Shown here: positions 1-64,000 of the stretch, one piece after another
Layout: each line of letters opens with the position of its first letter
Position numbering within the stretch: the first letter of the stretch is position 1
Source: an uncultured Spirochaetaceae bacterium
Lineage (GTDB): Bacteria; Spirochaetota; Spirochaetia; Sphaerochaetales; Sphaerochaetaceae
Length of the DNA: 64,000 bases
Assembly: GCA_900315435.1 (NCBI GenBank)
Contig: OMYY01000008.1
Span: 1 to 64,000, forward strand
Reading direction: 5' to 3'
Notes under the pieces: generated by a model
Seen by the model: only the letters and a program-made list of their open reading frames with translations
Told to the model about the DNA's origin: nothing
Database searches by the model: none
Program-made: the position numbers and the translations under genes

Positions 1-19
1 GAAAGGATACAGATAAAGC

Positions 20-62
20 TAGGCTACCTTTCTCCATTGATTTTCAGAGAAAAGGTAGCCTA
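20..62 (-). terminator. Long hairpin downstream of the outer-membrane protein gene
   Basis: TAGGCTACCTTTCTC at 20-34 pairs with GAGAAAAGGTAGCCTA at 47-62, a stem of about 15 bp with one bulged A. It lies about 80 bases after the stop codon of the minus-strand barrel gene. On that strand it is followed by GCTTTATC, a weak U-tract, so it is probably a terminator or a 3' stabilising hairpin. The remaining bases to 142 hold nothing else I can identify. Confidence 0.55.
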
Positions 63-142
63 GGATTATTTCAGGTCCAACTCTGGGGGTTCACCTCATG
101 GAAACGAGGTGCTCCAAACTCCGTAAAAATCCAGAATGGAAA

Positions 143-1156
143 TCAGAACGTGAGCAACATCGACGCGCTGCCGCTGAGGGTCTGCGCCTTCTCGGTGTTG
201 TCCAGGTAATAGCGGTATTGCCCGTCGACTCCCATGTACAGGTGCTTGGTGAAGTGATAGCCGATACCGGCGCTTCCGAGCACGCCGTAGGTCCAGTCAT
301 CGAGGTTATAGGCACCGAAACCACCGGCACCAAGCGTCAGCAAGGTCTTTCCGAAGTTCAGGTCGAGCTCCAAGGCCGCGGAACCGTACATGGCGTTGTT
401 CAGTTCGTCCAGATGGTCGAAGACATCCTTCCATTTGCCCTCGGGAGTCGGAACCCATGCCCCACGCAGGTCAAGGCCGATACCGACATGCTTTCCGGCA
501 AGGATATTCTCCAGCTTGATCTCGCCACCCAGTTCGGGAAACCAGGAGTGGTGGAAATCCAGAACAGGGTAGGAATCCTCGTCAAGCACCTTGTCGGCGC
601 TGCCATAGACACCAAAGCCGAAGCGGAACGGAGCGCGGTTCTTGGGGGCCTTGGCGGCAGGCTGGGGAGCTACAGGCGTGGCAACCGGCTCGGAAGCGGG
701 TTCCGCCACGGCAACCGGCTCGCTTTCGGAGGGCACGGATGCCTCAGCCGCAGGTTCTTCGGCGACAGGAGCCGGGGCGGTCTCAGCCTCGGCGGAAACG
801 GGTGTTTCTGCGACCGTAGGCGCCTGTTCGACTACCGGTTCGGCAGGAACCGGTTCCTCGGTCTCCAGCGGTTCGCTGGTACTGGTGGCGCTGGCGCTGA
901 AATGCTCGCCATCATAGGACTGCTGCAGATACAAGGTGTAGGACTTCGTCCCATCCATGTTCTCCGCAGTATAGGAAGTATGGGAGGCGTCGACCACCGT
1001 CCATCCATCGGGGTCTTCCCCGTCAAGCTGATATCGGAATGTAGTGACATCGGGATCATCGAGGGTCCATTCCCAGGTAATCGCAACAGGAACGGCGAAC
1101 GCCACAGCAGGCAGAAGAAGGAAGGCGCCCATCAATCCCAGAACACGTCTTTTCAT
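143..1156 (-). CDS. Outer-membrane beta-barrel protein with N-terminal fibronectin-like domain
   Basis: 337 residues. The start is the ATG at 1156, preceded by AAGGAG at a 7-base distance. It begins a clear signal peptide (MKRRVLGLMGAF... ending AFA), whereas upstream starts give no signal. Residues about 22-85 look like a fibronectin type III-type beta domain (ITWEW, FRYQLDG, YTLYLQQ). Residues about 90-170 form an Ala/Pro/Glu/Val-rich linker. The last 160 residues show alternating aromatic/hydrophobic strands and end in ...SMLLTF, the terminal Phe typical of BAM-assembled barrels. I infer an outer-membrane protein whose N-terminal domain sits in the periplasm or on the surface. The precise role is unknown. 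It lies 55 bases downstream of a small hypothetical gene, probably in the same transcript. Confidence 0.75.
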   Translation of the reverse strand: MKRRVLGLMGAFLLLPAVAFAVPVAITWEWTLDDPDVTTFRYQLDGEDPDGWTVVDASHTSYTAENMDGTKSYTLYLQQSYDGEHFSASATSTSEPLETEEPVPAEPVVEQAPTVAETPVSAEAETAPAPVAEEPAAEASVPSESEPVAVAEPASEPVATPVAPQPAAKAPKNRAPFRFGFGVYGSADKVLDEDSYPVLDFHHSWFPELGGEIKLENILAGKHVGIGLDLRGAWVPTPEGKWKDVFDHLDELNNAMYGSAALELDLNFGKTLLTLGAGGFGAYNLDDWTYGVLGSAGIGYHFTKHLYMGVDGQYRYYLDNTEKAQTLSGSASMLLTF

Positions 1157-1211
1157 AGTTTTCTCCTTCATTGGGATACGGAATTCATCATACACGGCAG
1201 AGAAGACAAAC

Positions 1212-1661
1212 TCAAGGGGCGTGTTGGCCGCTATCCTCTTGCAGAATCTCGTTTTTGGTAAGGAAGAAGCTGGATCCATACTGCAGAAGCACCTGCCATC
1301 CCGCCTCGGAAAGTTCTCCCGCCAAGGAGACGACCATACGGCTCATGGTCAGCGCGTTGGCATCATCAAGGAACGGCTGGGTGGTCCGGAAGAGGTAGTT
1401 GACCAGATAGGTCAAGAGCTCCTGGGGAAAACGTCCGGCCTCGATAATCGCGCTCTCGATTTCCTCCCCCACGTTTCCCTCGGGAAACATCCCCTTCATC
1501 CGCTTCTCAAAATCCTGGATCCGCTTTGGATCGAGCGGATGTTCCGCACACAGCACAGCGAGGATCGGTACGGCACGGCAATAGAGGATTTCCAGGAAAT
1601 CCACCGCCTCCTCTTCATCGGGAAGGAGCGTCAGCCCCTGTGGCAAATCATCATCCATCAT
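1212..1661 (-). CDS. Hypothetical acidic protein
   Basis: 149 residues from the ATG at 1661 (MMDDDLPQGL). I do not recognise a family. The protein is soluble, acidic in its first third and mostly helical in appearance, with no signal peptide or membrane segment. The start is chosen because longer versions would run into the divergent LOG-family gene. In addition, a -10-like TACACT ends 6 bases before this ATG, which fits a leaderless mRNA. It precedes the outer-membrane protein gene and may be co-transcribed with it. Confidence 0.6.
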   Translation of the reverse strand: MMDDDLPQGLTLLPDEEEAVDFLEILYCRAVPILAVLCAEHPLDPKRIQDFEKRMKGMFPEGNVGEEIESAIIEAGRFPQELLTYLVNYLFRTTQPFLDDANALTMSRMVVSLAGELSEAGWQVLLQYGSSFFLTKNEILQEDSGQHAP

Positions 1662-1667
1662 GTATCC

Positions 1668-1691
1668 AGTGTAGAGCAAAACCGGTACAAT
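1668..1691. promoter_or_regulatory. Divergent back-to-back -10 elements, both apparently leaderless
   Basis: On the plus strand TACAAT (1686-1691) is followed by 7 bases and the ATG of the LOG gene at 1699. On the minus strand TACACT (1673-1668) is followed by 6 bases and the ATG at 1661. Neither ATG has a Shine-Dalgarno sequence. The -35 matches are weak on both strands. Confidence 0.5.
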
Positions 1692-1698
1692 GGGAAAC

Positions 1699-2274
1699 AT
1701 GATGCACCGTCTTACCGTATTTTGTGGAAGCACGATGGGGAGCAGCCCCATCTACCGGGACATGGCAGTCACGCTTGCCGAAGCCATGAGAAAGGCCGGC
1801 CTCGACCTGGTCTACGGAGGGGGGAACCGGGGACTCATGGGAGTCGTCGCGGACACGCTCAAGAGTCTCGGCGGCACCACGATCGGTGTCCTGCCACAAG
1901 CGATGGACTTGCCCCAGGTAAGGACCAAGCAGGTGGAGAGCCAGCTGATCATCACTGACGGCATGCACAGCCGCAAGGAGAAGATGTATGAGCTGGGCGA
2001 CGGCTTCCTCGCCCTCCCCGGCGGCATCGGAACCATGGAGGAGCTGATGGAAGCCTATACCTGGAGGCAGCTCGGCTACCACCACAAGCCGGTGGCGCTC
2101 CTGGACGTGGACGGCTACTGGAAGCCGCTCTTGGACATGCTCCACAAAAGCGTCGAGGCTGGCTTTCTCGACCCAAGATGCCTGCAGACGCTGTTGGTGG
2201 ACGACAATCCGTCCCGTTTGCTCGACCGGATGGCAAGCCAACACGTACAACTGCCCGACAAGCTGTCCCCATAA
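1699..2274 (+). CDS. LOG-family nucleoside 5'-monophosphate phosphoribohydrolase
   Basis: 191 residues from the ATG at 1699; a further ATG at 1690 would add three residues but overlaps the -10 element. The Rossmann-like lysine-decarboxylase/LOG fold is shown by FCGSTMGS near the N-terminus, YGGGNRGLMG (about residues 39-48), SRKEKM (about 91-96) and the hallmark PGGIGTMEE (about 107-115), which carries the nucleotide-binding and catalytic residues. Family members release the base from cytokinin- or AMP-type nucleotides. In bacteria outside plant associations the physiological role is generally unclear and may be nucleotide salvage. The length matches the short type I LOG proteins. Confidence 0.88.
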   Translation: MMHRLTVFCGSTMGSSPIYRDMAVTLAEAMRKAGLDLVYGGGNRGLMGVVADTLKSLGGTTIGVLPQAMDLPQVRTKQVESQLIITDGMHSRKEKMYELGDGFLALPGGIGTMEELMEAYTWRQLGYHHKPVALLDVDGYWKPLLDMLHKSVEAGFLDPRCLQTLLVDDNPSRLLDRMASQHVQLPDKLSP

Positions 2275-2313
2275 CAAAACCCTCCTTTCTGGGCCAACAG
2301 CCAGCAAGGAGGG
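2271..2313 (-). terminator. Rho-independent terminator of the nucleotidyltransferase gene
   Basis: CCCTCCTT (2280-2287) pairs with AAGGAGGG (2306-2313), with an inner CTGG/CCAG extension. Read on the minus strand the stem is followed by TTTTGTTAT. It lies between two convergent genes. The plus side has no T-run. Confidence 0.75.
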
Positions 2314-2335
2314 CATGTTCCGGACAGGATCAGCC

Positions 2336-3250
2336 TTATTTCTCCCAGAGCTTCTCGGGATAGTAGCCTGTCTCGATTTTCTTGCGGAGTTCGCGTTTGA
2401 CGATTTCCTTGTCGGCGCTGTAGGTCATGCCGAACCATTTCTCGTCGGTATGGTAGACCTTGATCCTACCGTCCCCGCTGGTGACGATCTGGCTGGCGGC
2501 GTTGGGGAGCAGGCATTCCTTTTTCGGCTCGCGGATATGGTCTCTGGCAAAGTCGTTCCAGTAGGAACGGAAATCATGGAAGGCCCTCGGGGTGAAGCCG
2601 AAGAAGTTCATCGACACCCATTCCTTGCCGGAAAGGCTGATATCCTTCCCCTCGAAGTGGCTGACCGGCTTGCCATCGACAAACTCGATCTGGGTGTTCT
2701 CCACCATGTTCTCCAGGTATCCGTCGTCGCTGACCGTGCAGATGGCGCGGCTGACGCTACCCTCCTTGCTCATCGTGTTCTCGAGGATATAGCCCACCAT
2801 GGCATGCTCAGGAGAGTCGTTGTCCACCCCTTCCAGATGGTTCTCAAGGATCTCGAAGGCCTTGCGCCCATAGTAGTCGTCGCTGTTGATGACGGCAAAC
2901 GGAGTGGAGACGGCGGTCTCGGCGCAAAGAATCGCATGGACGGTACCCCAAGGTTTCACGCGGGTATCCTTGCTCGCCTCAAGCTGGGCGCGGTCCAGCA
3001 TGCTGCTCTTCTCCTGGAAGACGTATTCGGCATCCATGTTGCGCGCGATACGATCGAAAAGCCGCTCCCGGAAATCATGCTCGATATCCTTGCGGATGAT
3101 GAAGACGACTTTCTCGAAGCCGGAGCGACGGGCATCATAGATCCCGAAGTCAAGCAGGGTCTCTCCGTGCATGCCGACCGCGTCGATCTGTTTCACTCCA
3201 CCATACCGGCTGCCCATCCCGGCAGCGAGCACCACGACTGTAGGTTTCAT
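2336..3250 (-). CDS. Sugar-phosphate nucleotidyltransferase-type protein
   Basis: 304 residues from the ATG at 3250. The GAGGTG ribosome site a few bases upstream favours it over the GTG three codons earlier. The N-terminus VVVLAAGMGSRYGGVKQ is the NTP-transferase signature that binds the nucleotide. VINSDDYYG (about residues 121-129) supplies the metal-binding acidic pair. The family makes NDP-sugars or attaches nucleotides to similar phosphates, but the substrate cannot be told from sequence. It stands alone between a convergent LOG-family gene and a tRNA, with its own terminator. Confidence 0.8.
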   Translation of the reverse strand: MKPTVVVLAAGMGSRYGGVKQIDAVGMHGETLLDFGIYDARRSGFEKVVFIIRKDIEHDFRERLFDRIARNMDAEYVFQEKSSMLDRAQLEASKDTRVKPWGTVHAILCAETAVSTPFAVINSDDYYGRKAFEILENHLEGVDNDSPEHAMVGYILENTMSKEGSVSRAICTVSDDGYLENMVENTQIEFVDGKPVSHFEGKDISLSGKEWVSMNFFGFTPRAFHDFRSYWNDFARDHIREPKKECLLPNAASQIVTSGDGRIKVYHTDEKWFGMTYSADKEIVKRELRKKIETGYYPEKLWEK

Positions 3251-3323
3251 TCGAAGCACCTCTTTTTTTGCATTTCTGCGTCAAGCATATCCTTACCCCC
3301 TTGTATGACGCAAGCCGATAAGC

Positions 3324-3356
3324 TTGCATTTCACAGGCAAGACAGGTTAGTATAGT
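3324..3356 (+). promoter_or_regulatory. Probable promoter of the tRNA-Arg gene
   Basis: TTGCAT at 3324-3329 is a reasonable -35. The -10 is either TAGTAT (3348-3353, 18-bp spacer) or the overlapping TATAGT (3351-3356, 21-bp spacer). The tRNA starts at 3363. Confidence 0.45.
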
Positions 3357-3362
3357 GCTAAC

Positions 3363-3437
3363 GACTCTATAGCTCAGCTGGATTAGAGCGTCTCCCTCCG
3401 GAGGAGAAGGTCGCGCGTTCGAATCGCACTAGAGCCA
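3363..3437 (+). tRNA. tRNA-Arg (anticodon CCG)
   Basis: The cloverleaf reads: acceptor GACTCTA (3363-3369), D-stem GCTC/GAGC, anticodon stem TCTCC/GGAGA around loop CTCCGGA with anticodon CCG at 3398-3400, a 5-base variable loop, and T-arm GCGCG-TTCGAAT-CGCAC. The 3' acceptor strand is TAGAGCC plus discriminator A; CCA is not encoded. Two pairs are A-C mismatches: 2-71 (A3364/C3435) and 50-64 (C3414/A3428). It decodes CGG, a codon expected to be used in a GC-rich genome. A strong terminator follows directly. Confidence 0.85.
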
Positions 3438-3439
3438 TG

Positions 3440-3467
3440 TGGCCACACCGACGGTGTGGCCATTTTT
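3440..3467 (+). terminator. Terminator of tRNA-Arg
   Basis: A perfect 10-bp stem, TGGCCACACC/GGTGTGGCCA, with a 3-base loop is followed by TTTTT. It starts 3 bases after the tRNA. On the minus strand the same hairpin lacks a T-run, so transcription of the PGA operon is not obviously stopped before it runs antisense through the tRNA. Confidence 0.9.
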
Positions 3468-3473
3468 GTATTC

Positions 3474-4517
3474 CTATCTCCTTTCCTTTCCCCAGAGCAG
3501 AATTCCCACCGCCAGCAACAAGGTCGCGAGCGGAATCCAAATGGGACCGATCCGGCTCTGATACAGGGGACCGGACGGCTCGGAGGGAAGCGGACTGGGG
3601 TCGAAAGGGATTCCATAACGGGATGCCAGCTTCCGTACCTGCAAGAGATTCACCACGGGAACCCCTTCGGCCAGATAGGCAAAGACAAGCCCCCGGTCGG
3701 CCTGAAGCGGAAGATTCCGCCTCCGGGACACCAGGCCCGGAGCAAGGCCAAGGATTTCCGCGCCCTTGCCCACATTGGGTTCGGCACCCCCGATGTTGAC
3801 GAAACAAGCAATCTTGCCAAGAAGGGCCTTCCGTTTTCGGATGTTGGATTCCAGGTCCTTTTCGTCAAGAACCGGGAATCCGCTTGCGTGGAGCAAAGAA
3901 CGGGAAAGCTGCCCGGTACCGTCATACACGAGCCCCTCGAAGGCACCCTTTCCCTGGTCCCCATCGCCGCCAGGAGATACGGCGACCACTTCGAAATGGA
4001 ACCCATCCTGTCTCAAAAGTGACAGAATCGTCAGGATTGAAAGCTCCGGCCTTGTGGCGCCATACATCGATGCTCCGAGCGAGGCGACCAATCGTACCTC
4101 GAGACCCATCTCTTCAGCGGCACAAAGGACGGCGACCAGATACCCGGGAAACGATCCGCTCGTGCCCACCCCGACCACATCCCCTTTTCGTAAGCCTGCC
4201 TCGGTGAACAACCGGACCATCAAGGCCGCACTGTCCGGACTCAGGGTGGTCCGCTTGACATCCGGATATCCCATCGTGGTGACAAGTGGCGAGAACTCGG
4301 GACCAATCAGGTAGGTCCCTTCCAGATCCTCAGCCTCAAGCCCGATTCCTTGGTTCTCCGCATAGGTTTTGAGAGACTCCCCGGCACGTTGCATCCGATG
4401 GAAACTCTTTTCCATCACCCCCCGTTCAGGCAGGTCTGAGAAGCGCAGGGAGCACAGTCCCGCCACGAGTCCGGCAGCCAGCACCAACAAGGAGAGGACA
4501 GGGTACCGTAGCCGCAC
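3474..4517 (-). CDS. pgsW: Poly-gamma-glutamate system protein PgsW
   Basis: 347 residues, last gene of the PGA operon, starting 1 base after the pgsC stop. There is one N-terminal membrane segment (YPVLSLLVLAAGLVAGL), a long extracytoplasmic domain and a C-terminal membrane segment (about residues 322-342) ending in a basic tail. The domain includes VGVGTSGSFPGYLVAVLCA, VASLGASMYGATRPEL and FVNIGGAEPN. This matches what I recall of the PgsW family found beside pgsB and pgsC in some bacteria, where the usual PgsA/CapA is missing. The biochemical role is not established. Its place suggests a part in polymer export or turnover at the membrane. Confidence 0.75.
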   Translation of the reverse strand: MRLRYPVLSLLVLAAGLVAGLCSLRFSDLPERGVMEKSFHRMQRAGESLKTYAENQGIGLEAEDLEGTYLIGPEFSPLVTTMGYPDVKRTTLSPDSAALMVRLFTEAGLRKGDVVGVGTSGSFPGYLVAVLCAAEEMGLEVRLVASLGASMYGATRPELSILTILSLLRQDGFHFEVVAVSPGGDGDQGKGAFEGLVYDGTGQLSRSLLHASGFPVLDEKDLESNIRKRKALLGKIACFVNIGGAEPNVGKGAEILGLAPGLVSRRRNLPLQADRGLVFAYLAEGVPVVNLLQVRKLASRYGIPFDPSPLPSEPSGPLYQSRIGPIWIPLATLLLAVGILLWGKERR

Positions 4518-4518
4518 G

Positions 4519-4944
4519 CTAGGCCCCCAGGTGCAACAGGATCAAGGCGACCAATGCCAGGGCACAGGTCAGGGAGGCAAGAGAGACCAAGGTCTTCACC
4601 GGCCCCTGCCGGACCATGTCGTTGGCAATCAGGCCGGGAACGACCAGGCCGATGACACGGACGTCCAAGGAGAGCGGCACCACCCCCGGCAGGGCGGAAA
4701 GCACCATGCCGACCAACAGGCACAGGACAAAACGGCGACGGCCATAGACAATCACGAGCTGCGAGAGCCCAAGCACACACAGCCAGGTGACGAACGAGAC
4801 TGCCAGAGTGGCGGCAATTCTTGCTGGCTCGAACAGGTTCATGGATAAATACCCGGCGCTGACCAACCCGCCAGCAAGCAGCCCGGTCAACTCAGTGTAG
4901 AGGCAACCAAGGACGATGCTGAGAGTCAGAAGTATCTGGTTCAT
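4519..4944 (-). CDS. pgsC: Poly-gamma-glutamate biosynthesis membrane protein PgsC
   Basis: 141 residues with four or five membrane helices. It matches PgsC/CapC in length and layout (MNQILLTLSIVLGCLYTELT at the N-terminus, IGLVVPGLIANDMVRQGP near residues 100-117). The start ATG overlaps the pgsB stop as ATGA (4941-4944), so the two are translationally coupled. In Bacillus, PgsC is the membrane partner needed with the PgsB ligase for PGA polymerisation. A longer upstream start would overlap pgsB out of frame and shows no hydrophobic segment. Confidence 0.88.
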   Translation of the reverse strand: MNQILLTLSIVLGCLYTELTGLLAGGLVSAGYLSMNLFEPARIAATLAVSFVTWLCVLGLSQLVIVYGRRRFVLCLLVGMVLSALPGVVPLSLDVRVIGLVVPGLIANDMVRQGPVKTLVSLASLTCALALVALILLHLGA

Positions 4945-5993
4945 AAGGCCTGCTCCTTCAGGAAGGAGAGCAATCGCTGTCCATCCCCCTTGATATTGCC
5001 CGTCAGCACCACCGTCTGGCGGGCGCGCGCCACGATTTCCGGAAACGGGACGCAAAGCGCATGCATGCCATGCGAACGAAAGATCCTCGCGCAGAGCGCC
5101 GGGTGGTCGCCGATGACGAACAGGCTGTCCACCCCCAGCGACTGGAAGCACCCGGCAAAGCGCTCCAGACGGAACTCCCGGTCCCAGCGGTTGGCAAAGA
5201 CGATGGATGTCTCCGACAGATCAAGGGTTGCGAGCAACTGCCGTGTCGTGGTGGTATCGTTGCGTGCGAAGGCATTGATGAAGCGCCTGCCGCAGACCAT
5301 CACATCCCCACCCATCCCGATATCCCCCCGCACGTTGCACATGCCTTTGATGGCGACCTTCTGCGGAATACCGAGCTCCATACAGGCAACGAGCGCAATC
5401 CGGTAGCAATCGGGATGGACCCACGGGGGAATGCAGGACGGAACGGGAACCTGGGGAGCAATCACCGCCCCTGGCAAGGAACCCAGTACCGAATCGGTGG
5501 TAAGGAAACGGCGGACACCTGATGCCAACACGCCCGCTGTCGATTCCCTGCTCTTTCCCATCTGGTCCACATGGTCCACATAGCTGTTGGTGATCAGGGT
5601 CAAGGTCGGTTCCACCAGCTGCCGCTGGAAGACCCGTTGCAGCTCAGGCCTGATGGCAGAGCACTCGCAGACCAAGGCCCGGACACCGAGCACGTTCGCC
5701 AGGCGAGCCAGATGGCGTTGCTCCCGGACCAGATTGACTACGCCTCTGCGGTCTATCCTGCGTGTCGACCCATCGGGAAGCACCAACTCCGCCGCACTTC
5801 CCGTCGAGCGTCCCAGCGCGGGGATTCCCGCCTCGTCCAGGGCTGCGGCCAGCAGACGGACCACCGTCGACTTGCCCCGTGTGCCATTGACCACCACACG
5901 GATGGGAATCCGCAGTAGGGAACGATGCAGGGCAAGGCGCTCGATGGCACCTGCCAGAATCAGGCAGAGCAGCGAAATGAGAGCGACCTTCAT
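4941..5993 (-). CDS. pgsB: Poly-gamma-glutamate synthase PgsB (CapB)
   Basis: 350 residues. An N-terminal membrane helix (ALISLLCLILAGAI) precedes a Mur-ligase-like amide ligase domain. The ATP-binding P-loop NGTRGKST lies at residues 36-43, and VCECSAIRPELQ (about 109-120) and ITNSYVDHVDQMG (about 133-145) are typical CapB motifs. The enzyme activates the gamma-carboxyl of glutamate with ATP and extends the chain at the inner face of the membrane. The length is near that of CapB/PgsB. The gene overlaps the next small gene and pgsC by 4 bases each, which marks a tight operon. Confidence 0.92.
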   Translation of the reverse strand: MKVALISLLCLILAGAIERLALHRSLLRIPIRVVVNGTRGKSTVVRLLAAALDEAGIPALGRSTGSAAELVLPDGSTRRIDRRGVVNLVREQRHLARLANVLGVRALVCECSAIRPELQRVFQRQLVEPTLTLITNSYVDHVDQMGKSRESTAGVLASGVRRFLTTDSVLGSLPGAVIAPQVPVPSCIPPWVHPDCYRIALVACMELGIPQKVAIKGMCNVRGDIGMGGDVMVCGRRFINAFARNDTTTTRQLLATLDLSETSIVFANRWDREFRLERFAGCFQSLGVDSLFVIGDHPALCARIFRSHGMHALCVPFPEIVARARQTVVLTGNIKGDGQRLLSFLKEQAL

Positions 5994-6247
5994 GCAAGGA
6001 CCCGCTCAAGGAAGAGCTGCAACTGCTCGAGCTCGAGTTCGGAAAAGCACTCTCCCCCTTCACTATCCTCACGGCAGGCCTCCACCTTTGCCTGATACGC
6101 GCCATCGCCCAGCCCCAAAAGGCGTGCGGCATCCGGGCAGAGTCCAAGCACCGCAAGCGCGTCGTGCAGGCAGAGCGCCCGCTCCATCCGGCTGTCTGCC
6201 TTGGCGGCGCGGAGCGCAAAATCCTGGGCGATTTCCCGACTCTTCAC
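5990..6247 (-). CDS. Small hypothetical protein in the PGA operon
   Basis: 85 residues, Ala/Glu/Leu-rich and predicted helical, with no signal peptide. The C-terminal half is acidic (SELELEQLQLFLERVLA), possibly a coiled coil. It lies 3 bases after the zinc carboxypeptidase gene and overlaps pgsB by 4 bases, so it is co-translated with the ligase. It occupies the position of small accessory proteins such as PgsE, but no similarity is evident to me. A cytoplasmic role beside PgsB is an inference. Confidence 0.7.
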   Translation of the reverse strand: MKSREIAQDFALRAAKADSRMERALCLHDALAVLGLCPDAARLLGLGDGAYQAKVEACREDSEGGECFSELELEQLQLFLERVLA

Positions 6248-6250
6248 GGC

Positions 6251-8287
6251 TTACTCCTCATCATACATTCCCTCGTAGGAAAGCACATAGTGGACGGTAT
6301 CCAGCTGGTCGTAGACCCTCCGCTCCATGGGAAACCCTCGGAACGTCTCCACGGTGATGGCGGGGATGTCAAGCCGGCCGGAAACCTCGGCATTGACGCT
6401 ACCCTTCGGTCCCGGTCCGGCCGAAGCGAATTCGTTATGGCAGAGCGTTCCTTCCTGGGTGGCGAAGAGCATGTCGAAATAGAGGTCCTCGATGCCATCG
6501 AGCATCGAGAAGATATAGGTGCTCCCCAGAAAATCCCTCGACTGCTTGTAGATGATCGCCTCGTGCAGGTCGAGCAACACATCCGGCCTGACCTCCTGGA
6601 TACGGGAGAAAACCGCATAGGCGGCCCGTTCTGCCACATTTCCCTCTGGATTTCCCGGGAAGGAACGGTTCATGTCCAGCGTTCCCTCCACATACCGGCT
6701 CCGCTTCCGGGCGCCCGTAGCGTTTGCCGGAGCGATGATATACAGGTCTCCGCTCTTGATGGTGACCTTCCTTTGGAGCAACTGGCCTGCATACCAGGCA
6801 GCCCGTTCGTCGCCGTGGATCCCGGCGACGATATAGACGGCCGGACCGGGATTGTCGGAATGGATGTGGTATTCCACCACCTCTTCCGGGGTTCCCTCCA
6901 GCAATTTCCTCGTAGAGACCATCACCGGATAGGAATGGTTGAACTTCCCGTATCCGACATCGCCGTAGTCCATTTCCAGTCCATCCAGCCGGCTTTCCGG
7001 CTCGAGGATCCACGTCCCGTCCCAAGCGACCTTTTCCCCAGCGATATCCAGATACGGGATTGCTTCTTCGGTTTTCTGGGAAACCTCGATGGCTCGCGGG
7101 CTCTCCTGGCGCATCGGATCCTGAAGAACAGGAATCGCGCCCACGGCAGCCCGCTGCCCGTCCGGACCGGCGAGCATCTGGCCGATGCCCCCGTCGACGA
7201 TTTCTTCATAGGATGGGAGCACGCCCAGGCTGATGAAGCCATCATCCCCGTCATACATTTCGGCGAAGCTGGCGATGCAGGTCAGGTGTCTGGCACACCG
7301 CTCGTCGATGCTGATGCCCGCATCGGTATAAGGGACCGTCACCGCGCCATAGGTGGCGGCTCTTGCGTAGAACCTATCCTTGCCGGTAACCACCAGGTCG
7401 GCGTCGATCGCCCCGTGGAGCCGGCCTTGGGAAGCGTTGGCTGTCTCCATCAGCAACGCCAAGGTATCGGTGTAGTCACCCAGTTCCCGGTGGGTCAGCC
7501 CATGCAGGTTGGCAGGAGATTTCTCCACCGTGACCTTCATCTGGTCCTCCACCATCATCAGCGTGACGTTCGCCAGGTCGAGGGCCCGCTCATGGGCGAC
7601 GATCGCGTTGACCGTCGTGTACTCGGGCGATGCCTCGTGCAAATCGACGGTGATGGAAATGTGCTTGTCGCGGATCAGGCTGGTGATGCCATAGGCGACC
7701 TTTTCGGTGAAGGTCCCATCCTCGCGTCCCGGATATGCCCGGTTCAGGTTGCGGGTCTCGCTGCCAGAAAGCTGCTGTCCGCTGGAGGCATGGATATAGA
7801 CCTCGCTGTCCGGCCACTGGTCGATCGGGTTGGTAGCACGGCTGCCATAGCGGAACCAGCGTTTGCCGTAGGGGGTATCGATCTGGTAGCGCATCGGCGA
7901 CGCCTCCTGAGGGTCGGTGCAGGTGAAGGCACTGTTGTTGGCCCGGGGAATGACGTACAGCACTCCCTCGGTCGGCTGACATGACTCGATCAGGGCCACC
8001 GCGGAGAGGAACCCGGAGGGCTCGTTGGGGTGCGTTCCCCCGAGTACCAGCATTCCGGCACCTTCGACCCCGCTGTCCAAGATATAGACCTCCGTATCGC
8101 CATGGGTTCCCTTCAAGGCTGGCATCCAGTCGCTCAGCATGGCTATGCCGGTCACCCCGGGACCGGGGTAGACCGGTTCGGGAACCAAGGCGGAACGAAA
8201 TATCCGCGCAAGGTGCAGGGTCAGCAACAGGACAAGCACGGTCAAGACCGATGCGGAAAGGATATGGCGAGGAATCGGACGACGCAT
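6251..8287 (-). CDS. Membrane-anchored tandem zinc carboxypeptidase/aspartoacylase-like protein
   Basis: 678 residues. An N-terminal anchor helix (about residues 10-28) is followed by two M14/succinylglutamate-desuccinylase-like domains. Domain 1 has GGTHPNEPSG (H86, E89), NLNRAYPG, DLHEAS (H217) and METAN (E281). Domain 2 has AGIHGDERAAW (H491, E494), DMNRSFPG, DLHEA (H575) and a late VETFRGFP. Both domains keep the zinc ligands and the Arg motif, so both may be active. Single-domain relatives remove amide-linked acyl or amino-acid groups. In a PGA operon a gamma-glutamyl hydrolase or amidase outside the inner membrane is the natural inference. It sits between a 49-residue membrane protein and the PgsB-coupled small gene. 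Confidence 0.75.
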   Translation of the reverse strand: MRRPIPRHILSASVLTVLVLLLTLHLARIFRSALVPEPVYPGPGVTGIAMLSDWMPALKGTHGDTEVYILDSGVEGAGMLVLGGTHPNEPSGFLSAVALIESCQPTEGVLYVIPRANNSAFTCTDPQEASPMRYQIDTPYGKRWFRYGSRATNPIDQWPDSEVYIHASSGQQLSGSETRNLNRAYPGREDGTFTEKVAYGITSLIRDKHISITVDLHEASPEYTTVNAIVAHERALDLANVTLMMVEDQMKVTVEKSPANLHGLTHRELGDYTDTLALLMETANASQGRLHGAIDADLVVTGKDRFYARAATYGAVTVPYTDAGISIDERCARHLTCIASFAEMYDGDDGFISLGVLPSYEEIVDGGIGQMLAGPDGQRAAVGAIPVLQDPMRQESPRAIEVSQKTEEAIPYLDIAGEKVAWDGTWILEPESRLDGLEMDYGDVGYGKFNHSYPVMVSTRKLLEGTPEEVVEYHIHSDNPGPAVYIVAGIHGDERAAWYAGQLLQRKVTIKSGDLYIIAPANATGARKRSRYVEGTLDMNRSFPGNPEGNVAERAAYAVFSRIQEVRPDVLLDLHEAIIYKQSRDFLGSTYIFSMLDGIEDLYFDMLFATQEGTLCHNEFASAGPGPKGSVNAEVSGRLDIPAITVETFRGFPMERRVYDQLDTVHYVLSYEGMYDEE

Positions 8288-8294
8288 ACGGACC

Positions 8295-8444
8295 TCACTT
8301 TACCCGAAACAGGCGCAAGAGCAAGGTCACCAGGACCAATGCCGCATCAATCTGGAAAAAGAGGTTGCCCTTCTTGCGGAACATGCAGACGAAGAGAAGC
8401 AACACGACGAAGGCGACAAGCGCAAGATAGATGTGCATCAGCAT
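8295..8444 (-). CDS. Small membrane protein in the PGA operon
   Basis: 49 residues from the ATG at 8444, preceded by GGGAGGG at a 5-base distance. It has two hydrophobic helices (IYLALVAFVVLLLFVCMF and AALVLVTLLLRLF) separated by the basic turn RKKGN. No family is recognised. It lies 11 bases after the TRAP-type permease and 7 bases before the carboxypeptidase. Such a size and place fit a small subunit of the permease or of the polymer export complex, but this is inference. Confidence 0.65.
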   Translation of the reverse strand: MLMHIYLALVAFVVLLLFVCMFRKKGNLFFQIDAALVLVTLLLRLFRVK

Positions 8445-8455
8445 GGCAGCCCTCC

Positions 8456-9733
8456 CTACACCGTCAAGAAACCGAGCGCGGTCGACCAGCGCATGCACAA
8501 CGCCGCCAAGGCGATGCAGACCGCGAAGGGAACGGCGCAATGCTTCAGTACCTTGCGGTACGGAAGCCCTACAATCTGGGCCGCGTAGTTGCCCGCCAAG
8601 GCGGTCGGGGGCATCAAATCCCCCAGACAGCAGACGAACGAGAGCACTGCGGCGATGATGATGTCATTACAGGTGCCGTGGCTGACCATGACCAGGAGGA
8701 AAGGCACCCCGATGACCGAGGCTGCCCCGTAGGAGCTGATTGCCCCGAAAGCCGGCATGATGGTGAAGGCGGCGACATAGACAAAGACGATGCCAAGGGC
8801 CAAGCAACTGACCACAATCCATCCCCTCGAGCCGACCAACGTCAGGATCTGGATGAACATGCCAACTCCCACCAGCTTGGCCAACACCGGAATGGTGGTA
8901 TCCATTGCCTCGAGACACATATTCCAGACGTTGTATTTCCGCCCGGTGAAAAGCCCCACGGCGCTGGCAATCAGGAAAATCAGGCAGGTGCCCAGTTGGG
9001 GGAAGGCAGGCACCAGCTTGCTTGCCACCAGAAGGACCACCAGGACAATGATGGGCAGATACAGGACGAACCCGTAGATCGAACCGACCTCGGTCCGCAA
9101 GCTGCCCTTGAGCTTCTCCACATCAAGATGTCTCGCATAGGGGAGGCCGAGGAACAGGACGGCGAAAATCGCACAAGGAACCGTCAGAAGCAGAAGTGGC
9201 AGTCCGAAGCCGATATAGGGCATATCGACTCCCCCGCCGATGAGCATCGCAGGAATATTGATGGGAGGTGCGGCCATGCCCATGATGGCGCCAATGGCGA
9301 TGATGGCGCCAGCCTTCTCTTTGGGAATTCCCACCAAGAGGAGGATAGGGGCCACCAACGACCCCGAGGAAAGGACCGCCGCGGTCGAGCTCCCGGTAAT
9401 CATTCCGGGAAACATGACCACCAGCATCAGCAATACCAGCATCAAGGCAGGCACCCTGGCGAAGTGGGTGACGATGGCGGCGTTCAGCGCCTCGAGGGCA
9501 CCCGACTTCTGGGTTACCGCCATGAAAAACATGGCGGTGGTGATGATCAGCATGGTATCCACATACGTGAAGGTCCCCTCGTACAGGTGGCGGAGGGGCA
9601 CTCCCTGGCCGCCAGCCAAAGCCCCGGCCACCGCGCCGATGACCATGGAAAGGCTCACCGGCAGCCTCAGGGCGAGATTGGCAAGCAGGAACGAGGCAAG
9701 CATCACCAGCAGGCAGACCAATTCGATATCCAT
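8456..9733 (-). CDS. Orphan TRAP-type large permease (DctM-like) in the PGA operon
   Basis: 425 residues with about a dozen hydrophobic segments. It resembles the DctM/ion-transporter superfamily: SGSLVAPILLLVGIPKEKAGAI and AAPPINIPAMLIGGG near the middle, and GDLMPPTALAGNY near the C-terminus. No DctP binding protein or DctQ subunit lies next to it, unlike the two complete TRAP sets at 46.8-54.1 kb. Its neighbours are an exported protein and the PGA remodelling enzymes. It may take up glutamate or oligomers released from PGA, or act in export. The substrate is not deducible. Confidence 0.75.
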   Translation of the reverse strand: MDIELVCLLVMLASFLLANLALRLPVSLSMVIGAVAGALAGGQGVPLRHLYEGTFTYVDTMLIITTAMFFMAVTQKSGALEALNAAIVTHFARVPALMLVLLMLVVMFPGMITGSSTAAVLSSGSLVAPILLLVGIPKEKAGAIIAIGAIMGMAAPPINIPAMLIGGGVDMPYIGFGLPLLLLTVPCAIFAVLFLGLPYARHLDVEKLKGSLRTEVGSIYGFVLYLPIIVLVVLLVASKLVPAFPQLGTCLIFLIASAVGLFTGRKYNVWNMCLEAMDTTIPVLAKLVGVGMFIQILTLVGSRGWIVVSCLALGIVFVYVAAFTIMPAFGAISSYGAASVIGVPFLLVMVSHGTCNDIIIAAVLSFVCCLGDLMPPTALAGNYAAQIVGLPYRKVLKHCAVPFAVCIALAALCMRWSTALGFLTV

Positions 9734-9755
9734 GCGCTATTCCCCCAGAGATGGT

Positions 9756-10358
9756 TTATTTCAGCAACTTCGTGAAGACGTCGATGGTGTCCCTTGTCGC
9801 GAAGATCAGCGAAATCGGCTTTCCGTTGGCCTTCGCATAATCGGTGAACTTTCCATCGAAGTTGGCGTCCTCCTTGACTACCAGATACCTGGCGACAGGC
9901 AGGACCAGGTCGGCAAGAGAGTCGCTCAAAGCCCCGCGGCGGGTCTCGCCTCCAATATGGACGAAAACCACGGGGATGCCGTCCTGCTGGATACGCGCCA
10001 TCACCTTCCTGGCACGGTCCATCTCGTCAGCCTCGGAAACACCGGCAGCTCCCAAGCCTTTGGTGCTGGCACCGACGGCAACCACCACCGTCTTGGCGCC
10101 TGCAACCTCGCTGTCCGTGGCGGTCGGGTTGTAGGTGAACGGGACTCCGATACGCTTCATCACCGTCTGCAGCATGGCGCCGTCGGTGCTCTGCCCGAAC
10201 GAAGTGACGAAGACCGGCTTCGGGAAAAGGCTCTTGTCGATCGTCCCCACGTTGACGATATGGTTGGTCTTGCTGGTCTGCATCGTGTAGGCGCCGGCAT
10301 GAAGGCTCACCGCGCACACCATCATCATCACTCCAATCACTTTTCTCATAGCACGCAT
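9756..10358 (-). CDS. Exported hypothetical protein of the PGA operon
   Basis: 200 residues from the ATG at 10358, which has AGGAGG 7 bases upstream; the ATG two codons earlier is too close to that site. A signal peptide (MRKVIGVMMMVCAVSLHAGA) leads a single domain with an alternating alpha/beta look: KTVVVAVGASTKGLGAAG and IPVVFVHIGGETRRG. I believe it resembles the uncharacterised DUF6305 group, but I am not sure. The layout recalls a small Rossmann-like periplasmic domain. Its place between the GGT lipoprotein and the orphan TRAP permease makes a binding-protein or accessory role possible. Confidence 0.7.
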   Translation of the reverse strand: MRAMRKVIGVMMMVCAVSLHAGAYTMQTSKTNHIVNVGTIDKSLFPKPVFVTSFGQSTDGAMLQTVMKRIGVPFTYNPTATDSEVAGAKTVVVAVGASTKGLGAAGVSEADEMDRARKVMARIQQDGIPVVFVHIGGETRRGALSDSLADLVLPVARYLVVKEDANFDGKFTDYAKANGKPISLIFATRDTIDVFTKLLK

Positions 10359-10380
10359 ACGCATTCCTCCTTTTGTCGTA

Positions 10381-12255
10381 TCAGTAGGCTGCAGCGCCAT
10401 AGTGGCGGCGGTTGTCACCGACGGCATAATAGACGCCGTCACGCATCTCGGCAGCAGAGACGCTGCCCACATGGGAACTCCACGGCAGGTCGCTGTCCAG
10501 CGTGTTGAACCCCAGGTCCTGCATTCCCTTGATGGTCTCTGGACTATAGCTTCCTTCCAGATATATCTGGTCCTTCGACCCTCCGGCATTCCAGGAACGT
10601 GGTGCGTTGACCGCGCTGGCCACGTCCATGCCGAAATCAATGCAGTTCACGATGGTCTCGTACGTGGCGGAGGCGGTGCACCAGTTGCCCGGAGAGCCGA
10701 CAGCGATTTCCGGCTTGCCATCAGCGTCAGCCACAATCGTGGGACAGATGGTAGAGCAGACACGGATACCCGGCATCAGTACATTGACGCTGCTGGTGGG
10801 ATTGTTGGTCAGGTTGGCCAAGTGGGCGTTGAAGACAAATCCCGTCCCCGGGACCGCCAATGCGGAACCGAAGTTGATGCCGTTGGTGTTGGTCGTGGAG
10901 ACCACGTTTCCCTTGGCATCCATGACGACCATATGGGTGGTACCGCCTTGATCGACCGCCATGCTGGCAAAGGCCTCCTTTCCGGTGCTGGTCAACGTCA
11001 CGTGATGTCTTCCCGCCGGGGCGAGGAGCATCTTCTTGCCCGGCGTGATCAGGCCCGCACGCTGGTCTCCGTACGCTTTGCTGATGATTTCGTCGACAGG
11101 AAGATGGTAGTAATCAGGGTCACCCATGTAGGCCCTGCCATCCTTCTGCCCGAGGATGAACGCTTCCGCCTTGATCTGGGCGGTAACCGGATTGTCGAAG
11201 CCATAGGAGGCGAGGTCGAAGTGCTCGGTGATGTTCAGCGCCTCGAGCAAAGCCGCTCCACCGGTCGAAGGGCCGCCGACCGTATAGACCTTGTGTCCTC
11301 GATAGGTGGTGGAGATCGGTTCCCGCACTACCGAAGCGTAGTTGGCGAAATCGTCATGGGTCACGATACCGCCCTGGCTTTGGATGTAATCGACCATCTT
11401 GTCGGTAAACTCGCTGTCGTAAAAGCCCTTGATTCCTTCACGGGCAATCAGCTCGAGGGTGTCGGCGAGATCGTTGTTGGTGATCACGTCCCCTTCGCTG
11501 TACAAGAAACCCTCATCCGTATAGAGCCCCATCGAATAGGGATAGGCGCTCAGGTTCTCGTAACGCCCTTCGATGTTGGCGTTCCAGCGGTCGGTGACCC
11601 GGAATCCGCCACGGGCAAGAGCGATCACAGGCTCCAGCACCTGGGCAGGAGTCATGGTCCCCCACTTCTCCAGGGCGGTCAACGTGCCATGGACCGTACC
11701 GGGGATGGCAATCGCCTGGACCGAGGGAGGATTGCTTGCAATGGTGGTGTCGGTCTGTCCTGCGACCACAGCGGCCGGTGCCGTCTCCATATATTCGATG
11801 GTCTCGTACGTGTCTTGGTCGGCAAGGTAGACCACCATCTGCCCGCATCCGCCGATGCCACTGGCTGCCGGCTCCAACAGTCCTACCGCGTAGATCATGG
11901 CGACCGCGGCATCCACGGCGTTGCCCCCCTCCTCCAGGATCTGCACCGCAATCTGGCTCGCCAGCGGACTGGCGCTTGCCGCGGCCCCATGCGTGCCGGC
12001 CGCACCGGTACCATACAGGTCGGTGGCAAATGGAAGCGAAGGCCGCATCTGTCCCCGCAACACATCTTCTTGGACTGGAGGTTCGGCCTCCGGCACAGGC
12101 GTCTCAGGCACGTCCTGCGCCGGAACCGTCACTGGCGCTTCGGGCACCGAAACAGCAGGAACGCTTTCCACCGCCGGCGCATCCGCCTTCTTCCCACAAC
12201 TGACGGCAAGCGCGGCGATGGCTGACGCCAGGACAAACATACGTATCCGTTTCAT
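10381..12255 (-). CDS. Lipoprotein gamma-glutamyltransferase (GGT/CapD-like)
   Basis: 624 residues. The signal peptide ends in the lipobox AVSC (Cys20), so the mature protein is lipid-anchored. Residues 21-65 are a Pro/Val/Ala/Glu linker. The GGT fold follows, with GNAVDAAVA (111-119). The autocleavage and nucleophile site GGTTHMVV has Thr439 as the expected first residue of the small subunit, as in TTH of known enzymes. GGPSTGG and VGSPGNW supply oxyanion and substrate-binding motifs. GGT-family enzymes cleave or transfer gamma-glutamyl bonds, and CapD does so on PGA. Here it probably trims, releases or attaches PGA at the cell surface or periplasm. Confidence 0.88.
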   Translation of the reverse strand: MKRIRMFVLASAIAALAVSCGKKADAPAVESVPAVSVPEAPVTVPAQDVPETPVPEAEPPVQEDVLRGQMRPSLPFATDLYGTGAAGTHGAAASASPLASQIAVQILEEGGNAVDAAVAMIYAVGLLEPAASGIGGCGQMVVYLADQDTYETIEYMETAPAAVVAGQTDTTIASNPPSVQAIAIPGTVHGTLTALEKWGTMTPAQVLEPVIALARGGFRVTDRWNANIEGRYENLSAYPYSMGLYTDEGFLYSEGDVITNNDLADTLELIAREGIKGFYDSEFTDKMVDYIQSQGGIVTHDDFANYASVVREPISTTYRGHKVYTVGGPSTGGAALLEALNITEHFDLASYGFDNPVTAQIKAEAFILGQKDGRAYMGDPDYYHLPVDEIISKAYGDQRAGLITPGKKMLLAPAGRHHVTLTSTGKEAFASMAVDQGGTTHMVVMDAKGNVVSTTNTNGINFGSALAVPGTGFVFNAHLANLTNNPTSSVNVLMPGIRVCSTICPTIVADADGKPEIAVGSPGNWCTASATYETIVNCIDFGMDVASAVNAPRSWNAGGSKDQIYLEGSYSPETIKGMQDLGFNTLDSDLPWSSHVGSVSAAEMRDGVYYAVGDNRRHYGAAAY

Positions 12256-12280
12256 CTCACAACCTCATCCGATATATGCA

Positions 12281-12302
12281 CCGCACCCATCGCTGGGTGC
12301 GG
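12281..12302 (-). other. Intercistronic hairpin without U-tract
   Basis: A 9-bp perfect stem, CCGCACCCA/TGGGTGCGG, with a 4-base loop lies between the first lipoprotein gene and ggt. No T-run follows on the minus strand, so it is more likely an mRNA-processing or stability element, or a weak attenuator, than a full terminator. Confidence 0.45.
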
Positions 12303-12321
12303 CACGGCAAGAAGAGAAGCC

Positions 12322-13614
12322 TCAGTCAACCACGGTGACCGACCTCACATCCGAAACCTTGACAGAGGCCAGATCTCCATCGGCCACGGTCCTGGTGCTC
12401 CCGTCAGGGGTGGCAACCTCGAAATCGTTGCCCTGCGTGCCGGAAGCCGAGAGCAGGTCTGCCAGCGAGGCGTCCCCTGCCATGGCGACAAAGGCGACAT
12501 CCCCGGCCACCAGCCTGGACACCCCCATGAGCGCGTCCCCGCTCTCTCCTTTGACCTGATGCTCCTTCAACAGCGCGTAGGAATCGCTCTTCTTCAGATA
12601 GACCAGGCGCCTGTCGGCAATCTCGCCAGCGGCGAAGGTCTCATCCCCTGCCTCGCTGGTGACCGTGACGGTCGTGGGAGCAAGACCATAGCGAGAGGCC
12701 AACGTTCCCAGGACATAGCCCTTGTAGTAGGAACCGGCCACATTTCCGAGATAGGAAGCTTCCTTTCCGTAGACGCCTTTGGCGTTCTGGGCAACCACCA
12801 GGTGGACGATTCCCTCATCTAGCGGCTCAATCGAGGAATGCATCCCTCCGGCGGCGATATCCCGGACATTCTCGACCACCGTCTGGCCGAAGACCGCGTC
12901 GATCTTGTCTGGCGCGCTCTTGACCAGCTTGCCCTCCAGGAAAGCGTTCTCGTCGACAGTCGTCTTGACTCCTTCGATGTCGTAGACGTCATAGCTGTTG
13001 GCGCCGGCGAGATACATGCCCTCGTTCAGGTCGAAGAAACTCTCCACGGCAATTTCGTCAAAAGGAACGAACACCAGCGCCTCAGGGCCATCGACCGTAT
13101 ATACCTTATAGTTGCAGTCATAGGTGGCGCTCTGTCCCTTGCCGGTGAAGACATCAAACTTCTGGCTCGCGTCATCCTTCATGAAGGTGACGTACTTGTC
13201 TGCGAAAAGGCGGCTTGCCCCCGCCGCATAGGGAGCGCTGTCCAGATACGGATCGCCAAGCGTTCCGGTGGAAAAAACCGTATCAGCGTCCGGTTGCCAC
13301 CAGAAGTTGTCCTCGACGATTTCCTGCAAGCTGAAACCTTTCTTCCACTCGCGGGCATTGTAGCACTGGTCGATGGCATCCTGTCCCTGAAGCGCGCTGG
13401 CCATCGGATAGACGGTCTTCGGCCCACCGACTTCCTTCTTCGCGGGAACTTCAGGTGCGGGAGCCGGGGTAGGTGCCGGAAGGGCGGAAATGGTCGGTTG
13501 CGGCGTAGCCTGGACAGGTTGTGGCGCCGGAGTCACGGCTTGTTTTTTCCCGCAACCTGCGAGCAACGCGACAGCGCACAGCGCAAATGTCATATACGGA
13601 TACCTATTTTTCAT
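12322..13614 (-). CDS. Lipoprotein of unknown function, first gene of the PGA operon
   Basis: 430 residues from the ATG at 13614 (AAGGGGGT 7 bases upstream). The signal peptide ends in LLAGC (lipobox), followed by a Pro/Ala/Gln linker of about 40 residues. The rest looks like a mainly beta, secreted domain with short repeats of charged turns (TVDGPEALVFVPFDE, GMYLAGANSYDVYD). No family is recognised. The linker resembles that of the neighbouring GGT lipoprotein, so both probably reach out from the same membrane. As first gene behind the promoter it may bind PGA or anchor the complex, which is inference only. Confidence 0.7.
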   Translation of the reverse strand: MKNRYPYMTFALCAVALLAGCGKKQAVTPAPQPVQATPQPTISALPAPTPAPAPEVPAKKEVGGPKTVYPMASALQGQDAIDQCYNAREWKKGFSLQEIVEDNFWWQPDADTVFSTGTLGDPYLDSAPYAAGASRLFADKYVTFMKDDASQKFDVFTGKGQSATYDCNYKVYTVDGPEALVFVPFDEIAVESFFDLNEGMYLAGANSYDVYDIEGVKTTVDENAFLEGKLVKSAPDKIDAVFGQTVVENVRDIAAGGMHSSIEPLDEGIVHLVVAQNAKGVYGKEASYLGNVAGSYYKGYVLGTLASRYGLAPTTVTVTSEAGDETFAAGEIADRRLVYLKKSDSYALLKEHQVKGESGDALMGVSRLVAGDVAFVAMAGDASLADLLSASGTQGNDFEVATPDGSTRTVADGDLASVKVSDVRSVTVVD

Positions 13615-13649
13615 GCAGTTACCCCCTTGGTGGAACCAGTAGTACCCCA

Positions 13650-13716
13650 AGATTAAAGTTTTTGCATTAAAATGTGAAGAGATTTCATGCAGAAAACGGA
13701 AAACAACCTGCATGAA
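13650..13716 (-). promoter_or_regulatory. PGA operon promoter with upstream inverted repeat
   Basis: On the minus strand TTCACA (13678-13673) and TAATCT (13655-13650) are separated by 17 bases. Just upstream of the -35 lies a 9-bp inverted repeat, TTCATGCAG (13684-13692) and CTGCATGAA (13708-13716), with a 15-base spacer. The arrangement fits an activator or repressor site. Confidence 0.5.
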
Positions 13717-13800
13717 TATGCAACTGATTCGTGATACCCGCTCTTTAGCCAGAAGGGTACCTGTCCCTGAATGGCCTTTGTTGTTTCTGTAAATAGTATC

Positions 13801-13829
13801 TTGACAACGATTATGTTTCTTTCTAAAGT
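13801..13829 (+). promoter_or_regulatory. Promoter of the TrpX-like importer operon
   Basis: TTGACA at 13801-13806, a 17-base spacer and TAAAGT at 13824-13829. The gene start at 13850 has AAGAGG 7 bases upstream. It is divergent to the PGA operon promoter. Confidence 0.7.
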
Positions 13830-13849
13830 AACATCCAAGAGGTTCACAC

Positions 13850-14866
13850 ATGCAAAAACCATTCATCGCAAGTTTCGCGCTTTTCGCTATCGCTTCCATG
13901 GCCTTCGCTCAAGGAACGAGGGAAACCGCCGTCACGGGCGCCACCCGGAAAACCTATGTGGTCGGCATCTCGAAGATGATGAGCCATCCGGCTCTGGACG
14001 CCATCGAGCAGGGCATCATGGACTACCTTGCGACAACCGACCTCTCCATCACCTATGACAGGCAGAACTGCAACGGGGATGTCTCCACCGCCATCTCCAT
14101 CGCCCAGAAGTTCAAAGACTCCAAGTGCGATGCCGTCGTCGGCATCGCCACTCCGCCGGCCCAGGCGCTCGCCACCACCTTCAAGGACATCCCGGTGGTG
14201 TTCAGCGGCGTCACCGACCCGCTCTCCGCCGGACTGATTGCCGATTACGACCACCAGACCGAGACCAATGTCTGCGGCGCCAGCGACAAGAGTCCCCAGA
14301 AGGAACAGCTCGAGATGTTCTTCAAGGCGACCAACATCAAGACGATGGGCATGGTCTATACCGCCAGCGAAGCAAACGGCGTCTACCAGATGGAGGTCGC
14401 CAAGCAGGTCTGCGAGGCCAACGGCATCACCTTCGTCGGCGCCGCGGTGCAGAACAGCAGCGAGGTGAAGATGGCCGCCCAGTCGATCATCGACCGTGTC
14501 GACGGCATGTATGTCGCCATCGACAACACGGTGGTCAGCGCCATCGCCAGCGTCGACGACGTCTGCTACCAGGCCAAGAAGCCGTTGTTCAACTCCGACA
14601 CCACCAGCAGCGAGGGGACCCGGTTCTTCATGAGTTCCTCTTTCAACTACTACAACCATGGATATGAGTCAGGCAAAATCGTCGAGAGAGTGCTGCGTGG
14701 CGAAAACCCGAAGGACATCGGCGCCATCTTCTTCACCGACATGAAGCTGATGGACCTGATCTTCAACCTGGACAGCGCCAGCTACCTTGGCATCGAGATT
14801 CCCGCAGACCTCCTGGCCCAAGCCAACTATGTGGTCAAGGATGGCAAGACGCAAGCGAACCGCTGA
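13850..14866 (+). CDS. ABC transporter substrate-binding protein, TrpX-like (paralog 1)
   Basis: 338 residues. A signal peptide (MQKPFIASFALFAIASMAFA) is followed by QGTRET. The mature part is a two-lobed periplasmic binding protein of the ABC_sub_bind family: VGISKMMSHPALDAIEQG, VGIATPPAQALA, PVVFSGVTDPLSAGL, and VAIDNTVVSAIASV in the hinge/second lobe. Family members bind aromatic amino acids or related small molecules. It is followed by a paralog sharing the same motifs, then one permease and one ATPase, so two binding proteins probably feed one importer. Translation is led by a good promoter and ribosome site. Confidence 0.85.
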   Translation: MQKPFIASFALFAIASMAFAQGTRETAVTGATRKTYVVGISKMMSHPALDAIEQGIMDYLATTDLSITYDRQNCNGDVSTAISIAQKFKDSKCDAVVGIATPPAQALATTFKDIPVVFSGVTDPLSAGLIADYDHQTETNVCGASDKSPQKEQLEMFFKATNIKTMGMVYTASEANGVYQMEVAKQVCEANGITFVGAAVQNSSEVKMAAQSIIDRVDGMYVAIDNTVVSAIASVDDVCYQAKKPLFNSDTTSSEGTRFFMSSSFNYYNHGYESGKIVERVLRGENPKDIGAIFFTDMKLMDLIFNLDSASYLGIEIPADLLAQANYVVKDGKTQANR

Positions 14867-15003
14867 CCTGGACAAGGCTTCTTTCCGGACGTATATGCAT
14901 GACTACTGGATTTTTATTCATAGTTTTGTATACACGCCCGGTTTCTTTGTGCTATACTTCGCTCAATATTGTTGTTGTCAGACACAATGGAGGCATTCGA
15001 ATC

Positions 15004-16011
15004 ATGAAAAAACAGTTGCTTGCGTGTGCGATGGCGCTTCTCGCCTCGCTTCCGCTTATCGCTGGCGGCCAGAGCGAGAAAACCGCCCAGCAGAGTTCCG
15101 GGGAAAAAGTCTACAAGATCGGCGTATCCAAGTTGCTGCCCCATCCGGCGCTCGACAAAGTCGAGCAGGGTCTGCAGGATTACCTTGCCACGACCGACCT
15201 GAAGGTCTCCTTTGACCTGCAGAACGCGAACGGCGACATCTCCACGGTCAATTCCATCACCCAGAAGTTCAAGAGCGACAAGGACGACCTGGTGGTCGGC
15301 ATCGCCACCCCGAGCGCCCAGTCGCTTGCCAACACCTTCAGCGACATCCCGGTTGTCTACTCTGCCGTCACCGACCCCAACCAGGCGGGACTCGACACCG
15401 GCCTGGTCTGCGGCGTTTCCGACATGAACTCGGTCGAAAGCCAGATCCAGTTGCTTGTCAAGGTGACCAAAGCGCAGGCGATCGGCAACATCTACTGCTC
15501 CAGCGAGGCCAACGGTGTCGTGCAGATGGAGCAGGCGAAGGCCGCCTGCGAGAAGCTTGGCGTGACCTTCGTCGGTGTGGCGGTCAACAATACCAGCGAG
15601 GTCAAGATGGCAGTCCAGTCGATCATCGATCGTGTCGACGCCATCTATATCGCCACCGACAATGCCGTCATCAGCGCATTCCCGGCCGTCGACGAGGTCT
15701 GCGACAAGGCCAAGAAGGGACTCTTCACCAGCGACCCGTCCGTTGCCCCGGATTCGCATTTCCTGATTGCCTGGGGTTGCGACTACTATGCCATCGGCAT
15801 CAGCACCGGCAAGGTGATCGAGCAGTGCCTGAAGGGAACCGATCCCCGCACCATCGGTGACAACGGCGCGGTCTACATGACCAACACCAGCGACATCGAG
15901 CTGTGGCTCAACCTGGACCAGGCGAAGAAGCTTGGCTACACTTTCAGCGACGACGTGCTCAAGGATGCCGCTGTCCTCATCCAGGATGGCAAGCAAGTAT
16001 CCAAGAAATAA
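15004..16011 (+). CDS. ABC transporter substrate-binding protein, TrpX-like (paralog 2)
   Basis: 335 residues from the ATG at 15004 (GGAGG upstream). The signal peptide MKKQLLACAMALLASLPLIA is followed by GGQSEK. It shares the domain plan and many motifs with the preceding gene (IGVSKLLPHPALDKVEQG, VGIATPSAQSLA, TDNAVISAFPAVDEVCD) but differs through the ligand region. It is therefore a tandem duplicate that has diverged, possibly in specificity. The 137-base gap before it holds a possible TATACT -10, so it may have its own promoter. A terminator-like hairpin separates it from the permease. Confidence 0.85.
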   Translation: MKKQLLACAMALLASLPLIAGGQSEKTAQQSSGEKVYKIGVSKLLPHPALDKVEQGLQDYLATTDLKVSFDLQNANGDISTVNSITQKFKSDKDDLVVGIATPSAQSLANTFSDIPVVYSAVTDPNQAGLDTGLVCGVSDMNSVESQIQLLVKVTKAQAIGNIYCSSEANGVVQMEQAKAACEKLGVTFVGVAVNNTSEVKMAVQSIIDRVDAIYIATDNAVISAFPAVDEVCDKAKKGLFTSDPSVAPDSHFLIAWGCDYYAIGISTGKVIEQCLKGTDPRTIGDNGAVYMTNTSDIELWLNLDQAKKLGYTFSDDVLKDAAVLIQDGKQVSKK

Positions 16012-16030
16012 GCGGAACATGCTACACTGT

Positions 16031-16059
16031 GCCGTCGGGCGATACCGACGGCATTTTTC
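16031..16059 (+). terminator. Attenuator/terminator after the second binding-protein gene
   Basis: TGCCGTCGG (16031-16039) pairs with CCGACGGCA (16046-16054), followed by TTTTT. It lies between the binding-protein gene and the permease. Partial readthrough would give more binding protein than membrane parts. Confidence 0.85.
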
Positions 16060-16070
16060 ATGAGGTACAT

Positions 16071-17006
16071 ATGGTAGAAGGTATTTTTGTCGATGGGCTC
16101 ATTTTCGGAGTCATGGTGCTGGGAATCCTCATCTCGTTCCGCATCATGGACATGGCTGACCTGACCTGCGACGGCAGTGTCGCCACGGGAGCCGCCATCT
16201 GCGCGGTCTGCATCACCAAGGGCATGCCCATCATCGTCGCTATGTTGCTCGCCTTCGTCGGCGGCGCGCTCTGCGGTCTGGTAACCGCGGAGATCCACAA
16301 CCGGCTGCACATTCCAGGCCTGCTCGCGAGCATCCTCACCATGACGATGCTCTATTCGATCAACCTGCGTGTCCTAGGAAACAAGGCCAACCTGCCGCTG
16401 CTTCGCATCAACACGCTCTACACCTACCTGCCCAAATGGTTTGGTTTCCTGCCCGGCGAGTACGCCTCGCTGCTCGGCACCATCATGCTGGTGCTGCTGA
16501 TCAAGGGGCTGTTCGACCTCTTCTTCCGCACCGACCTCGGCATAGCCATCGGGGCGATGGGAAGCAACGAGCAGATGGTCATCAGCCAAGGCATGAATCC
16601 CGCCCTGCTGAAGGACATCGGCTTCTGTCTGTCCAACGGCCTGATCGGCCTTTCCGGCGCCATGCTGGCCCAGTACCAGGGCTTCGCCGACGCGAACCTC
16701 GGCCAAGGCATGGTCGTCCAGGGACTGGCCGGCATCATGCTTGGCGAGTTCCTCTTCTCCAGCAACCGCATCGGACTGATCACCCTGCGTGCCCTGCTGG
16801 GTGGAATCATCTACAAGGCGCTGATGTTCTTTGGCCGCAAGTACGGCTATCTGATCCACATCACGCCGAACGACTTCAAGCTGTTGACCGGAATCCTCGT
16901 CATCGCCAGCCTCTACGTGGCTGAAATGCGGAGCCGTGCCTCCCAGAATGGAGCCAAGAAGAAAGCGCTCGAGCGCCAGGCGAAGAAGGAGGCAGACAAT
17001 GCTTGA
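16071..17006 (+). CDS. ABC transporter permease, branched-chain/TrpY-like
   Basis: 311 residues from the ATG at 16071 (GAGGT 5 bases upstream). It has about eight membrane helices of the BPD_transp_2 type (MDMADLTCDGSVATGAA in loop 1, GLSGAMLAQYQGFADANLGQG near the middle, AGIMLGEFLF). The C-terminal tail is basic and Ala/Lys-rich. It is the single membrane subunit of the importer, presumably a homodimer. It overlaps the ATPase gene by 8 bases. Confidence 0.87.
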   Translation: MVEGIFVDGLIFGVMVLGILISFRIMDMADLTCDGSVATGAAICAVCITKGMPIIVAMLLAFVGGALCGLVTAEIHNRLHIPGLLASILTMTMLYSINLRVLGNKANLPLLRINTLYTYLPKWFGFLPGEYASLLGTIMLVLLIKGLFDLFFRTDLGIAIGAMGSNEQMVISQGMNPALLKDIGFCLSNGLIGLSGAMLAQYQGFADANLGQGMVVQGLAGIMLGEFLFSSNRIGLITLRALLGGIIYKALMFFGRKYGYLIHITPNDFKLLTGILVIASLYVAEMRSRASQNGAKKKALERQAKKEADNA

Positions 17007-17787
17007 GATCAAGCACATCACCAAGGTGTTCTACCCGGGCACGGTCAACGAGAAGACCGCCCTGGAGAACGTGAGCCTGACAGTCAACGATGGCGACGTC
17101 ATCTGTGTCATCGGCTCCAACGGAAGCGGGAAGAGCACGCTGTTCAACCTGATCAGCGGCACCTACCCGGTGACCAGCGGCGAGATTCTCCTGAACGGCA
17201 GGAACATCACCCACATGCCCGAGTACCGCAGGGCCTTCACCATCGGCCGTATCTTCCAGGACCCGACCAAGGGCACGGCGGCAAGCATGTCGATCGCGGA
17301 CAACATGATCACTGCCTCGACCAAAGGCATGAAAGGACTCCGTCGGAGCCTGAACAAGGCGAAGAAGGAGGAGTTCGCCAAACTGCTCGAGCCAATCGGG
17401 CTCTCCAAGCGGCTGGAGGACAACGTCGGACTGCTTTCCGGCGGACAGAGACAGGCGCTGACACTGCTGATGACGGTCATGAGCAAGCCGCAGCTGGTCC
17501 TGCTCGACGAGCACACTGCGGCCCTTGACCCGCGCAACGCCCAGATCGTCATGGACCTGACCACCCAGTACATCAACCAGTACAACCTGACCGCACTGAT
17601 GGTCACCCACAACATGGAGTTCGCCATCAACTACGGCAACCGTCTGATCATGATGGATGGCGGACAGATTGTGCTGGACATCCACGGCGAGGAGAAGAAG
17701 CGGCTGACTGTCTCCAAGCTGGTCAAGCTCTTCAGGACCGTACGCAACAAGGAGTATGACGACGACGAAGGGTTGCTCACCAAGTGA
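16999..17787 (+). CDS. ABC transporter ATP-binding protein, TrpZ-like
   Basis: 262 residues. Walker A GSNGSGKST (about residues 39-47), signature LSGGQRQAL, Walker B LVLLDEH and the switch His in VTHN are all present. It powers the importer formed with the upstream permease. The start inside the permease gene (8-base overlap) implies translational coupling. It is the last gene of the operon and is followed by a strong terminator. Confidence 0.9.
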   Translation: MLEIKHITKVFYPGTVNEKTALENVSLTVNDGDVICVIGSNGSGKSTLFNLISGTYPVTSGEILLNGRNITHMPEYRRAFTIGRIFQDPTKGTAASMSIADNMITASTKGMKGLRRSLNKAKKEEFAKLLEPIGLSKRLEDNVGLLSGGQRQALTLLMTVMSKPQLVLLDEHTAALDPRNAQIVMDLTTQYINQYNLTALMVTHNMEFAINYGNRLIMMDGGQIVLDIHGEEKKRLTVSKLVKLFRTVRNKEYDDDEGLLTK

Positions 17788-17812
17788 TCCCGCTCCTCCT
17801 TCTTGCTTCCCC

Positions 17813-17837
17813 GACAGGCGCCTCCAAGGCGCCTGTC
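17813..17837 (+). terminator. Terminator of the TrpX-like operon
   Basis: A perfect 10-bp stem, GACAGGCGCC/GGCGCCTGTC, with loop TCCAA is followed by TTGTTGTG. The next 310 bases up to the sugar operon are AT-rich and hold only the promoter and operator region of that operon. Confidence 0.8.
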
Positions 17838-18023
17838 TTGTTGTGCAAAAGGAGGATTTCCGAGTATCCAGCCCAATGCAAAAAGAAGTAAACGATTCCA
17901 CACCGTCAGTATATCAATTAATTTATTATATATATGTGAATTATTTTTGTTGATTATTTTTATGTGATTGAATGTCTTCTCGTATTAACCTGCTATATTC
18001 TATTTCAAAATTGCCTTTTTGAT

Positions 18024-18087
18024 TATAATGGGGGGGATTTCTTCATCAAATGTAAACGTTGACATATTGGAATTTGCGCGTTAGTGT
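18024..18087 (+). promoter_or_regulatory. Promoter region with LacI-type operator before the sugar importer
   Basis: TGTAAACGTTGACA (18051-18064) is a near-perfect palindrome around a central CG, the form typical of LacI-family operators (one mismatch between half-sites). TATAAT at 18024-18029 is a possible -10 upstream of it. Alternatively the operator's own TTGACA (18059-18064) could be a -35 with TAGTGT at 18082-18087. Either way a bound regulator would block initiation. The regulator gene lies in the same operon. Confidence 0.65.
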
Positions 18088-18157
18088 GTGAGATATCAAA
18101 GGAAAACACGCTTTTGGCCTTGATGAAGGAAAAGGTCCAAACAGAGGAGGAAACAGC

Positions 18158-19495
18158 ATGAAAAGGAAAGCTATGGCTTGCGCACTCGTCGCGACCACAC
18201 TGCTCGCAGCAACATTCGCCCAAGGTGGACGGGAGTCCGCCCCGGCCGCAAAAGCAATCCCGGTTCCGTCCACAGGATCCGAAAAAGTCGGGACGCCATT
18301 CGCCAATCAGGTACACATCACCATCATGAACTCGAAACCGGAGATTTCCGAAGCCCTCCAGGCAGGTGCCGATGCCTTCGGCAAAGCATACAATGTGAAG
18401 GTCGAGCTGTACGACACCTCGTCTCCGGGCGATACGCTCGCGCAGAAATACGCCGCGGGAGACGCGCCCACAATCGGGATCATGGATATCGCCAACGTCC
18501 GTGACCTGTACGGCGAGAAACTGGCCGATCTTTCCGACCAGGAATGGACTCGGGTTGGCGGCAGAACTCTCGGCGCTGTCATGAACGGCAACGTCTATGG
18601 CATGCCCCTCACCATCGAAGGCATGTGCCTGATTTACAACAAGACCGCCATCGAGAAAACCGTCGGACATGCGTTCGACGCATCGCAGTACACGACCCTC
18701 GACCAGTTCAAGCAGCTGTTCAGCGAACTGAAAGCCGGCGGGATGGAGTATCCGATGGTGCTCAACAAGGAAGATTGGTCCATCGGGCAGAAGGGATACC
18801 AGTGGATTTATGACTACCAGGACGGGACTGCGGCCGGAGCCATCAACTTCTTGAAAGACGTGCACAACGGAAAGACCACTTTCGAGCAGAATGCGGTCTT
18901 CCAGAAAACGTATGACGCCTTCGACCTGTTCATCGCCCACAACATCAACCACGCCGATCCGCTTTCCGCCGACTACGATTTGAATGCGAGCTACGTCGCC
19001 GAGGGTACAGCCGCTTTCTGGCTCAACGGAACCTGGGCATGGCCCGATTTCGAGCCATATGCCGTGGAAGGCATGGAATATGGCGTCTGCGCGTTCCCGT
19101 ACAACGACGAGCCGACCCAAGGCAAGGTTGTCGCAGGAGCTACCAAGTTCGCGGCGGTCGACAAGGTCAATGCTACCGAGGAGCAGCAGAAAGCCGCGAA
19201 GATGTTCCTGAATTGGCTGGTGTTCACAGATGAAGGACAGGATTGCCTGATCAACAAATGCGGCATCGTGACGGCGTTCAACAACATCGCCCTCGAGCCC
19301 AACAATCCGTTCAACGTCAGCCTGAAAACCTACATCGACAAGGGACTGGTAGTAGAGAACGCGACCTACATGCCTTCCGACCATCGCAGCGTGCTTGCCG
19401 CCCATATGCAGGCGTATCTTGATGGCAAGGCGACTCGGAACGAAATCGCCAAGTGGCTTGACGCCTACTGGACCGACCATCTTCCGAAGGAATGA
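18158..19495 (+). CDS. Sugar ABC transporter substrate-binding protein
   Basis: 445 residues of the MalE-like family 1 binding proteins. The signal peptide ends TFA before QGGRES; there is no lipobox Cys. The mature protein shows the expected two-lobe pattern (VHITIMNSKPEISEALQAG, YGMPLTIEGMCLIYNK, AFWLNGTWAWPDFEPY, and AAKMFLNWLVFTDEGQD near the C-terminus). It delivers a sugar to the two permeases that follow. The cytoplasmic sucrose-phosphorylase-type enzyme of the operon suggests a glucosyl disaccharide such as sucrose. An ATPase gene is absent here, so a shared MsmK-type ATPase elsewhere is expected. Confidence 0.88.
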   Translation: MKRKAMACALVATTLLAATFAQGGRESAPAAKAIPVPSTGSEKVGTPFANQVHITIMNSKPEISEALQAGADAFGKAYNVKVELYDTSSPGDTLAQKYAAGDAPTIGIMDIANVRDLYGEKLADLSDQEWTRVGGRTLGAVMNGNVYGMPLTIEGMCLIYNKTAIEKTVGHAFDASQYTTLDQFKQLFSELKAGGMEYPMVLNKEDWSIGQKGYQWIYDYQDGTAAGAINFLKDVHNGKTTFEQNAVFQKTYDAFDLFIAHNINHADPLSADYDLNASYVAEGTAAFWLNGTWAWPDFEPYAVEGMEYGVCAFPYNDEPTQGKVVAGATKFAAVDKVNATEEQQKAAKMFLNWLVFTDEGQDCLINKCGIVTAFNNIALEPNNPFNVSLKTYIDKGLVVENATYMPSDHRSVLAAHMQAYLDGKATRNEIAKWLDAYWTDHLPKE

Positions 19496-19507
19496 TTCGG
19501 AACAACA

Positions 19508-19540
19508 CAGGCCGGAACCTTGATTGATTCCGGCCTGCAG
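19508..19540 (+). terminator. Attenuator/terminator after the sugar binding-protein gene
   Basis: CAGGCCGGAA (19508-19517) pairs perfectly with TTCCGGCCTG (19528-19537), with a 10-base loop, followed by CAGTCTTTT. It precedes the permease gene by about 20 bases. Confidence 0.75.
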
Positions 19541-19562
19541 TCTTTTGAAACTGGAGGCTGGT

Positions 19563-20447
19563 ATGTCGCAAAACATGCATGCAAGCAGGAAGTTCTGGCT
19601 CTACATGTCGTTCGTCGGGCCGGCGGCGGTCTTTTTCTTCCTCGTGTTCGTCATTCCGCTCGTCTACGGAATCTACCTCACCCTCACCGACTGGGATGGC
19701 ATAGCGGCACAGATGCACTTCGTCGGAAGCGCGAATTACCTGTCAGTGCTCACCGATGGGTCTTTCTGGAATTCCATGGGCCGCACCATCGTCTATTCCT
19801 GCATTTCGGTGATCGCCATCAACCTCATCGCCTTCGGGCTCGCGTACCTGCTGACAAGCGGCATCAAAGGCCAGAATTTCCTTCGTGCCGGCTTCTTTAC
19901 CCCGAACCTCATCGGAGGATTGATTCTTGGATACATCTGGCAGTTCATGTTCAGCAGGGTGTTCGTCTCGATCTTCAGCCATATTCCCGCCACCATCTTC
20001 CAACGCTCATGGCTTTCCTCTCCCCACACCGCCATGGCAGCCATGATCATCGTGACCACATGGCAGTACTCAGGCTACATGCTCCTCATTTATATCGCAG
20101 GCTTTGTCGGCATTCCGAAAGACCTGCTCGAGGCAGCCCGCATCGACGGGGCGAGCGAACAGGTGGTCACGAGGAAAATCCGTTTGCCGCTGATGGTGCC
20201 ATCCATCGTCATCAGCCTGTTCCTCTCGATCACTCGTACGTTCAAGGTCTATGATGTCAACCTCTCCCTTACCGCGGGAGGTCCCTACGACTCGACCAAA
20301 CTTGCCGCGATGCACATTTATTCCAAAGCGTTCGAAGAACAGAAATATGGGGAAGGACAGGCCGAGGCGCTGGTGATGTTCGCCATCATGGCGGCTATAG
20401 CCCTTACCCAGACCTATCTTGGCAAGAAACGGGAACAGGAGGCCTGA
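19563..20447 (+). CDS. Sugar ABC transporter permease (MalF-like)
   Basis: 294 residues from the ATG at 19563 (GGAGG 5 bases upstream). Six membrane helices are expected. The EAA loop that docks the ATPase reads LLEAARIDGASEQVVTRKIRLP. It forms a heterodimer with the next gene product. Terminal motifs (TAGGPYDSTKLAAMHIYSKAF) are usual for carbohydrate permeases of this family. Confidence 0.9.
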   Translation: MSQNMHASRKFWLYMSFVGPAAVFFFLVFVIPLVYGIYLTLTDWDGIAAQMHFVGSANYLSVLTDGSFWNSMGRTIVYSCISVIAINLIAFGLAYLLTSGIKGQNFLRAGFFTPNLIGGLILGYIWQFMFSRVFVSIFSHIPATIFQRSWLSSPHTAMAAMIIVTTWQYSGYMLLIYIAGFVGIPKDLLEAARIDGASEQVVTRKIRLPLMVPSIVISLFLSITRTFKVYDVNLSLTAGGPYDSTKLAAMHIYSKAFEEQKYGEGQAEALVMFAIMAAIALTQTYLGKKREQEA

Positions 20448-20448
20448 C

Positions 20449-21297
20449 ATGAGAAGACCTATCCAACATCGCACCATGACCCTGAAGACCATCCTCGCCA
20501 TAGTCCTGTGGCTTGGCTACATGTTTCCTTTCGCACTCGTTTTGACCAACTCTCTGAAAAGGAAAGTGTCCATCGTCAAATTTCCCCTCCAGCTGTTCGA
20601 CGAGAAAGGCCTGCAGTGGGTCAATTACAAGAATGCAATCGAGAAGATGAGTTTCTTCCGTTCATTCGGCAACAGTTTTTTTGTCACCGCTTGCAGCGTC
20701 GCCATTCTCCTGCTTTTCTCTTCCATGGCTGCCTGGTTCCTCGTCCGCCATGCGACATGGAAAAGCTCCAAGATCACCTTTGCGTTGATGATGGCATCCA
20801 TGGCCGTCCCCTTCCAGGTGGTCATGATTCCGTTGATTTCCATCTACGGAGGGGTGTTCCACATGCTCAACTCACGCATCACCCTGATCCTGATGAACTT
20901 CGGTTTCGGTGTCGCCCTGTGCATCTTCATGTGCCATGGCTTCATCAAGGCGAACGTTCCCCTCTCTCTTGAAGAAGCGGCCACCATTGATGGTTGCAGT
21001 CCTCACGCGACGTTCTTCTTTGTGGTGTTCCCCCTCATGAAACCCATTCTCTCGACCATCACCATTCTTGAGGCATTGGGATTCTGGAACGACTACCTTC
21101 TGCCCTACCTGGTGCTTGGAAAGAAGGAAATCGCCACCTTGCCGCTGGCCATCAGGACATTCTACGGTACTTTCTCCAACGATTATGGTAACATCATGGC
21201 AGGTCTGGTACTCTCCATGCTCCCCATCATCGTGCTGTACATCTTCTTGCAGAAATACATCGTCGGTGGAGTCATTGCAGGTGCTGTGAAATCATAA
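20449..21297 (+). CDS. Sugar ABC transporter permease (MalG-like)
   Basis: 282 residues. The start at 20449 has CAGGAGG 7 bases upstream, overlapping the end of the preceding gene. The EAA loop is LEEAATIDGCSPHATFFFVVFP, and the C-terminal IVGGVIAGAVKS is typical of MalG-type permeases. It pairs with the MalF-like protein. The regulator gene follows with a 14-base gap. Confidence 0.9.
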   Translation: MRRPIQHRTMTLKTILAIVLWLGYMFPFALVLTNSLKRKVSIVKFPLQLFDEKGLQWVNYKNAIEKMSFFRSFGNSFFVTACSVAILLLFSSMAAWFLVRHATWKSSKITFALMMASMAVPFQVVMIPLISIYGGVFHMLNSRITLILMNFGFGVALCIFMCHGFIKANVPLSLEEAATIDGCSPHATFFFVVFPLMKPILSTITILEALGFWNDYLLPYLVLGKKEIATLPLAIRTFYGTFSNDYGNIMAGLVLSMLPIIVLYIFLQKYIVGGVIAGAVKS

Positions 21298-21311
21298 TGG
21301 AAGGGAAAGGA

Positions 21312-22283
21312 ATGGCAACAATCATCGATGTCGCGAAAGAAGCCGGGGTATCCACTGCGACCGTCAGCAGAGTGTTGAACGGAAGCCCGAACCTGACCGA
21401 TGCAACAAGGGCCCGCGTGCTTGAGGTGATGCGGAAACTCAACTATCGTCCCAATGCGGTCGCCCGGTCATTGGTCACGGGAGAGACCCGGTGCCTCGGC
21501 ATCATGTTGCCCGACCTGAACATGCCGTTCTGGTCCCAACTCGCACACGAGCTATCCCGGGCCGCAGAGGCGCATGGCTATGCGCTGATGGTCACCAATT
21601 CGCCCCAAGACCGCGATTCCTACATCCGCAGTTACCGTGCGCTTTCCCGTAACATGTCCGGGGGGATCATCACCTCGTTCATCAATGGAACGGAGGAATT
21701 CCTTGGCAAGTCGCTCGTGCCCACGGTGGTCATCGCGAACGCGAACTGTTCTCCATCCGTCTCTTCGAACGACAGGCAGGGCGGCACCCTCGCCGCCCGG
21801 CATCTGATTGCCAAAGGGTGCCATAACCTTGTGCATATCGCAGGAGAGATGAAATACCACCGTACCTCGGATGAGCGGACGTATGCGTTCTTGGAGGAAT
21901 GCAAGCGGAACAACGTCCCCTGCAAGGTATACCATGCGACTACCGACATGCAGAAGGAGAACGACTACCGGGGCATCATCAGTGACGCCTTCTATGGAAA
22001 CAGGGACATGGATGGGATTTTCGCCAGCAACGACATCATTGCCAGCCTTTGCATCTCTACCGCGCTCTCCCTCGGCTATCGCATTCCAGAGGACCTCAAG
22101 ATTGTCGGGTATGACGACATCAACATCAGCTCGATGATCTTCCCCTCGCTTACCACGATTCGCCAGAACTACCGGCTCCTCGCCGAGACTTCCGTTGAAG
22201 CGGTGATTGATCTCATGGCGGGGAAACCAGTACCGGAACACCAGATATTTCCGGTAGACCTTGTCGAAAGGAAATCTACGTAA
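21312..22283 (+). CDS. LacI-family transcriptional regulator of the sugar operon
   Basis: 323 residues from the ATG at 21312 (MATIIDVAKEAGVS); an ATG at 21297 would add five residues, but the AAGGGAAAGGA in front of 21312 favours the shorter form. An N-terminal helix-turn-helix (VSTATVSRVLNG) and hinge helix (YRPNAVARSL) are followed by a periplasmic-binding-protein-like sensor domain (LGIMLPDLNMPFWSQL, GIFASNDIIA, IVGYDDINISS). It most likely represses the operon through the CG-centred palindrome at 18051-18064 and releases on binding the imported sugar or its product. Confidence 0.9.
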   Translation: MATIIDVAKEAGVSTATVSRVLNGSPNLTDATRARVLEVMRKLNYRPNAVARSLVTGETRCLGIMLPDLNMPFWSQLAHELSRAAEAHGYALMVTNSPQDRDSYIRSYRALSRNMSGGIITSFINGTEEFLGKSLVPTVVIANANCSPSVSSNDRQGGTLAARHLIAKGCHNLVHIAGEMKYHRTSDERTYAFLEECKRNNVPCKVYHATTDMQKENDYRGIISDAFYGNRDMDGIFASNDIIASLCISTALSLGYRIPEDLKIVGYDDINISSMIFPSLTTIRQNYRLLAETSVEAVIDLMAGKPVPEHQIFPVDLVERKST

Positions 22284-22299
22284 TTGCAAAGGATCTCAT

Positions 22300-23757
22300 A
22301 TGCAACAGACTATTCCCAATACCATCATGCTCATCACGTATGCGGACTGCATGGGCAAAAACCTCAAGGACCTTTCATCGGTTCTGGACAAGCACCTGCA
22401 GGGAGCCATCGGAGGCTTGCATATCCTGCCCTTCTTTCCTTCCACTGCGGACAGGGGCTTCGCGCCGACTACCTACAAAGAGGTCGATCCGGCTTTCGGA
22501 ACCTGGGACGATATCAAGGACCTTGGCTCCCGGTACTACCTGATGTACGACTACATGATCAACCATCTTTCCTCGGGGAGCGCGATCTATCAGGATTTCC
22601 TTGAGAAAAAGGACCATTCCAAGTATAAGGATTTCTTTATCAGGTACAAAAACTTCTGGTCCAAAGGAGAACCTTCCGCACATGATCTCGAAATCATGTA
22701 CAGACGTAAGGAACAGCCGTGGATTGAAGCGACTTTCGCCGACGGGACCAAGGAGAAACTGTGGACCACATTCAGCGACCACCAGATCGACATCAACCAG
22801 AAAAGCCAGGCTGCCTGGAACTTCCACACGGACAACCTCCGCTTTCTTGCCGCCCATGGCGCGTCAATCATCAGGCTTGATGCCGTTGCCTATGCGGCGA
22901 AACGGGAAGGAACAAGCTGTTTCTTCGCGGAGCCGGAAATCTGGGAATTGCTGCGGCGATGCCGTTCCATCCTGGACCAGGAGGGAACCTTGCTCCTGTC
23001 GGAAATCCATGAGCAGTATTTCCTTGAGAAGCGTCTTGAGGAACACGGCTACTGGACGTACGATTTCCAGCTTCCCATGCTTCTGCTCAACGCCATCTAC
23101 AAAGGGCACACCTCTTATCTGAAGGATTGGCTGCGGATATGCCCGCGGACCCAGTTCACCACGTTGGACACCCATGACGGCATAGGTGTCGTCGATGCCA
23201 GGTACCTCATGCCGGACGAGGAACTGCTCGATACCAGAAGGGAATGCCTGAAGCGCAACCCAGGAGTATACGAGATGTACGCAAGGGCCGGCATGCATAT
23301 GGATCTGGACAAGTTCGACACCTACCAGATCAACTGCACCTACTACAGCGCTTGCGATGCGGATGACGACAAGTATTTCCTTGCCAGGGCCGTCCAGTTC
23401 TTCACCCCGGGAATTCCCCAGGTATACTATGTCGGCATGCTCGCGGGGCGAAACGATTGGGACCTATACAACAAGACGAAGGCAAACCGGGACATCAACC
23501 GTCACTATTATTCGACCCAGGAGGTCGCACAGGAGGTCGAACGTCCAATCGTCCGCAAACTCTTGGCGCTGATGAGACTCCGCAACACCCACCCTGCTTT
23601 TGACGGAACCTTCCACCTTCTTCCGTCGGACAGCCATACGCTTTCCATTATGTGGACGAAGGGTGTGGAGTATGTCTCCCTGCATGCGGATTTCTCGACG
23701 TTCCAGGCAGGCATCGTCTATTCGGAGGCTGGAACCGAAAAACGGTTCGAAGGGTAA
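22300..23757 (+). CDS. gtfA: GH13 sucrose-phosphorylase-type enzyme
   Basis: 485 residues from the ATG at 22300, 16 bases after the regulator gene. It has the GH13 subfamily 18 layout: N-terminal ITYADCMGKNLKDL, HILPFFPSTADRGFAPTTY, nucleophile Asp194 in IRLDAVAYA, acid/base Glu235 in LLLSEIHEQY and the stabiliser Asp293 in TLDTHDGIG. Members split a glucosyl-alpha-linked substrate with phosphate, giving glucose 1-phosphate and saving ATP. Sucrose is the best-known substrate, but glucosylglycerol, glucosylglycerate and sucrose 6'-phosphate phosphorylases are close relatives and cannot be excluded. Confidence 0.85.
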   Translation: MQQTIPNTIMLITYADCMGKNLKDLSSVLDKHLQGAIGGLHILPFFPSTADRGFAPTTYKEVDPAFGTWDDIKDLGSRYYLMYDYMINHLSSGSAIYQDFLEKKDHSKYKDFFIRYKNFWSKGEPSAHDLEIMYRRKEQPWIEATFADGTKEKLWTTFSDHQIDINQKSQAAWNFHTDNLRFLAAHGASIIRLDAVAYAAKREGTSCFFAEPEIWELLRRCRSILDQEGTLLLSEIHEQYFLEKRLEEHGYWTYDFQLPMLLLNAIYKGHTSYLKDWLRICPRTQFTTLDTHDGIGVVDARYLMPDEELLDTRRECLKRNPGVYEMYARAGMHMDLDKFDTYQINCTYYSACDADDDKYFLARAVQFFTPGIPQVYYVGMLAGRNDWDLYNKTKANRDINRHYYSTQEVAQEVERPIVRKLLALMRLRNTHPAFDGTFHLLPSDSHTLSIMWTKGVEYVSLHADFSTFQAGIVYSEAGTEKRFEG

Positions 23758-23761
23758 GGAA

Positions 23762-23803
23762 ATGCCCCGAAAGACAGCATCTGTCATCGGGGCATGTGTG
23801 TTT
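23762..23803. terminator. Hairpin between the convergent phosphorylase and rsfS genes
   Basis: ATGCCCCG (23762-23769) pairs with CGGGGCAT (23788-23795), and GACAG/CTGTC extend it inside. On the plus strand GTGTGTTTTCG follows. It sits between converging genes and could serve both. Confidence 0.65.
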
Positions 23804-23820
23804 TCGTTTTCCTGGAGGTC

Positions 23821-24165
23821 TCAGCCTTCGACCTTCTTCGCCCAGAGTTTCTCCAGCGAATAGAATTCCCTCAGTTCGGAGCTCATCAGATGGATGACGA
23901 TCGGGCCGCAGTCAACCAACGTCCAGCCATCACCGGCCGGGCTCTTGTGGCGGTTGTTCACCTTCAGCCCGAGCGTCTCCAGCTCACCCCACAGCTCGTG
24001 CACGACACCTTTCAGATGTCCGGTGCTGCTCACCGTGGCGATCACGAAGCAATCTGCCCAGCTGCACTCGGGGTTCACGTCAAGAATCTCTACATCCGAG
24101 CAACGATTATCCTCCAGAAAACGCTTCAGGCTTTCCGCCTGCTCAAGAATCTTCTTTGGCACCAT
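23821..24165 (-). CDS. rsfS: Ribosome silencing factor RsfS
   Basis: 114 residues of the Iojap/RsfS family: VEILDVNPECSWADCFVIATV in the centre, HKSPAGDGWTLVDCGPIVIHLM, and the terminal YSLEKLWA. It binds ribosomal protein L14 and blocks subunit joining during starvation. It ends the conserved rplU-rpmA-obgE-nadD-yqeK cluster, 1 base after a lipoprotein gene, so translation is probably coupled. Confidence 0.93.
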   Translation of the reverse strand: MVPKKILEQAESLKRFLEDNRCSDVEILDVNPECSWADCFVIATVSSTGHLKGVVHELWGELETLGLKVNNRHKSPAGDGWTLVDCGPIVIHLMSSELREFYSLEKLWAKKVEG

Positions 24166-24166
24166 A

Positions 24167-24718
24167 TCAGTCTCTCCTCCGCCCTGCCCTCAGGGCACCT
24201 TGGAACCACACGTCCAACCAGGGTTCCGTCTTATTCCAATCAATCGTCTCAGGCAACACCTGGCCAAGGTCAAGGTGTGTCCAATGGCTCGCCTTGCCCA
24301 TTTCCTTCCAAAGTCCGGGTGCCTGGGCAAGCGACTCCAACACCCCGGGAAGCGCACTCTTCCTCACCTGGCCACGACTGGCGGAAAGAGCCTCCCATCC
24401 ATCCTCCACATCTGTCTCCCGGCTGAGAGCCGAAAGCAGGAGTTTCAGGCGTTGCAGGTTCCCGGCAGGAGCCGTGTAGAGCATTCCCTGCTCGACGGGA
24501 ATCAGCGCCCGCACCGCCTCTTCGGTCGAGATGTCACGCCACGCCCCGTACGATTCCACAACCCGGCTCGGCATGTCAATGACTGTCAGCACCGAACCAT
24601 CGCGGATGATTGCCACCGCGTCGCTTCCAAAGGCCAGATAGGTAGCCTCGGTTTTCCGTGCACAGCCGGCAAGCAGAAGCGACAGGACAATCCCCATCAC
24701 AAGCCAACGAAACCTCAT
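24167..24718 (-). CDS. Hypothetical lipoprotein between yqeK and rsfS
   Basis: 183 residues with a signal peptide ending in the lipobox LLAGC. The start overlaps the yqeK stop as ATGA. The mature domain is small, alpha/beta in appearance (ATYLAFGSDAVAIIRDGSVLTVIDMP), and of no family I recognise. Its place inside a housekeeping cluster is unusual, since the neighbours act in the cytoplasm. In some bacteria a LytR-type or other surface protein sits at this point of the cluster. Confidence 0.75.
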   Translation of the reverse strand: MRFRWLVMGIVLSLLLAGCARKTEATYLAFGSDAVAIIRDGSVLTVIDMPSRVVESYGAWRDISTEEAVRALIPVEQGMLYTAPAGNLQRLKLLLSALSRETDVEDGWEALSASRGQVRKSALPGVLESLAQAPGLWKEMGKASHWTHLDLGQVLPETIDWNKTEPWLDVWFQGALRAGRRRD

Positions 24719-25302
24719 CGAATCCGTTTTCCTTCCTTGAGACAGGCCTCCAGAGCCATGGTGGCATGGGCGTTCGTCCGTCCCAGCTCGTGGAAATACC
24801 GGTCCTGCTTCAGAAGAATGGCAAGCGCCACATCATCCAGGTTCTTCTGGTTCAGCAGCTCACCCCTTTCCGCATCGGAAATGTGGGTGCGTAGCGGCTC
24901 CAGATAATCGCTGACGAAAAGCACCAGCCCCATGCGTCCCATGTCGACCGAGCCAAGGGTATGCCACCTGACCGCTGTAGCCAACTCGCCACCAAATCCC
25001 TCTTCCCTCAACAGCGCCGCAGCGACAGGGCCATGGAGCAACTGGGGCTGGGACAGCTCTTCCGGCTCGAGCCCCACGTGGTGGGAATCAACGAAATCGT
25101 ACAGTTGTTCGTCGCTCCACTCACGGCAGATGTCATGGAGCAGACCGCAGGCGTACAGTTCGTCGTCATCCAGCGTCTCGGCGAACATATGGGACAGGCG
25201 GATGTTGGTCAGCGCCACGCTCACGCTGTGGGCAAAACGATGGTTGCTCTCGCTGCCACGGATTCTTGCCTCAATGGCGGTACAATCGATGGGTTTCAAC
25301 AT
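24715..25302 (-). CDS. yqeK: YqeK-type symmetrical Ap4A hydrolase (HD domain)
   Basis: 195 residues with the HD-domain metal ligands: HRFAHSVSV, LLHDICREW (HD pair), HGPVAA, and SDYLEPLR near residue 135. Family enzymes split diadenosine tetraphosphate to two ADP and are usually found next to nadD and rsfS, as here. The start at 25302 overlaps the end of nadD by 32 bases. Confidence 0.9.
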   Translation of the reverse strand: MLKPIDCTAIEARIRGSESNHRFAHSVSVALTNIRLSHMFAETLDDDELYACGLLHDICREWSDEQLYDFVDSHHVGLEPEELSQPQLLHGPVAAALLREEGFGGELATAVRWHTLGSVDMGRMGLVLFVSDYLEPLRTHISDAERGELLNQKNLDDVALAILLKQDRYFHELGRTNAHATMALEACLKEGKRIR

Positions 25303-25921
25303 AGTCGGCTACTTCCTTAGGCATGAGAGCCCGGATCACTTCCGGCATCGCGCTATGGCGTCGCAACGCGCCAATGGCATCACGAATCTCCGTGGAACTG
25401 TCACTGAACAGGCTATCATGGATGTACTTCAAATCGATATCCGGACCATTCCAGACCGGTTCGGCGCTCTCCCTCCGGGCGACCACAAAGGTGGCGACCT
25501 TGCGTAGCTCATCGAAATCGTGCCACTTGGGAAGCCCCGGAAGCAGGTCGTCCCCCATTACGACACCAAGTTTCCCGTCAACCGGGTATTTCTGATAGAT
25601 TTCGGCGACGGTGTCGCTGGTGTAGGAAACGCCCCCCCGCTCCAGCTCCATCGGGTCGACAATCAGAGAGCACTTGGGGTCGTCGGGGTAGAGCGAGGGA
25701 TAGGCTTTGACAGCAAGACGGAGCATCTCGAAGCGGTCGAGCCCGCTGGCAAGCTGCACCTCCTGCTTGAAGTTGTTCTTGGCCACCGGGACAAGAATGA
25801 ATCTCCGATAGCCAGTGGAAGTCAGGACGGAATGAATCAGATGAAGGTGTCCGAGATGGACAGGATCGAAGCTGCCTCCCACCATCGCGGTGGCAAGGCG
25901 CATGACTGCCGCATGCTCCAT
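25271..25921 (-). CDS. nadD: Nicotinate-nucleotide adenylyltransferase
   Basis: 216 residues from the ATG at 25921, with GAGGAGG ahead of it at the end of obgE. The nucleotidyltransferase motif GGSFDPVHLGHLHL starts near residue 15. SYTSDT and SSTEIRDAI are the nicotinate-mononucleotide and ATP-binding motifs of NadD. It adenylates nicotinate mononucleotide in NAD synthesis. Confidence 0.93.
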   Translation of the reverse strand: MEHAAVMRLATAMVGGSFDPVHLGHLHLIHSVLTSTGYRRFILVPVAKNNFKQEVQLASGLDRFEMLRLAVKAYPSLYPDDPKCSLIVDPMELERGGVSYTSDTVAEIYQKYPVDGKLGVVMGDDLLPGLPKWHDFDELRKVATFVVARRESAEPVWNGPDIDLKYIHDSLFSDSSTEIRDAIGALRRHSAMPEVIRALMPKEVADYVETHRLYRH

Positions 25922-25925
25922 AGTG

Positions 25926-27005
25926 TTATTCCTCCTCCGGCTGCTTCTGCTCCTCCGGCATGACGTATTCAGCGTCAAGGTCTGGATGGGAGGAGAACCC
26001 TCCCGTCTGGGCGGCTCCCTCGTTCCCTCTATTGGCGAGACGCATGAAAGCCTGCTTGACCTCTTCGATCCCCTGGTCAAGGAATACGCAGATCGGCACG
26101 ATCTCCTTGTCGGGATACTTCTTCTTCAGCTGGGCGAGATGCTCTTCGGCATGCTCGCCGTCCATATGGGTTGCGACAATGACCGAAGGCTTGTCCATCA
26201 TTTCAGGATTGAAAGCCTTCAACTCGCCACACAGCGCGTCATAGGCGTTCAGATAGCGGTCGTCGGTCACATCGATCAGGAAGGCAAGACCCTTGGTACG
26301 GGCGATGTGGCGCAGGAACTTGATACCCATGCCGGCACCTTGCGAGGCGCCATCAATCAGGCCGGGAATATCGGCCAGCACCACATCTTGGTCTCCATAG
26401 CGCATCATGCCGAGCTGAGGGATTTTCGTGGTAAACGGATAACCCGCCACTTTGGCCCGGGCATTGGTCAACGCGTTGAGCAGCGAGGACTTCCCCGCGT
26501 TCGGGTAGCCGACGAAGCCGATATCGGCAATCAACAGCAACTCGACGCCCACACGCATCGACTGTCCCTCTTGCCCCTTCTGGGCGAAGCGGGGGGTCTG
26601 GCGCGTTGCGCTGCGGAAGTGCCAGTTGCCAAGCCCTCCCTTGCCGCCTTTCAGGAAGACAAAGCGGTCCATGCCGGTCAAGTCCTGGATGATCTCTCCC
26701 GTTTGCGCGTTCTTGATCACCGTCCCCGCCGGCACTTCGACAATCACGTCCCTGCCATCTCTGCCGAAACACCGGGCCCCGCCACCGTTCTGGCCGTTTT
26801 CAGCCTTGTAGGAACGGCGCATCTTCAGGCGGTCAAGGGTACGAAGGTTCGGCTTCACCACGAAGACGACATCGCCCCCGCGGCCACCATCGCCGCCATC
26901 AGGCCCTCCTTTCGGGACGCAAAGTTCCCGACGGAAGGAAACACAGCCGTTGCCCCCGTTTCCGGAGGCAACATCGATATAGGTCTCGTCAGAGAAGCCG
27001 AACAT
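25926..27005 (-). CDS. obgE: GTPase ObgE
   Basis: 359 residues. The Gly-rich Obg domain (GNGGNGCVSFRRE, GGPDGGDGGRGGDV) covers residues 1-158. The G domain has G1 GYPNAGKSS, G2 PFTT and G3 DIPG, but NKxD-type G4 appears as THMD, a change from the usual Asn-Lys-x-Asp. The C-terminal Glu/Gln-rich tail is short. Obg acts in large ribosomal subunit maturation and stress response. It lies 6 bases after rpmA. Confidence 0.93.
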   Translation of the reverse strand: MFGFSDETYIDVASGNGGNGCVSFRRELCVPKGGPDGGDGGRGGDVVFVVKPNLRTLDRLKMRRSYKAENGQNGGGARCFGRDGRDVIVEVPAGTVIKNAQTGEIIQDLTGMDRFVFLKGGKGGLGNWHFRSATRQTPRFAQKGQEGQSMRVGVELLLIADIGFVGYPNAGKSSLLNALTNARAKVAGYPFTTKIPQLGMMRYGDQDVVLADIPGLIDGASQGAGMGIKFLRHIARTKGLAFLIDVTDDRYLNAYDALCGELKAFNPEMMDKPSVIVATHMDGEHAEEHLAQLKKKYPDKEIVPICVFLDQGIEEVKQAFMRLANRGNEGAAQTGGFSSHPDLDAEYVMPEEQKQPEEE

Positions 27006-27011
27006 GATAGG

Positions 27012-27275
27012 TTAGTTCTGTTCCTCGACCGGCTTGATGCTGATCACCTTGCGGTTCTTGCGCTCGCTGAAGACGACAGTGCCGGCAATCTTGGAGAAAA
27101 TGGTGTAATCGGTACCGAGACCGACATTCTCGCCAGGATGGAACTTGGTTCCGTGCTGGCGGACGATAATCTCACCAGCCTTGACCAGCTGGCCACCATA
27201 GCGCTTCACGCCAAGGCGCTGCGCATTCGAGTCACGACCATTGCGGGAGCTTCCGCCACCTTTCTTATGTGCCAT
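27012..27275 (-). CDS. rpmA: 50S ribosomal protein L27
   Basis: 87 residues starting [16 protein letters not shown], the standard N-terminus that reaches the peptidyl-transferase centre. There is no N-terminal extension of the Firmicutes type. Accordingly no Prp protease gene lies between rplU and rpmA, which are 12 bases apart. Confidence 0.97.
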
Positions 27276-27287
27276 TGCTCTCCCTCC

Positions 27288-27602
27288 TTACGCGATAACG
27301 TGATCAATCTTGATCAGCGAATACTTCTCGCGATGACCCTGGGTCCTGCGATATCCCTTACGGCGCTCATACTTGAACACACGAACCTTCTCGCCCTTCT
27401 TGTCGCCAATGTAGGAAGCCTGCACCTTGGCACCTTCCACATACGGCGTACCGAACTTGGCGCTCTTCTCGTCGACCACGGCGAGCACAGAAGCGTACTC
27501 AAGCGGATCTCCGGCCTTCTTGTCGTTGATGTGATCAACCTGGATGGTCTGGCCCTCGACGGCTTTGTACTGCTTTCCGAGAATCTCTACAAGTGCGTAC
27601 AT
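27288..27602 (-). CDS. rplU: 50S ribosomal protein L21
   Basis: 104 residues from the ATG at 27602 (AAGGAACG upstream), MYALVEILGKQYKAVEGQ. The C-terminal KYERRKGYRRTQGHRE contacts 23S rRNA. It is the first gene of the cluster running to rsfS. A weak promoter, TTGCGG-N17-TACAAA, can be read on the minus strand upstream. Confidence 0.97.
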   Translation of the reverse strand: MYALVEILGKQYKAVEGQTIQVDHINDKKAGDPLEYASVLAVVDEKSAKFGTPYVEGAKVQASYIGDKKGEKVRVFKYERRKGYRRTQGHREKYSLIKIDHVIA

Positions 27603-27706
27603 GTCGTTACGTTCCTTTTCAAAAGATACCCACCTTTGTACCCGTTTTCCCAAATATCCGCAAGCACCTTTCAAGGGAAAATTCCGGAATCATCAAGAAA
27701 TACCTG

Positions 27707-27735
27707 TTGAAAACCTACCAACCGTTTGGTAGTAT
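27707..27735 (+). promoter_or_regulatory. tetR promoter with palindromic operator in the spacer; leaderless start
   Basis: TTGAAA (27707-27712), 17 bases, TAGTAT (27730-27735). The palindrome CTACCAA-CCGT-TTGGTAG (27715-27732) fills the spacer. The ATG begins at 27742, 7 bases after the -10, where transcription should start, and there is no ribosome site. This fits an autorepressed, leaderless regulator mRNA. Confidence 0.7.
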
Positions 27736-27741
27736 ATAACC

Positions 27742-28332
27742 ATGCACACCACCGCTACCAAGCAAAAAATCCTCGATATGGCGCGGTCCCTGGGAGCGCA
27801 AAAGGGGTTGGACACCCTTTCTCTGGGGGAACTGGCGGATGCGGTAGGAATCACCAAAGCATCGATCTTCTCCCATTTCGGAAGCAAGAAGGCGCTGATC
27901 GACGAGCTTTACCGGCAATTCGATTCCTACGGCAGCACGATTGCTATCAACCTTGAGGGAAACGCCGGCGAAGTCCTGGAGCGGGCGGTAGTCCACTGGC
28001 TGGATTTCTTCACCACCGACCCGATGCGCCAGGCATGGAGGATCATCAGCCAGCAGAAATATACCGACGAGCGGGCATTGGTGCGTTTCCAGCGGCTCAA
28101 AGGCATGGTCACCTTCCAGTGCCAGGCGATTCTGGAATCGCTGAGCGAATCGGGAAAGCTGGACATTCCCGAACCTGATTTGGCCAGCAGTCTCTTTTCC
28201 AGCACCCTGCTCGGATATATCGAGCAGGAAACCATCGACGGTTCCAGCGAGGAGGATTGGAAAATCCAACGTCTGGTGACGAAATTCGCCGCCTTGTTCA
28301 CTCGGCAAGACGACGCAGGGCCTCGGCCTTGA
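27742..28332 (+). CDS. TetR-family transcriptional regulator
   Basis: 196 residues. The N-terminal helix-turn-helix reads LGELADAVGITKASIFSHFGSKKAL minus its first residues (about 28-52). The rest is the helical ligand-binding domain with no clear subfamily. It is divergent from rplU and convergent with the deaminase gene, whose 3' end it overlaps by 35 bases. Autoregulation through the palindrome at 27715-27732 is likely. Its other targets are unknown, as no transport or drug gene is divergent from it. Confidence 0.88.
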   Translation: MHTTATKQKILDMARSLGAQKGLDTLSLGELADAVGITKASIFSHFGSKKALIDELYRQFDSYGSTIAINLEGNAGEVLERAVVHWLDFFTTDPMRQAWRIISQQKYTDERALVRFQRLKGMVTFQCQAILESLSESGKLDIPEPDLASSLFSSTLLGYIEQETIDGSSEEDWKIQRLVTKFAALFTRQDDAGPRP

Positions 28333-29605
28333 AGGCCTTGGCCGCATCATCGAATTCCGCATAGAGGGCGGGAAGGTCGATACCGACCAGTTCTCCATCG
28401 GCCACCTTCCGGACCCCCGCGACCCAGACATCCTGCACATCTCCGCCGGTAGCGCTGTAGCAGAGCGCCGAGTAGGGATCGTAGAGGGGGTGCATCCGGG
28501 GACTCTGGAGGGAAAGGACAGCGATATCCGCCTGATAGCCGGCCTTCAGCATGCCGATAGGAGCGCGCAGGGCGAAACCCGCATTGCGGTTTCCCAATGG
28601 CGCGCACTCCCGTGCCGTCATCAAGGCCCGGTCATGGTGCATCGTCTTCTGGGCGATTGCCGCCAATTTCAGCTGGGTGAAGTGGTCGAGCGTATTGCCG
28701 CTGGAGGCCCCGTCGGTACCAAGAGTGACGACCACGCCACGATCCATCAGGTCCAGCACCGGGCAGGTGCCCTTGCCCGCCTTGAGGTTGGAACCGGGAC
28801 AATGGCTCATCGGCACGTTCCGCCCTGCAAGCACATCCTTGTCATGTTCGCTCAGGGTGATCAAGTGGACCGCGAGCAGGTCCCTGTCCAAGAGCCCGTG
28901 CCGCTCCATCCACTCCACAGGAGTGCAGCCATGCTCCCTGCGCACGTCCTCCACCTCGAAAGGCATCTCCGACAGGTGCATGGTCCACATCAAGCCCCGT
29001 TCCCTGGCAAAAGCGACGATCTTCTCCAGATGGCCGATGGAAAGGGAATAGGGAGCATGAGGGGCGACGACGGGAGTCGTCAAAGGAGACTTTTGGCAGG
29101 CGGCGATCGTCTCCTCGGTCCGCTCAAGCCCTTCGCTCCACGTTCTCGCGTCAGGGCTGGGAGCATCGAGAATCGTCTCGCCTGCCCAGAGACGGAAGCC
29201 CATCTCTTTGGCAGCTCTGACCACTTCGTCCTCGAAATAGTACATGTCCACCGCGCTGGTGGTGCCGGCCAGCAGCATTTCCGCGATCGCCATCTTGGTC
29301 GCCACAAAGACCAGGCGGCGGTCCATGGCCGCATTCTCCAGCGGCATCAGGAACTTGTGCAGCCGGTCACGGTAGTCGTCGGCCAACGAGCGGAAAGGAA
29401 CCATGGCAAGATGGGTATGGGTATTGCAGAAGCCAGGGATGACCAGGGCTCCATGCAGGTCCTGTTCCGGCAGGGAGGCATACACCTGGGGAAGCGTCGC
29501 CCCGACAAAACGGATCCCGCTCTCGTCGAAAACGATCGCGCCATCGGGATATTCGTGGAATTCCTCGTCAAAAGTGACGATATGGGCATGGACAAGCACC
29601 GTCAT
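28298..29605 (-). CDS. Amidohydrolase, MTA/SAH deaminase-like
   Basis: 435 residues from the ATG at 29605, which overlaps the ade stop as ATGA. The metal-binding NTHTHLA, the HAPYS and HLSEM motifs, SHCPGSNLKAGKG and LGTDGASSGN follow the 5-methylthioadenosine/S-adenosylhomocysteine deaminase (SsnA/MtaD/TrzN) pattern. It would deaminate an adenine- or guanine-type ring or nucleoside. Its substrate range is not fixed by sequence, but its partner is adenine deaminase. The 3' end overlaps convergent tetR. Confidence 0.82.
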   Translation of the reverse strand: MTVLVHAHIVTFDEEFHEYPDGAIVFDESGIRFVGATLPQVYASLPEQDLHGALVIPGFCNTHTHLAMVPFRSLADDYRDRLHKFLMPLENAAMDRRLVFVATKMAIAEMLLAGTTSAVDMYYFEDEVVRAAKEMGFRLWAGETILDAPSPDARTWSEGLERTEETIAACQKSPLTTPVVAPHAPYSLSIGHLEKIVAFARERGLMWTMHLSEMPFEVEDVRREHGCTPVEWMERHGLLDRDLLAVHLITLSEHDKDVLAGRNVPMSHCPGSNLKAGKGTCPVLDLMDRGVVVTLGTDGASSGNTLDHFTQLKLAAIAQKTMHHDRALMTARECAPLGNRNAGFALRAPIGMLKAGYQADIAVLSLQSPRMHPLYDPYSALCYSATGGDVQDVWVAGVRKVADGELVGIDLPALYAEFDDAAKAFKAEALRRLAE

Positions 29606-31251
29606 TCCGCATCTCTCCAATCAATCAGGGTACCCGTCGCGACATCGACGATCCCCTTGTCGCTCACCTTCACCACCGGACTGACCGGCAGTGCCAGGAC
29701 CGCGAAGCTCATCACTTCGTCATCAGCCTGATAGCCATGGTCCCGCAGCCAAGCCCTGACCTGCAGGATCTCCTTTCCCAGTCGATCCATCGGCTCCAAG
29801 CTGACGATGCCGCCATAGGCAAGAGGAACGAACTGCTCCCCCTTAGGATCGACGGTGGCGATTCCACCCTGCCGCTTGATGACCAGATTCACCGCCAGAG
29901 CGGCGAACTTCGCATCCGATGCCATCACCAGCAGGTTGTGGCTGTCATGGCTCCAAGAGGAGCAGATAGCCCCCGGCTTGGAGAGTCCGTGCAGCATTGG
30001 CACCGGCACGACAGGCGCCTGGTGTCCGTAGCGTTCCACCGAGGCCAGGATCGAGACATCCGGGGCGTGATAGGTACCATCCGTGACCGTGACGGTCCTG
30101 ATGGTCTTGCGGGTCAGGGTACCAGGAGCCTCGTGGTCGACATGGACCACCTGGTGGCTCCCGTTCGGAATCCGGAGGACGAAGTCGTCAGCGCGCACCA
30201 AATCCCGGCGGACCGATTGAAGGATCCCGCTTCCGAAAGAAGGAAGCGTGACGTGAGGAACGAGCTCCGCGTCACGGTCATAGACCAGCTTGCCCCGCTT
30301 GTAGACCTGGGCGATGGATAGGCTGTCCAGGTCGTCCAAGACCACAAAGTCGGCAAGCTTTCCCGGAGCGATCATGCCCCGGTCGACCAGGTGCATGCGC
30401 ACCGCCGGCGCCCAGGTCGCCGCATAAATCACATCCTCGGGCCGCATGCCCAGGCGAATCGCTTTTCTGAGCACTCTATCCAGCTGCCCCTCGCCCATCA
30501 GGGTGTCCGGCATCACGTCATCGGTGACAAAACTGAAGAAGCCGGGAAACTCCTTCAAGGCATCGATATTCTCCCGGGTGAGGCTCTTGTACTGGATTTC
30601 CAGGAACATTCCCTTCTCCACCCGTTCCCGAATCGAGGAGGGAGTCTGCTGGCAGTGGTCGCTGTCCACACCACTGGCAATGAACCGGTCGAGGTCGGAA
30701 CCGCTCAACCGAGGACAGTGGCCCTCGATTGGGCACTCGGGACGACTCTCGCGGAAGACCTGGATGATCCGTTTGGTCCGGTTGTCCCCATCGGCGAGCA
30801 GGTCGTGGGCGTTCATCACCTCGCCCAGACAGATGATCCGCCGGTCCTTGGCGAGCCGGCGGACTTCGGGCCCGTCGATTGTTCCGCCACAGGTCTCCAG
30901 AAGGCTGCTGGTTGCGGGCACGCTGGAAGGAACGGCGTAGAAGGTGTCGTTCAACACCTCGAGTCCCATGAACTGGCCAAGGCCCTCGATGCCGAAGACA
31001 TTGGTCACTTCGTGGCAGTCAGCCACAATGGTGGTGGTCCCATGGGGGAGCGTCACCCGGCTGAACTCGGTGGGAGTCGTCATCGACGACTCGATGTGCA
31101 TGTGGATGTCGATGAAACCGGGCACCACGTACCGTCCTCCCCCCTTTTCGGAGGGAGAGACGGACTGGACCCGGTCATCGAAAAGGATTGTGGCGGGGGC
31201 AAATCCTCGGCGGGCACTCTGATATACCTGACAATGCTCCAAGCGCTTCAC
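29602..31251 (-). CDS. ade: Adenine deaminase
   Basis: 549 residues matching AdeC-type enzymes: DIHMHIESSM (metal ligands), VADCHEVTNVFG, GEVMN, EGHCPRLSG, SFVTDDVMPDTL, and the C-terminal domain with SWSHDSHNLLVM. It converts adenine to hypoxanthine and ammonia. It is in an operon with a second deaminase and a spermidine-type ABC importer, so the importer may bring in purines or related amines. Confidence 0.9.
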   Translation of the reverse strand: MKRLEHCQVYQSARRGFAPATILFDDRVQSVSPSEKGGGRYVVPGFIDIHMHIESSMTTPTEFSRVTLPHGTTTIVADCHEVTNVFGIEGLGQFMGLEVLNDTFYAVPSSVPATSSLLETCGGTIDGPEVRRLAKDRRIICLGEVMNAHDLLADGDNRTKRIIQVFRESRPECPIEGHCPRLSGSDLDRFIASGVDSDHCQQTPSSIRERVEKGMFLEIQYKSLTRENIDALKEFPGFFSFVTDDVMPDTLMGEGQLDRVLRKAIRLGMRPEDVIYAATWAPAVRMHLVDRGMIAPGKLADFVVLDDLDSLSIAQVYKRGKLVYDRDAELVPHVTLPSFGSGILQSVRRDLVRADDFVLRIPNGSHQVVHVDHEAPGTLTRKTIRTVTVTDGTYHAPDVSILASVERYGHQAPVVPVPMLHGLSKPGAICSSWSHDSHNLLVMASDAKFAALAVNLVIKRQGGIATVDPKGEQFVPLAYGGIVSLEPMDRLGKEILQVRAWLRDHGYQADDEVMSFAVLALPVSPVVKVSDKGIVDVATGTLIDWRDAE

Positions 31252-31269
31252 CTGAGTCCCCTCCCGCGG

Positions 31270-32331
31270 TCAGTTCGCCATCAACCGGTTGAAACGGTCG
31301 ACCCAGCCAGCCAAGTTCCGGTTGACGAAGGTGAAGTCAACCATCTTGGCCCTTGCGGCGATATCGCCCACCGTCTTGTTCTTGGCATCAGCCTCGGAAA
31401 GCTGGACCTTGGTGTTGACCGGAGCCTCGTTCAGGACGTCGGTCTTGCAGGTGCGGCTCTCGGCCTCGACGGAGAGGCGATAGTTGATGTAGGCGACGGC
31501 AAGGTCGCGGTTCCTGCACTTTTTGGTGATATTGATCACGTTGAAGTTGGCGTAGGTCATGTCGGCAGGAACGACGTAGACGGCATCCGGGTCGGCCTTC
31601 TTGCAGACGGGAAGCCCGAAATCGCCGATGACGGCCACTCCCACCTCGCCGTTGGCCAGCTGGTTGGCGACATCGCTGCCCTTGGCGTAGACGTTGGCGA
31701 CATTGGCCTTCAAAGCCTCGAGCTGCTTGAACGCGGTCTCGCCGCCATCCGTGGTCCAGTCAACGCCTGCCACATCGCTGCACATCGCCAGCAAGGCCGG
31801 ACCGAACGTGGTGGTGATGTTGGGAATGGCGACCTTGCCGGCCAGACGGGGATCCCACAAATCGGACCAGTTCTTGATCTCGAAGCCGACCGTCTTCGGA
31901 TCGTAGACCAGACCGATGGAGTTCAGGGTGTACGGAGCGCCGCTACCGCTCTTGATCATGTCCTGGACTGCGGGAAGCAGGGAATCGAAATCGGCGATCT
32001 CCTCCGGCTTGATCGGGTCGAAGGCCCCGGCGAGCACGCCGTCTGCGGTGTTCTTCTGGGCCAGCTCGATCACGTCGATGGTGGAGTTCGGATCATTGAG
32101 CAGGCGGGTATAGCGTTCCTGGCCGTTACCCGTATCCAGGGTGATCTTGGCGTTGTTCGCCTTCTCGAACGGTTCATAGACCTCGGACCAGAGCGCGTCC
32201 TCGGAAAGACCCCAGGTCGAAATGACGAGCTGGGAGGGACTCTTCGCACCACCTGATTCCTTGGACCCCTGCGCGACAAGCGGTGTAGCGAGAGCTGCAA
32301 TCGCCGCCAATGTGACCAATGTGTTCTTCAT
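31270..32331 (-). CDS. PotD-like substrate-binding protein
   Basis: 353 residues from the ATG at 32331. The signal peptide ends PLVA before QGSKES. The domain is of the family-1/PotD type (LVISTWGLSEDALWSEVYEPF, YTLNSIGLVYDPKTVG, WSDLWDPRLAGKVAIPN). Such proteins bind polyamines, thiamine, iron or other small cations. Here the downstream adenine deaminase suggests a purine or nucleoside-related ligand. It is placed after the ATPase gene. Confidence 0.85.
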   Translation of the reverse strand: MKNTLVTLAAIAALATPLVAQGSKESGGAKSPSQLVISTWGLSEDALWSEVYEPFEKANNAKITLDTGNGQERYTRLLNDPNSTIDVIELAQKNTADGVLAGAFDPIKPEEIADFDSLLPAVQDMIKSGSGAPYTLNSIGLVYDPKTVGFEIKNWSDLWDPRLAGKVAIPNITTTFGPALLAMCSDVAGVDWTTDGGETAFKQLEALKANVANVYAKGSDVANQLANGEVGVAVIGDFGLPVCKKADPDAVYVVPADMTYANFNVINITKKCRNRDLAVAYINYRLSVEAESRTCKTDVLNEAPVNTKVQLSEADAKNKTVGDIAARAKMVDFTFVNRNLAGWVDRFNRLMAN

Positions 32332-32350
32332 CTTGCTATCTCCTTCGGCG

Positions 32351-33343
32351 TCACGCGCCAAGACACACAACTTTCTCATCATTCACCGAAAGACCGACCG
32401 GAGCATCCACCGCGAGCGGTGGTTCCTGGGTGCTGACCACGGTGAAAGCCCCCAGGCGGGTCGCGACCTCGTACTGGTAACTGTTGCCCAGATAGGTACG
32501 CACATCGATCTTCCCTTCAAGACCGGCACCGCCTTGGGAGATGGAAATGTCCTGGGGCCTGGTGCAGGAAAGAGCCTCGCCCTGCAGACGGGCACCCAGC
32601 TCGCGGTAGACCGACGCAGGATAGAAGTTCTTGAAGCCGACGAAGCGGGCCACCATCTCGTCGGCCGGGTGATGATAGATGGTCTCTGGCGTATCGCACT
32701 GGACGATCTTCCCCTTGTCCATGACCGCCACACGGTCGCTGATGGAGAAGCACTCCTCCTGGTCATGGGTGACGAAGACCGTGGTGATGCCGAGCTCCCG
32801 CTGGATGCGTTTGATGACAGTGCGCATCTGGATCCTCAGCTGGGCGTCCAGGTTGGAAAGCGGTTCGTCAAGCAGCAACAGCTTGGGCTGGATGACCAGA
32901 GCCCTGGCAAGGGCGACACGCTGGCGCTGGCCACCGGAAAGGTTCCTAGGAACGCGGTCGAGAAAGGAGTCGATGCCGCAGATGCGGGCCATCTCCTCCA
33001 CCCGCCTTTGCATCTCCTCCTTGCCCACCTTGCGGAGCCTCAAGCCGAAGGCGATGTTGTCACGTACCGAAAGGTGCGGGAAAAGGGCGTAGCTCTGGAA
33101 GACCATGCCGAAAGAACGGGCATGGACAGGCACGCCTGTCATCTCCTGGCCGTCCAGCAGGAAAGAGCCCCCGACCGTCGGCATCAGGCCGGCGATGACG
33201 CGGAGCGTCGTGGTCTTTCCGCAACCCGATGGGCCGAGCAGGCTGAGCAGCTCTCCCTTGCGGATTTCCAGGTTCAGGTTCTTCAGGACCATGTTCTTCT
33301 TGTCATACGAGACGCAGATATCCTTCAAAAGGCCGTAGCTCAT
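32351..33343 (-). CDS. PotA-like ABC transporter ATP-binding protein
   Basis: 330 residues. Walker A GPSGCGKTT, signature LSGGQRQRVALARAL, Walker B LLLLDEPLSNLD and switch VTHDQEE are followed by a C-terminal OB-type regulatory domain of about 90 residues, as in PotA/FbpC. The ATG overlaps the stop of the permease gene (ATGA, 33340-33343). It drives the importer made with the two permeases upstream. Confidence 0.92.
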   Translation of the reverse strand: MSYGLLKDICVSYDKKNMVLKNLNLEIRKGELLSLLGPSGCGKTTTLRVIAGLMPTVGGSFLLDGQEMTGVPVHARSFGMVFQSYALFPHLSVRDNIAFGLRLRKVGKEEMQRRVEEMARICGIDSFLDRVPRNLSGGQRQRVALARALVIQPKLLLLDEPLSNLDAQLRIQMRTVIKRIQRELGITTVFVTHDQEECFSISDRVAVMDKGKIVQCDTPETIYHHPADEMVARFVGFKNFYPASVYRELGARLQGEALSCTRPQDISISQGGAGLEGKIDVRTYLGNSYQYEVATRLGAFTVVSTQEPPLAVDAPVGLSVNDEKVVCLGA

Positions 33344-34131
33344 TTGCCGCCCCCTTTCTTCGCGCCGCTGGTGGCGATCAAGCCGCTGAGCATCATGAAG
33401 ATGAGCGTGAGCCCCATCAGCATGACGCTGAGCGCGCTGACCGTCGGATCGTAGTTGTACTCGATGTAGGTCATCATGGCATACGGCAGGGTATTGATGC
33501 CGGGCCCCTTCAGATACAGCGAGACAGGAATGTTGTTGAACGAGTTGATGAATGCAAGCATGAAAGCGCTGAGAATCGCGGGCTGCAGGTCGGGAAGCAC
33601 CACCTTCACAAAGGCCTTCACCGGCGGACAGCCAAGCGTGCGGGCTGCCTCTTCGATGCTCGGGTCGCACTCACGGAGTCCTGCCAGCAGGATCCGGACC
33701 GTATAGGGAAGCACGATCAGAAGATGTCCGATGACCAGCGCCCAGGAAAGCGGGATGGCATACTGCACGACGATGGACTGGAACAACACATAGCCGATCA
33801 CGATACCGGGAATCAAGCTTGGCATCATGAACAGGTTGCGGAAGAACTCGCTCAGCTTGCCAGGGTGCCTGTTCATGGCGATGGCGGCGAAAAGGCCGAC
33901 CACCATGCCCAAGGCGGCGGCCCCCACCCCGAGGGACAGGCTCAGCTTCAGGCCGCTCATCAGCGACCTGCTTTTGAACACCTTTGCGAACCAGCGGAAA
34001 GAGATGCCGTCAGTCGGCAATCCGATGACGTTTCTCGTGTTGAACGAAGTCAGCACGATCAGCATCAAGGGGATGAAGACGAAGGTCAGCACCACAATCG
34101 CGATACACTTCAGCAAGCGATGCTTGTACAT
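33340..34131 (-). CDS. PotC-like ABC permease
   Basis: 263 residues with six predicted membrane helices. The EAA loop reads SIEEAARTLGCPPVKAFVKV. It resembles PotC-type spermidine/putrescine permeases (VIGLPTDGISFRWFAKVF near the N-terminus). It starts 3 bases after the PotB-like gene and overlaps the ATPase gene by 4 bases. Confidence 0.9.
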   Translation of the reverse strand: MYKHRLLKCIAIVVLTFVFIPLMLIVLTSFNTRNVIGLPTDGISFRWFAKVFKSRSLMSGLKLSLSLGVGAAALGMVVGLFAAIAMNRHPGKLSEFFRNLFMMPSLIPGIVIGYVLFQSIVVQYAIPLSWALVIGHLLIVLPYTVRILLAGLRECDPSIEEAARTLGCPPVKAFVKVVLPDLQPAILSAFMLAFINSFNNIPVSLYLKGPGINTLPYAMMTYIEYNYDPTVSALSVMLMGLTLIFMMLSGLIATSGAKKGGGK

Positions 34132-34134
34132 GGC

Positions 34135-34956
34135 TCAACCTCTCTTGTCCAGACGGGCGGCGACCACATCGAAAAGCTTCATGACCCCCAGCGAACAGAG
34201 GATCATCACGCAGGAAAGCAGGCTGGCGGCGTCCCAGTTGGCCAGAGTGTCGGACTGCTGGTACAGCAGGGTCGCCAGCATCATGTTCTTGCTGCCACCA
34301 AGCAAAGTCGGCGTGGTGTAGGCGCTGATTGTGCCGGCAAAGACCATGACGGCGGCAATCAGTACACCGCTGAAGCTCATCGGCACCACCACCTTGAAGA
34401 AGGTTGCCATCGGCGGAGCCCCGAGTGTCTCGGCAGCCTCGACCGTCTCGCTGCCAATCCGCTCCATGACCGGCACCAGCGTGCTGACCATGACCGGAAG
34501 AAACAGATAAATCGAGCCGATGACGATTGCCCCTTCGGTGTAGAGCATCTGTACCGGCGCCTGGACCAGATGCAGTCTGGAAAGCAGGCTGTTGAGCAGG
34601 CCGTTTCTGCCGAGGATGGCGATCCAGGCAAATCCGCGTACGACGGCGTTGGTAAGCAAAGGAAACAGAATGACCGAGTGCAGAATCTGTCGGCGCCGCT
34701 CGTCCAGCATGGAAAGATAGTAGGAAGTGGGCAGTCCGAGGATGACACAGCCAAGCGTGGTGATCAGGGAAAGGCGGAGGGAACGGTAGAGGATCCGGCG
34801 GTTGAACTCATCGGCGAAGAAGCGAAGGTAGTTTCCGAGTCCGAACGTGGGTCTGGTGAAGGTCGGGAGGATGGAGACGACCATCGGCAGCACGAGAAAG
34901 AGCATCACCGCAAGTACCGGAACAAGAAGAAATGCGACATACCACGACCGGCGCAT
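34135..34956 (-). CDS. PotB-like ABC permease
   Basis: 273 residues from the ATG at 34956 with GGGGGGT close ahead. It has six membrane helices and the EAA loop ETVEAAETLGAPPMATFFKV. It is the first gene of the importer-deaminase operon and is preceded by a good promoter. It partners the PotC-like permease. Confidence 0.88.
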   Translation of the reverse strand: MRRSWYVAFLLVPVLAVMLFLVLPMVVSILPTFTRPTFGLGNYLRFFADEFNRRILYRSLRLSLITTLGCVILGLPTSYYLSMLDERRRQILHSVILFPLLTNAVVRGFAWIAILGRNGLLNSLLSRLHLVQAPVQMLYTEGAIVIGSIYLFLPVMVSTLVPVMERIGSETVEAAETLGAPPMATFFKVVVPMSFSGVLIAAVMVFAGTISAYTTPTLLGGSKNMMLATLLYQQSDTLANWDAASLLSCVMILCSLGVMKLFDVVAARLDKRG

Positions 34957-34984
34957 GTTACCCCCCAGTTGGAATAATGCACTC

Positions 34985-35043
34985 ATCGTATCGATTGCAC
35001 AAAATCCTGTCAATGCAACATCAAAACGGTGTTTTATGTTGCA
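34985..35043 (-). promoter_or_regulatory. Promoter of the importer-deaminase operon with abutting inverted repeat
   Basis: On the minus strand TTGACA (35013-35008), 17 bases, TACGAT (34990-34985). Directly upstream of the -35 lies an interrupted inverted repeat, TGCAACAT-C-AAAAC (35014-35027) and GTTTT-ATGTTGCA (35031-35043). This is a place for a class II-type activator or a repressor. Confidence 0.65.
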
Positions 35044-35159
35044 AATATGAAGAAATCGAAGAATAACTGTTGCAAAATGAGATATCCGTTATCTTGCAAG
35101 GAAACGAAGGACCGCAGACAGGGCAGACGAAGATACCACGCTCCTTCACCTTTCATTGG

Positions 35160-36358
35160 TCATGCCCTTCTTGTCTTTCCACGCCCTCGGTTCGCTGCTG
35201 ATGTATCCCTAGTTTTTGGTATACGCCAGTATCCTTTCCGGTCAGAACCAACCCGTTCAATTTTGTGTTCAGCTTTTAACTTTCTCATATGTGCCGCAAC
35301 TGTTTTTCCGCTGAATCCAAGCTCGTCCGAGAGCTGAGTAACGGTATATTCCGGATTGACAGATAATAGATCCAATATTCCCTGGTCCTTTTCACCAAGG
35401 GAATCATGCACCCTGGCAATTCGGTCTTCCGGAGCAATGCACTGTATCATGATGTCCCCGGGATGCACGGTAAATTCCGGCTCAGGCAACCCGTCCGCTC
35501 TGCATGACGTGCGGATTTTCTCAATTCCTCGGCCCCAGCTTTCAATACATCCAGCGTAATATAGTACCGTCGCCAAATTGGGATTATACGGTCTGGACTC
35601 ATGCTTGACGAGCAGATTGTGCAATGTCCATGTTTCCGGAAGAACGCCGACATTCGCTCCATACAACCGATCCTCGTATACGCTGACTTGCACAGGAATA
35701 CAGGATTCGTACTGCTTGTGGCAGACAGCATTCAGCAAGGCTTCCCGTAACGCCGCTTCCGGAACAAAATATCGTTCAACCCTCTGAATCCCTCCGTAGG
35801 AGATTTTCGCTTTCATGTACTTCAGATAGATGACTTCAAGGGCTTTATCCACCTGTTCCAACAGTGAGCCATGAATCTCATCCTGATATAGAAGATCGGC
35901 ATCCGATGCAAAATAGCCGATTTTGATGTATGCACCCTGCTGGAAATCCTGGGGATCTTTTGCAAACAGCAGCGTTGCCGCATTTGTCAGATAGCCGCTG
36001 TTGACCAGATGAAGCTTCTGCATCAGTACCTCTTCCGGCTCATCCAGAAGTTCCGGCGCAATTCTCCCTCTCTTTGCGGCAAGCCCTCGAAAACGTTCAA
36101 CTTCCGTGTCATCGACATCCTTCATCTGAAAAGACGGGAATGGCATGTTGTCCCATGACACCCCGCGTCTGCGAAGAAGAAACGATTCCCATGCAGGACC
36201 AGTCAGTTTCTGTTTTGTACTGCCGCTCCGATAATCTCTCCATCATCATTACGACCAATATCCATCTTGCCGCCCTGCGCATTCGCAAAACCGCAGACCC
36301 ATTCCAAGTATGCATCTTTCCACTTGAATTTCCATTCTATGTTTTGTTTCTCAGGCAT
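35160..36358 (-). pseudogene. AlbA_2/RecG-like transcriptional regulator or helicase-like gene, broken by internal deletion
   Basis: Reading from the ATG at 36358, the first frame gives the N-terminal AlbA_2 part (NIEWKFKWKDAYLEWVCGFA, then NAQGGKMDIGRNDDGE) and stops at 36203. A second frame, open from 36242, continues with YRSGSTKQKLTGPAWESFLL and the known downstream part: RRRGVSWDNMP, GIQRVERYF, AVCHKQY, and a C-terminal winged helix (YTVTQLSDELGFSGKTVAAH). Relatives carry about 50-60 more residues between these parts, so an internal deletion with frameshift near 36233-36242 is inferred. A GTG-started 333-residue remnant (35160-36161) could still be made. Base composition is lower in GC than the surroundings. 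Confidence 0.75.
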
Positions 36359-36536
36359 CTGCGTTCTCCTTGCGGACGATGTACTGCTCCAAAACCATCG
36401 TTTTGCAATCGGTCATCCATGATGGTAGCATGCGGGACATGCCTGCAACATCGCAAAGATGTACAGCAACTCGCTTATACGAATCTTTCTTGTCCCGCCC
36501 GCACACAGGCCTGTAACACACAAGGGCCGGGGACAA
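36351..36536 (-). other. Short reading frame coupled to the broken AlbA-like gene
   Basis: At most 61 residues, ending TMVLEQYIVRKENADA, with its stop overlapping the ATG of the AlbA-like pseudogene and AAGGAG inside it acting as that gene's ribosome site. No function or family is recognised, and no own ribosome site is seen. It may be the 3' remnant of a longer gene. The rest of 36359-36566 shows nothing else. Confidence 0.3.
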
Positions 36537-36566
36537 TCCCCAACCCCTGCAATATCATGGAAAAGA

Positions 36567-37175
36567 TTATTTCTCGTTCTCGCGCAAATGACCGAGCGCC
36601 CCGCCTGGGTGCCATTTCACATACTGGCGGGGATCAAGGCCGTAATCCATCTGCAGATAGACCGAGAGCACCTGCAGGATGAAGGTCTCGACGATGATGG
36701 ACATGCGGGGGGCGCGGTTGAGAGGGCCGCCCTCCTCCTTCACCCCGGCAAACAGGAAGGCGTCGCTTTCCTTGGCGAGCCAGGAATCAGGATTCCCGGA
36801 AACGCCGATCAGCTTGGCGCCGTTGTTCTTCGCCGCGGTTACCGTCGCCTTCATCTCCGTGGTCTCGCCGCTGTTGGAGATGAAAATCACCACATCGCCG
36901 GCCACCAGCTGGCCCGAGGAACCATGGACCGCCTCGGTACCATGCAGATAATAGGAAGGAGTTCCCGTCGAGGAGAACAAACTGGCGATGTAACCGGCCA
37001 GGTGGCTCGGCTTGCCGATGCCGGAGATATGGACCCTGCCACCCTGTTTCTTGCTAGCGATGATCAGGTCGCCCGCCTTCTGAATCTGCGTGTAATCAAT
37101 ACCAGAGAGGAACTCGTCCGTCTCCTTGCGGGAAATCTCGACAAATTTCCTGCAGGTTTCCAATTTCGCATCCAT
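36567..37175 (-). CDS. SIS-domain sugar-phosphate isomerase-like protein
   Basis: 202 residues from the ATG at 37175. The SIS fold is shown by GGRVHISGIGKPSHLAGYIA, VIFISNSGETTEM and GVSGNPDSWLAKESD. It has no CBS domains, unlike KdsD/GutQ, and is close in size to 6-phospho-3-hexuloisomerase (HxlB) and PhosphoSIS proteins. It follows the ribokinase gene after 11 bases, so it likely isomerises the kinase product or a related phosphosugar. Confidence 0.82.
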   Translation of the reverse strand: MDAKLETCRKFVEISRKETDEFLSGIDYTQIQKAGDLIIASKKQGGRVHISGIGKPSHLAGYIASLFSSTGTPSYYLHGTEAVHGSSGQLVAGDVVIFISNSGETTEMKATVTAAKNNGAKLIGVSGNPDSWLAKESDAFLFAGVKEEGGPLNRAPRMSIIVETFILQVLSVYLQMDYGLDPRQYVKWHPGGALGHLRENEK

Positions 37176-37186
37176 TTCCAAACTCC

Positions 37187-38176
37187 TTATCGTAAACGAC
37201 TGAAGTCGGGCTTCCGGAAGCCCTTCTCTTCGATGAACCGATCCACAGCACCCAAGGTGGGCAGACTCGGCATGGCGCCAGCGGCGCTGACCGTGCGGCT
37301 CGCCACCTGGTTGGCGAAGGCCATGGTCTCCTCGACCTTCCAACCGCAGGCGATACCGGTGCAGAAGGCCCCGACGAACGAATCCCCTGCGGCAGTCGGG
37401 TCGACCACCGTCACTCCCTGCAGGGCAGGGCTGTGGAAAAAGCCCTCGTCGTTCATCAGCACCGCGCCGGCGGAACCCATCGTGACCAGCACGTTCTTCA
37501 CGCCTTTGGCTCTCAACGCAGTGCAGACAGCGACCGCCTGTTCCTTGTTGAAGACAGCCCCCTCGTGCTCGATGGTGATACCGGTCAGGTCGGCCGCCTC
37601 GTGCTCGTTCGGAGAAATATAGGCAAGATGGGAGAGCAGGCTGTCGGAAAGCGGAGCGCTCGGAGCCGAGTTCAGCATGACGGGCACCCCCTTCTCATAG
37701 GCCCAGGCAGCGACCAGCTCGTTGATTTCCATCGGGATTTCCAGTTGCAGCATCACCAGATCGTAGTCACCGATGGTCTCCTTCAAGAAAGAGACATCGC
37801 GTTCGGTAATCGCCATGTTGGTACCTGGCAGGACGATGATCCGGTTGTGCACCGCACCATCGGCCTGTTTCTGCAGGATGATGACCGAGCAACCCGAGGG
37901 AAGCTTGTCGTCATAGGCGACATGGCTGACATCGATTCCGTCACCTTCCAGCACCTCGATCATGTCCCGCCCGTTCGCGTCGCGTCCCAACTTGCCCACC
38001 ATCGTCACCTGCGCCCCCAGACGGGCAGCCTGCACCGCCTGGTTGGCCCCCTTCCCGCCAGGAGCCTTGGAGAAGGATTTCCCCAATACGGTCTCGCCCT
38101 CGTGGGGTACCTTATCGGTCAATGCGATCTGGTCCATGACAAAGGACCCGACCACCAGAATCTTTGGTTTCTTCAT
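37187..38176 (-). CDS. rbsK: Ribokinase-like PfkB-family sugar kinase
   Basis: 329 residues. The N-terminal GGKGANQAVQAARLG and the C-terminal VVDPTAAGDSFVGAFC (catalytic Asp in GD) are PfkB signatures, with the ribokinase-type GSFVMDQIALTDKVPHEGET near the start. It phosphorylates a furanose sugar such as ribose or deoxyribose, but the true substrate is open. It is the first gene of a two-gene operon behind a promoter that contains a CTGT-N3-ACAG palindrome. Confidence 0.83.
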   Translation of the reverse strand: MKKPKILVVGSFVMDQIALTDKVPHEGETVLGKSFSKAPGGKGANQAVQAARLGAQVTMVGKLGRDANGRDMIEVLEGDGIDVSHVAYDDKLPSGCSVIILQKQADGAVHNRIIVLPGTNMAITERDVSFLKETIGDYDLVMLQLEIPMEINELVAAWAYEKGVPVMLNSAPSAPLSDSLLSHLAYISPNEHEAADLTGITIEHEGAVFNKEQAVAVCTALRAKGVKNVLVTMGSAGAVLMNDEGFFHSPALQGVTVVDPTAAGDSFVGAFCTGIACGWKVEETMAFANQVASRTVSAAGAMPSLPTLGAVDRFIEEKGFRKPDFSRLR

Positions 38177-38193
38177 AGATGTTCCTCTGATTC

Positions 38194-38222
38194 AGTCTAC
38201 CTGTTTGACAGGTACTTTGCAA
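38194..38222 (-). promoter_or_regulatory. Ribokinase promoter with GntR-type palindrome in the spacer
   Basis: On the minus strand TTGCAA (38222-38217), 17 bases, TAGACT (38199-38194). The perfect palindrome TACCTGTTTGACAGGTA (38198-38214) lies in the spacer and reaches the -10. It shares the CTGT-N3-ACAG core with sites at 49727, 51238 and 54212. Confidence 0.7.
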
Positions 38223-38329
38223 AGGATTTATGCAAATCGCCAACAATCATTGGAAAAGAGTCTGCTGTTGCATGAAGGAAAAGGCAGAAGAAGGGGAAAG
38301 AAACAAGGGGAAGCGAAACATCCACGTCC

Positions 38330-38527
38330 CGTTGTGAATTTGATGCCATGCCGGATGTCCGGATACCTGTCGCTTCGGACAAGCTGAACCAAAGATTTTG
38401 CCTGGTTCTGGTTCGCTTTGATTTCGACTGGTATCAGTTCATTGGCAAGCTTTCCGACGCAAATACCGCAAGGGACGCCTCCTACGTGTTCCAAATGGAA
38501 ACGGCAACAGTCATACAGCACTTTCAT
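38330..38527 (-). pseudogene. Fragment of an AAA ATPase with DUF4143 C-terminal part
   Basis: In the frame starting at 38527, residues from about 38452 to 38330 read LANELIPVEIKANQNQAKSL, then VQLVRSDRYPDIRHGIKF, which matches the C-terminal nuclease-like part of the DUF4143 ATPases (PVEVKA...AKSL). The ATPase core and the final residues are missing. The repeat array at 38519-38636 begins where upstream coding sequence should be, so an insertion probably cut the gene. Confidence 0.6.
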
Positions 38528-38636
38528 GAGTCATCTCACAAGAAAAATACACTTTTATGAGCCACTTTACAAACCGCAATCACACTTTTATGAGCCACTT
38601 TGCAAGAGAAATTCACACTTTCATGAGCCACTTTGC
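38519..38636. repeat. Four direct repeats with 33-base period
   Basis: Units start at 38519, 38550, 38583 and 38616, each about 21 bases, with consensus CACTTTTATGAGCCACTTT followed by G/A and C. The first copy is the most diverged and is spaced by 31 bases; the rest are 33 bases apart (about three helical turns). The reverse complement carries GTGGCTCATAAAAGTG. It resembles the multiple transposase-binding repeats at IS21-family ends, but no transposase gene is present. The rest of 38640-39100 has no gene I can support. Confidence 0.65.
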
Positions 38637-39097
38637 GACGGCCAAGGCCGCTAACCTGTTCCAGTCAATCCCATCAGCCGAGAGAAAGCGGTTGGTGCTT
38701 CTGGAGGAAGGCACGCCAAGCCCCCATCCGCGAACTTCCGCTGTCTGAAGGAGGATCCGTTGGCGAAGACCGATGCCATGAGGAAGCCGAAGATCCATGA
38801 GACGGGGATACCCCGGAGCTTCCTTGCGCCAGCCCTACGGAGGATGGCAAGAAATCCGTATTTGCGTATGAAATCAGCGCAGATCGAGGAGGTTTATCCA
38901 GCCTGACGGGCACCCTGGATTCGTAACGGTTCTCAATTGTGTAGAGTTTTGCCACTTCCTTACGTTTTCCAAGAGATTACGGTACCAGAAATTCCTTTGC
39001 TTCACATACGAAGAACGTCTTTTTACGAAGTTACATCACATCATCGGAATGAGTTTACAATGCATGCTTCACGTTTCGGTACGTATGCCTGCATGCG

Positions 39098-39129
39098 ACA
39101 AAAAACTGGGGACAGCGCGCTGTCCCCAG
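39098..39129 (-). terminator. Terminator of argS
   Basis: A perfect 24-base palindrome (39106-39129: CTGGGGACAGCG and its complement) is followed on the minus strand by TTTTTTGTCG. It lies 25 bases after the argS stop. Confidence 0.9.
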
Positions 39130-39154
39130 CCATACAGCATCCAGGAGCCTTCCT

Positions 39155-40978
39155 TCACATCCTCTCGAGGAAGGGAATGCCGACCAAGGTGAAGGCGTCG
39201 CGGAAGACAGCCAGCACCAGCGAACAAAGGCCGACCCGGGCGACCACCAGCGTCTTGTCCTCGGCCTTCAGGACCGGGTTGTCATGGTACCAGGAGCTGA
39301 ACAACTTGGAAAGGTCGTACAGGTACGAGCAGATCAACGACGGGTCGAACTGGCTGCCAGCCTTGGCCACTACTCCAGGATAGTCGGCTAGGGCGGAGAT
39401 GATTTCCCGCTCCGTGGCCCCGCTCAGCAGGTTGGCGTCGAAGGCCACCCCCTGGTAGTCCTTCTTCACCTCGTCGTACTTGCGCAGAATCGAGGAGATG
39501 CGGGCTCCCATGTATTGGAGATACGGGCCTGTGTTGCCGGTGAAGCTAATCGACTCCTTCGGGTTGAAGATCATGTCGTGTTCCGGGTTGACCTGCAGAA
39601 GGTAGTAGTTCAGAGCACCGAGGGCGATGGCAGCGCTGGTAGCCTTGACATCACCAACCTCCTCCTCGCGTCCCTTTTCCTTGATTTCATCGGCAGCCAG
39701 CTGGGAGAGTTGCTCGACCAGATCGTCGGCATCGACGACGGTACCCTCGCGGCTCTTCATCTTCCCGGTAGGCAGGTTGACCATGCCATAGGAGAGGTGG
39801 TGCAGTTCCTTTGCCCACGGATAGCCGAGCAGGCCAAGAACGTAGAAAAGTACCTTGAAGTGGTACTGCTGCTCGCTTGCCACCACGTAGATCAGGCTGT
39901 CAAACGGCCAGTCCTTGTGGCGGGTGATGGCGGTACCGATATCCTGGGTCATGTAGAGGCTGGTGCCATCACGGCGCAGAAGCACCTTCTTGTCCAATCC
40001 GATTGGAGCAAGGTCGACCCAGACCGAACCGTCCTTCTCCCGATAGAACACCCCGTCTTCCAGACCTTTGAGCACCTCGGCTTTGCCAAGCTTGTAGGTG
40101 TCGGACTCATAGTAGAGCTTGTCGAACTGGATGTGCATCGTCTGGTAGCTCTGCTGGAGACCGTCCAGCGTCCATCCGTTCATCAGCGTCCACAGCCGCA
40201 TCACCTCACTGTCGCCCTGCTCCCACAGCTCCAGCATGTGCTGGGCCTGTCCGGCCGGACTCTCCGGAGTCTTCTGCCAGTCCTCGAGGGAAAGAGTTCC
40301 ACCATCCTTCTGATATTGTGCGAAAGCCTCTTTCTCCCAGGTGGCGAAGCGCACATAGTAGTCTCCGACGAAATGGTCTCCCTTCTTGCCGGTCGACTCA
40401 GGCGTGGTCCCGCCCCCGAACTTCTGGTAGGCCAGCATCGACTTGCAGATATGGACGCCCCGGTTGTTGATCAGGTTGACCTTCATCACCTCCGCGCCAT
40501 TGGCCTTCAGAATCTCGCTGACCGAGGATCCGAGCGAGTCGTTGCGCATATGGCCCAGGTGGAGCGGCTTGTTGGTGTTGGGACAGGAGAACTCGATCAT
40601 TACCTTCTTGCCTTTCAGCATGTCGGTGTGGCCGTACGGCGCGCCCTCGACCACTACCTTCTGATAGAGTGTATTGGCCAAGGAAGCCATGTCGAGCTTG
40701 ATGTTCAGATACGGGCCAGCAAGCAACAAGGTACCGCTTGGCGCGGATGGATCGGCCTCGATGGCACCCTTCAGCTGGGCGGCAATCTGCGCAGGTCCCA
40801 TGTGCAGGGCCTTCGCATAGGCGAACAGCGGAAAGGCGATATCTCCCATTTCCGGCTTCGGCGGGGTCTGCAGGACCAAGGCGGGAAGCGCCACTCCCTC
40901 GCCAAGTTTTCCAGCGGCCAGCTCCGCGAGCCGCGCCTCCACATATTCCTTCCAAGTCTGTCTGACTTCATCAAGCAT
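39155..40978 (-). CDS. argS: Arginyl-tRNA synthetase
   Basis: 607 residues, class I. The HIGH-type motif is HLGHMRND and the KMSKS-like motif is KMKSREGT, both usual for ArgRS. The N-terminal tRNA-binding Add1 domain spans about residues 1-110 and the anticodon-binding DALR domain is at the C-terminus (YDLSKLFSSWYHDNPVL). Curiously the window also holds its tRNA-Arg(CCG) substrate. It follows birA by 49 bases on the same strand. Confidence 0.96.
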   Translation of the reverse strand: MLDEVRQTWKEYVEARLAELAAGKLGEGVALPALVLQTPPKPEMGDIAFPLFAYAKALHMGPAQIAAQLKGAIEADPSAPSGTLLLAGPYLNIKLDMASLANTLYQKVVVEGAPYGHTDMLKGKKVMIEFSCPNTNKPLHLGHMRNDSLGSSVSEILKANGAEVMKVNLINNRGVHICKSMLAYQKFGGGTTPESTGKKGDHFVGDYYVRFATWEKEAFAQYQKDGGTLSLEDWQKTPESPAGQAQHMLELWEQGDSEVMRLWTLMNGWTLDGLQQSYQTMHIQFDKLYYESDTYKLGKAEVLKGLEDGVFYREKDGSVWVDLAPIGLDKKVLLRRDGTSLYMTQDIGTAITRHKDWPFDSLIYVVASEQQYHFKVLFYVLGLLGYPWAKELHHLSYGMVNLPTGKMKSREGTVVDADDLVEQLSQLAADEIKEKGREEEVGDVKATSAAIALGALNYYLLQVNPEHDMIFNPKESISFTGNTGPYLQYMGARISSILRKYDEVKKDYQGVAFDANLLSGATEREIISALADYPGVVAKAGSQFDPSLICSYLYDLSKLFSSWYHDNPVLKAEDKTLVVARVGLCSLVLAVFRDAFTLVGIPFLERM

Positions 40979-41027
40979 GGCGTTTTCCTCTTCTTCGCAC
41001 CACTATATCGGTTTCGCGGACGCAAGA

Positions 41028-42002
41028 CTAGAGTACGGGACGGACGGAGACCTCTCCGGTACCGAGAATCTGCAAGCTTCCGTCGGCCATACGAACGCAG
41101 AGCCTTGCGTTGTCATCGATTCCGGACACCAACCCTTGTCCCACCGGCTTTCCAGCCTGGAACAGGTAGACATGCCGGCCCTGCAACAGGTTCCTCTTCC
41201 GATACTCGGAGAGGAAGGCACGTTCCTCCAGGTGGTCGCTGAAACTGCAGAAGTTGCGCACCAGGTTTGCCACCAGCAGGTTCTGGTCCACCCCGTCCGG
41301 AACCTGGGAAGGTCCCGAGAACAAGCTTCCCGCCTTTTGCCGGATTTCCGGCGGAAAGTCCCTCTCCTGGGTGCAGAAGTTGATGCCGATGCCGGAGACG
41401 ACCGCAGACAGTTGCCCGCTTTCCAGGTCGAACACCCCTTCGGTCAGAATCCCAGCGACCTTCTTCTCCTGGTAATAGAGGTCGTTGACCCACTTGATCT
41501 GGCAATGCAGGCGGCAGCTCTCCTCAATGGCCAGGGCGGTGGCGACAGCGGCGGCGCTGGTTGTCAGCAGCGCCCCCTCAGCCGAGGTATGGGGACGGAG
41601 CACCAGGGAAAGGTAGATACCTCCATGGGGACTGGAGAAGGAACGGCCAAGCCGTCCACGTCCCCCACTCTGGCGGCGGGAAATGCAGAGGGTTCCATCC
41701 GGGGCTCCCTTGGCCGCAAGCGCCTTGGCTTCGTGGTTGGTGCTGTCGATATCCTCATGGAAGTGGATCTCGTGGCTGGGAAGCAGCTTCCGGAGCATGG
41801 CCAGAGACAGTTGGCCGTTGTGGCTGAGACGGTAGCCTTTGTTGGTCCTTGCCTCGATGAAGAGCCCGTCATCCCGCAGTCCCTCGACGGCTTTCCAGAT
41901 CGCGCTCCGGCTGATGCCAAGTTGCTCGCTCAACTCCTGGCCGGAAACAAACATGCCCCCATGTGCGTTCAGGTATTCGCCCACCTTTTCCTTTGTCGTC
42001 AT
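41028..42002 (-). CDS. birA: Bifunctional biotin ligase / biotin operon repressor BirA
   Basis: 324 residues. The N-terminal winged helix (SGQELSEQLGISRSAIWKAV) marks a group II BirA. The ligase core has DSTNHEAK, SGGRGRLGRSFSSPHGGIYLSLVL and IKWVNDLYY plus KKVAGIL, the biotinyl-AMP binding and catalytic segments. It charges biotin to carboxyl-carrier proteins and represses biotin genes. The divergent neighbour is bioY. No ribosome site precedes the ATG, and a -10-like TATAGC ends 8 bases upstream, so the mRNA may be nearly leaderless. Confidence 0.95.
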   Translation of the reverse strand: MTTKEKVGEYLNAHGGMFVSGQELSEQLGISRSAIWKAVEGLRDDGLFIEARTNKGYRLSHNGQLSLAMLRKLLPSHEIHFHEDIDSTNHEAKALAAKGAPDGTLCISRRQSGGRGRLGRSFSSPHGGIYLSLVLRPHTSAEGALLTTSAAAVATALAIEESCRLHCQIKWVNDLYYQEKKVAGILTEGVFDLESGQLSAVVSGIGINFCTQERDFPPEIRQKAGSLFSGPSQVPDGVDQNLLVANLVRNFCSFSDHLEERAFLSEYRKRNLLQGRHVYLFQAGKPVGQGLVSGIDDNARLCVRMADGSLQILGTGEVSVRPVL

Positions 42003-42010
42003 GGCGCCAT

Positions 42011-42051
42011 GCTATACCGAAATTGTCAACCTAATCAATGTTTACATTAAA
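42011..42051. promoter_or_regulatory. birA-bioY divergent promoters with candidate BirA operator
   Basis: TTGTCAAC (42023-42030) and GTTTACA (42040-42046) form an inverted pair like the TTGTAAAC/GTTTACAA halves of BirA sites, though the spacer (9 bases) is shorter than in E. coli. For bioY TTGTCA-N17-ATTAAA can be read. For birA the minus strand gives TTGATT-N16-TATAGC (-10 at 42016-42011). Confidence 0.55.
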
Positions 42052-42077
42052 AAAGAAATGTCGATAGGGTATGCAGT

Positions 42078-42620
42078 ATGAACACAACACGCAAATTGCT
42101 TGTCATCGCCCTATTCTGCGCTTTGATGATTGCCGGGGCCTTCCTGAGGATACCCCTTCCTCCGGTACCCATCTCGATGCAGACCTTCTTCGTCATGCTG
42201 GCCAGCCTAGTCTTGCGGCCTGTGATGGCAACTGAGAGCATCGCCCTCTACCTGCTTCTGGGAGCCGTCGGTGTGCCAGTTTTCTCGAGTGGCGGCGGCA
42301 TCGGCGCCCTTTTCGGTCCGACGGGCGGATTTTTAATCGCCATGCTGTTCGAGGCTTTGGCGGGAAGCCTGATTGCCGACCACGAAAACACCAGCGGCAT
42401 CTGGCGCGACCTGGCCGCCCTGCTCGTGGGCGAAATAGTCGTCTATGCCATCGGCGTCCCTTTCCTGAAGGTCCGGCTCTCACTGACCTGGACGAAGGCC
42501 TTTGCCGCCGGCATGACCCCGTTCCTTGTCGGCGACAGCATCAAGATCATCGCCGCCCTGCCTCTCGGGCGTGCCCTCCGCGGCCGGGTAAAGGCGTTTC
42601 TCGACAAGGGAAGCGAATAA
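42078..42620 (+). CDS. bioY: Biotin transporter BioY (ECF S-component)
   Basis: 180 residues with six membrane helices. Typical BioY segments are present: IPLPPVPISMQTFFVMLASL, LYLLLGAVGVPVF, FGPTGGFLIAM. Biotin is taken up either by BioY alone or with a shared EcfAT module, which is not in the window. It is divergent from birA and probably controlled by it. Confidence 0.94.
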   Translation: MNTTRKLLVIALFCALMIAGAFLRIPLPPVPISMQTFFVMLASLVLRPVMATESIALYLLLGAVGVPVFSSGGGIGALFGPTGGFLIAMLFEALAGSLIADHENTSGIWRDLAALLVGEIVVYAIGVPFLKVRLSLTWTKAFAAGMTPFLVGDSIKIIAALPLGRALRGRVKAFLDKGSE

Positions 42621-42677
42621 GCAAACCCTTTTCCTTCTTTCCCAAGAACCGCTACAATGGGACATAAGGAGGCTCGC

Positions 42678-43619
42678 ATGGATCCTTCCTACGAGCGGGA
42701 ATTCCTTTCCACCTTCGAGCGTGCGAAAGGGGAACCCCGGTTCTATGTACTGCAGGCCATTCCCGAGATGGAGGCCATCACCCACCTCGCCCACGAACTC
42801 ATGGAGCTGATGTTCCCGGGGCGGAGGGGCGACAGCGATGGCGACGGCACACTGGAAGACAAGGTACATGTCCAGCTGGTGTTGGTCTGCACCCTGCTCG
42901 CGGAACAAATCCGCAGGGCATACAACTATCTGCACCCTGAAGAGAGCAACGCATACCACCACGCGAAGGCGCAGGAGGATGTCGAGGCGGTGGTCAGCAA
43001 GCTACCCGACATCCGCAGGGCGCTCAAGCTGGACGCCAAGGCCGGCTTTGCCGGGGATCCGGCCGCAAGCGGCACCCAGGAAATCATCCTGAGCTATCCC
43101 TACATGAAGGCGTTGACCATCTACCGGGTCGCCCACGTGCTCTACGAGCGGCAGGTACCGCTGGTACCGAGAATGCTCAGCGAGTGCGCCCATCAGGAGA
43201 CCGGCATCGATATCAATCCGGGAGCCAAAATCGGCAAGGCTTTCTTCATCGACCACGGTACCGGCGTGGTCATCGGCGAGACCTGCGTCATCGGAGACAA
43301 CGTGAAAGTCTATCAGGGTGTCACGTTGGGAGCATTGAGTTTCCCGAAGGATGCCTGTGGAGCACTGATCCGCGGCGTGAAGCGCCACCCGACCATCGAG
43401 GACGGAGTCACCATCTACGCCCATGCGACCATCCTCGGAGACATCACCATCGGATGCAACGCCGTCATCGGCGCCGGTGTCTGGATCCGTCGTGACGTAA
43501 AGCCAAACACCATGGTCACCCGCGAGGAGCCGACCATCATCTACCGCGACCTCTCCAAGCGCAGGAGCAACGAGGCCCAGCTGAAATTCTACGAGGGATT
43601 GGACTACGCGCTCCTGTAA
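42678..43619 (+). CDS. cysE: Serine O-acetyltransferase
   Basis: 313 residues from the ATG at 42678 (AAGGAGG 6 bases upstream; a TACAAT -10 lies about 20 bases further up). The C-terminal left-handed beta helix has hexapeptide repeats with the active-site segment FIDHGTGVVIGETCVIGDNV, as in SAT/EpsC enzymes. The N-terminal 150 residues are the helical domain. It forms O-acetylserine from serine and acetyl-CoA for cysteine synthesis. No sulfhydrylase gene is adjacent. Confidence 0.92.
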   Translation: MDPSYEREFLSTFERAKGEPRFYVLQAIPEMEAITHLAHELMELMFPGRRGDSDGDGTLEDKVHVQLVLVCTLLAEQIRRAYNYLHPEESNAYHHAKAQEDVEAVVSKLPDIRRALKLDAKAGFAGDPAASGTQEIILSYPYMKALTIYRVAHVLYERQVPLVPRMLSECAHQETGIDINPGAKIGKAFFIDHGTGVVIGETCVIGDNVKVYQGVTLGALSFPKDACGALIRGVKRHPTIEDGVTIYAHATILGDITIGCNAVIGAGVWIRRDVKPNTMVTREEPTIIYRDLSKRRSNEAQLKFYEGLDYALL

Positions 43620-43622
43620 AAG

Positions 43623-43898
43623 CTAGGCTACGACCCAGCCGTCGGAAAGCAGTGACTCGATATCCTGATACTGGACGCGGAACTGCTTGCGGAAGTTTCG
43701 GATGAAATCCATGGAAAGAGGACCGGAAGCGATACCTGAGAGACGGATGACCCCGAAATCGGTGGCATCGCAGGATTGATCGACGCGCATGAACCTGCCA
43801 ATCTCCCCCTGATAGCCAATCTCGTTGGCCGGCATGACGCCCCTTTCCAAATAGCTACGTGTCTGCATCCTTCGTTTCGCGCTCCATGAGATGTACAT
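43623..43898 (-). CDS. Small hypothetical protein behind a structured leader
   Basis: 91 residues from the ATG at 43898, with GAGGAGGA upstream. The sequence is basic at the N-terminus (SAKRRMQTRSYLERG) and has no membrane segment. The family is unknown; an ATG ten codons later is a second possible start. Two perfect hairpins precede it, one of which covers the ribosome site. It ends 3 bases from convergent cysE. Confidence 0.55.
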   Translation of the reverse strand: MYISWSAKRRMQTRSYLERGVMPANEIGYQGEIGRFMRVDQSCDATDFGVIRLSGIASGPLSMDFIRNFRKQFRVQYQDIESLLSDGWVVA

Positions 43899-43959
43899 CG
43901 TCTTCCTCCTCGTACAGGAAGACGATACACCTCAATCCTGCCAGATCATGGCAGGATTG
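43898..43959 (-). promoter_or_regulatory. Two stacked hairpins in front of the small gene
   Basis: CAATCCTGCCA/TGGCAGGATTG (43933-43943 and 43949-43959, loop 5) and TCGTCTTCCT/AGGAAGACGA (43898-43907 and 43916-43925, loop 8). Read on the minus strand, the 3' arm of the second hairpin covers the end of the GAGGAGGA ribosome site and reaches the start codon. This could hide the site until the hairpin opens. There is no T-run, so these are not terminators. Confidence 0.5.
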
Positions 43960-43982
43960 TGCAAAAAAAGACGGGCATGGAT

Positions 43983-45569
43983 TCAATCGACAAAGCGCGC
44001 AGCCTGCCGCTCCAAGGGAAGGGCCCTCCGGTAGCGTTCATAGAAACGCTCGAATCCGAGGATTTCCTCCCTAGTGGGAACAACGGTCGTCACCTTGCCC
44101 GTGGAAAAGACCTGCTTGTCCAGGAACTCCTGCAAGCCAAGGGGACTGTCAAGGTAAGCGGCAAGCAGGGCGATACCCCAAGCTCCCCCTTCCCCGGCGG
44201 TCTCCATGACGGAAACCGGACTCTTCATCGCAGCCGCCATCAACCGCTGTCCCACCCCGGAGGTCTTGAAGAATCCCCCGTGTCCGGTCAGACGGTCCAG
44301 CGCCACGGATTCCTGGGAAAAGAGGATGTCCATACCTGAACGTAAGGCACACAGGGCGGTGGAAAGCTCGGCCCGCAGGAAGTTGGCGAGGGTGAAGCCT
44401 CCCTGGCTCGGACGTACCAGAAGCGGTCGGCCCTCCTCCACGTCGGTCATCGACTCACCGGAGATATAGTTGAAGGGGACGATTCCTCCGCAGTCGGGAT
44501 CGCCCTTCAGGGCGAGCGGGAGCAGCTTGGCATAGAGCGCTTCCTTCTCCACACCATGCCCCATCGCCTCCACGACCTCGCCGAAAAGCCGGATCCACTG
44601 GTCGTATTCCCCGGTGCAGTTGTTGGCGTGGCTCATGGCGCATGGCTTCCCCTCCGGAGTCATGACCAAGTCGATCTTGTCCTCATATACCTTGGAAAGC
44701 GGTTTCTCCAACACCACCATGGCAAAGGCGCTGGTACCAGCCGAGACATTGCCGGTCCTTGGAGCGCAACTGTTGGTGGCCACCATGCCGGTAGCGGCGT
44801 CTCCCTCAGGTGGGCAGAGCGGACACCCCGGGGCGAGCTCCCCGCTCGGATCCAGGAGAAGCGCCCCTTCCTTGCGCAAGGCACCGGCATCCTCTCCAGC
44901 TCTGAGCACTTTCGGCAACAACTGCCCGATGCGCCAGCCATAGCCGGCCTGCTCGACCAGCTTGTCGAATTGCCCGACCATGCGCCTGTCGTAGTCGCCT
45001 TGTTCCGAATCAATCGGAAACATGCCCGAGGCGTCATCGATGCCAACAACGTCACACCCGGTCAACAAGAAGTGCACATAGCTGGCCAAGGTATGCAGAT
45101 GGGCGATGTGTCCCACGTGCTCCTGCCCCTCCAGCATCGACTGGTAGAGGTGGGCGACCGACCAGCGCTGGGGAATCGGATACCCGAAAAGCTCGGTCAG
45201 CTGGTGTGCGGCATCCCGGGTGATTGTGTTCCTCCAAGTACGAAATGGCACCAAGAGCCTATCCTGCGCGTCAAAGGCAAGATAGCCGTGCATCATCGCG
45301 CTGATTCCCATCGCCTTCAATGCGTGGATCCTGACTCCATAGCGTCGCTCCACATCCCTCTGCAGGCTCCGGTAACAGTCCGCGAGACCAGAGCGGACGG
45401 CTTGCAGGCTGTAGCTCCAGATTCCATCGACCAGCTGGTTCTCCCACTCGTGGCTACCTTGGGCGATCGGACGGCAGGAATCGTCAATCAGCACCGCCTT
45501 GATACGGGTGGAGCCGAACTCGATACCGAGCACGGCCCCGCCCTGGGCAATCAGTGTGCGTGCGTCCAT
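43983..45569 (-). CDS. FGGY-family carbohydrate kinase
   Basis: 528 residues from the ATG at 45569; a TTG three codons upstream is too near the ribosome site. The N-terminal phosphate loop GIEFGSTRIKAVLIDD and the catalytic Asp region VGIDDASGMFPID are present, with GHGGFFKTSGVGQRLMA and the ATP-binding GEGGAWGIALLAAY near the C-terminus. FGGY enzymes phosphorylate xylulose, ribulose, fuculose, rhamnulose and others, and the length is between xylulokinase and ribulokinase. It follows the FucU-like mutarotase gene, which points to a 6-deoxy or similar ketose. Confidence 0.85.
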   Translation of the reverse strand: MDARTLIAQGGAVLGIEFGSTRIKAVLIDDSCRPIAQGSHEWENQLVDGIWSYSLQAVRSGLADCYRSLQRDVERRYGVRIHALKAMGISAMMHGYLAFDAQDRLLVPFRTWRNTITRDAAHQLTELFGYPIPQRWSVAHLYQSMLEGQEHVGHIAHLHTLASYVHFLLTGCDVVGIDDASGMFPIDSEQGDYDRRMVGQFDKLVEQAGYGWRIGQLLPKVLRAGEDAGALRKEGALLLDPSGELAPGCPLCPPEGDAATGMVATNSCAPRTGNVSAGTSAFAMVVLEKPLSKVYEDKIDLVMTPEGKPCAMSHANNCTGEYDQWIRLFGEVVEAMGHGVEKEALYAKLLPLALKGDPDCGGIVPFNYISGESMTDVEEGRPLLVRPSQGGFTLANFLRAELSTALCALRSGMDILFSQESVALDRLTGHGGFFKTSGVGQRLMAAAMKSPVSVMETAGEGGAWGIALLAAYLDSPLGLQEFLDKQVFSTGKVTTVVPTREEILGFERFYERYRRALPLERQAARFVD

Positions 45570-45571
45570 GT

Positions 45572-45994
45572 TCAGCAAACACCTTTCTTGAGCAGGATGT
45601 TGGCGTAGAGGGCCTTCTCACTGGTGGCAATCACCGCGTAGGCTTTCCGTGCCCGGTCGTAGAACTCGAAACGGTCGATGGTCTGGTAGCCTTTGTAGTG
45701 GGGATCACCCTCTTTCAACAGCTTGTCGTAGGTGTCCCAGATCGGGGTTTCGACATCATCGCCCTTGCTGACCGCCATCAAGATGGTATTCTGCTGGGCG
45801 TGGTCAAGAGGCAGCAGGGTCAGAACCGCCTTCAGGACTTCGGGAACCCCGTGTCCATCCAGCCTGATGACCCGGTCATTGACACTGCAGGAAGGAAAAT
45901 TTCCATCCGCAATCACCATCTCGTCACCGTGCCCCATTTCATCGAGCACCTTGAGGAGCTCGGGGCTGAGAATCGGGGGAATATGCTTCAACAT
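45572..45994 (-). CDS. fucU: L-fucose mutarotase-like protein (RbsD/FucU family)
   Basis: 140 residues matching FucU: MLKHIPPILSPELLKVLDEM, GHGDEMVIADGNFPS, TLLPLDHA and the Tyr-rich end. It speeds exchange of sugar anomers before isomerase or kinase action. RbsD-type proteins of ribose operons are near relatives, but the length and N-terminal motif favour FucU. It is between the GntR regulator and the FGGY kinase. Confidence 0.87.
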   Translation of the reverse strand: MLKHIPPILSPELLKVLDEMGHGDEMVIADGNFPSCSVNDRVIRLDGHGVPEVLKAVLTLLPLDHAQQNTILMAVSKGDDVETPIWDTYDKLLKEGDPHYKGYQTIDRFEFYDRARKAYAVIATSEKALYANILLKKGVC

Positions 45995-46006
45995 GGCAAC
46001 AACTCC

Positions 46007-46729
46007 TTATCGTGTCCGTTTCTTTGACTTCTCGTTGAACTGGGCGACATTCTGCTCGGAGACCCGCAGGTGCTCGCTCATCGCTTCCATCGTCGCCCCT
46101 TCGTCGTGGGCGGCAATCGCGTCATACACTTTCTGGTGGCGCGCGATCGCGTCATCGATACCGCCGGGAATCAGGACACCCTTGCCCATATAGTCGGCAA
46201 GCAACGATACCAGCACCTGGTTGAACATCTCCACCAGCGGGTTTCCCGAGGCATGGGCGATCAACAGGTGGAACTGGCTGTCCAGCTGCACCCGCTCCTT
46301 CAGGCCGAGGGTCTTGTTCCTGAACTGCTCCAGGTTCTCCCGGAGGGCGGCGAGGTCCTCGTCCGTGGCATGCTCCGCCGCCAGGCGAGCCGCGTTCATC
46401 TCGATGATGCCGCGCATCTGGGTCAGATCCTGGTCGGTGATATCGTGCATCTGGCTGAAGCGGTTGATTGCCGCCTCGACCGTCCCGGCCTGAGGTCTGG
46501 TGACAAAGGCGCCCAGACCATTCCTCAACGTGAGCAGACCCCGCTCCTGCAGCATCTTCAGCGCCTCGCGGATTACCGGTCTGCTGACCCCGTAACGCGT
46601 AGCGAGCCGTTGCTCGCTCGGCAGCTTCGTATCCACTTTTCCCCCTGGGGAACTGAGAATCCACTCCTCCAGCTGGTCGGCAATCTGCTGGCTGAGGTTG
46701 GCGCGATTAATGGTAAAGGACTCTTCCAT
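46007..46729 (-). CDS. GntR-family regulator, FadR subfamily (FCD domain)
   Basis: 240 residues. The N-terminal winged helix (KLPSEQRLATRYGVSRPVIREAL, residues about 35-57) is followed by an all-helical FCD ligand domain with metal-binding His residues (FHLLIAHASGN, and H in ARHQKVYDAI). FadR-type proteins bind TGT-N3-ACA-like palindromes. Such a motif stands before the two TRAP operons, the lyase and the ribokinase in this window, so they are likely targets. The ligand is probably a sugar acid or its breakdown product. Confidence 0.88.
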   Translation of the reverse strand: MEESFTINRANLSQQIADQLEEWILSSPGGKVDTKLPSEQRLATRYGVSRPVIREALKMLQERGLLTLRNGLGAFVTRPQAGTVEAAINRFSQMHDITDQDLTQMRGIIEMNAARLAAEHATDEDLAALRENLEQFRNKTLGLKERVQLDSQFHLLIAHASGNPLVEMFNQVLVSLLADYMGKGVLIPGGIDDAIARHQKVYDAIAAHDEGATMEAMSEHLRVSEQNVAQFNEKSKKRTR

Positions 46730-46801
46730 CTTTGTTCACCTTATTTGGTATCTCATGGGGAACTCTATCACATTTCCTCCACGACAACACGAAGTTTTTC
46801 T

Positions 46802-48106
46802 TCATGCGCCTGCCGCCATCGCCATGTGGTTGGGAAGCGCCATGATGATCGGGGAGTAGTAGGTCATCAGGAACAGTTCGCCGATCATGATCAGCACCAT
46901 CGGCAGTATCTCGCGGATCACACCGCTGATCTTCGCCTTGGAAAGACCGGTGACGATAAAGAGCAGCATGCCGAACGGCGGGGTCGACAGACCGATCATC
47001 ATGTTGAAGCAGATGATGACGCCGAACTGGACCAGGTCGATGTTGAAAGCCTTGACCAGAGGCAGCACCATGGGCACGAAGACCAGCTGGATCGTGCTGA
47101 CATCGAGCACACAGCCAAGCAGGAGGAAGATGATGTTGACGATCAGCAGGAACACGTACTTGTTGGAGGTGAATCCCAACACCAGCTTGGCGACCGCCGC
47201 GGGAACCTGCTCGCGGGCGATGATGAAGGAAAAGAGCATCGAGGTGCCGGTCAGGAGCGCCAAAGTCGCAGTGTTCGCGGCACTCTTGCGCACGATCTTC
47301 ACGAACTTCTTCCACCCAAGGGAATGATAGATGAACATCGCGATCAGCAGGCAGTAGGCGCTCGCGAGAGCCCCCGCCTCGGTCGGAGTGCAGACACCGG
47401 TGTAAATGCCGCCAAGCAGGATGATGACGGTCAAAAGGGCCGGTGCCGCCTTGATGGTCGCCACTCCAAACTGCCGGAGGGTCATCTTCACACCGGAAGG
47501 ATAATTGCGCTTGTAGGAGACGATTCCGACATAGATAGCCAGGAAAAGCGCCAGAAGGACGCCGGGAACGACCCCGCCCATGAAGAGCTTTCCGACGGAA
47601 GCGCCACTCAACATGGCGTAGATGATCATGGGAATCGAGGGGGGAAAAATCGGGCCGACCGTGGCGCTGGCGGCAGTGATGGCGGCGCTGAACTCTGCGT
47701 CATACCCCTCTTTCTTCATCTGCTCGATCTCCATGACACCGATACCCGAGGCGTCGGCGATCGCAGAGCCGGTCATGCCGCTGAAAATCAGGCTGATGGC
47801 GACATTGACCTGGGCGGTACCGCCCTTCATGCGGCCAAGCAGGCCGTTGCAGAAGGCGAAGATCTTGTCGGTTACCTCGCTCTCGTTCAGCACGTTGGCC
47901 ATGAAGATGAACAGAGGTGCGGCCAGCATCGTGTAGTTTGCGTACATGTTGCCGGTGATGACGGTGAAGACCTGTCCCAACATCTGCGGACCCTTGACCA
48001 GGAAATAGATGATCGAGGCCGCCAGCATGGACAGGGAAATCGGCATGCGGATGATAAAGCAGAGCGCAAGCGAAACGAACAATGCGATGACAGGGAAACT
48101 CATCAT
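46802..48106 (-). CDS. TRAP transporter large permease DctM (system 1)
   Basis: 434 residues, about twelve membrane helices. Typical DctM segments include AAPLFIFMANVLNESEV, SGMTGSAIADASGIGVMEI and IFPPSIPMIIYAMLSGASVG. The start overlaps the DctQ stop as ATGA. It moves the substrate with sodium ions using the partner DctQ and binding protein DctP encoded upstream. A GntR gene follows. Confidence 0.93.
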   Translation of the reverse strand: MMSFPVIALFVSLALCFIIRMPISLSMLAASIIYFLVKGPQMLGQVFTVITGNMYANYTMLAAPLFIFMANVLNESEVTDKIFAFCNGLLGRMKGGTAQVNVAISLIFSGMTGSAIADASGIGVMEIEQMKKEGYDAEFSAAITAASATVGPIFPPSIPMIIYAMLSGASVGKLFMGGVVPGVLLALFLAIYVGIVSYKRNYPSGVKMTLRQFGVATIKAAPALLTVIILLGGIYTGVCTPTEAGALASAYCLLIAMFIYHSLGWKKFVKIVRKSAANTATLALLTGTSMLFSFIIAREQVPAAVAKLVLGFTSNKYVFLLIVNIIFLLLGCVLDVSTIQLVFVPMVLPLVKAFNIDLVQFGVIICFNMMIGLSTPPFGMLLFIVTGLSKAKISGVIREILPMVLIMIGELFLMTYYSPIIMALPNHMAMAAGA

Positions 48107-48591
48107 GCAGCCTCCAGATAGGTGTGTTTGGCTTTCAGGATATTCATGACGGTGCGGTACATCATGTCGACGTACATCAGCATGAACGGGCAGAAGACCA
48201 CCTTGTAGGGCATCTTCAGGACTCCGGTAACCATGGTCCGGGTCATCAGCGCGCGCAGGCATGGGATCGTGGAGACGAAAAGAAGGAACAGCAACAGGAT
48301 GTTATAGAACAGGTAGAAGGCGAACTTGCCCTTCGGCTGCAACACGTCAAAGACCAAGCCGAACACGACATGTTCGTCCCGTTTCATGGCCAACCCCACC
48401 CCGAAGAACATGGTCCAGATGTAGCCGAGCACAGAAATCTCGTAGCTCCAAGTCACCGGCCTCTTGAAAAAATACCGGCTGACGATGGCCAGCATGAACG
48501 TGCAGAAAATAACCAGAAAAGAAAGATCGGTGATGACCTCGAGCACGACATCGACGCCATCTGCAATCCGTTTCCACAGCGCTTTTCTCAT
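48103..48591 (-). CDS. TRAP transporter small permease DctQ (system 1)
   Basis: 162 residues with four membrane helices and the DctQ-type VSRYFFKRPVTWSYEISV near residue 38. It binds DctM and lies 4 bases into it. A terminator hairpin separates it from the DctP gene upstream. Confidence 0.9.
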   Translation of the reverse strand: MRKALWKRIADGVDVVLEVITDLSFLVIFCTFMLAIVSRYFFKRPVTWSYEISVLGYIWTMFFGVGLAMKRDEHVVFGLVFDVLQPKGKFAFYLFYNILLLFLLFVSTIPCLRALMTRTMVTGVLKMPYKVVFCPFMLMYVDMMYRTVMNILKAKHTYLEAA

Positions 48592-48610
48592 GCGAAATCC
48601 CCCTTATGAG

Positions 48611-48645
48611 AAAAAAAGGAGATGCGGTCGTAGTCCCGCATCCCC
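48611..48645 (-). terminator. Attenuator/terminator between DctP and DctQ (system 1)
   Basis: On the minus strand GGGGATGCGG (48645-48636) pairs with CCGCATCTCC (48627-48618, one G-U pair), loop 8, followed by TTTTTTT (48617-48611). It can limit expression of the membrane subunits relative to DctP. Confidence 0.85.
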
Positions 48646-48661
48646 CCAAAAGGACAACAGC

Positions 48662-49687
48662 TTATTTCGCCGCCGCCTGGATCTTCTTGTACAGGTCCAT
48701 ATCCCACTCGCCAGTCTGTTCCGGGTGGGCGGTATAGTAGGCGGTGACGTTCTTCTTGAAATCCGCGAGATCAGGATGCGTGACGGTCACGCCATTCTGC
48801 TCGAGGATCTGGACGTCCTTCGCCTCCTCGGCGATACGTGCGTCGTCATTGATCTTCTTCGCGTACTCGATGGCACCGCGGACCGCATCTTTCTGCTTGT
48901 CGGAAAGGCTGTTCCACTTGTCCTTGTTGATGCAGGGCAGAATGCTGTCGACGACATGGTTGGTAATGGCGACATACTTGGCTACCTCGTAGAACTTGGC
49001 GGAAACGTCGGTCGGAAGCGGGTTGTCCTGACCGTCGATGGCTCCTGTCTGCAACGAGGTATACAGCTCGCTGAAGGACAGCGGAGTCGGGTTGGCTCCC
49101 AAAGCCTCGCCCAAATGCAGCCACGCGGCGGAGTTCGGCATGCGCAGCAACAATCCCTTCATGTCGGAATACTTGTTGATCGCGCGGTTGCGGGTGTTGA
49201 CGACACGGGCTCCGAGATAGAAGGCGCCAAGAGGAACGACATTCACCTTCTCCTCGATGCGGGGGAAGATATCCTTCTTGCCGATGTCGCCATTGAGGAC
49301 ACTGGTCATGTGCTCATAGCTGGACCAGAAATATCCGCTATTGATCATTGCGCACCACTCCAGTCCCTTCTGGGTGGAGAGCGTCGGGAACGAAAGATAT
49401 GCCAGGTCGGCCTCGCCATTGACGATGGCGTCAAACTCGTTCTCCGAAGAGAAGAGCGTGCCGTCGGCATAGGTCTTGCAGATAACCGATCCACCGGACA
49501 ACTCCTTCACCTTGTCGGCAAATGCGGTCATGGCGGTGGTATGCGAATCGCCAGTGACAGACACGGAGGTAAAAATCAATTCAACCGGCTTCTCCGAGGA
49601 ACCGGAACCCTTTTCAGAACCGCCTTGCGCGAACGCCATCGGAATGGCAAGCGAGAGCGCAAGCATGGCAATAGTGGTTTTCTTCAT
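48662..49687 (-). CDS. TRAP transporter substrate-binding protein DctP (system 1)
   Basis: 341 residues from the ATG at 49687 (AAGGAG 6 bases upstream). The signal peptide ends MAFA before QGGSEK. The conserved Arg in LLLRMPNS followed by GEALGANPTPLSFSELYTSL and TGAIDGQDNP marks a TRAP binding protein that clamps a carboxylate. The ligand is likely an acidic sugar, judged from the neighbouring genes. The promoter region carries two GTAAGACA-type sites. Confidence 0.9.
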   Translation of the reverse strand: MKKTTIAMLALSLAIPMAFAQGGSEKGSGSSEKPVELIFTSVSVTGDSHTTAMTAFADKVKELSGGSVICKTYADGTLFSSENEFDAIVNGEADLAYLSFPTLSTQKGLEWCAMINSGYFWSSYEHMTSVLNGDIGKKDIFPRIEEKVNVVPLGAFYLGARVVNTRNRAINKYSDMKGLLLRMPNSAAWLHLGEALGANPTPLSFSELYTSLQTGAIDGQDNPLPTDVSAKFYEVAKYVAITNHVVDSILPCINKDKWNSLSDKQKDAVRGAIEYAKKINDDARIAEEAKDVQILEQNGVTVTHPDLADFKKNVTAYYTAHPEQTGEWDMDLYKKIQAAAK

Positions 49688-49726
49688 GACAAACTCCTTT
49701 TTGATTGACGACAAGAACCTTTCAAC

Positions 49727-49752
49727 CTGTCTTATAGGTAAAGTGTCTTACC
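49727..49752 (-). promoter_or_regulatory. Candidate GntR sites before TRAP system 1
   Basis: On the minus strand CTATAAGACAG (49737-49727) and GGTAAGACACT (49752-49742) lie 15 bases apart. Each shares TAAGACA with the perfect site CTGTAAGACAG at 54212. From here to 50173 the sequence is AT-richer and holds no gene I can support. Confidence 0.5.
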
Positions 49753-50173
49753 ATTATCTCAAATCTGTCAACAATTTTGTGAAAAAGAAATTTTAATCGC
49801 AATATCTTATTACCATACAATGCAATTCATACAAGAAAACGTATTTGTGAAAGAACAACTCTCTTGTATCCAAAGCACATCTTCCGAAATCGCAAGGAAG
49901 CGAAGATTGAGGCGAGACAAACGATTGCAAAACCCATGAATAGGAAAAACGATTGGGAAACCCGCCCATGCCTGCATCAAACGGGGTACACACCAACGGG
50001 CCCCGAAACGTCCGAAAACGTTCGCGAGTGTAGCAAGAGCATGAATGTCCACAAGAGGCAAAAGTGTTAATTATTTGCAAGTAAAATAATTACATCATAT
50101 TTTTGATTGCATGGGCAACCCTTTTACGTGTGTATGGCGCAATGTATTTTGTTTTATCATAAACCATTGCATG

Positions 50174-50221
50174 AAAAAGGGGCTGCCTTGCGACTGGTTG
50201 GAGTAACGAGACAGCCCTTTT
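50174..50221 (-). terminator. Hairpin after the lyase-like gene
   Basis: On the minus strand AAAGGGCTGTC pairs with the GGCAGCCCCTTT arm over a loop of about 20 bases (some mismatch), followed by TTCATGC after TT. It lies 24 bases after the stop at 50245 and is probably the operon end. Confidence 0.55.
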
Positions 50222-50244
50222 GCCTGAGAACTGGTGCACAAACC

Positions 50245-51168
50245 TTACAGCTTCAACCCGAGCCTTTGTCGTTCCTCTCGCTCCAGGTTGATGAGACTCT
50301 CGATCTCGTGACGGGCGTTCTCGTTGAGGATCGAGGGATCTTTGGCACGGGTGACCAAGGTCATGGGCAACCCTGTCAGCTGGCAGTGGAACTTGGCGTT
50401 GACCGGGTAAGCTCTCGCCTCGGTGACTGCCGCCATGGTCAGCCAGTCCTGTACCTGCTGGGCCAAAACCGGCTGGTCGCGGAAGTGGTCGAACATCCAT
50501 TTGTAGATATCGATGTGGAAGTTGCCCATGACTCCGTTGTAGCCGACATAGCCGTCCTTCCAAGACTCCAGCAAGGTCGAGGTATTGGCGTTGAACAAGG
50601 CCAGGTTGGTTCCCTTGACAAGTTCCACCCTCCGCTTCTGGATCTCACGGGCGCAAGAGACATCCTTCAGGAAGACCAGCTTTCCCGTCTTGGCGCAGTC
50701 CTGCAGGAAATCGTCAGTCAAAAGCCGCAGATAGGGGTACGGACACTCATAGAGGCCGAAGGTGACATCAGGCAGCTGGCGGAACATATCCTCGGCGTTC
50801 CGGTTGAAGACATCCGCCCCCTCGTCCCTCTTGGCCATGCGGTTGGAAACCAGCACCACGGCATCGACGCCAGTCTTCGACATCGCTCCCAGCTCGTCGA
50901 CCTGCTCCTGGTGGTCGTCCGAGGTGTGGCCGCTTGCGATGACACGGATACGGCCGGCGTTCGCGTCCACCACAGCGCGGGCGACATCCAGCTTTTCCTG
51001 CCGGCTCAGGAAAAACATCTCGCTGGACTGGCAGACGGCAAAAATCCCGTCAGCGCCCCGGTCGACATACCAGTCGACCAATTCCTTGATTCCCTTGTAA
51101 TCCACCTTGTTGTCGCTGGTGAACGGCGTGATCATCGTAGGCCAGCAACCCTGATATGTCTGCTTCAT
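50245..51168 (-). CDS. Dihydrodipicolinate synthase/N-acetylneuraminate lyase superfamily aldolase
   Basis: 307 residues of the class I aldolase TIM barrel family: CWPTMITPFTSDNKVDYKGI at the N-terminus, the Schiff-base Lys in VFLKDVSC (about residue 166) and the catalytic Tyr in FGLYECP (about residue 138). The usual GxxGE stretch reads CQSSEMFFLS, which is divergent. Members split or join pyruvate with sialic acids, 2-keto-3-deoxy acids or hydroxy-proline products. The neighbouring TRAP importers and kinases fit a keto-acid sugar, but it is not a plain NanA or DapA. Its own promoter has a CTGT-N3-ACAG site. Confidence 0.82.
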   Translation of the reverse strand: MKQTYQGCWPTMITPFTSDNKVDYKGIKELVDWYVDRGADGIFAVCQSSEMFFLSRQEKLDVARAVVDANAGRIRVIASGHTSDDHQEQVDELGAMSKTGVDAVVLVSNRMAKRDEGADVFNRNAEDMFRQLPDVTFGLYECPYPYLRLLTDDFLQDCAKTGKLVFLKDVSCAREIQKRRVELVKGTNLALFNANTSTLLESWKDGYVGYNGVMGNFHIDIYKWMFDHFRDQPVLAQQVQDWLTMAAVTEARAYPVNAKFHCQLTGLPMTLVTRAKDPSILNENARHEIESLINLEREERQRLGLKL

Positions 51169-51237
51169 TCCGATACTCCTTGGATATGATGGTGTAGGTA
51201 CGTTTCCATCATCCTTCTCTCTTTGCTACCTGTCAAC

Positions 51238-51248
51238 CTGTTAGACAG
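51238..51248 (-). promoter_or_regulatory. Candidate GntR site before the lyase-like gene
   Basis: CTGTTAGACAG, a palindrome with core CTGT-N3-ACAG. On the minus strand it is followed by TTGACA (51236-51231), 17 bases and GATGAT, a probable promoter. Confidence 0.6.
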
Positions 51249-51281
51249 CATATGCAAAGAGGAAGGACAGAATTTCTTTCA

Positions 51282-52559
51282 TCAGACCGTTCCGTAGAAA
51301 AGGTTCGGCAAGAAGGTCGTGAAGAAAGGCACGAAGGTGACAAGCGCCAACGTGATGCCAAGCGGGATGAAAAAGGGAAGCGTGGCCTTCACCACCCGCT
51401 CGAACTTCACCTTTGCGATATTGGAGATGATGTAGAGCACCACTCCGACCGGGGGCGTGACGACGCCAATCATCAGGTTGAGGATCATGATCAGACACCC
51501 CTGCGTCACATCGACCCCATAGCTTGCCATCACAGGAATCAGGATCGGGGTCAGGATCAGGATGGCGGCGGTAGCCTCCATGAACATGCCCACGACCAAC
51601 AGGAAGATGTTGACAATCAGCAGGACCAGAATGCGGCTCGAAGTGAAACTCACCAGGAACTCGCTCATCTTCTGAGGCACCTGGCTGACCGTCAGCACCC
51701 AGCCAAACAGGCTCGCCGTCATGACCAAGGCCAGGACGACACCGTTGGTCTCGATCGTCGAGAGGATCACCTTCGGAAGATCCTTCAGCCTGATCTCGTG
51801 GTAGACGAACACCCCCAGAATCAGGGAATAGGCGGCAGCCACGACGGCAGCCTCGGTCGGCGTGAAGATGCCGCTGAAGATGCCGGCAACCAGGATGACC
51901 GGGCTCATCAGGGCGAGGAATGCCTCGCGGAAAGCCACGCCAACCTCGTTCAAAGTCGGCTTCGGGTTGCGGGGATAGTTCCGCTTCTTGGCGTAGTAGG
52001 CGACCATCAGCATCAGGCTGACCGCCATCGTCAGACCAGGCAGGATTCCACCGATGAACAGACGGCCCACCGAAGCCTCGGCGGCGACAGCGATGATGAC
52101 CATCGGAAGCGACGGAGGGATGATCGGCCCGATGACGGAACTCGCGGCAGTGATGGCGCAGGAGAAATCATCGTCAAAACCTTTGTCCCGCATGGCCTGG
52201 ATCTCGACGTTGCCAAGCCCGCCGGCGTCGGCGACAGCCGTTCCTGACATGCCGGCGAACAGTACCGAAGCGACGACGTTGGCATGCCCGAGGCCACCGG
52301 GAAGATGGCCGACCAAGACATTGGCGAAGTTGAACATCCGCTTCGTGACACCCGAGGAATTCATCAGATTCCCCATGATGATGAAGAAGGGAGCGGCGAT
52401 CAACGTGAAAGAGTTGGCCGCCATGGCAATGCGCTGGATGGCGGTGATGGCCTTGAAGCCGTGAAGGAAAATGAACAGGAACGAGGTAAGGCCAAGGTTC
52501 ACGTAGAGCGGGAGACCCGTGAAAAGCAGGATGAAAAAGACCATAAACGCCAGTGTCAT
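51282..52559 (-). CDS. TRAP transporter large permease DctM (system 2)
   Basis: 425 residues, about twelve membrane helices: AAPFFIIMGNLMNSSGV, SGMSGTAVADAGGLGNVEI and IIPPSLPMVIIAVAAEASVG. The start overlaps the DctQ stop as ATGA. It resembles system 1 in plan but is clearly diverged, so the two systems probably carry different but related acids. Confidence 0.93.
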   Translation of the reverse strand: MTLAFMVFFILLFTGLPLYVNLGLTSFLFIFLHGFKAITAIQRIAMAANSFTLIAAPFFIIMGNLMNSSGVTKRMFNFANVLVGHLPGGLGHANVVASVLFAGMSGTAVADAGGLGNVEIQAMRDKGFDDDFSCAITAASSVIGPIIPPSLPMVIIAVAAEASVGRLFIGGILPGLTMAVSLMLMVAYYAKKRNYPRNPKPTLNEVGVAFREAFLALMSPVILVAGIFSGIFTPTEAAVVAAAYSLILGVFVYHEIRLKDLPKVILSTIETNGVVLALVMTASLFGWVLTVSQVPQKMSEFLVSFTSSRILVLLIVNIFLLVVGMFMEATAAILILTPILIPVMASYGVDVTQGCLIMILNLMIGVVTPPVGVVLYIISNIAKVKFERVVKATLPFFIPLGITLALVTFVPFFTTFLPNLFYGTV

Positions 52560-53059
52560 ACAGATGCCTCCTTCACTTCCGCCTTCGGAATCCAAAGGTC
52601 AAAGATTTTCAAGATTTCATAGATACAGATGACCGCGTTGCAAGCCGGGCAGGCGACGTACACCATGGCGAAGTTGACCCCGGGCAACGAGACCGCCTGC
52701 ATCGAAACCCCCTTCCTCGTCATCTCGATACCGTAGACGACGAGCAACACCGAGAACATGATGGTCAGCAGGAGGTTGAAGGTCGCAAGGATCTTCTGTC
52801 CCATCGGGGGGAGCGTATTGATGACGGCGGTAATCTGGATGTGGGTGCCGTGCTTCGAGGCGAACGTCCACCCAAGGAAACAAATCCAGACAAACAACAG
52901 ACGGATCAGTTCCTCGGACCAAGTAAAGGGATTGTTGAAGATCCACCGCATGACGATCTGTGCCATCGCGGCGCAGAAAATGACGATGAACATGACGACC
53001 GCAAGCCAGTTGAGCAACTGTTCGACCGCGGACATGCATTTGTCAATGAATTTACGCAT
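52556..53059 (-). CDS. TRAP transporter small permease DctQ (system 2)
   Basis: 167 residues with four membrane helices and the DctQ-type FNNPFTWSEELIRLLFVWIC segment. It overlaps DctM by 4 bases and is separated from DctP by a hairpin, as in system 1. Confidence 0.92.
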   Translation of the reverse strand: MRKFIDKCMSAVEQLLNWLAVVMFIVIFCAAMAQIVMRWIFNNPFTWSEELIRLLFVWICFLGWTFASKHGTHIQITAVINTLPPMGQKILATFNLLLTIMFSVLLVVYGIEMTRKGVSMQAVSLPGVNFAMVYVACPACNAVICIYEILKIFDLWIPKAEVKEASV

Positions 53060-53084
53060 AGGAACCCTCTGGGAAAGTTTGGAA

Positions 53085-53121
53085 ACAGGACGGGGCAGAA
53101 GCGTGAAGCCCCTGCCCCGTG
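53085..53121 (-). terminator. Attenuator/terminator between DctP and DctQ (system 2)
   Basis: CGGGGCAG (53093-53100) pairs with CTGCCCCG (53114-53121). On the minus strand TCCTGTTTCC follows, a weak T-tract. Position and role match the hairpin at 48611-48645. Confidence 0.6.
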
Positions 53122-53132
53122 GTTGTCGGCTC

Positions 53133-54134
53133 TTATTTCAGGTTGACGACTTCGTCGATGAGGTCCCTGCCCCACTTGTCGCCGTAGTTGTCGCTGATGG
53201 TCTGCAAGGTTGCCTCGCGGAACGGAGCCACATCCGGAGTCATGACGGTCACGCCCTTGGCCTTGAAGGCATCGAGCAACTCGCCCTCCTGCTTGTAGGT
53301 GGTCTCGGTGATATAGTCACAACCAATCTTGACAGCGTCGTTGACGACTTTCTTGTCGGCGTCGCTGATACCGTCCCATACGCCCTTATTGATGATGAAG
53401 ACGTTGGAGCAGATGATGTGGTTGGTCAGCACGAGGTATTTCTGGACTTCGTAGAACTTCGCGCTGTCAAACGTGGTCAACGGATTTTCCTGTCCGGCGA
53501 CGACGTTCTGCTGCAGACCGAGATACAGCTCGTTGAAGGAAAGCGGAGTCGGGTTGGCGCCCCAGCTCTTGACCATATCCATGTAGGTGTTGACCTCAGG
53601 AACACGAATCTTCAGCCCCTTCAGGTCGGCAATCGAGTTGACCGGGGTGTTGGTCGTGGAGAGCTGGCGGGTTCCATAGTAAAAATCGCCGAGGATATGC
53701 ATGTCCTTTTTCTCCATCTCCGCCTCAAGCACCTGGCCGAAGTGCCCCTTCAAAGCCTTGTCGAGATGGTTGAAATCGCGGTAGATATAGGGAGCCTCGA
53801 CCATGCTCATCAACGGGACAAGCTGGCCGAACTGGGCGGGCCCTTCGGTGACGACATCGATCATGCCGGTGCTCACGCCTTCGACCTGGTCGCGGGAACC
53901 TCCAAGCTGGCCGCCGGAATAGTACTGGACCTCGATGCCAGTAGCGTTCTTGTTGATGTAATCGACAATCTTGTCGACACCCTGGCTGATGACGGAGGTG
54001 GATGCCTGTACGGAACTCCACTTCAGCACGGGCTTCTTCCCACCCTTCGGGGCAGAACCACTTTCACTTGAGCCCTGAGCGAACAAGGTGCCCGCCAAGG
54101 ACAAAGCCATGAGGACAGCAACAGCTTTCTTCAT
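53133..54134 (-). CDS. TRAP transporter substrate-binding protein DctP (system 2)
   Basis: 333 residues from the ATG at 54134. The signal peptide ends TLFA before QGSSES. The carboxylate-binding Arg is in GLKIRVPEVN, followed by SWGANPTPLSFNELYLGL and AGQENPLTT. The ligand is unknown but acidic. The gene has a perfect CTGTAAGACAG site about 80 bases upstream. Confidence 0.9.
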   Translation of the reverse strand: MKKAVAVLMALSLAGTLFAQGSSESGSAPKGGKKPVLKWSSVQASTSVISQGVDKIVDYINKNATGIEVQYYSGGQLGGSRDQVEGVSTGMIDVVTEGPAQFGQLVPLMSMVEAPYIYRDFNHLDKALKGHFGQVLEAEMEKKDMHILGDFYYGTRQLSTTNTPVNSIADLKGLKIRVPEVNTYMDMVKSWGANPTPLSFNELYLGLQQNVVAGQENPLTTFDSAKFYEVQKYLVLTNHIICSNVFIINKGVWDGISDADKKVVNDAVKIGCDYITETTYKQEGELLDAFKAKGVTVMTPDVAPFREATLQTISDNYGDKWGRDLIDEVVNLK

Positions 54135-54211
54135 ATGGATAACATCTCCTTTTGTTTGTATCGTTTCATGGGAAGAACAGCCTGTCAAGGAAAACCTGAT
54201 AAATTGCAATG

Positions 54212-54222
54212 CTGTAAGACAG
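54212..54222 (-). promoter_or_regulatory. Candidate GntR site before TRAP system 2
   Basis: CTGTAAGACAG, flanked by G and C to make a 13-base palindrome with a 3-base centre. Downstream on the minus strand lie TTGACA and a weak AACGAT -10. The rest of 54135-54312 holds no gene. Confidence 0.6.
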
Positions 54223-54312
54223 CTATCCCGCAAACACATTGCAATTGATTGAAACACAAAGAAAAAAGGTGGCCTCTCCCGAAGCCACCCAAACAGTGAT
54301 GCACGGAAACCT

Positions 54313-54753
54313 TCAGGCCATCTTCACCTTAAAGACCACCTTGCGGACGTTTTCCGGCTTTTCCTCCTGGATCAAGGGCTCATGGGCTTCACCAGGCAGG
54401 AAAACGACAAACCAGCCTGGCACGGCATGCCAGCGGGAAGCCAGCTCTCCGGTAAAGAACTGGATGTCCTGCTCCTCGTCGTAACTGCAGGTCTCCTTGA
54501 TCTCGCGCCCGAGATCCATGCACTCGCGGCCCTCAAGCACCACCTGCACGTCAGCATACACGGCATGGGTCTCGTACCCCTTGGTTCCCTTGGCGCGGGT
54601 ACTGACGGTACTCACCGTGTAGAAGAACCTGTCCCCATCACCCTCATACCTGCCATCTTTGACCAAATCCGTTTTCAAGACCTTGGCAATCTCCTTGGCA
54701 TAGGGAATCACCGACTCGTAGGTTTCCAGATATGCAATACGATCAACAATCAT
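54313..54753 (-). CDS. YhcH/YjgK/YiaL (TabA) family protein
   Basis: 146 residues from the ATG at 54753 (AAGGAG 7 bases upstream), overlapping the end of the hydrolase gene by 11 bases. The cupin-like metal site residues are in YETHAVYADVQVVLEG (His), GELASRWHAVPGWFVVFLPGE trimmed at each end, and HEPLI. Members occur in sialic-acid and other sugar operons and are proposed anomerases or isomerases of free sugars. It ends the operon with the sialidase-like and GH genes. Confidence 0.87.
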   Translation of the reverse strand: MIVDRIAYLETYESVIPYAKEIAKVLKTDLVKDGRYEGDGDRFFYTVSTVSTRAKGTKGYETHAVYADVQVVLEGRECMDLGREIKETCSYDEEQDIQFFTGELASRWHAVPGWFVVFLPGEAHEPLIQEEKPENVRKVVFKVKMA

Positions 54754-57700
54754 CTGCCCGCTCCTTTTCCGGTTGCCCGGATACAATGCCATCAAACAAC
54801 AAGACCGGACTCTCCATCAAGCCATACGGAAGCAGATGGTAACCGCTTTCCCCTTTGGTGGTGAAGCTTCCCGGACCCGTCATCTCCGGCTCCTGAGGAA
54901 GATGCAGCGGACCCATCATGTTCCGCATGCTGCCCCAGAGCCGGATGGAAAGGTGGTTCTCCCCTTCCTGCACCGCCCCCGAAAGGTCCACCCCCCCGAG
55001 TCCAGGATACGGGAGCTCGAAGGATGTTCCGTTCAGGACCACCGTCACCATCGTGGCCTTCCACGCTGGCAGGGAGAGATAGAGGGCTTTCGTCTTCCGT
55101 GCCGTGAAATCACTCTGGTAACAAACGCTTCCCGGGTAATGGAAGAGCCCCTGGCCACACCAACTTCCGATGGACAACGTCGCAGGAAGAGATCCTAGGA
55201 CGCGTTGTCCGTCAACCCCGAAAACACCAACCAGGTAGATGTTCTCCAGTTCCATCGCATTGGTGTAGGAACAGGTGAGCACCAGTTCATGGATACCTGA
55301 CTTGATGGTACCAAGCCCTACTTTCTCAAAGCTCCGGTCAAGGAAATACCCGTTCGGAACCATCGACACCGGCTTTCCATCCACCATCACCTGAAACAGC
55401 CTGGCATCCTCGACCACCAAGGTCAGAGGCAGGTCTGCGCTCAGAACAACGTGGTAGCGAAGGCTGAGCTTCTTGCCGTCGTTCGGGTGCGGCTTCCGGT
55501 CCCACGTATAGCGCTGGGCGATCTCGTCATCCAGAAGCGAGACCATGCCAAGGGCCCGACGCACCTCCTCCTGTGCCTGCCAGATCTCCATCACTGAAGA
55601 CCAGGGGCCGTCCTCCAGCCGGTAACTGCAACGATCAAGGGTCAGCACGTTCGGCTGGTCCAGCCGGTAGCGGAACGGACCTGCAAGAGCGAGACTGCCA
55701 AGGTAGTCAGGGTTCCTCTCCACAAAGTCCGTTTCCCCTGCCTTGCCGGTATCAATCAGATAGAGGCGGCTTCCCGTCGGCTCCACCTCCTCATCCCACG
55801 AGCCGTCGGAATGCACCTGGACCTGTTCTTGTTCTCCGGAAAAGGGGTCGATCCGGGTTACCGAACCCCGCCAGATGGGGGCGAAGTGAAGACGATGGGC
55901 TTCCAGCCTGTCATTGTTGGCGGCAAAGGCGATCACCCGCTTCCCATCCTCTCGGACCTGGGTGATGACCCAAGGACATTGCCGCGCTCCTTCGGTTATC
56001 GAAAGCGGTCTGGGGACAACCCGTTCCAGGAGGGAGACCAGTCGGGTCTCATCCGGCACCAATGAACATTTCTGAAAGAACTCCCGGACCTTTTCATCCG
56101 GCTCTCCGGAAAGGCGGGAAGGCACCGTCTTGTACAGGATCAACGTTCCACCCTGTTCCTTGAACTCCTTCAAAAGCCGGAATGTCGAAGGATACACCGT
56201 CTCGATTTCCGGTAGCACCACCACAGGGTAGCTGGCTCGCTCGATGGACAGCAGTCCTTGCTCCGCCCTTCCGGAACGCTCGATCAGCGTCTCGTCACCA
56301 AGGTCGACATCGTAGTGCTGCCCGCAGAGGAACCGCAGCAACTCGTTCAAGCGCCCGCCAAGCGCATCCACCTGCGGAAGGTCCCGTTCGTTCCGGCGCA
56401 CCGGGTTTCCATAGGGGGAGCACCCCATGTGCATCCAGGCTGTCGATGATGGATGCAGCAAGAGCACATCCCTTCGCGGCTCACCCTGGCACAAATATTC
56501 GGAAAGCCGGGCGAAGTACTCCTCCATCACCCCCAGCTTGCCGTACCAGCTGTTGTGGTAGTTGAAGCTGGGCGGATAGTCCCGCTTCCGGCATCCCCGC
56601 AAGCTGTACAGGCAAAGATGCTGGCAACGTCGCGTCACCCCAAGGGCATACATCCAATCCCCGATCCATTTCATGCTTTCAAAGGAGAACTGCCAGCCAG
56701 TTCCCGCATAGGTCTCGACCAGCATGCCCGGTTTGTGCCATTGATGGACGACGCTGGAACACTGCTTCAGGGTCAGGTATTCCTGTGTCTGCTCCCCCAA
56801 CAGGTCGATACCGCAGATATCCTGGTGGGTATAGTGGGGCATGACCGACCCGTTGACCCGGGTGCAAAGCCCCAGCTTGTCTTCCTGCAGGAAATGGCCT
56901 GTGGAGATGATGCCATGGGCCTTGCACCAATCGCCAATCTGGCGGGAATAGCAGTCCTCGAAGCGCAGAGCTACCGCATGCCAGTAGTCGTGGCGGACCT
57001 TGGCGCTTTCCGCATGGTTGAAATAGAGATAGGGGGCAAGCGGCAGCCAATCATAACCAAGCAGTTCCTTCACCCATGCACGCATGCCGGACGCCCAGGG
57101 AATCCAGCTACGTTTCGGGTTGAAGGCGGCGTGGCGGTCCGCCATCGACGGCTCATCGGTGAACGACCCCTTGAGGGTCTTGCCGAACTCGCTTCCCACC
57201 ATATCGGCATAGTGCTGGTGGGTAAGCCGCAGGAACTCCTGTTCGCTTTTCGGGTCCAGATTGTTCGGAGGCGGATACCCGTTGAACCAGGCCGACGGCC
57301 CGCTCGTCTCCAAACGCAACACCAACAGCTTCTCGCCCTTCCGTTCTTCCGGCTTCTGAAGGAGAGCAAGGCTGGACAGGTCATCCCCTTCGCACGCAGC
57401 GCTCCAGTAGAGCAGTTCCGTCCCTTCCGGCTGGAAATGAAGGGAATCGGTCACCTCGAGGGTAAGTCCCTCGAGGCCTCCGACCGCCTGCTGGACACGG
57501 CCGCCACAGAACCCGCTCGGCCATCGGTCCTCATCGTAGATCCAAGCCTCCATGCCGAGCTGCTTTGCCTCGTCCACCGCCGCTTTGACGGCCTCGTCCC
57601 ATTCCTTGCCAAGGTAGGGAGTCTCCAATCCAAAGCGGGAGTGCATGAAGAATCCACCCACCCCCTGGGCGTGCATCAGCCTGACCTGCCTGCGGATTTC

Positions 57701-57778
57701 GTCCGGCTCGAGCTTGTCGTCCCATGCCCAGAAGAACAACGAGCGATAGGCAGCTGGGACCTCGTGCCTGTGTTCCAT
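54743..57778 (-). CDS. Large glycoside hydrolase, GH106/rhamnosidase-like
   Basis: 1011 residues from the ATG at 57778, which overlaps the stop of the preceding gene by one base (TGATG). An N-terminal barrel has MHAQGVGGFFMHSRFGLETPY trimmed, WIYDEDRWPSGFCGG and the acidic FTDEPSM (a possible catalytic Glu). The C-terminal 350 residues are beta-rich with a GH2-like sugar-binding domain. There is no signal peptide, so it appears cytoplasmic and would act on imported oligosaccharides. This layout resembles alpha-L-rhamnosidases of GH106 and their uncharacterised relatives. Family assignment is from memory and moderate. Confidence 0.6.
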   Translation of the reverse strand: MEHRHEVPAAYRSLFFWAWDDKLEPDEIRRQVRLMHAQGVGGFFMHSRFGLETPYLGKEWDEAVKAAVDEAKQLGMEAWIYDEDRWPSGFCGGRVQQAVGGLEGLTLEVTDSLHFQPEGTELLYWSAACEGDDLSSLALLQKPEERKGEKLLVLRLETSGPSAWFNGYPPPNNLDPKSEQEFLRLTHQHYADMVGSEFGKTLKGSFTDEPSMADRHAAFNPKRSWIPWASGMRAWVKELLGYDWLPLAPYLYFNHAESAKVRHDYWHAVALRFEDCYSRQIGDWCKAHGIISTGHFLQEDKLGLCTRVNGSVMPHYTHQDICGIDLLGEQTQEYLTLKQCSSVVHQWHKPGMLVETYAGTGWQFSFESMKWIGDWMYALGVTRRCQHLCLYSLRGCRKRDYPPSFNYHNSWYGKLGVMEEYFARLSEYLCQGEPRRDVLLLHPSSTAWMHMGCSPYGNPVRRNERDLPQVDALGGRLNELLRFLCGQHYDVDLGDETLIERSGRAEQGLLSIERASYPVVVLPEIETVYPSTFRLLKEFKEQGGTLILYKTVPSRLSGEPDEKVREFFQKCSLVPDETRLVSLLERVVPRPLSITEGARQCPWVITQVREDGKRVIAFAANNDRLEAHRLHFAPIWRGSVTRIDPFSGEQEQVQVHSDGSWDEEVEPTGSRLYLIDTGKAGETDFVERNPDYLGSLALAGPFRYRLDQPNVLTLDRCSYRLEDGPWSSVMEIWQAQEEVRRALGMVSLLDDEIAQRYTWDRKPHPNDGKKLSLRYHVVLSADLPLTLVVEDARLFQVMVDGKPVSMVPNGYFLDRSFEKVGLGTIKSGIHELVLTCSYTNAMELENIYLVGVFGVDGQRVLGSLPATLSIGSWCGQGLFHYPGSVCYQSDFTARKTKALYLSLPAWKATMVTVVLNGTSFELPYPGLGGVDLSGAVQEGENHLSIRLWGSMRNMMGPLHLPQEPEMTGPGSFTTKGESGYHLLPYGLMESPVLLFDGIVSGQPEKERADDC

Positions 57779-58824
57779 CACCGTCTCTCCACCTTGAGAT
57801 TCCAATAGACAATACGCTCGCGACGCCAGGTGTAGGTGACGCAAAGCGACCCGTCACTGGCCTGGATGATGGCCGGATAGCAATAGTCGCCCTGCCCGTC
57901 CTCCAGGTCGCAGAGCTTTTCCCAATGGCCTCCGCCATCCTCGCTATACAGCAGGGAAAGTGGAGTCCTCGGCCCCTTGTAGTAGCCAGGCAAGTTGTGG
58001 ACCGGATTGCAGCAAAGCACCAGAACGCCATCCCGCATCCTGACCAGGTCGAGCCCGCTGTTGTTGTTGGCAAGTCCCGTATCGTAGGCAAGCGACCAGC
58101 TTCTTCCGCCATCGGTCGAATCGCTACGGAAAATCCAGCTTCCGTTGGTCCGGCAGAACATATGCAGCCCCTTCTCGTCCTCCCACAGACTGGGCTGGAT
58201 CATCCCCTTGCCCCAAAGACGGTGTTTCTCGTAGGGCTGGTCGACCTCCTGGATGTTGTAGCCGGCATGGCGCACGGGGACGAACTCGCTCCGCTCCCAG
58301 CTCTTGCCGTTGTCCCGGGAAATATCGACGAAGGCATCCCACTCAACCTCGCTCTCCTTGCTGGCAGGGGCGACAATCGTCTTGCCGTCAGAGAGCAGGA
58401 TCGGCTTGTTCTTGACCGGACCGCGGCCACCCGAGGTGTCGCCAGGAACCAGTTCACGTCGTTCGCTCCAGGTTTTCCCCTCGTCCGAGGACACCCTCAC
58501 GAACGTCTGCCACTCGGGGATGGTGGCACCCACCTTGAAGAAAAGCATGATGTTCCCATCAGGAAGCCGGAAAAGGACCGGATTCCACTGCGCGACGCCG
58601 ATGACGTCGTCAACCTTGCGGGGATAGGACCACTTTCCTTCCCTGCTCCTTGTCGCCGTCCAGATGGCCACATTGGGATCTTTCTCCCAACTGCCGCCAA
58701 ACCAGGCGACTAACAAAGACCCGTCTTTCAGCTCCAGGACAGTCGAGGCATGGGCGCTGTCTGTCGGACGCTGCTGGCTCGTGACGATGTCCTCCCGTTG
58801 GTTACTGATGATTCTCAGACTCAT
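57778..58824 (-). CDS. Sialidase-like BNR-repeat protein
   Basis: 348 residues of a six-bladed propeller with four Asp-box repeats: SSDEGKTW, SRDNGKSW, STDGGRSW and SEDGGGHW. The N-terminal segment HASTVLELKDGSLLVAWFGG is typical of a broad sialidase-like family. The FRIP/YRIP motif of true GH33 sialidases is not seen, and there is no signal peptide, so sialic acid cleavage outside the cell is doubtful. A cytoplasmic hydrolase or lyase on the imported oligosaccharide is more likely. It overlaps the AraC regulator gene by 23 bases. Confidence 0.75.
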   Translation of the reverse strand: MSLRIISNQREDIVTSQQRPTDSAHASTVLELKDGSLLVAWFGGSWEKDPNVAIWTATRSREGKWSYPRKVDDVIGVAQWNPVLFRLPDGNIMLFFKVGATIPEWQTFVRVSSDEGKTWSERRELVPGDTSGGRGPVKNKPILLSDGKTIVAPASKESEVEWDAFVDISRDNGKSWERSEFVPVRHAGYNIQEVDQPYEKHRLWGKGMIQPSLWEDEKGLHMFCRTNGSWIFRSDSTDGGRSWSLAYDTGLANNNSGLDLVRMRDGVLVLCCNPVHNLPGYYKGPRTPLSLLYSEDGGGHWEKLCDLEDGQGDYCYPAIIQASDGSLCVTYTWRRERIVYWNLKVERR

Positions 58825-61075
58825 TGTTTCCTCCTGCCGGCAACCCTTCCTGTGCGATCAAGGCACGGTATTCGGTCGGGCTGATGCCGATGGTTTTCTT
58901 AAAGACACGCAGGAACGTCGCACGGCTGTCCATCCCGACAGCGGTCGCGACATCCCCGATTTTCAGGTTTTCCTCACGAAGCAGCACCTTGGCCCGCTCC
59001 ATGCGGATGCGGGAGACCGCGCTTGTGAGGTTCACCCCCCTTTGGGCTTTGTAGACACGGGAAAGGTACTTGCCGGTCACACCCAAGCGGCTGGCGATGA
59101 TATCCAGGCTGAGGGGTATTTGGTAATGGGTCGCGATGAAGGCATCCGCATCCCGGGCAAGGCTCACCTCGGCTCCAGTTGGAGCAAGGCTGGCCACGTG
59201 CTGCTGCACCTCCAGGAAGTAGGCCCGCACCTCTTCCCTGCCATCGCCATGGGGGTGTTGCAGCCATGCAACCAGGGCGGGTCCGCTCTCCATCTTCGCG
59301 TCCACCTGTTGGCTGGCAAGCACATGGCTCGCAATCTGGTACAATTGCCCGTTCAAGTCATGGATGCTTTCAGCGGAAAGAGAAGCAGGGTCGTTGCGGG
59401 AAAAAATGCCGTCCAACAGGCTGGAGAGGGTCATGCCGGTACCACCCAGCAGAGACTGCTCAAGCGCCTTCTGGTCATAGAAATCGAAGCTGACCTTGTC
59501 AGGCTTCTGCAACTGGCTGAACGCGACCACGCCGAAGCCGACATCCTTGCCGATCGAGCGCACCGCCTGCAAGGCCTGGCTGTAGGAGGCGGAAATCTTT
59601 TCCAAAGACTCGACGCTGCTCCCGATGCCGATATGCAGGGTGTAATGGGAGAAATCCTGCTCGAAGAGCACCTTGCAGCCACGGATGCCTTCCACCATCC
59701 GCTCATGGTCCAGCGGGCTGACACCCGTGATGCAGGCCAACATGCCACCGTGCAGGTCGAAGACCATGCTGGGTGCCACATGCCCCATATAGGTTTCAAG
59801 CTTCAATGGAATTTTGGAGACGAAAAGGCGTCGTTGCTCCTTGTCCATCTGCTGGTAGAACGAAGAATGGAAATCAAAGAGGAACAACGAGCAGACAAGC
59901 CGCTCTCCCTGGAAATGGAACCGGTCACGCATGACCTGTCTCAAAGTCTCGGAATCCTCGCTTTTCAAACCCAGCAGAAACAGATGCAACGCATGGCGCG
60001 CATAGGACTCCTGCATGGACTGCTTGTCGTTGATCAACCGTCCGATTCCTTGCTGGATCCGGACGATCTCGTCATTCGAATCCCCCGCCTGTTGGGGAAT
60101 CATCCGGTTGACCTGCCCGATGGGACGGTAGAGCCTGGAGGAAAGCAGAAGCGCGATGCAGACGGCGAAGAAGGCAAGCAGCAGGATGACAATCCAGATG
60201 AGGATGCCGGGGTTCATGGCGCGGGATATCTCGCTCTTCGGGACCAAGGCAAGATACTTCCACTCCAATTCGCCTCCGGTAAAGGAAAACTGGTACCAGG
60301 AGCCTGTCTGCGTCCCGGATGGGCGGCCGAGCCAAGTCTGGACATTGTCCGCATCGACCACCGAAGGATCGGAACTGTAGAGCAACTGCCCATCCTGCCG
60401 GACCAAGGCGAAGATGGCCGATCCTCCAAGGGCGGCGTCGACAAAGAGATTTTGAAGCGCCGGCATGCTCATGTTGCTGACATGGACCACCGTATGGTTG
60501 GAGATGCGGGCGGTCGTGACGATCGGGAGGACAGGAAGCTTGGCGCCTCGCAGAAGCAACATCGTCGCGGGAAGCACCGTCTTCTCCCCTCCACGGGAAA
60601 AACGGGTCTCCCAGAACCGCTCATCATAGTCCTCATAGGAGTTGATCTGGGAAAAGAAGAACGGCGTGTCATAGTGGCCGGCGGAGGTCATCACCATCGT
60701 GTCACCGGGGATATAGGCGAAGAGGTTCTTCACCACGCTCGGCATGATCAGCTCCTGTTGGCTGAGCAGGCGGTGCAGCCGCCACTGCTGGCTTTTTTCC
60801 TCCAGCGTCTTCTCCCTGTCCGGACGGAAATAGAGCACCGCGTCGGGCTCCAGGAAGAACGTGACGCCCAAGTTCTGCACGGTAGAAACCTGGGTGTCGA
60901 TGGTGATGGCGACCGACTGGAAGGCCTCGTTCAGACGAGAAACAATCTGCGCCCGCCGGTTGCCACGCTGCCTGAGCTGGAACCCGATCAGCGCCAATGC
61001 GAAAAAGAGGATCAGAAGCAGAAAAGATACAAGGAGGCGGATGAAGAACCTGCTGACATGCAGTGACTGCCTCAT
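58802..61075 (-). CDS. AraC-family regulator with extracytoplasmic sensor
   Basis: 757 residues. Two membrane helices (about residues 10-33 and 295-318) enclose an extracytoplasmic sensor of about 260 residues, probably a dCache-type domain. A HAMP-like segment and a cytoplasmic middle part follow. The C-terminal AraC DNA-binding domain (residues about 655-740) has LDIIASRLGVTGKYLSRVY and IGDVATAVGMDSRATFLRVF. This YesN-like layout is usual next to LplABC-type importers, where the protein senses the polysaccharide and turns on the local genes. Confidence 0.87.
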   Translation of the reverse strand: MRQSLHVSRFFIRLLVSFLLLILFFALALIGFQLRQRGNRRAQIVSRLNEAFQSVAITIDTQVSTVQNLGVTFFLEPDAVLYFRPDREKTLEEKSQQWRLHRLLSQQELIMPSVVKNLFAYIPGDTMVMTSAGHYDTPFFFSQINSYEDYDERFWETRFSRGGEKTVLPATMLLLRGAKLPVLPIVTTARISNHTVVHVSNMSMPALQNLFVDAALGGSAIFALVRQDGQLLYSSDPSVVDADNVQTWLGRPSGTQTGSWYQFSFTGGELEWKYLALVPKSEISRAMNPGILIWIVILLLAFFAVCIALLLSSRLYRPIGQVNRMIPQQAGDSNDEIVRIQQGIGRLINDKQSMQESYARHALHLFLLGLKSEDSETLRQVMRDRFHFQGERLVCSLFLFDFHSSFYQQMDKEQRRLFVSKIPLKLETYMGHVAPSMVFDLHGGMLACITGVSPLDHERMVEGIRGCKVLFEQDFSHYTLHIGIGSSVESLEKISASYSQALQAVRSIGKDVGFGVVAFSQLQKPDKVSFDFYDQKALEQSLLGGTGMTLSSLLDGIFSRNDPASLSAESIHDLNGQLYQIASHVLASQQVDAKMESGPALVAWLQHPHGDGREEVRAYFLEVQQHVASLAPTGAEVSLARDADAFIATHYQIPLSLDIIASRLGVTGKYLSRVYKAQRGVNLTSAVSRIRMERAKVLLREENLKIGDVATAVGMDSRATFLRVFKKTIGISPTEYRALIAQEGLPAGGNNESENHQ

Positions 61076-61114
61076 ACCGCCTCCTCCTTGATCCTATTCT
61101 ACCTAGGGAAAACC

Positions 61115-62731
61115 TTATTTGAACAACCCATTGGCGTCATTGTAGATTTTCTCGAGCTTTCTGGCCTTCGCGTCACACTGCTTGATGACGCTATCCCAGT
61201 TGTCGATCGGCTCCACGCCCATGATGAACTTGTCATACTGCTGGTCGACGATGTTGGAAAGGTCGTTCAGCAGGTCGGCGGCCTCTTCCGCCTGTTCGGG
61301 AGAAAGTGGCGGGTCGATTACCGGCGGCTTGTACGCGGAGTCGCTTGCAATGATGCTCCAATATTCATCGGAAACCTCATTCCAGTTGCCAAGGGCCTTG
61401 TCCAGCTGGAACCAGGTCTTGGTGTTGCAGGTGTACATGGTGAAGTTCAGCTTGGTGATGCCAAGGTCGGCGTAGATGTCATAGTAGGTGACATTGGGAT
61501 TCGCTGCCTTCATCTTGTCCAGGTAGGACTGCAGGAACTGCGGGTTTCCATCCTTGTCCAGTTCGTAGGAGTAGCCTTCGACGCCATAGTTGGTGACATC
61601 GCTACCCTCCTTGCCGTACATCCAGTCAATCAGCTTGATGCAGGTCTTGATATTCTTGCCCGAGGCATTGACGGCAAAGAAACGGTCGGCAAGATCCTTG
61701 GTATAGGAAATCGCCCTTCTCTGACCGAACTCGTTGGCAGGAATCGGAATGATCTGCAGGGTACCGTTCTCCTGGCCGGGAACCTTGCGCAAACTCAAGG
61801 TGTAGGTCTGGCCGAAACCGGAATTGTCAATGTACATCAGCGCCTTCCCGGAGGAGAGCTTGCTGTCCATCTGCTCTTTCGTCGTGGTGGCGAAATCAGG
61901 ATCCAGCACTCCCTTGGTATAGGCCTTGTTCAGCCAGCGAAGGACCGCCTTGAACTCTTGGGTGGCAGGACCGTAGACATACCCGCCCTTGTCGTAATCG
62001 TAGTACAGTCCGTTGGAACCGTAGCCGCTGCCGAGGAAGTAGCTCAACGTCTTCATCAGCTGTTTGGTGCCCTTGCGGCCGGTGATGCCGATGGTGCCCG
62101 GATTCTGCTTCTGCAACTCGCCGACGGTGTCGATCACCTCGTCCCAAGTCTGCGGAACAGGCAGGTTCGCCTTCTGCAGGAGGTCGGTCCTCATGACCGG
62201 TCCGAACCCGTTGGCGGTCTCCTCCCGCTGGACGACCGGGAATGCATAGAGCTCTCCGCCGACCAGGTATTTCTTCATGTCAGGGAACTTCTGCCAGAAC
62301 TTGTAGAAGTTCGGCATGTCCTTTTCGTTGACATACTGCATCAACGGCTCGAAGATGCCAGTGTTCGCGTAGGTCGGGATATCGCTGGCGCGTATATATC
62401 CGATATCAGGCCAGTTGTTCGTGGCAAGCAGCACGCTCTTCTTCTCGTCGAAGCTGGAATACGGGATGATCTCGTAGTCAAGCTTGACGTTGGTCCGCTT
62501 GAAGATCTCCTGCTGGGCGGGTCCGTAGTTCTTGCACGGCTGGTTCGGGTGGTCCATCATCATGACCCTGATGGTCACCGGATTAGGACTGAGCTTCCCA
62601 GAAGCATCCTGGGCAACGCTCTCCGTCTGGGCGGCAGGCGCCGCCTCCTTGCTTCCCTGCGCGAAGACAGGGACCGACAGCAACATGCTGGCGCCTAACG
62701 CGACCAGCGTCGCCTTCATAGAAGTTCTCAT
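61115..62731 (-). CDS. LplA/YtcQ-type oligosaccharide substrate-binding protein
   Basis: 538 residues from the ATG at 62731 (AAGGAGG 5 bases upstream). The signal peptide ends PVFA before QGSKEA. The large family-1 binding protein has VMMMDHPNQPCKNYGPAQQE, LATNNWPDIGYIRASDIP and DWMYGKEGSDVTNYGVEGYS. Proteins of this size feed LplBC-type permeases with oligosaccharides. It lies between the permeases and the AraC regulator; no ATPase is nearby. Confidence 0.88.
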   Translation of the reverse strand: MRTSMKATLVALGASMLLSVPVFAQGSKEAAPAAQTESVAQDASGKLSPNPVTIRVMMMDHPNQPCKNYGPAQQEIFKRTNVKLDYEIIPYSSFDEKKSVLLATNNWPDIGYIRASDIPTYANTGIFEPLMQYVNEKDMPNFYKFWQKFPDMKKYLVGGELYAFPVVQREETANGFGPVMRTDLLQKANLPVPQTWDEVIDTVGELQKQNPGTIGITGRKGTKQLMKTLSYFLGSGYGSNGLYYDYDKGGYVYGPATQEFKAVLRWLNKAYTKGVLDPDFATTTKEQMDSKLSSGKALMYIDNSGFGQTYTLSLRKVPGQENGTLQIIPIPANEFGQRRAISYTKDLADRFFAVNASGKNIKTCIKLIDWMYGKEGSDVTNYGVEGYSYELDKDGNPQFLQSYLDKMKAANPNVTYYDIYADLGITKLNFTMYTCNTKTWFQLDKALGNWNEVSDEYWSIIASDSAYKPPVIDPPLSPEQAEEAADLLNDLSNIVDQQYDKFIMGVEPIDNWDSVIKQCDAKARKLEKIYNDANGLFK

Positions 62732-62763
62732 CGCTTCCTCCTTTGAGAATCGCTTCATATCCA

Positions 62764-63645
62764 TCAACCCTTGACTGCACCGACAAGCACACCTTTGGTG
62801 AAGTGCCTCTGCAGGAACGGGTAGACACACAAGATGGGGACCATGGAGATGATGATCACGGCGTACTTGTAGTTGGTGGCTACAATGGCGACCGAACCCT
62901 GGATGTCTCCAAACTCGTCAGCCATATCGCCGGCAATGACGATGTCGCGCATGATGACCTGCACCGGATACTTGTCCTGGCTGTTCAGGTAGAGCATGGC
63001 AGGGAAGAAGGAGTTCCAGTGGCTGACCGCATAGAAAAGCGTCATGGTCGCAAGGATGGGCTTGGAGAGCGGCATGATGACCTTTCCTAGAATCTGCATG
63101 TCGTTCGCTCCATCCAGGTAGGCGCTCTCCGTCAGGGAAATGGGAATCGCCTCGAAACTGGTACGCATGACAATCATATTGTAGGTGCTGATCGCCGGCG
63201 GCAGGACGATGGCCCACATGGTGTTGATCATGCGCAGGTTCATGATGACCAGATACAGCGGAATCATGCCCCCGCTGACAAACATGGTCAGCGTGATGAA
63301 GACCGTAATCGGACGTCTGCCATACAGGTCCTTTCGGGAAAGCGGGTAGGCGCACATGGCCGTCATCATCACATTGATCAGCGTGCCGACCACCGTGTAG
63401 AGGATGGTATTGCGGTACGCAGTCCAAATCTTGTCGTTCTGGAAGACAATCCGGTACGCGGTGAAGTTGATGCCCTTGGGTATGAATTTCACGTCTCCCA
63501 GATTGATATGGGTCGCGCTGGAAATCGAGACAATCGCGATGTACCACATCGGATACAGGGTGATGAAGGCAAGCAACACCAGGAAAGTGATATTGAAGAT
63601 GTCAAACAGGAGATTTCCGCTTCTGCGCTTCAACAGGTTCTTCAT
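62764..63645 (-). CDS. LplC-type ABC permease
   Basis: 293 residues from the ATG at 63645. It has six membrane helices, the EAA-like loop SLTESAYLDGANDMQILGKV and the C-terminal FTKGVLVGAVKG. It pairs with the permease upstream, whose stop lies 8 bases away. Confidence 0.92.
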   Translation of the reverse strand: MKNLLKRRSGNLLFDIFNITFLVLLAFITLYPMWYIAIVSISSATHINLGDVKFIPKGINFTAYRIVFQNDKIWTAYRNTILYTVVGTLINVMMTAMCAYPLSRKDLYGRRPITVFITLTMFVSGGMIPLYLVIMNLRMINTMWAIVLPPAISTYNMIVMRTSFEAIPISLTESAYLDGANDMQILGKVIMPLSKPILATMTLFYAVSHWNSFFPAMLYLNSQDKYPVQVIMRDIVIAGDMADEFGDIQGSVAIVATNYKYAVIIISMVPILCVYPFLQRHFTKGVLVGAVKG

Positions 63646-63653
63646 GACGCACC

Positions 63654-64000
63654 TCACCACAGGCTCGTTTCCGAGAGTTTCTTCGAAATCGTGTTCGCCA
63701 TCAGCAACAGCACGATGCCGACGACCGACTGGAAAAGCCCGACAGCGGTCGCATAGCTGAAGCTGTTGCCCAGAATGCCGCGCCGATACACATAGGTGGA
63801 GATGATGTCGGCCGTCTCGTAGGTGGAACCGTTATAGAGCAACAGGACCTTCTCGTAGCCCAGGTTCATCATCCTGCCCAAATTCATGATCAGCATGGTG
63901 GAGATGACCGGCAGGATTGCCGGAATCGTCACGTGCCAGATCCGCTGCAACCGCGAAGCTCCATCAATCGTCGCAGCGTCCAGCACCTCCTGGTCGATGC
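63654..64000 (-). CDS. LplB-type ABC permease (partial, runs off the window)
   Basis: Only the C-terminal 115 residues are in the window; the frame stays open to base 64000. The EAA loop is DAATIDGASRLQRIWHVTIP, and the last helices read SYATAVGLFQSVVGIVLLLMANTI, typical of LplB/YteP permeases. The start lies beyond the window. Confidence 0.9.
   Translation of the reverse strand, partial: IDQEVLDAATIDGASRLQRIWHVTIPAILPVISTMLIMNLGRMMNLGYEKVLLLYNGSTYETADIISTYVYRRGILGNSFSYATAVGLFQSVVGIVLLLMANTISKKLSETSLW

What the first reader, a model, noticed from the sequence alone, without database searches (positions are those of the whole stretch)
3474..13614. A ten-gene PGA operon that joins synthesis with secreted gamma-glutamyl processing and a lone permease
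The sequence shows PgsB, PgsC and PgsW in tight linkage with a lipoprotein GGT, a double zinc carboxypeptidase, a TRAP-type permease, an exported protein, a new lipoprotein and two small proteins. PgsA/CapA is absent. Known PGA systems are best described in Gram-positive bacteria with PgsBCA(E) or CapBCAD. A set with several periplasmic or outer-surface remodelling parts suggests a separate architecture for diderms, in which PGA may be made, trimmed and partly recovered.
Basis: partly seen in the sequence, partly recalled or inferred. Interest (0 to 1): 0.8.

Follow-up and report, generated by a model that had tools for sequence, protein, structure and literature searches.

The report
Polyglutamate synthesis-and-processing gene cassette
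A spirochaete operon joins genes for making a polyglutamate-type polymer with secreted enzymes and a membrane permease that probably trim the polymer and take the pieces back, and the same undescribed gene set is inherited together in many unrelated bacteria.

Summary
The ten-gene operon is real. On the minus strand (13614 to 3474) it reads lipoprotein, GGT lipoprotein, DUF6305, DctM-like permease, a 49-aa two-helix protein, a 678-aa double AstE/AspA-type zinc enzyme, an 85-aa protein, PgsB, PgsC, PgsW (TIGR04332). No PgsA lies nearby. The core (GGT, DUF6305, DctM, 49-aa protein, zinc enzyme) is a conserved cassette found in Spirochaetota, Fusobacteriota, Bacillota, Bipolaricaulota and others. 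Where the cassette occurs, PgsBCW is in the same genome: 15/15 cassette spirochaetes, 16/17 Fusobacteriota (the 17th is cut at a contig edge inside pgsC), and 40 of 43 genomes in which the two are not detectably adjacent. The cassette's DctM clade was absent from all genomes tested that have only PgsW or only DUF6305. The 'diderm architecture' claim fails, because Clostridium has the same order. The 85-aa protein and first lipoprotein are lineage-restricted; the double enzyme is a fusion of two genes. Best reading: a gamma-glutamyl polymer is made by PgsBCW, trimmed outside the membrane by GGT and the zinc enzyme, and its products recovered through a DUF6305-DctM-mini-subunit transporter. The association is shown; substrate and direction of flow are inferred. 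New variant of a known kind.

The parts
12322..13614 (-). lipoprotein (lipobox LLAGC), no known family; lineage-restricted
   Evidence: sequence; no Pfam hit; homologues E<1e-130 upstream of ggt in ten relatives' loci plus one truncated copy
10381..12255 (-). gamma-glutamyltranspeptidase, lipoprotein (lipobox AVSC), nucleophile T439
   Evidence: PF01019 E 2.6e-124; solved GGT small chains start at residue 439; present in 72 of 80 loci
9756..10358 (-). DUF6305 exported protein, probable solute-binding or sensor protein
   Evidence: PF19823; AlphaFold pLDDT 93.9, Rossmann/flavodoxin-like; invariant K97, H131, R137, R138; GGAGG before ATG 10358
8456..9733 (-). DctM-like permease of a cassette-specific clade
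   Evidence: PF06808; 40-74% identical to cassette relatives in other phyla; clade confined to cassette genomes
8295..8444 (-). 49-aa protein with two hydrophobic helices, unannotated family, between dctM and the zinc enzyme
   Evidence: alignment; in 76 of 80 loci, median gaps of 10 bases on both sides
6251..8287 (-). membrane-anchored double AstE/AspA-type zinc amidohydrolase, a fusion of M14a and M14b; both halves keep HxxE and DLHE
   Evidence: separate tandem genes in relatives such as L052-L056
5990..6247 (-). 85-aa protein, lineage-restricted; follows M14b in close relatives
   Evidence: no family hit
4941..5993 (-). PgsB, Mur-ligase-like gamma-glutamyl ligase
   Evidence: TIGR04012 E 5e-52, below cut-off; conserved ATP loop and acidic residues
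4519..4944 (-). PgsC membrane subunit
   Evidence: PF14102 E 4e-29
3474..4517 (-). PgsW (TIGR04332): N- and C-terminal membrane helices around an alpha/beta domain
   Evidence: TIGR04332 E 3e-79; AlphaFold pLDDT 92.0
3439..3463 (.). terminator-like hairpin between pgsW and the convergent tRNA-Arg; the T-run found by the scan serves the + strand

Best explanation
The operon encodes one system for making, trimming and recovering a gamma-glutamyl polymer. Step 1 (inferred from family): PgsB and PgsC join glutamate by ATP-driven gamma-amide bonds at the inner membrane, and PgsW takes the accessory place that PgsA holds in Bacillus. Step 2 (location shown, substrate inferred): the surface GGT lipoprotein removes or transfers gamma-glutamyl units, and the membrane-anchored AstE/AspA-type zinc enzyme cuts the chain or its short products. 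Step 3 (inferred): DUF6305 binds a released carboxylate product outside the membrane, and the DctM permease with its 49-aa partner brings it back in. In this transporter DUF6305 takes the place of the TRAP binding protein and the 49-aa protein the place of DctQ. What is shown is that these parts form one tightly packed gene run and are inherited as a unit with PgsBCW.
For: Recurrent order GGT-DUF6305-DctM-49aa-M14-(M14b)-pgsB-pgsC-pgsW across phyla, with very short gaps. Genome-level co-occurrence: Spirochaetota 15 both, 9 PgsW only, 0 cassette only, 369 neither of 393; Fusobacteriota 16 both, 1 apparent exception cut at a contig edge inside pgsC, 81 neither of 98; Fisher p 3e-21 and 2e-17, not corrected for kinship. 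Inside two genera of the own family the pair is present in 4 and absent in 13 together. 40 of 43 genomes with no PgsW beside the cassette on the contig carry PgsW elsewhere. The cassette DctM clade is absent from all 9 PgsW-only and all 9 DUF6305-only genomes. Zinc enzymes carry N-terminal membrane or signal segments; GGT and DUF6305 are lipoproteins in Clostridium, and DUF6305 is a signal-peptide protein in Fusobacteria, as is usual for binding proteins. GGT and a carboxypeptidase-like zinc enzyme (PghP) are known PGA hydrolases (PMC4497714).
Against: No PGA is shown in any host here. In Francisella a capBCA locus whose CapA is annotated with the TIGR04332 product name was found not to be needed for capsule (PMC4688374; PMC5362203). 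PgsBCW occurs without the cassette in other spirochaete classes, so synthesis does not need it. DUF6305 also lives in a clostridial sensor context without PgsW. DUF6305 has no close fold match that would prove it a binding protein. Three genomes have cassette genes but no PgsW or CapC hit.
Confidence: 0.55

Rival explanations
1. Surface remodelling rather than recycling: GGT acts like CapD and links or releases the polymer at the envelope, the zinc enzymes set chain length, and DctM-49aa moves an ion or a small carboxylate that supports export.
For: GGT-family CapD lies in the Bacillus anthracis cap operon and anchors PGA (PMC4497714; PMC4928254). GGT is a lipoprotein here, and synthesis and processing genes share an operon.
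Against: GGT here is closer to ordinary GGTs (E. coli and relatives, 1e-73) than to CapD (5e-34). Known DctM-type permeases import (general knowledge).
Confidence: 0.22
2. Scavenging: GGT, zinc enzyme, DUF6305 and DctM mainly take gamma-glutamyl peptides (glutathione, other bacteria's PGA) from outside, and PgsBCW is a partner for storing or protecting the nitrogen gained.
For: Hosts found include anaerobes such as Fusobacterium, Treponema and Clostridium; three genomes have cassette genes with no pgs hit; a related DUF6305 sits with peptide-binding proteins and a two-component system.
Against: Near-strict dependence on PgsBCW would be odd for a general scavenging system.
Confidence: 0.13
3. 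PgsBCW makes something other than PGA (a short gamma-glutamyl-capped envelope compound), and the zinc enzymes and GGT mature that compound.
For: Francisella capBCA appears not to serve capsule production; PgsB scores below the NCBIfam PGA synthase cut-off.
Against: PgsB keeps the residues conserved across 57 relatives; Fusobacterium nucleatum is reported to make PGA (Candela 2009, cited in PMC3815933), though its locus was not identified here.
Confidence: 0.1

Closest known systems
PgsBCA(E) of Bacillus subtilis and CapBCAD(E) of Bacillus anthracis
   Same: PgsB and PgsC homologues in adjacent genes; a GGT-family gene in the operon as with CapD
   Different: PgsW in place of PgsA; DUF6305, DctM, 49-aa protein and AstE/AspA-type zinc enzyme in the same operon; GGT closer to ordinary GGT than to CapD
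NCBIfam TIGR04332 poly-gamma-glutamate system (PgsW); capBCA of Francisella, whose CapA carries this product name
   Same: PgsB-PgsC-PgsW triad
   Different: Other spirochaete classes with PgsBCW lack the cassette; Francisella was known only from papers and not compared by sequence
TRAP transporters (DctP-DctQ-DctM)
   Same: DctM-family large subunit (PF06808); an exported protein and a small membrane protein encoded beside it
   Different: No DctP and no DctQ; DUF6305 and a 49-aa two-helix protein stand in their place
PghP-type gamma-PGA hydrolases and AstE/AspA/DoeB amidohydrolases
   Same: Carboxypeptidase-like zinc enzymes; HxxE and DLHE motifs kept in both halves
   Different: Membrane-anchored, fused double domain, substrate unknown

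Membership tests
PgsBCA / CapBCA PGA synthase | PgsB Mur-ligase-like ligase with ATP-binding loop | tested here: met
   TIGR04012 E 5e-52 though below the equivalog cut-off; NGTRGK and other conserved residues kept
PgsBCA / CapBCA PGA synthase | PgsC/CapC membrane subunit | tested here: met
   PF14102 101.8 bits against cut-off 27
PgsBCA / CapBCA PGA synthase | PgsA/CapA (PF09587) encoded with PgsBC | tested here: not met
   No PGA_cap in the locus; only a distant hit on another contig; 17 of 31 cassette genomes have no PGA_cap hit at all
PgsBCA / CapBCA PGA synthase | Production of gamma-linked polyglutamate | not testable with these tools
   Needs chemistry on cells
TIGR04332 PGA-system (PgsBCW) type | PgsW above cut-off, next to PgsBC | tested here: met
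   266 bits against cut-off 100; pgsC-pgsW adjacent in the window and in all 23 other spirochaete loci, pgsB in all but two that end at a contig edge
TRAP transporter | DctM large subunit | tested here: met
   PF06808 E 5e-14
TRAP transporter | DctP-type binding protein in the operon | tested here: not met
   No DctP hit among the ten proteins; DUF6305 instead
TRAP transporter | DctQ small subunit | tested here: not met
   Only a 49-aa two-helix protein with no family hit
Gamma-glutamyltranspeptidase (PF01019) | N-terminal nucleophile threonine at the subunit cleavage site | tested here: met
   T439 aligns with the first residue of solved GGT small chains
AstE/AspA amidohydrolase | Zinc ligands HxxE plus distal H | tested here: met
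   HPNE with DLHE in half one, HGDE with DLHE in half two (sequence printed)

The most novel reading that the evidence does not exclude
A dedicated gamma-glutamyl polymer make-trim-recover system, spread over several bacterial phyla, that contains a new kind of secondary transporter: a DctM-type permease working with a single-domain Rossmann-like binding protein (DUF6305) and a 49-aa membrane partner instead of DctP and DctQ, with the polymer-maker subunit PgsW replacing PgsA.
Probability: 0.35. Interest if true: 0.78.

Novelty: new variant of a known kind. Interest (0 to 1): 0.6.

Why it matters
PGA systems are described mainly from Bacillus, where synthesis is PgsBCA and hydrolysis genes are often unlinked. 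Here a five-part extracytoplasmic cassette is inherited almost as a unit with a PgsBCW synthase across Spirochaetota, Fusobacteriota, Bacillota, Bipolaricaulota and others, including Treponema vincentii and Fusobacterium. It gives a likely context to DUF6305, which no paper in the searched library mentions, to a small protein that matched no Pfam or NCBIfam model, and to PgsW. It also makes the question of what PgsBCW does outside Bacillus testable in cultured strains such as Clostridium tetanomorphum and Fusobacterium gastrosuis.

Tried and rejected
Diderm-only architecture: rejected, same order in Clostridium. DUF6305 as a strict PGA marker: rejected; 9 of 226 genomes of a clostridial class have it in an SBP-DUF6305-kinase-regulator locus with no PgsW, but these form a clade of their own (10/10, support 1.0). 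The adjacent ABC_sub_bind ABC transporter at 13850-17787 as part of the system: found in only 3 of 104 loci, counting the window, left out. DctM relatives among solved structures: no hit. Fold matches for PgsW and DUF6305: only generic Rossmann-like matches, VIA-align Z at most about 8, so no function drawn from them; no calcineurin-like PgsA fold appeared among the listed PgsW matches. Homology of PgsW and DUF6305: hhalign probability 27 percent, not claimed. Promoter scan: no better than shuffles. Whether F. nucleatum itself carries the cassette was not established; Candela 2009 was not read directly.

Full report
Observation. The stated interval holds ten co-oriented genes on the minus strand. 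From the first to the last: a lipoprotein (13614-12322), a GGT with a lipobox (12255-10381), an exported DUF6305 protein (10358-9756), a DctM-family permease (9733-8456), a 49-aa two-helix protein (8444-8295), a 678-aa membrane-anchored double zinc enzyme (8287-6251), an 85-aa protein (6247-5990), PgsB (5993-4941), PgsC (4944-4519) and PgsW (4517-3474). Gaps are 66 bases or less and three junctions overlap or nearly touch, so one transcript is likely but not shown. PgsB is under its NCBIfam cut-off but keeps the residues conserved in 57 relatives.

PgsA. No PgsA/CapA is in the locus. The genome has one distant PGA_cap match on another contig. Of 31 cassette genomes, 17 have no match, and none of the matches lies beside pgsBCW; the nearest is a weak one about 15 kb away in G440. 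PgsW (TIGR04332) takes the third place. Its AlphaFold model is an alpha/beta domain between an N-terminal and a C-terminal membrane helix with no clear solved relative.

Do the unknown genes travel with pgsBCW? In 393 spirochaete genomes PgsW is in 24 and strong DUF6305 in 15; all 15 have PgsW. The nine PgsW-only genomes belong to other classes. In two genera of the own family the pair is present in 4 genomes and absent in 13, always together, so the link is not only shared ancestry. In 98 Fusobacteriota genomes PgsW is in 16 and DUF6305 in 17; the one exception is a contig that ends inside pgsC. A scan of GTDB genomes with DUF6305 gave 253 loci, of which 80 were kept, in Spirochaetota, Bacillota, Fusobacteriota, Bipolaricaulota, and MAGs labelled Atribacteria, Ignavibacteriales, Vicinamibacterales, Thermotoga and Actinomycetota. 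Of these loci 78 have the DctM, 76 the 49-aa protein, 76 the zinc enzyme and 72 the GGT. About half have pgsBCW beside them; of 43 genomes searched because no PgsW lay on the locus, 40 carry PgsW (38 over the cut-off, two as partial matches).

Specificity. A profile of the cassette DctM was run on 80 chosen genomes. It hit every cassette genome tested except G425, and none of 9 genomes with PgsW but no DUF6305, none of 9 with DUF6305 but no PgsW, and none of the remaining spirochaete and Fusobacteriota genomes without PgsW. So the permease is a distinct clade confined to this system.

(a) Not diderm-specific: Clostridium tetanomorphum and C. pascui have the same order. (b) The double enzyme is a fusion of M14a (about 377 aa) and M14b (about 300 aa), which are tandem genes in relatives; both halves keep zinc motifs. 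(c) The first lipoprotein and the 85-aa protein are conserved only in the window's relatives (Sphaerochaetaceae-like, inferred from closest matches) and a few rumen Clostridiales. (d) Many relatives hold two DctM-49aa-M14 units from two DctM clades; the window keeps one.

DUF6305. It is exported, with a lipobox in Clostridium and a signal peptide in Fusobacteria. Its model (pLDDT 93.9) is a Rossmann/flavodoxin-like single domain with invariant K97, H131, R137, R138, D143 and D165. In a separate clostridial clade it sits between a peptide-type binding protein and a membrane histidine kinase with a response regulator. The same kinase and regulator family flanks the PGA cassette in more than twenty Bacillota and Fusobacteria loci. 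This fits an extracytoplasmic ligand-binding protein that works with a permease, a sensor kinase or both; it is an inference.

Mechanism. PgsBC, with PgsW, make a gamma-glutamyl polymer; GGT and the zinc enzyme process it outside the inner membrane; DUF6305-DctM-49aa recover products. Known precedents are GGT exo-hydrolysis of PGA, CapD anchoring, and the carboxypeptidase-like zinc hydrolase PghP (PMC4497714; PMC4928254). The main caution is that the Francisella capBCA locus, whose CapA carries the TIGR04332 product name (PMC5362203), appears not to be needed for capsule (PMC4688374), so PGA as product is not certain. Fusobacterium nucleatum is reported to make PGA (cited in PMC3815933), but its own locus could not be identified here.

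Literature. No paper in the searched library mentions DUF6305, PgsW was found only as an unrelated abbreviation, and no paper describing this gene set turned up. The library lacks most subscription papers.

Verdict. It is a new variant of the PGA synthesis systems, with an unproven but testable make-trim-recover role.

Noticed in passing
L160-L169 (clostridial genomes G553, G585, G587, G612, G640, G663, G686, G730, G751): A separate DUF6305 clade lies between an SBP_bac_5 protein and a membrane histidine kinase plus response regulator, without pgs genes: a possible sensory system.
   Followed up: partly
L067, L070, L072, L082, L087, L092, L093, L094, L125, L126 and others: The same kinase and response-regulator family flanks the PGA cassette in more than twenty Bacillota and Fusobacteria loci, but only one spirochaete locus (L126) has a strong pair.
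   Followed up: partly
window 13850-17787; L125 16472-19241; L105 5988-8600: An ABC_sub_bind (PF04392) ABC transporter lies next to the cassette in the window and in two other loci; 3 of 104 loci, so probably chance.
   Followed up: yes
G463:C1:467282-469070: In one Fusobacteriota genome DUF6305 has stops and dctM is split into two frames: decay or sequencing error.
   Followed up: no
G397, G398, G399, G400, G401, G404: Several MAGs carry two PgsW genes, in G399 side by side.
   Followed up: no
G419, G425, G430: Genomes fetched for cassette DUF6305 with no PgsW or CapC match; may be incomplete MAGs or real cassette-only cases.
   Followed up: partly
L049-L073 and L065-L070: Two old DctM paralogue clades, each with its own 49-aa protein and zinc enzyme, sit on either side of DUF6305; the window has lost or never had the first unit.
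   Followed up: partly
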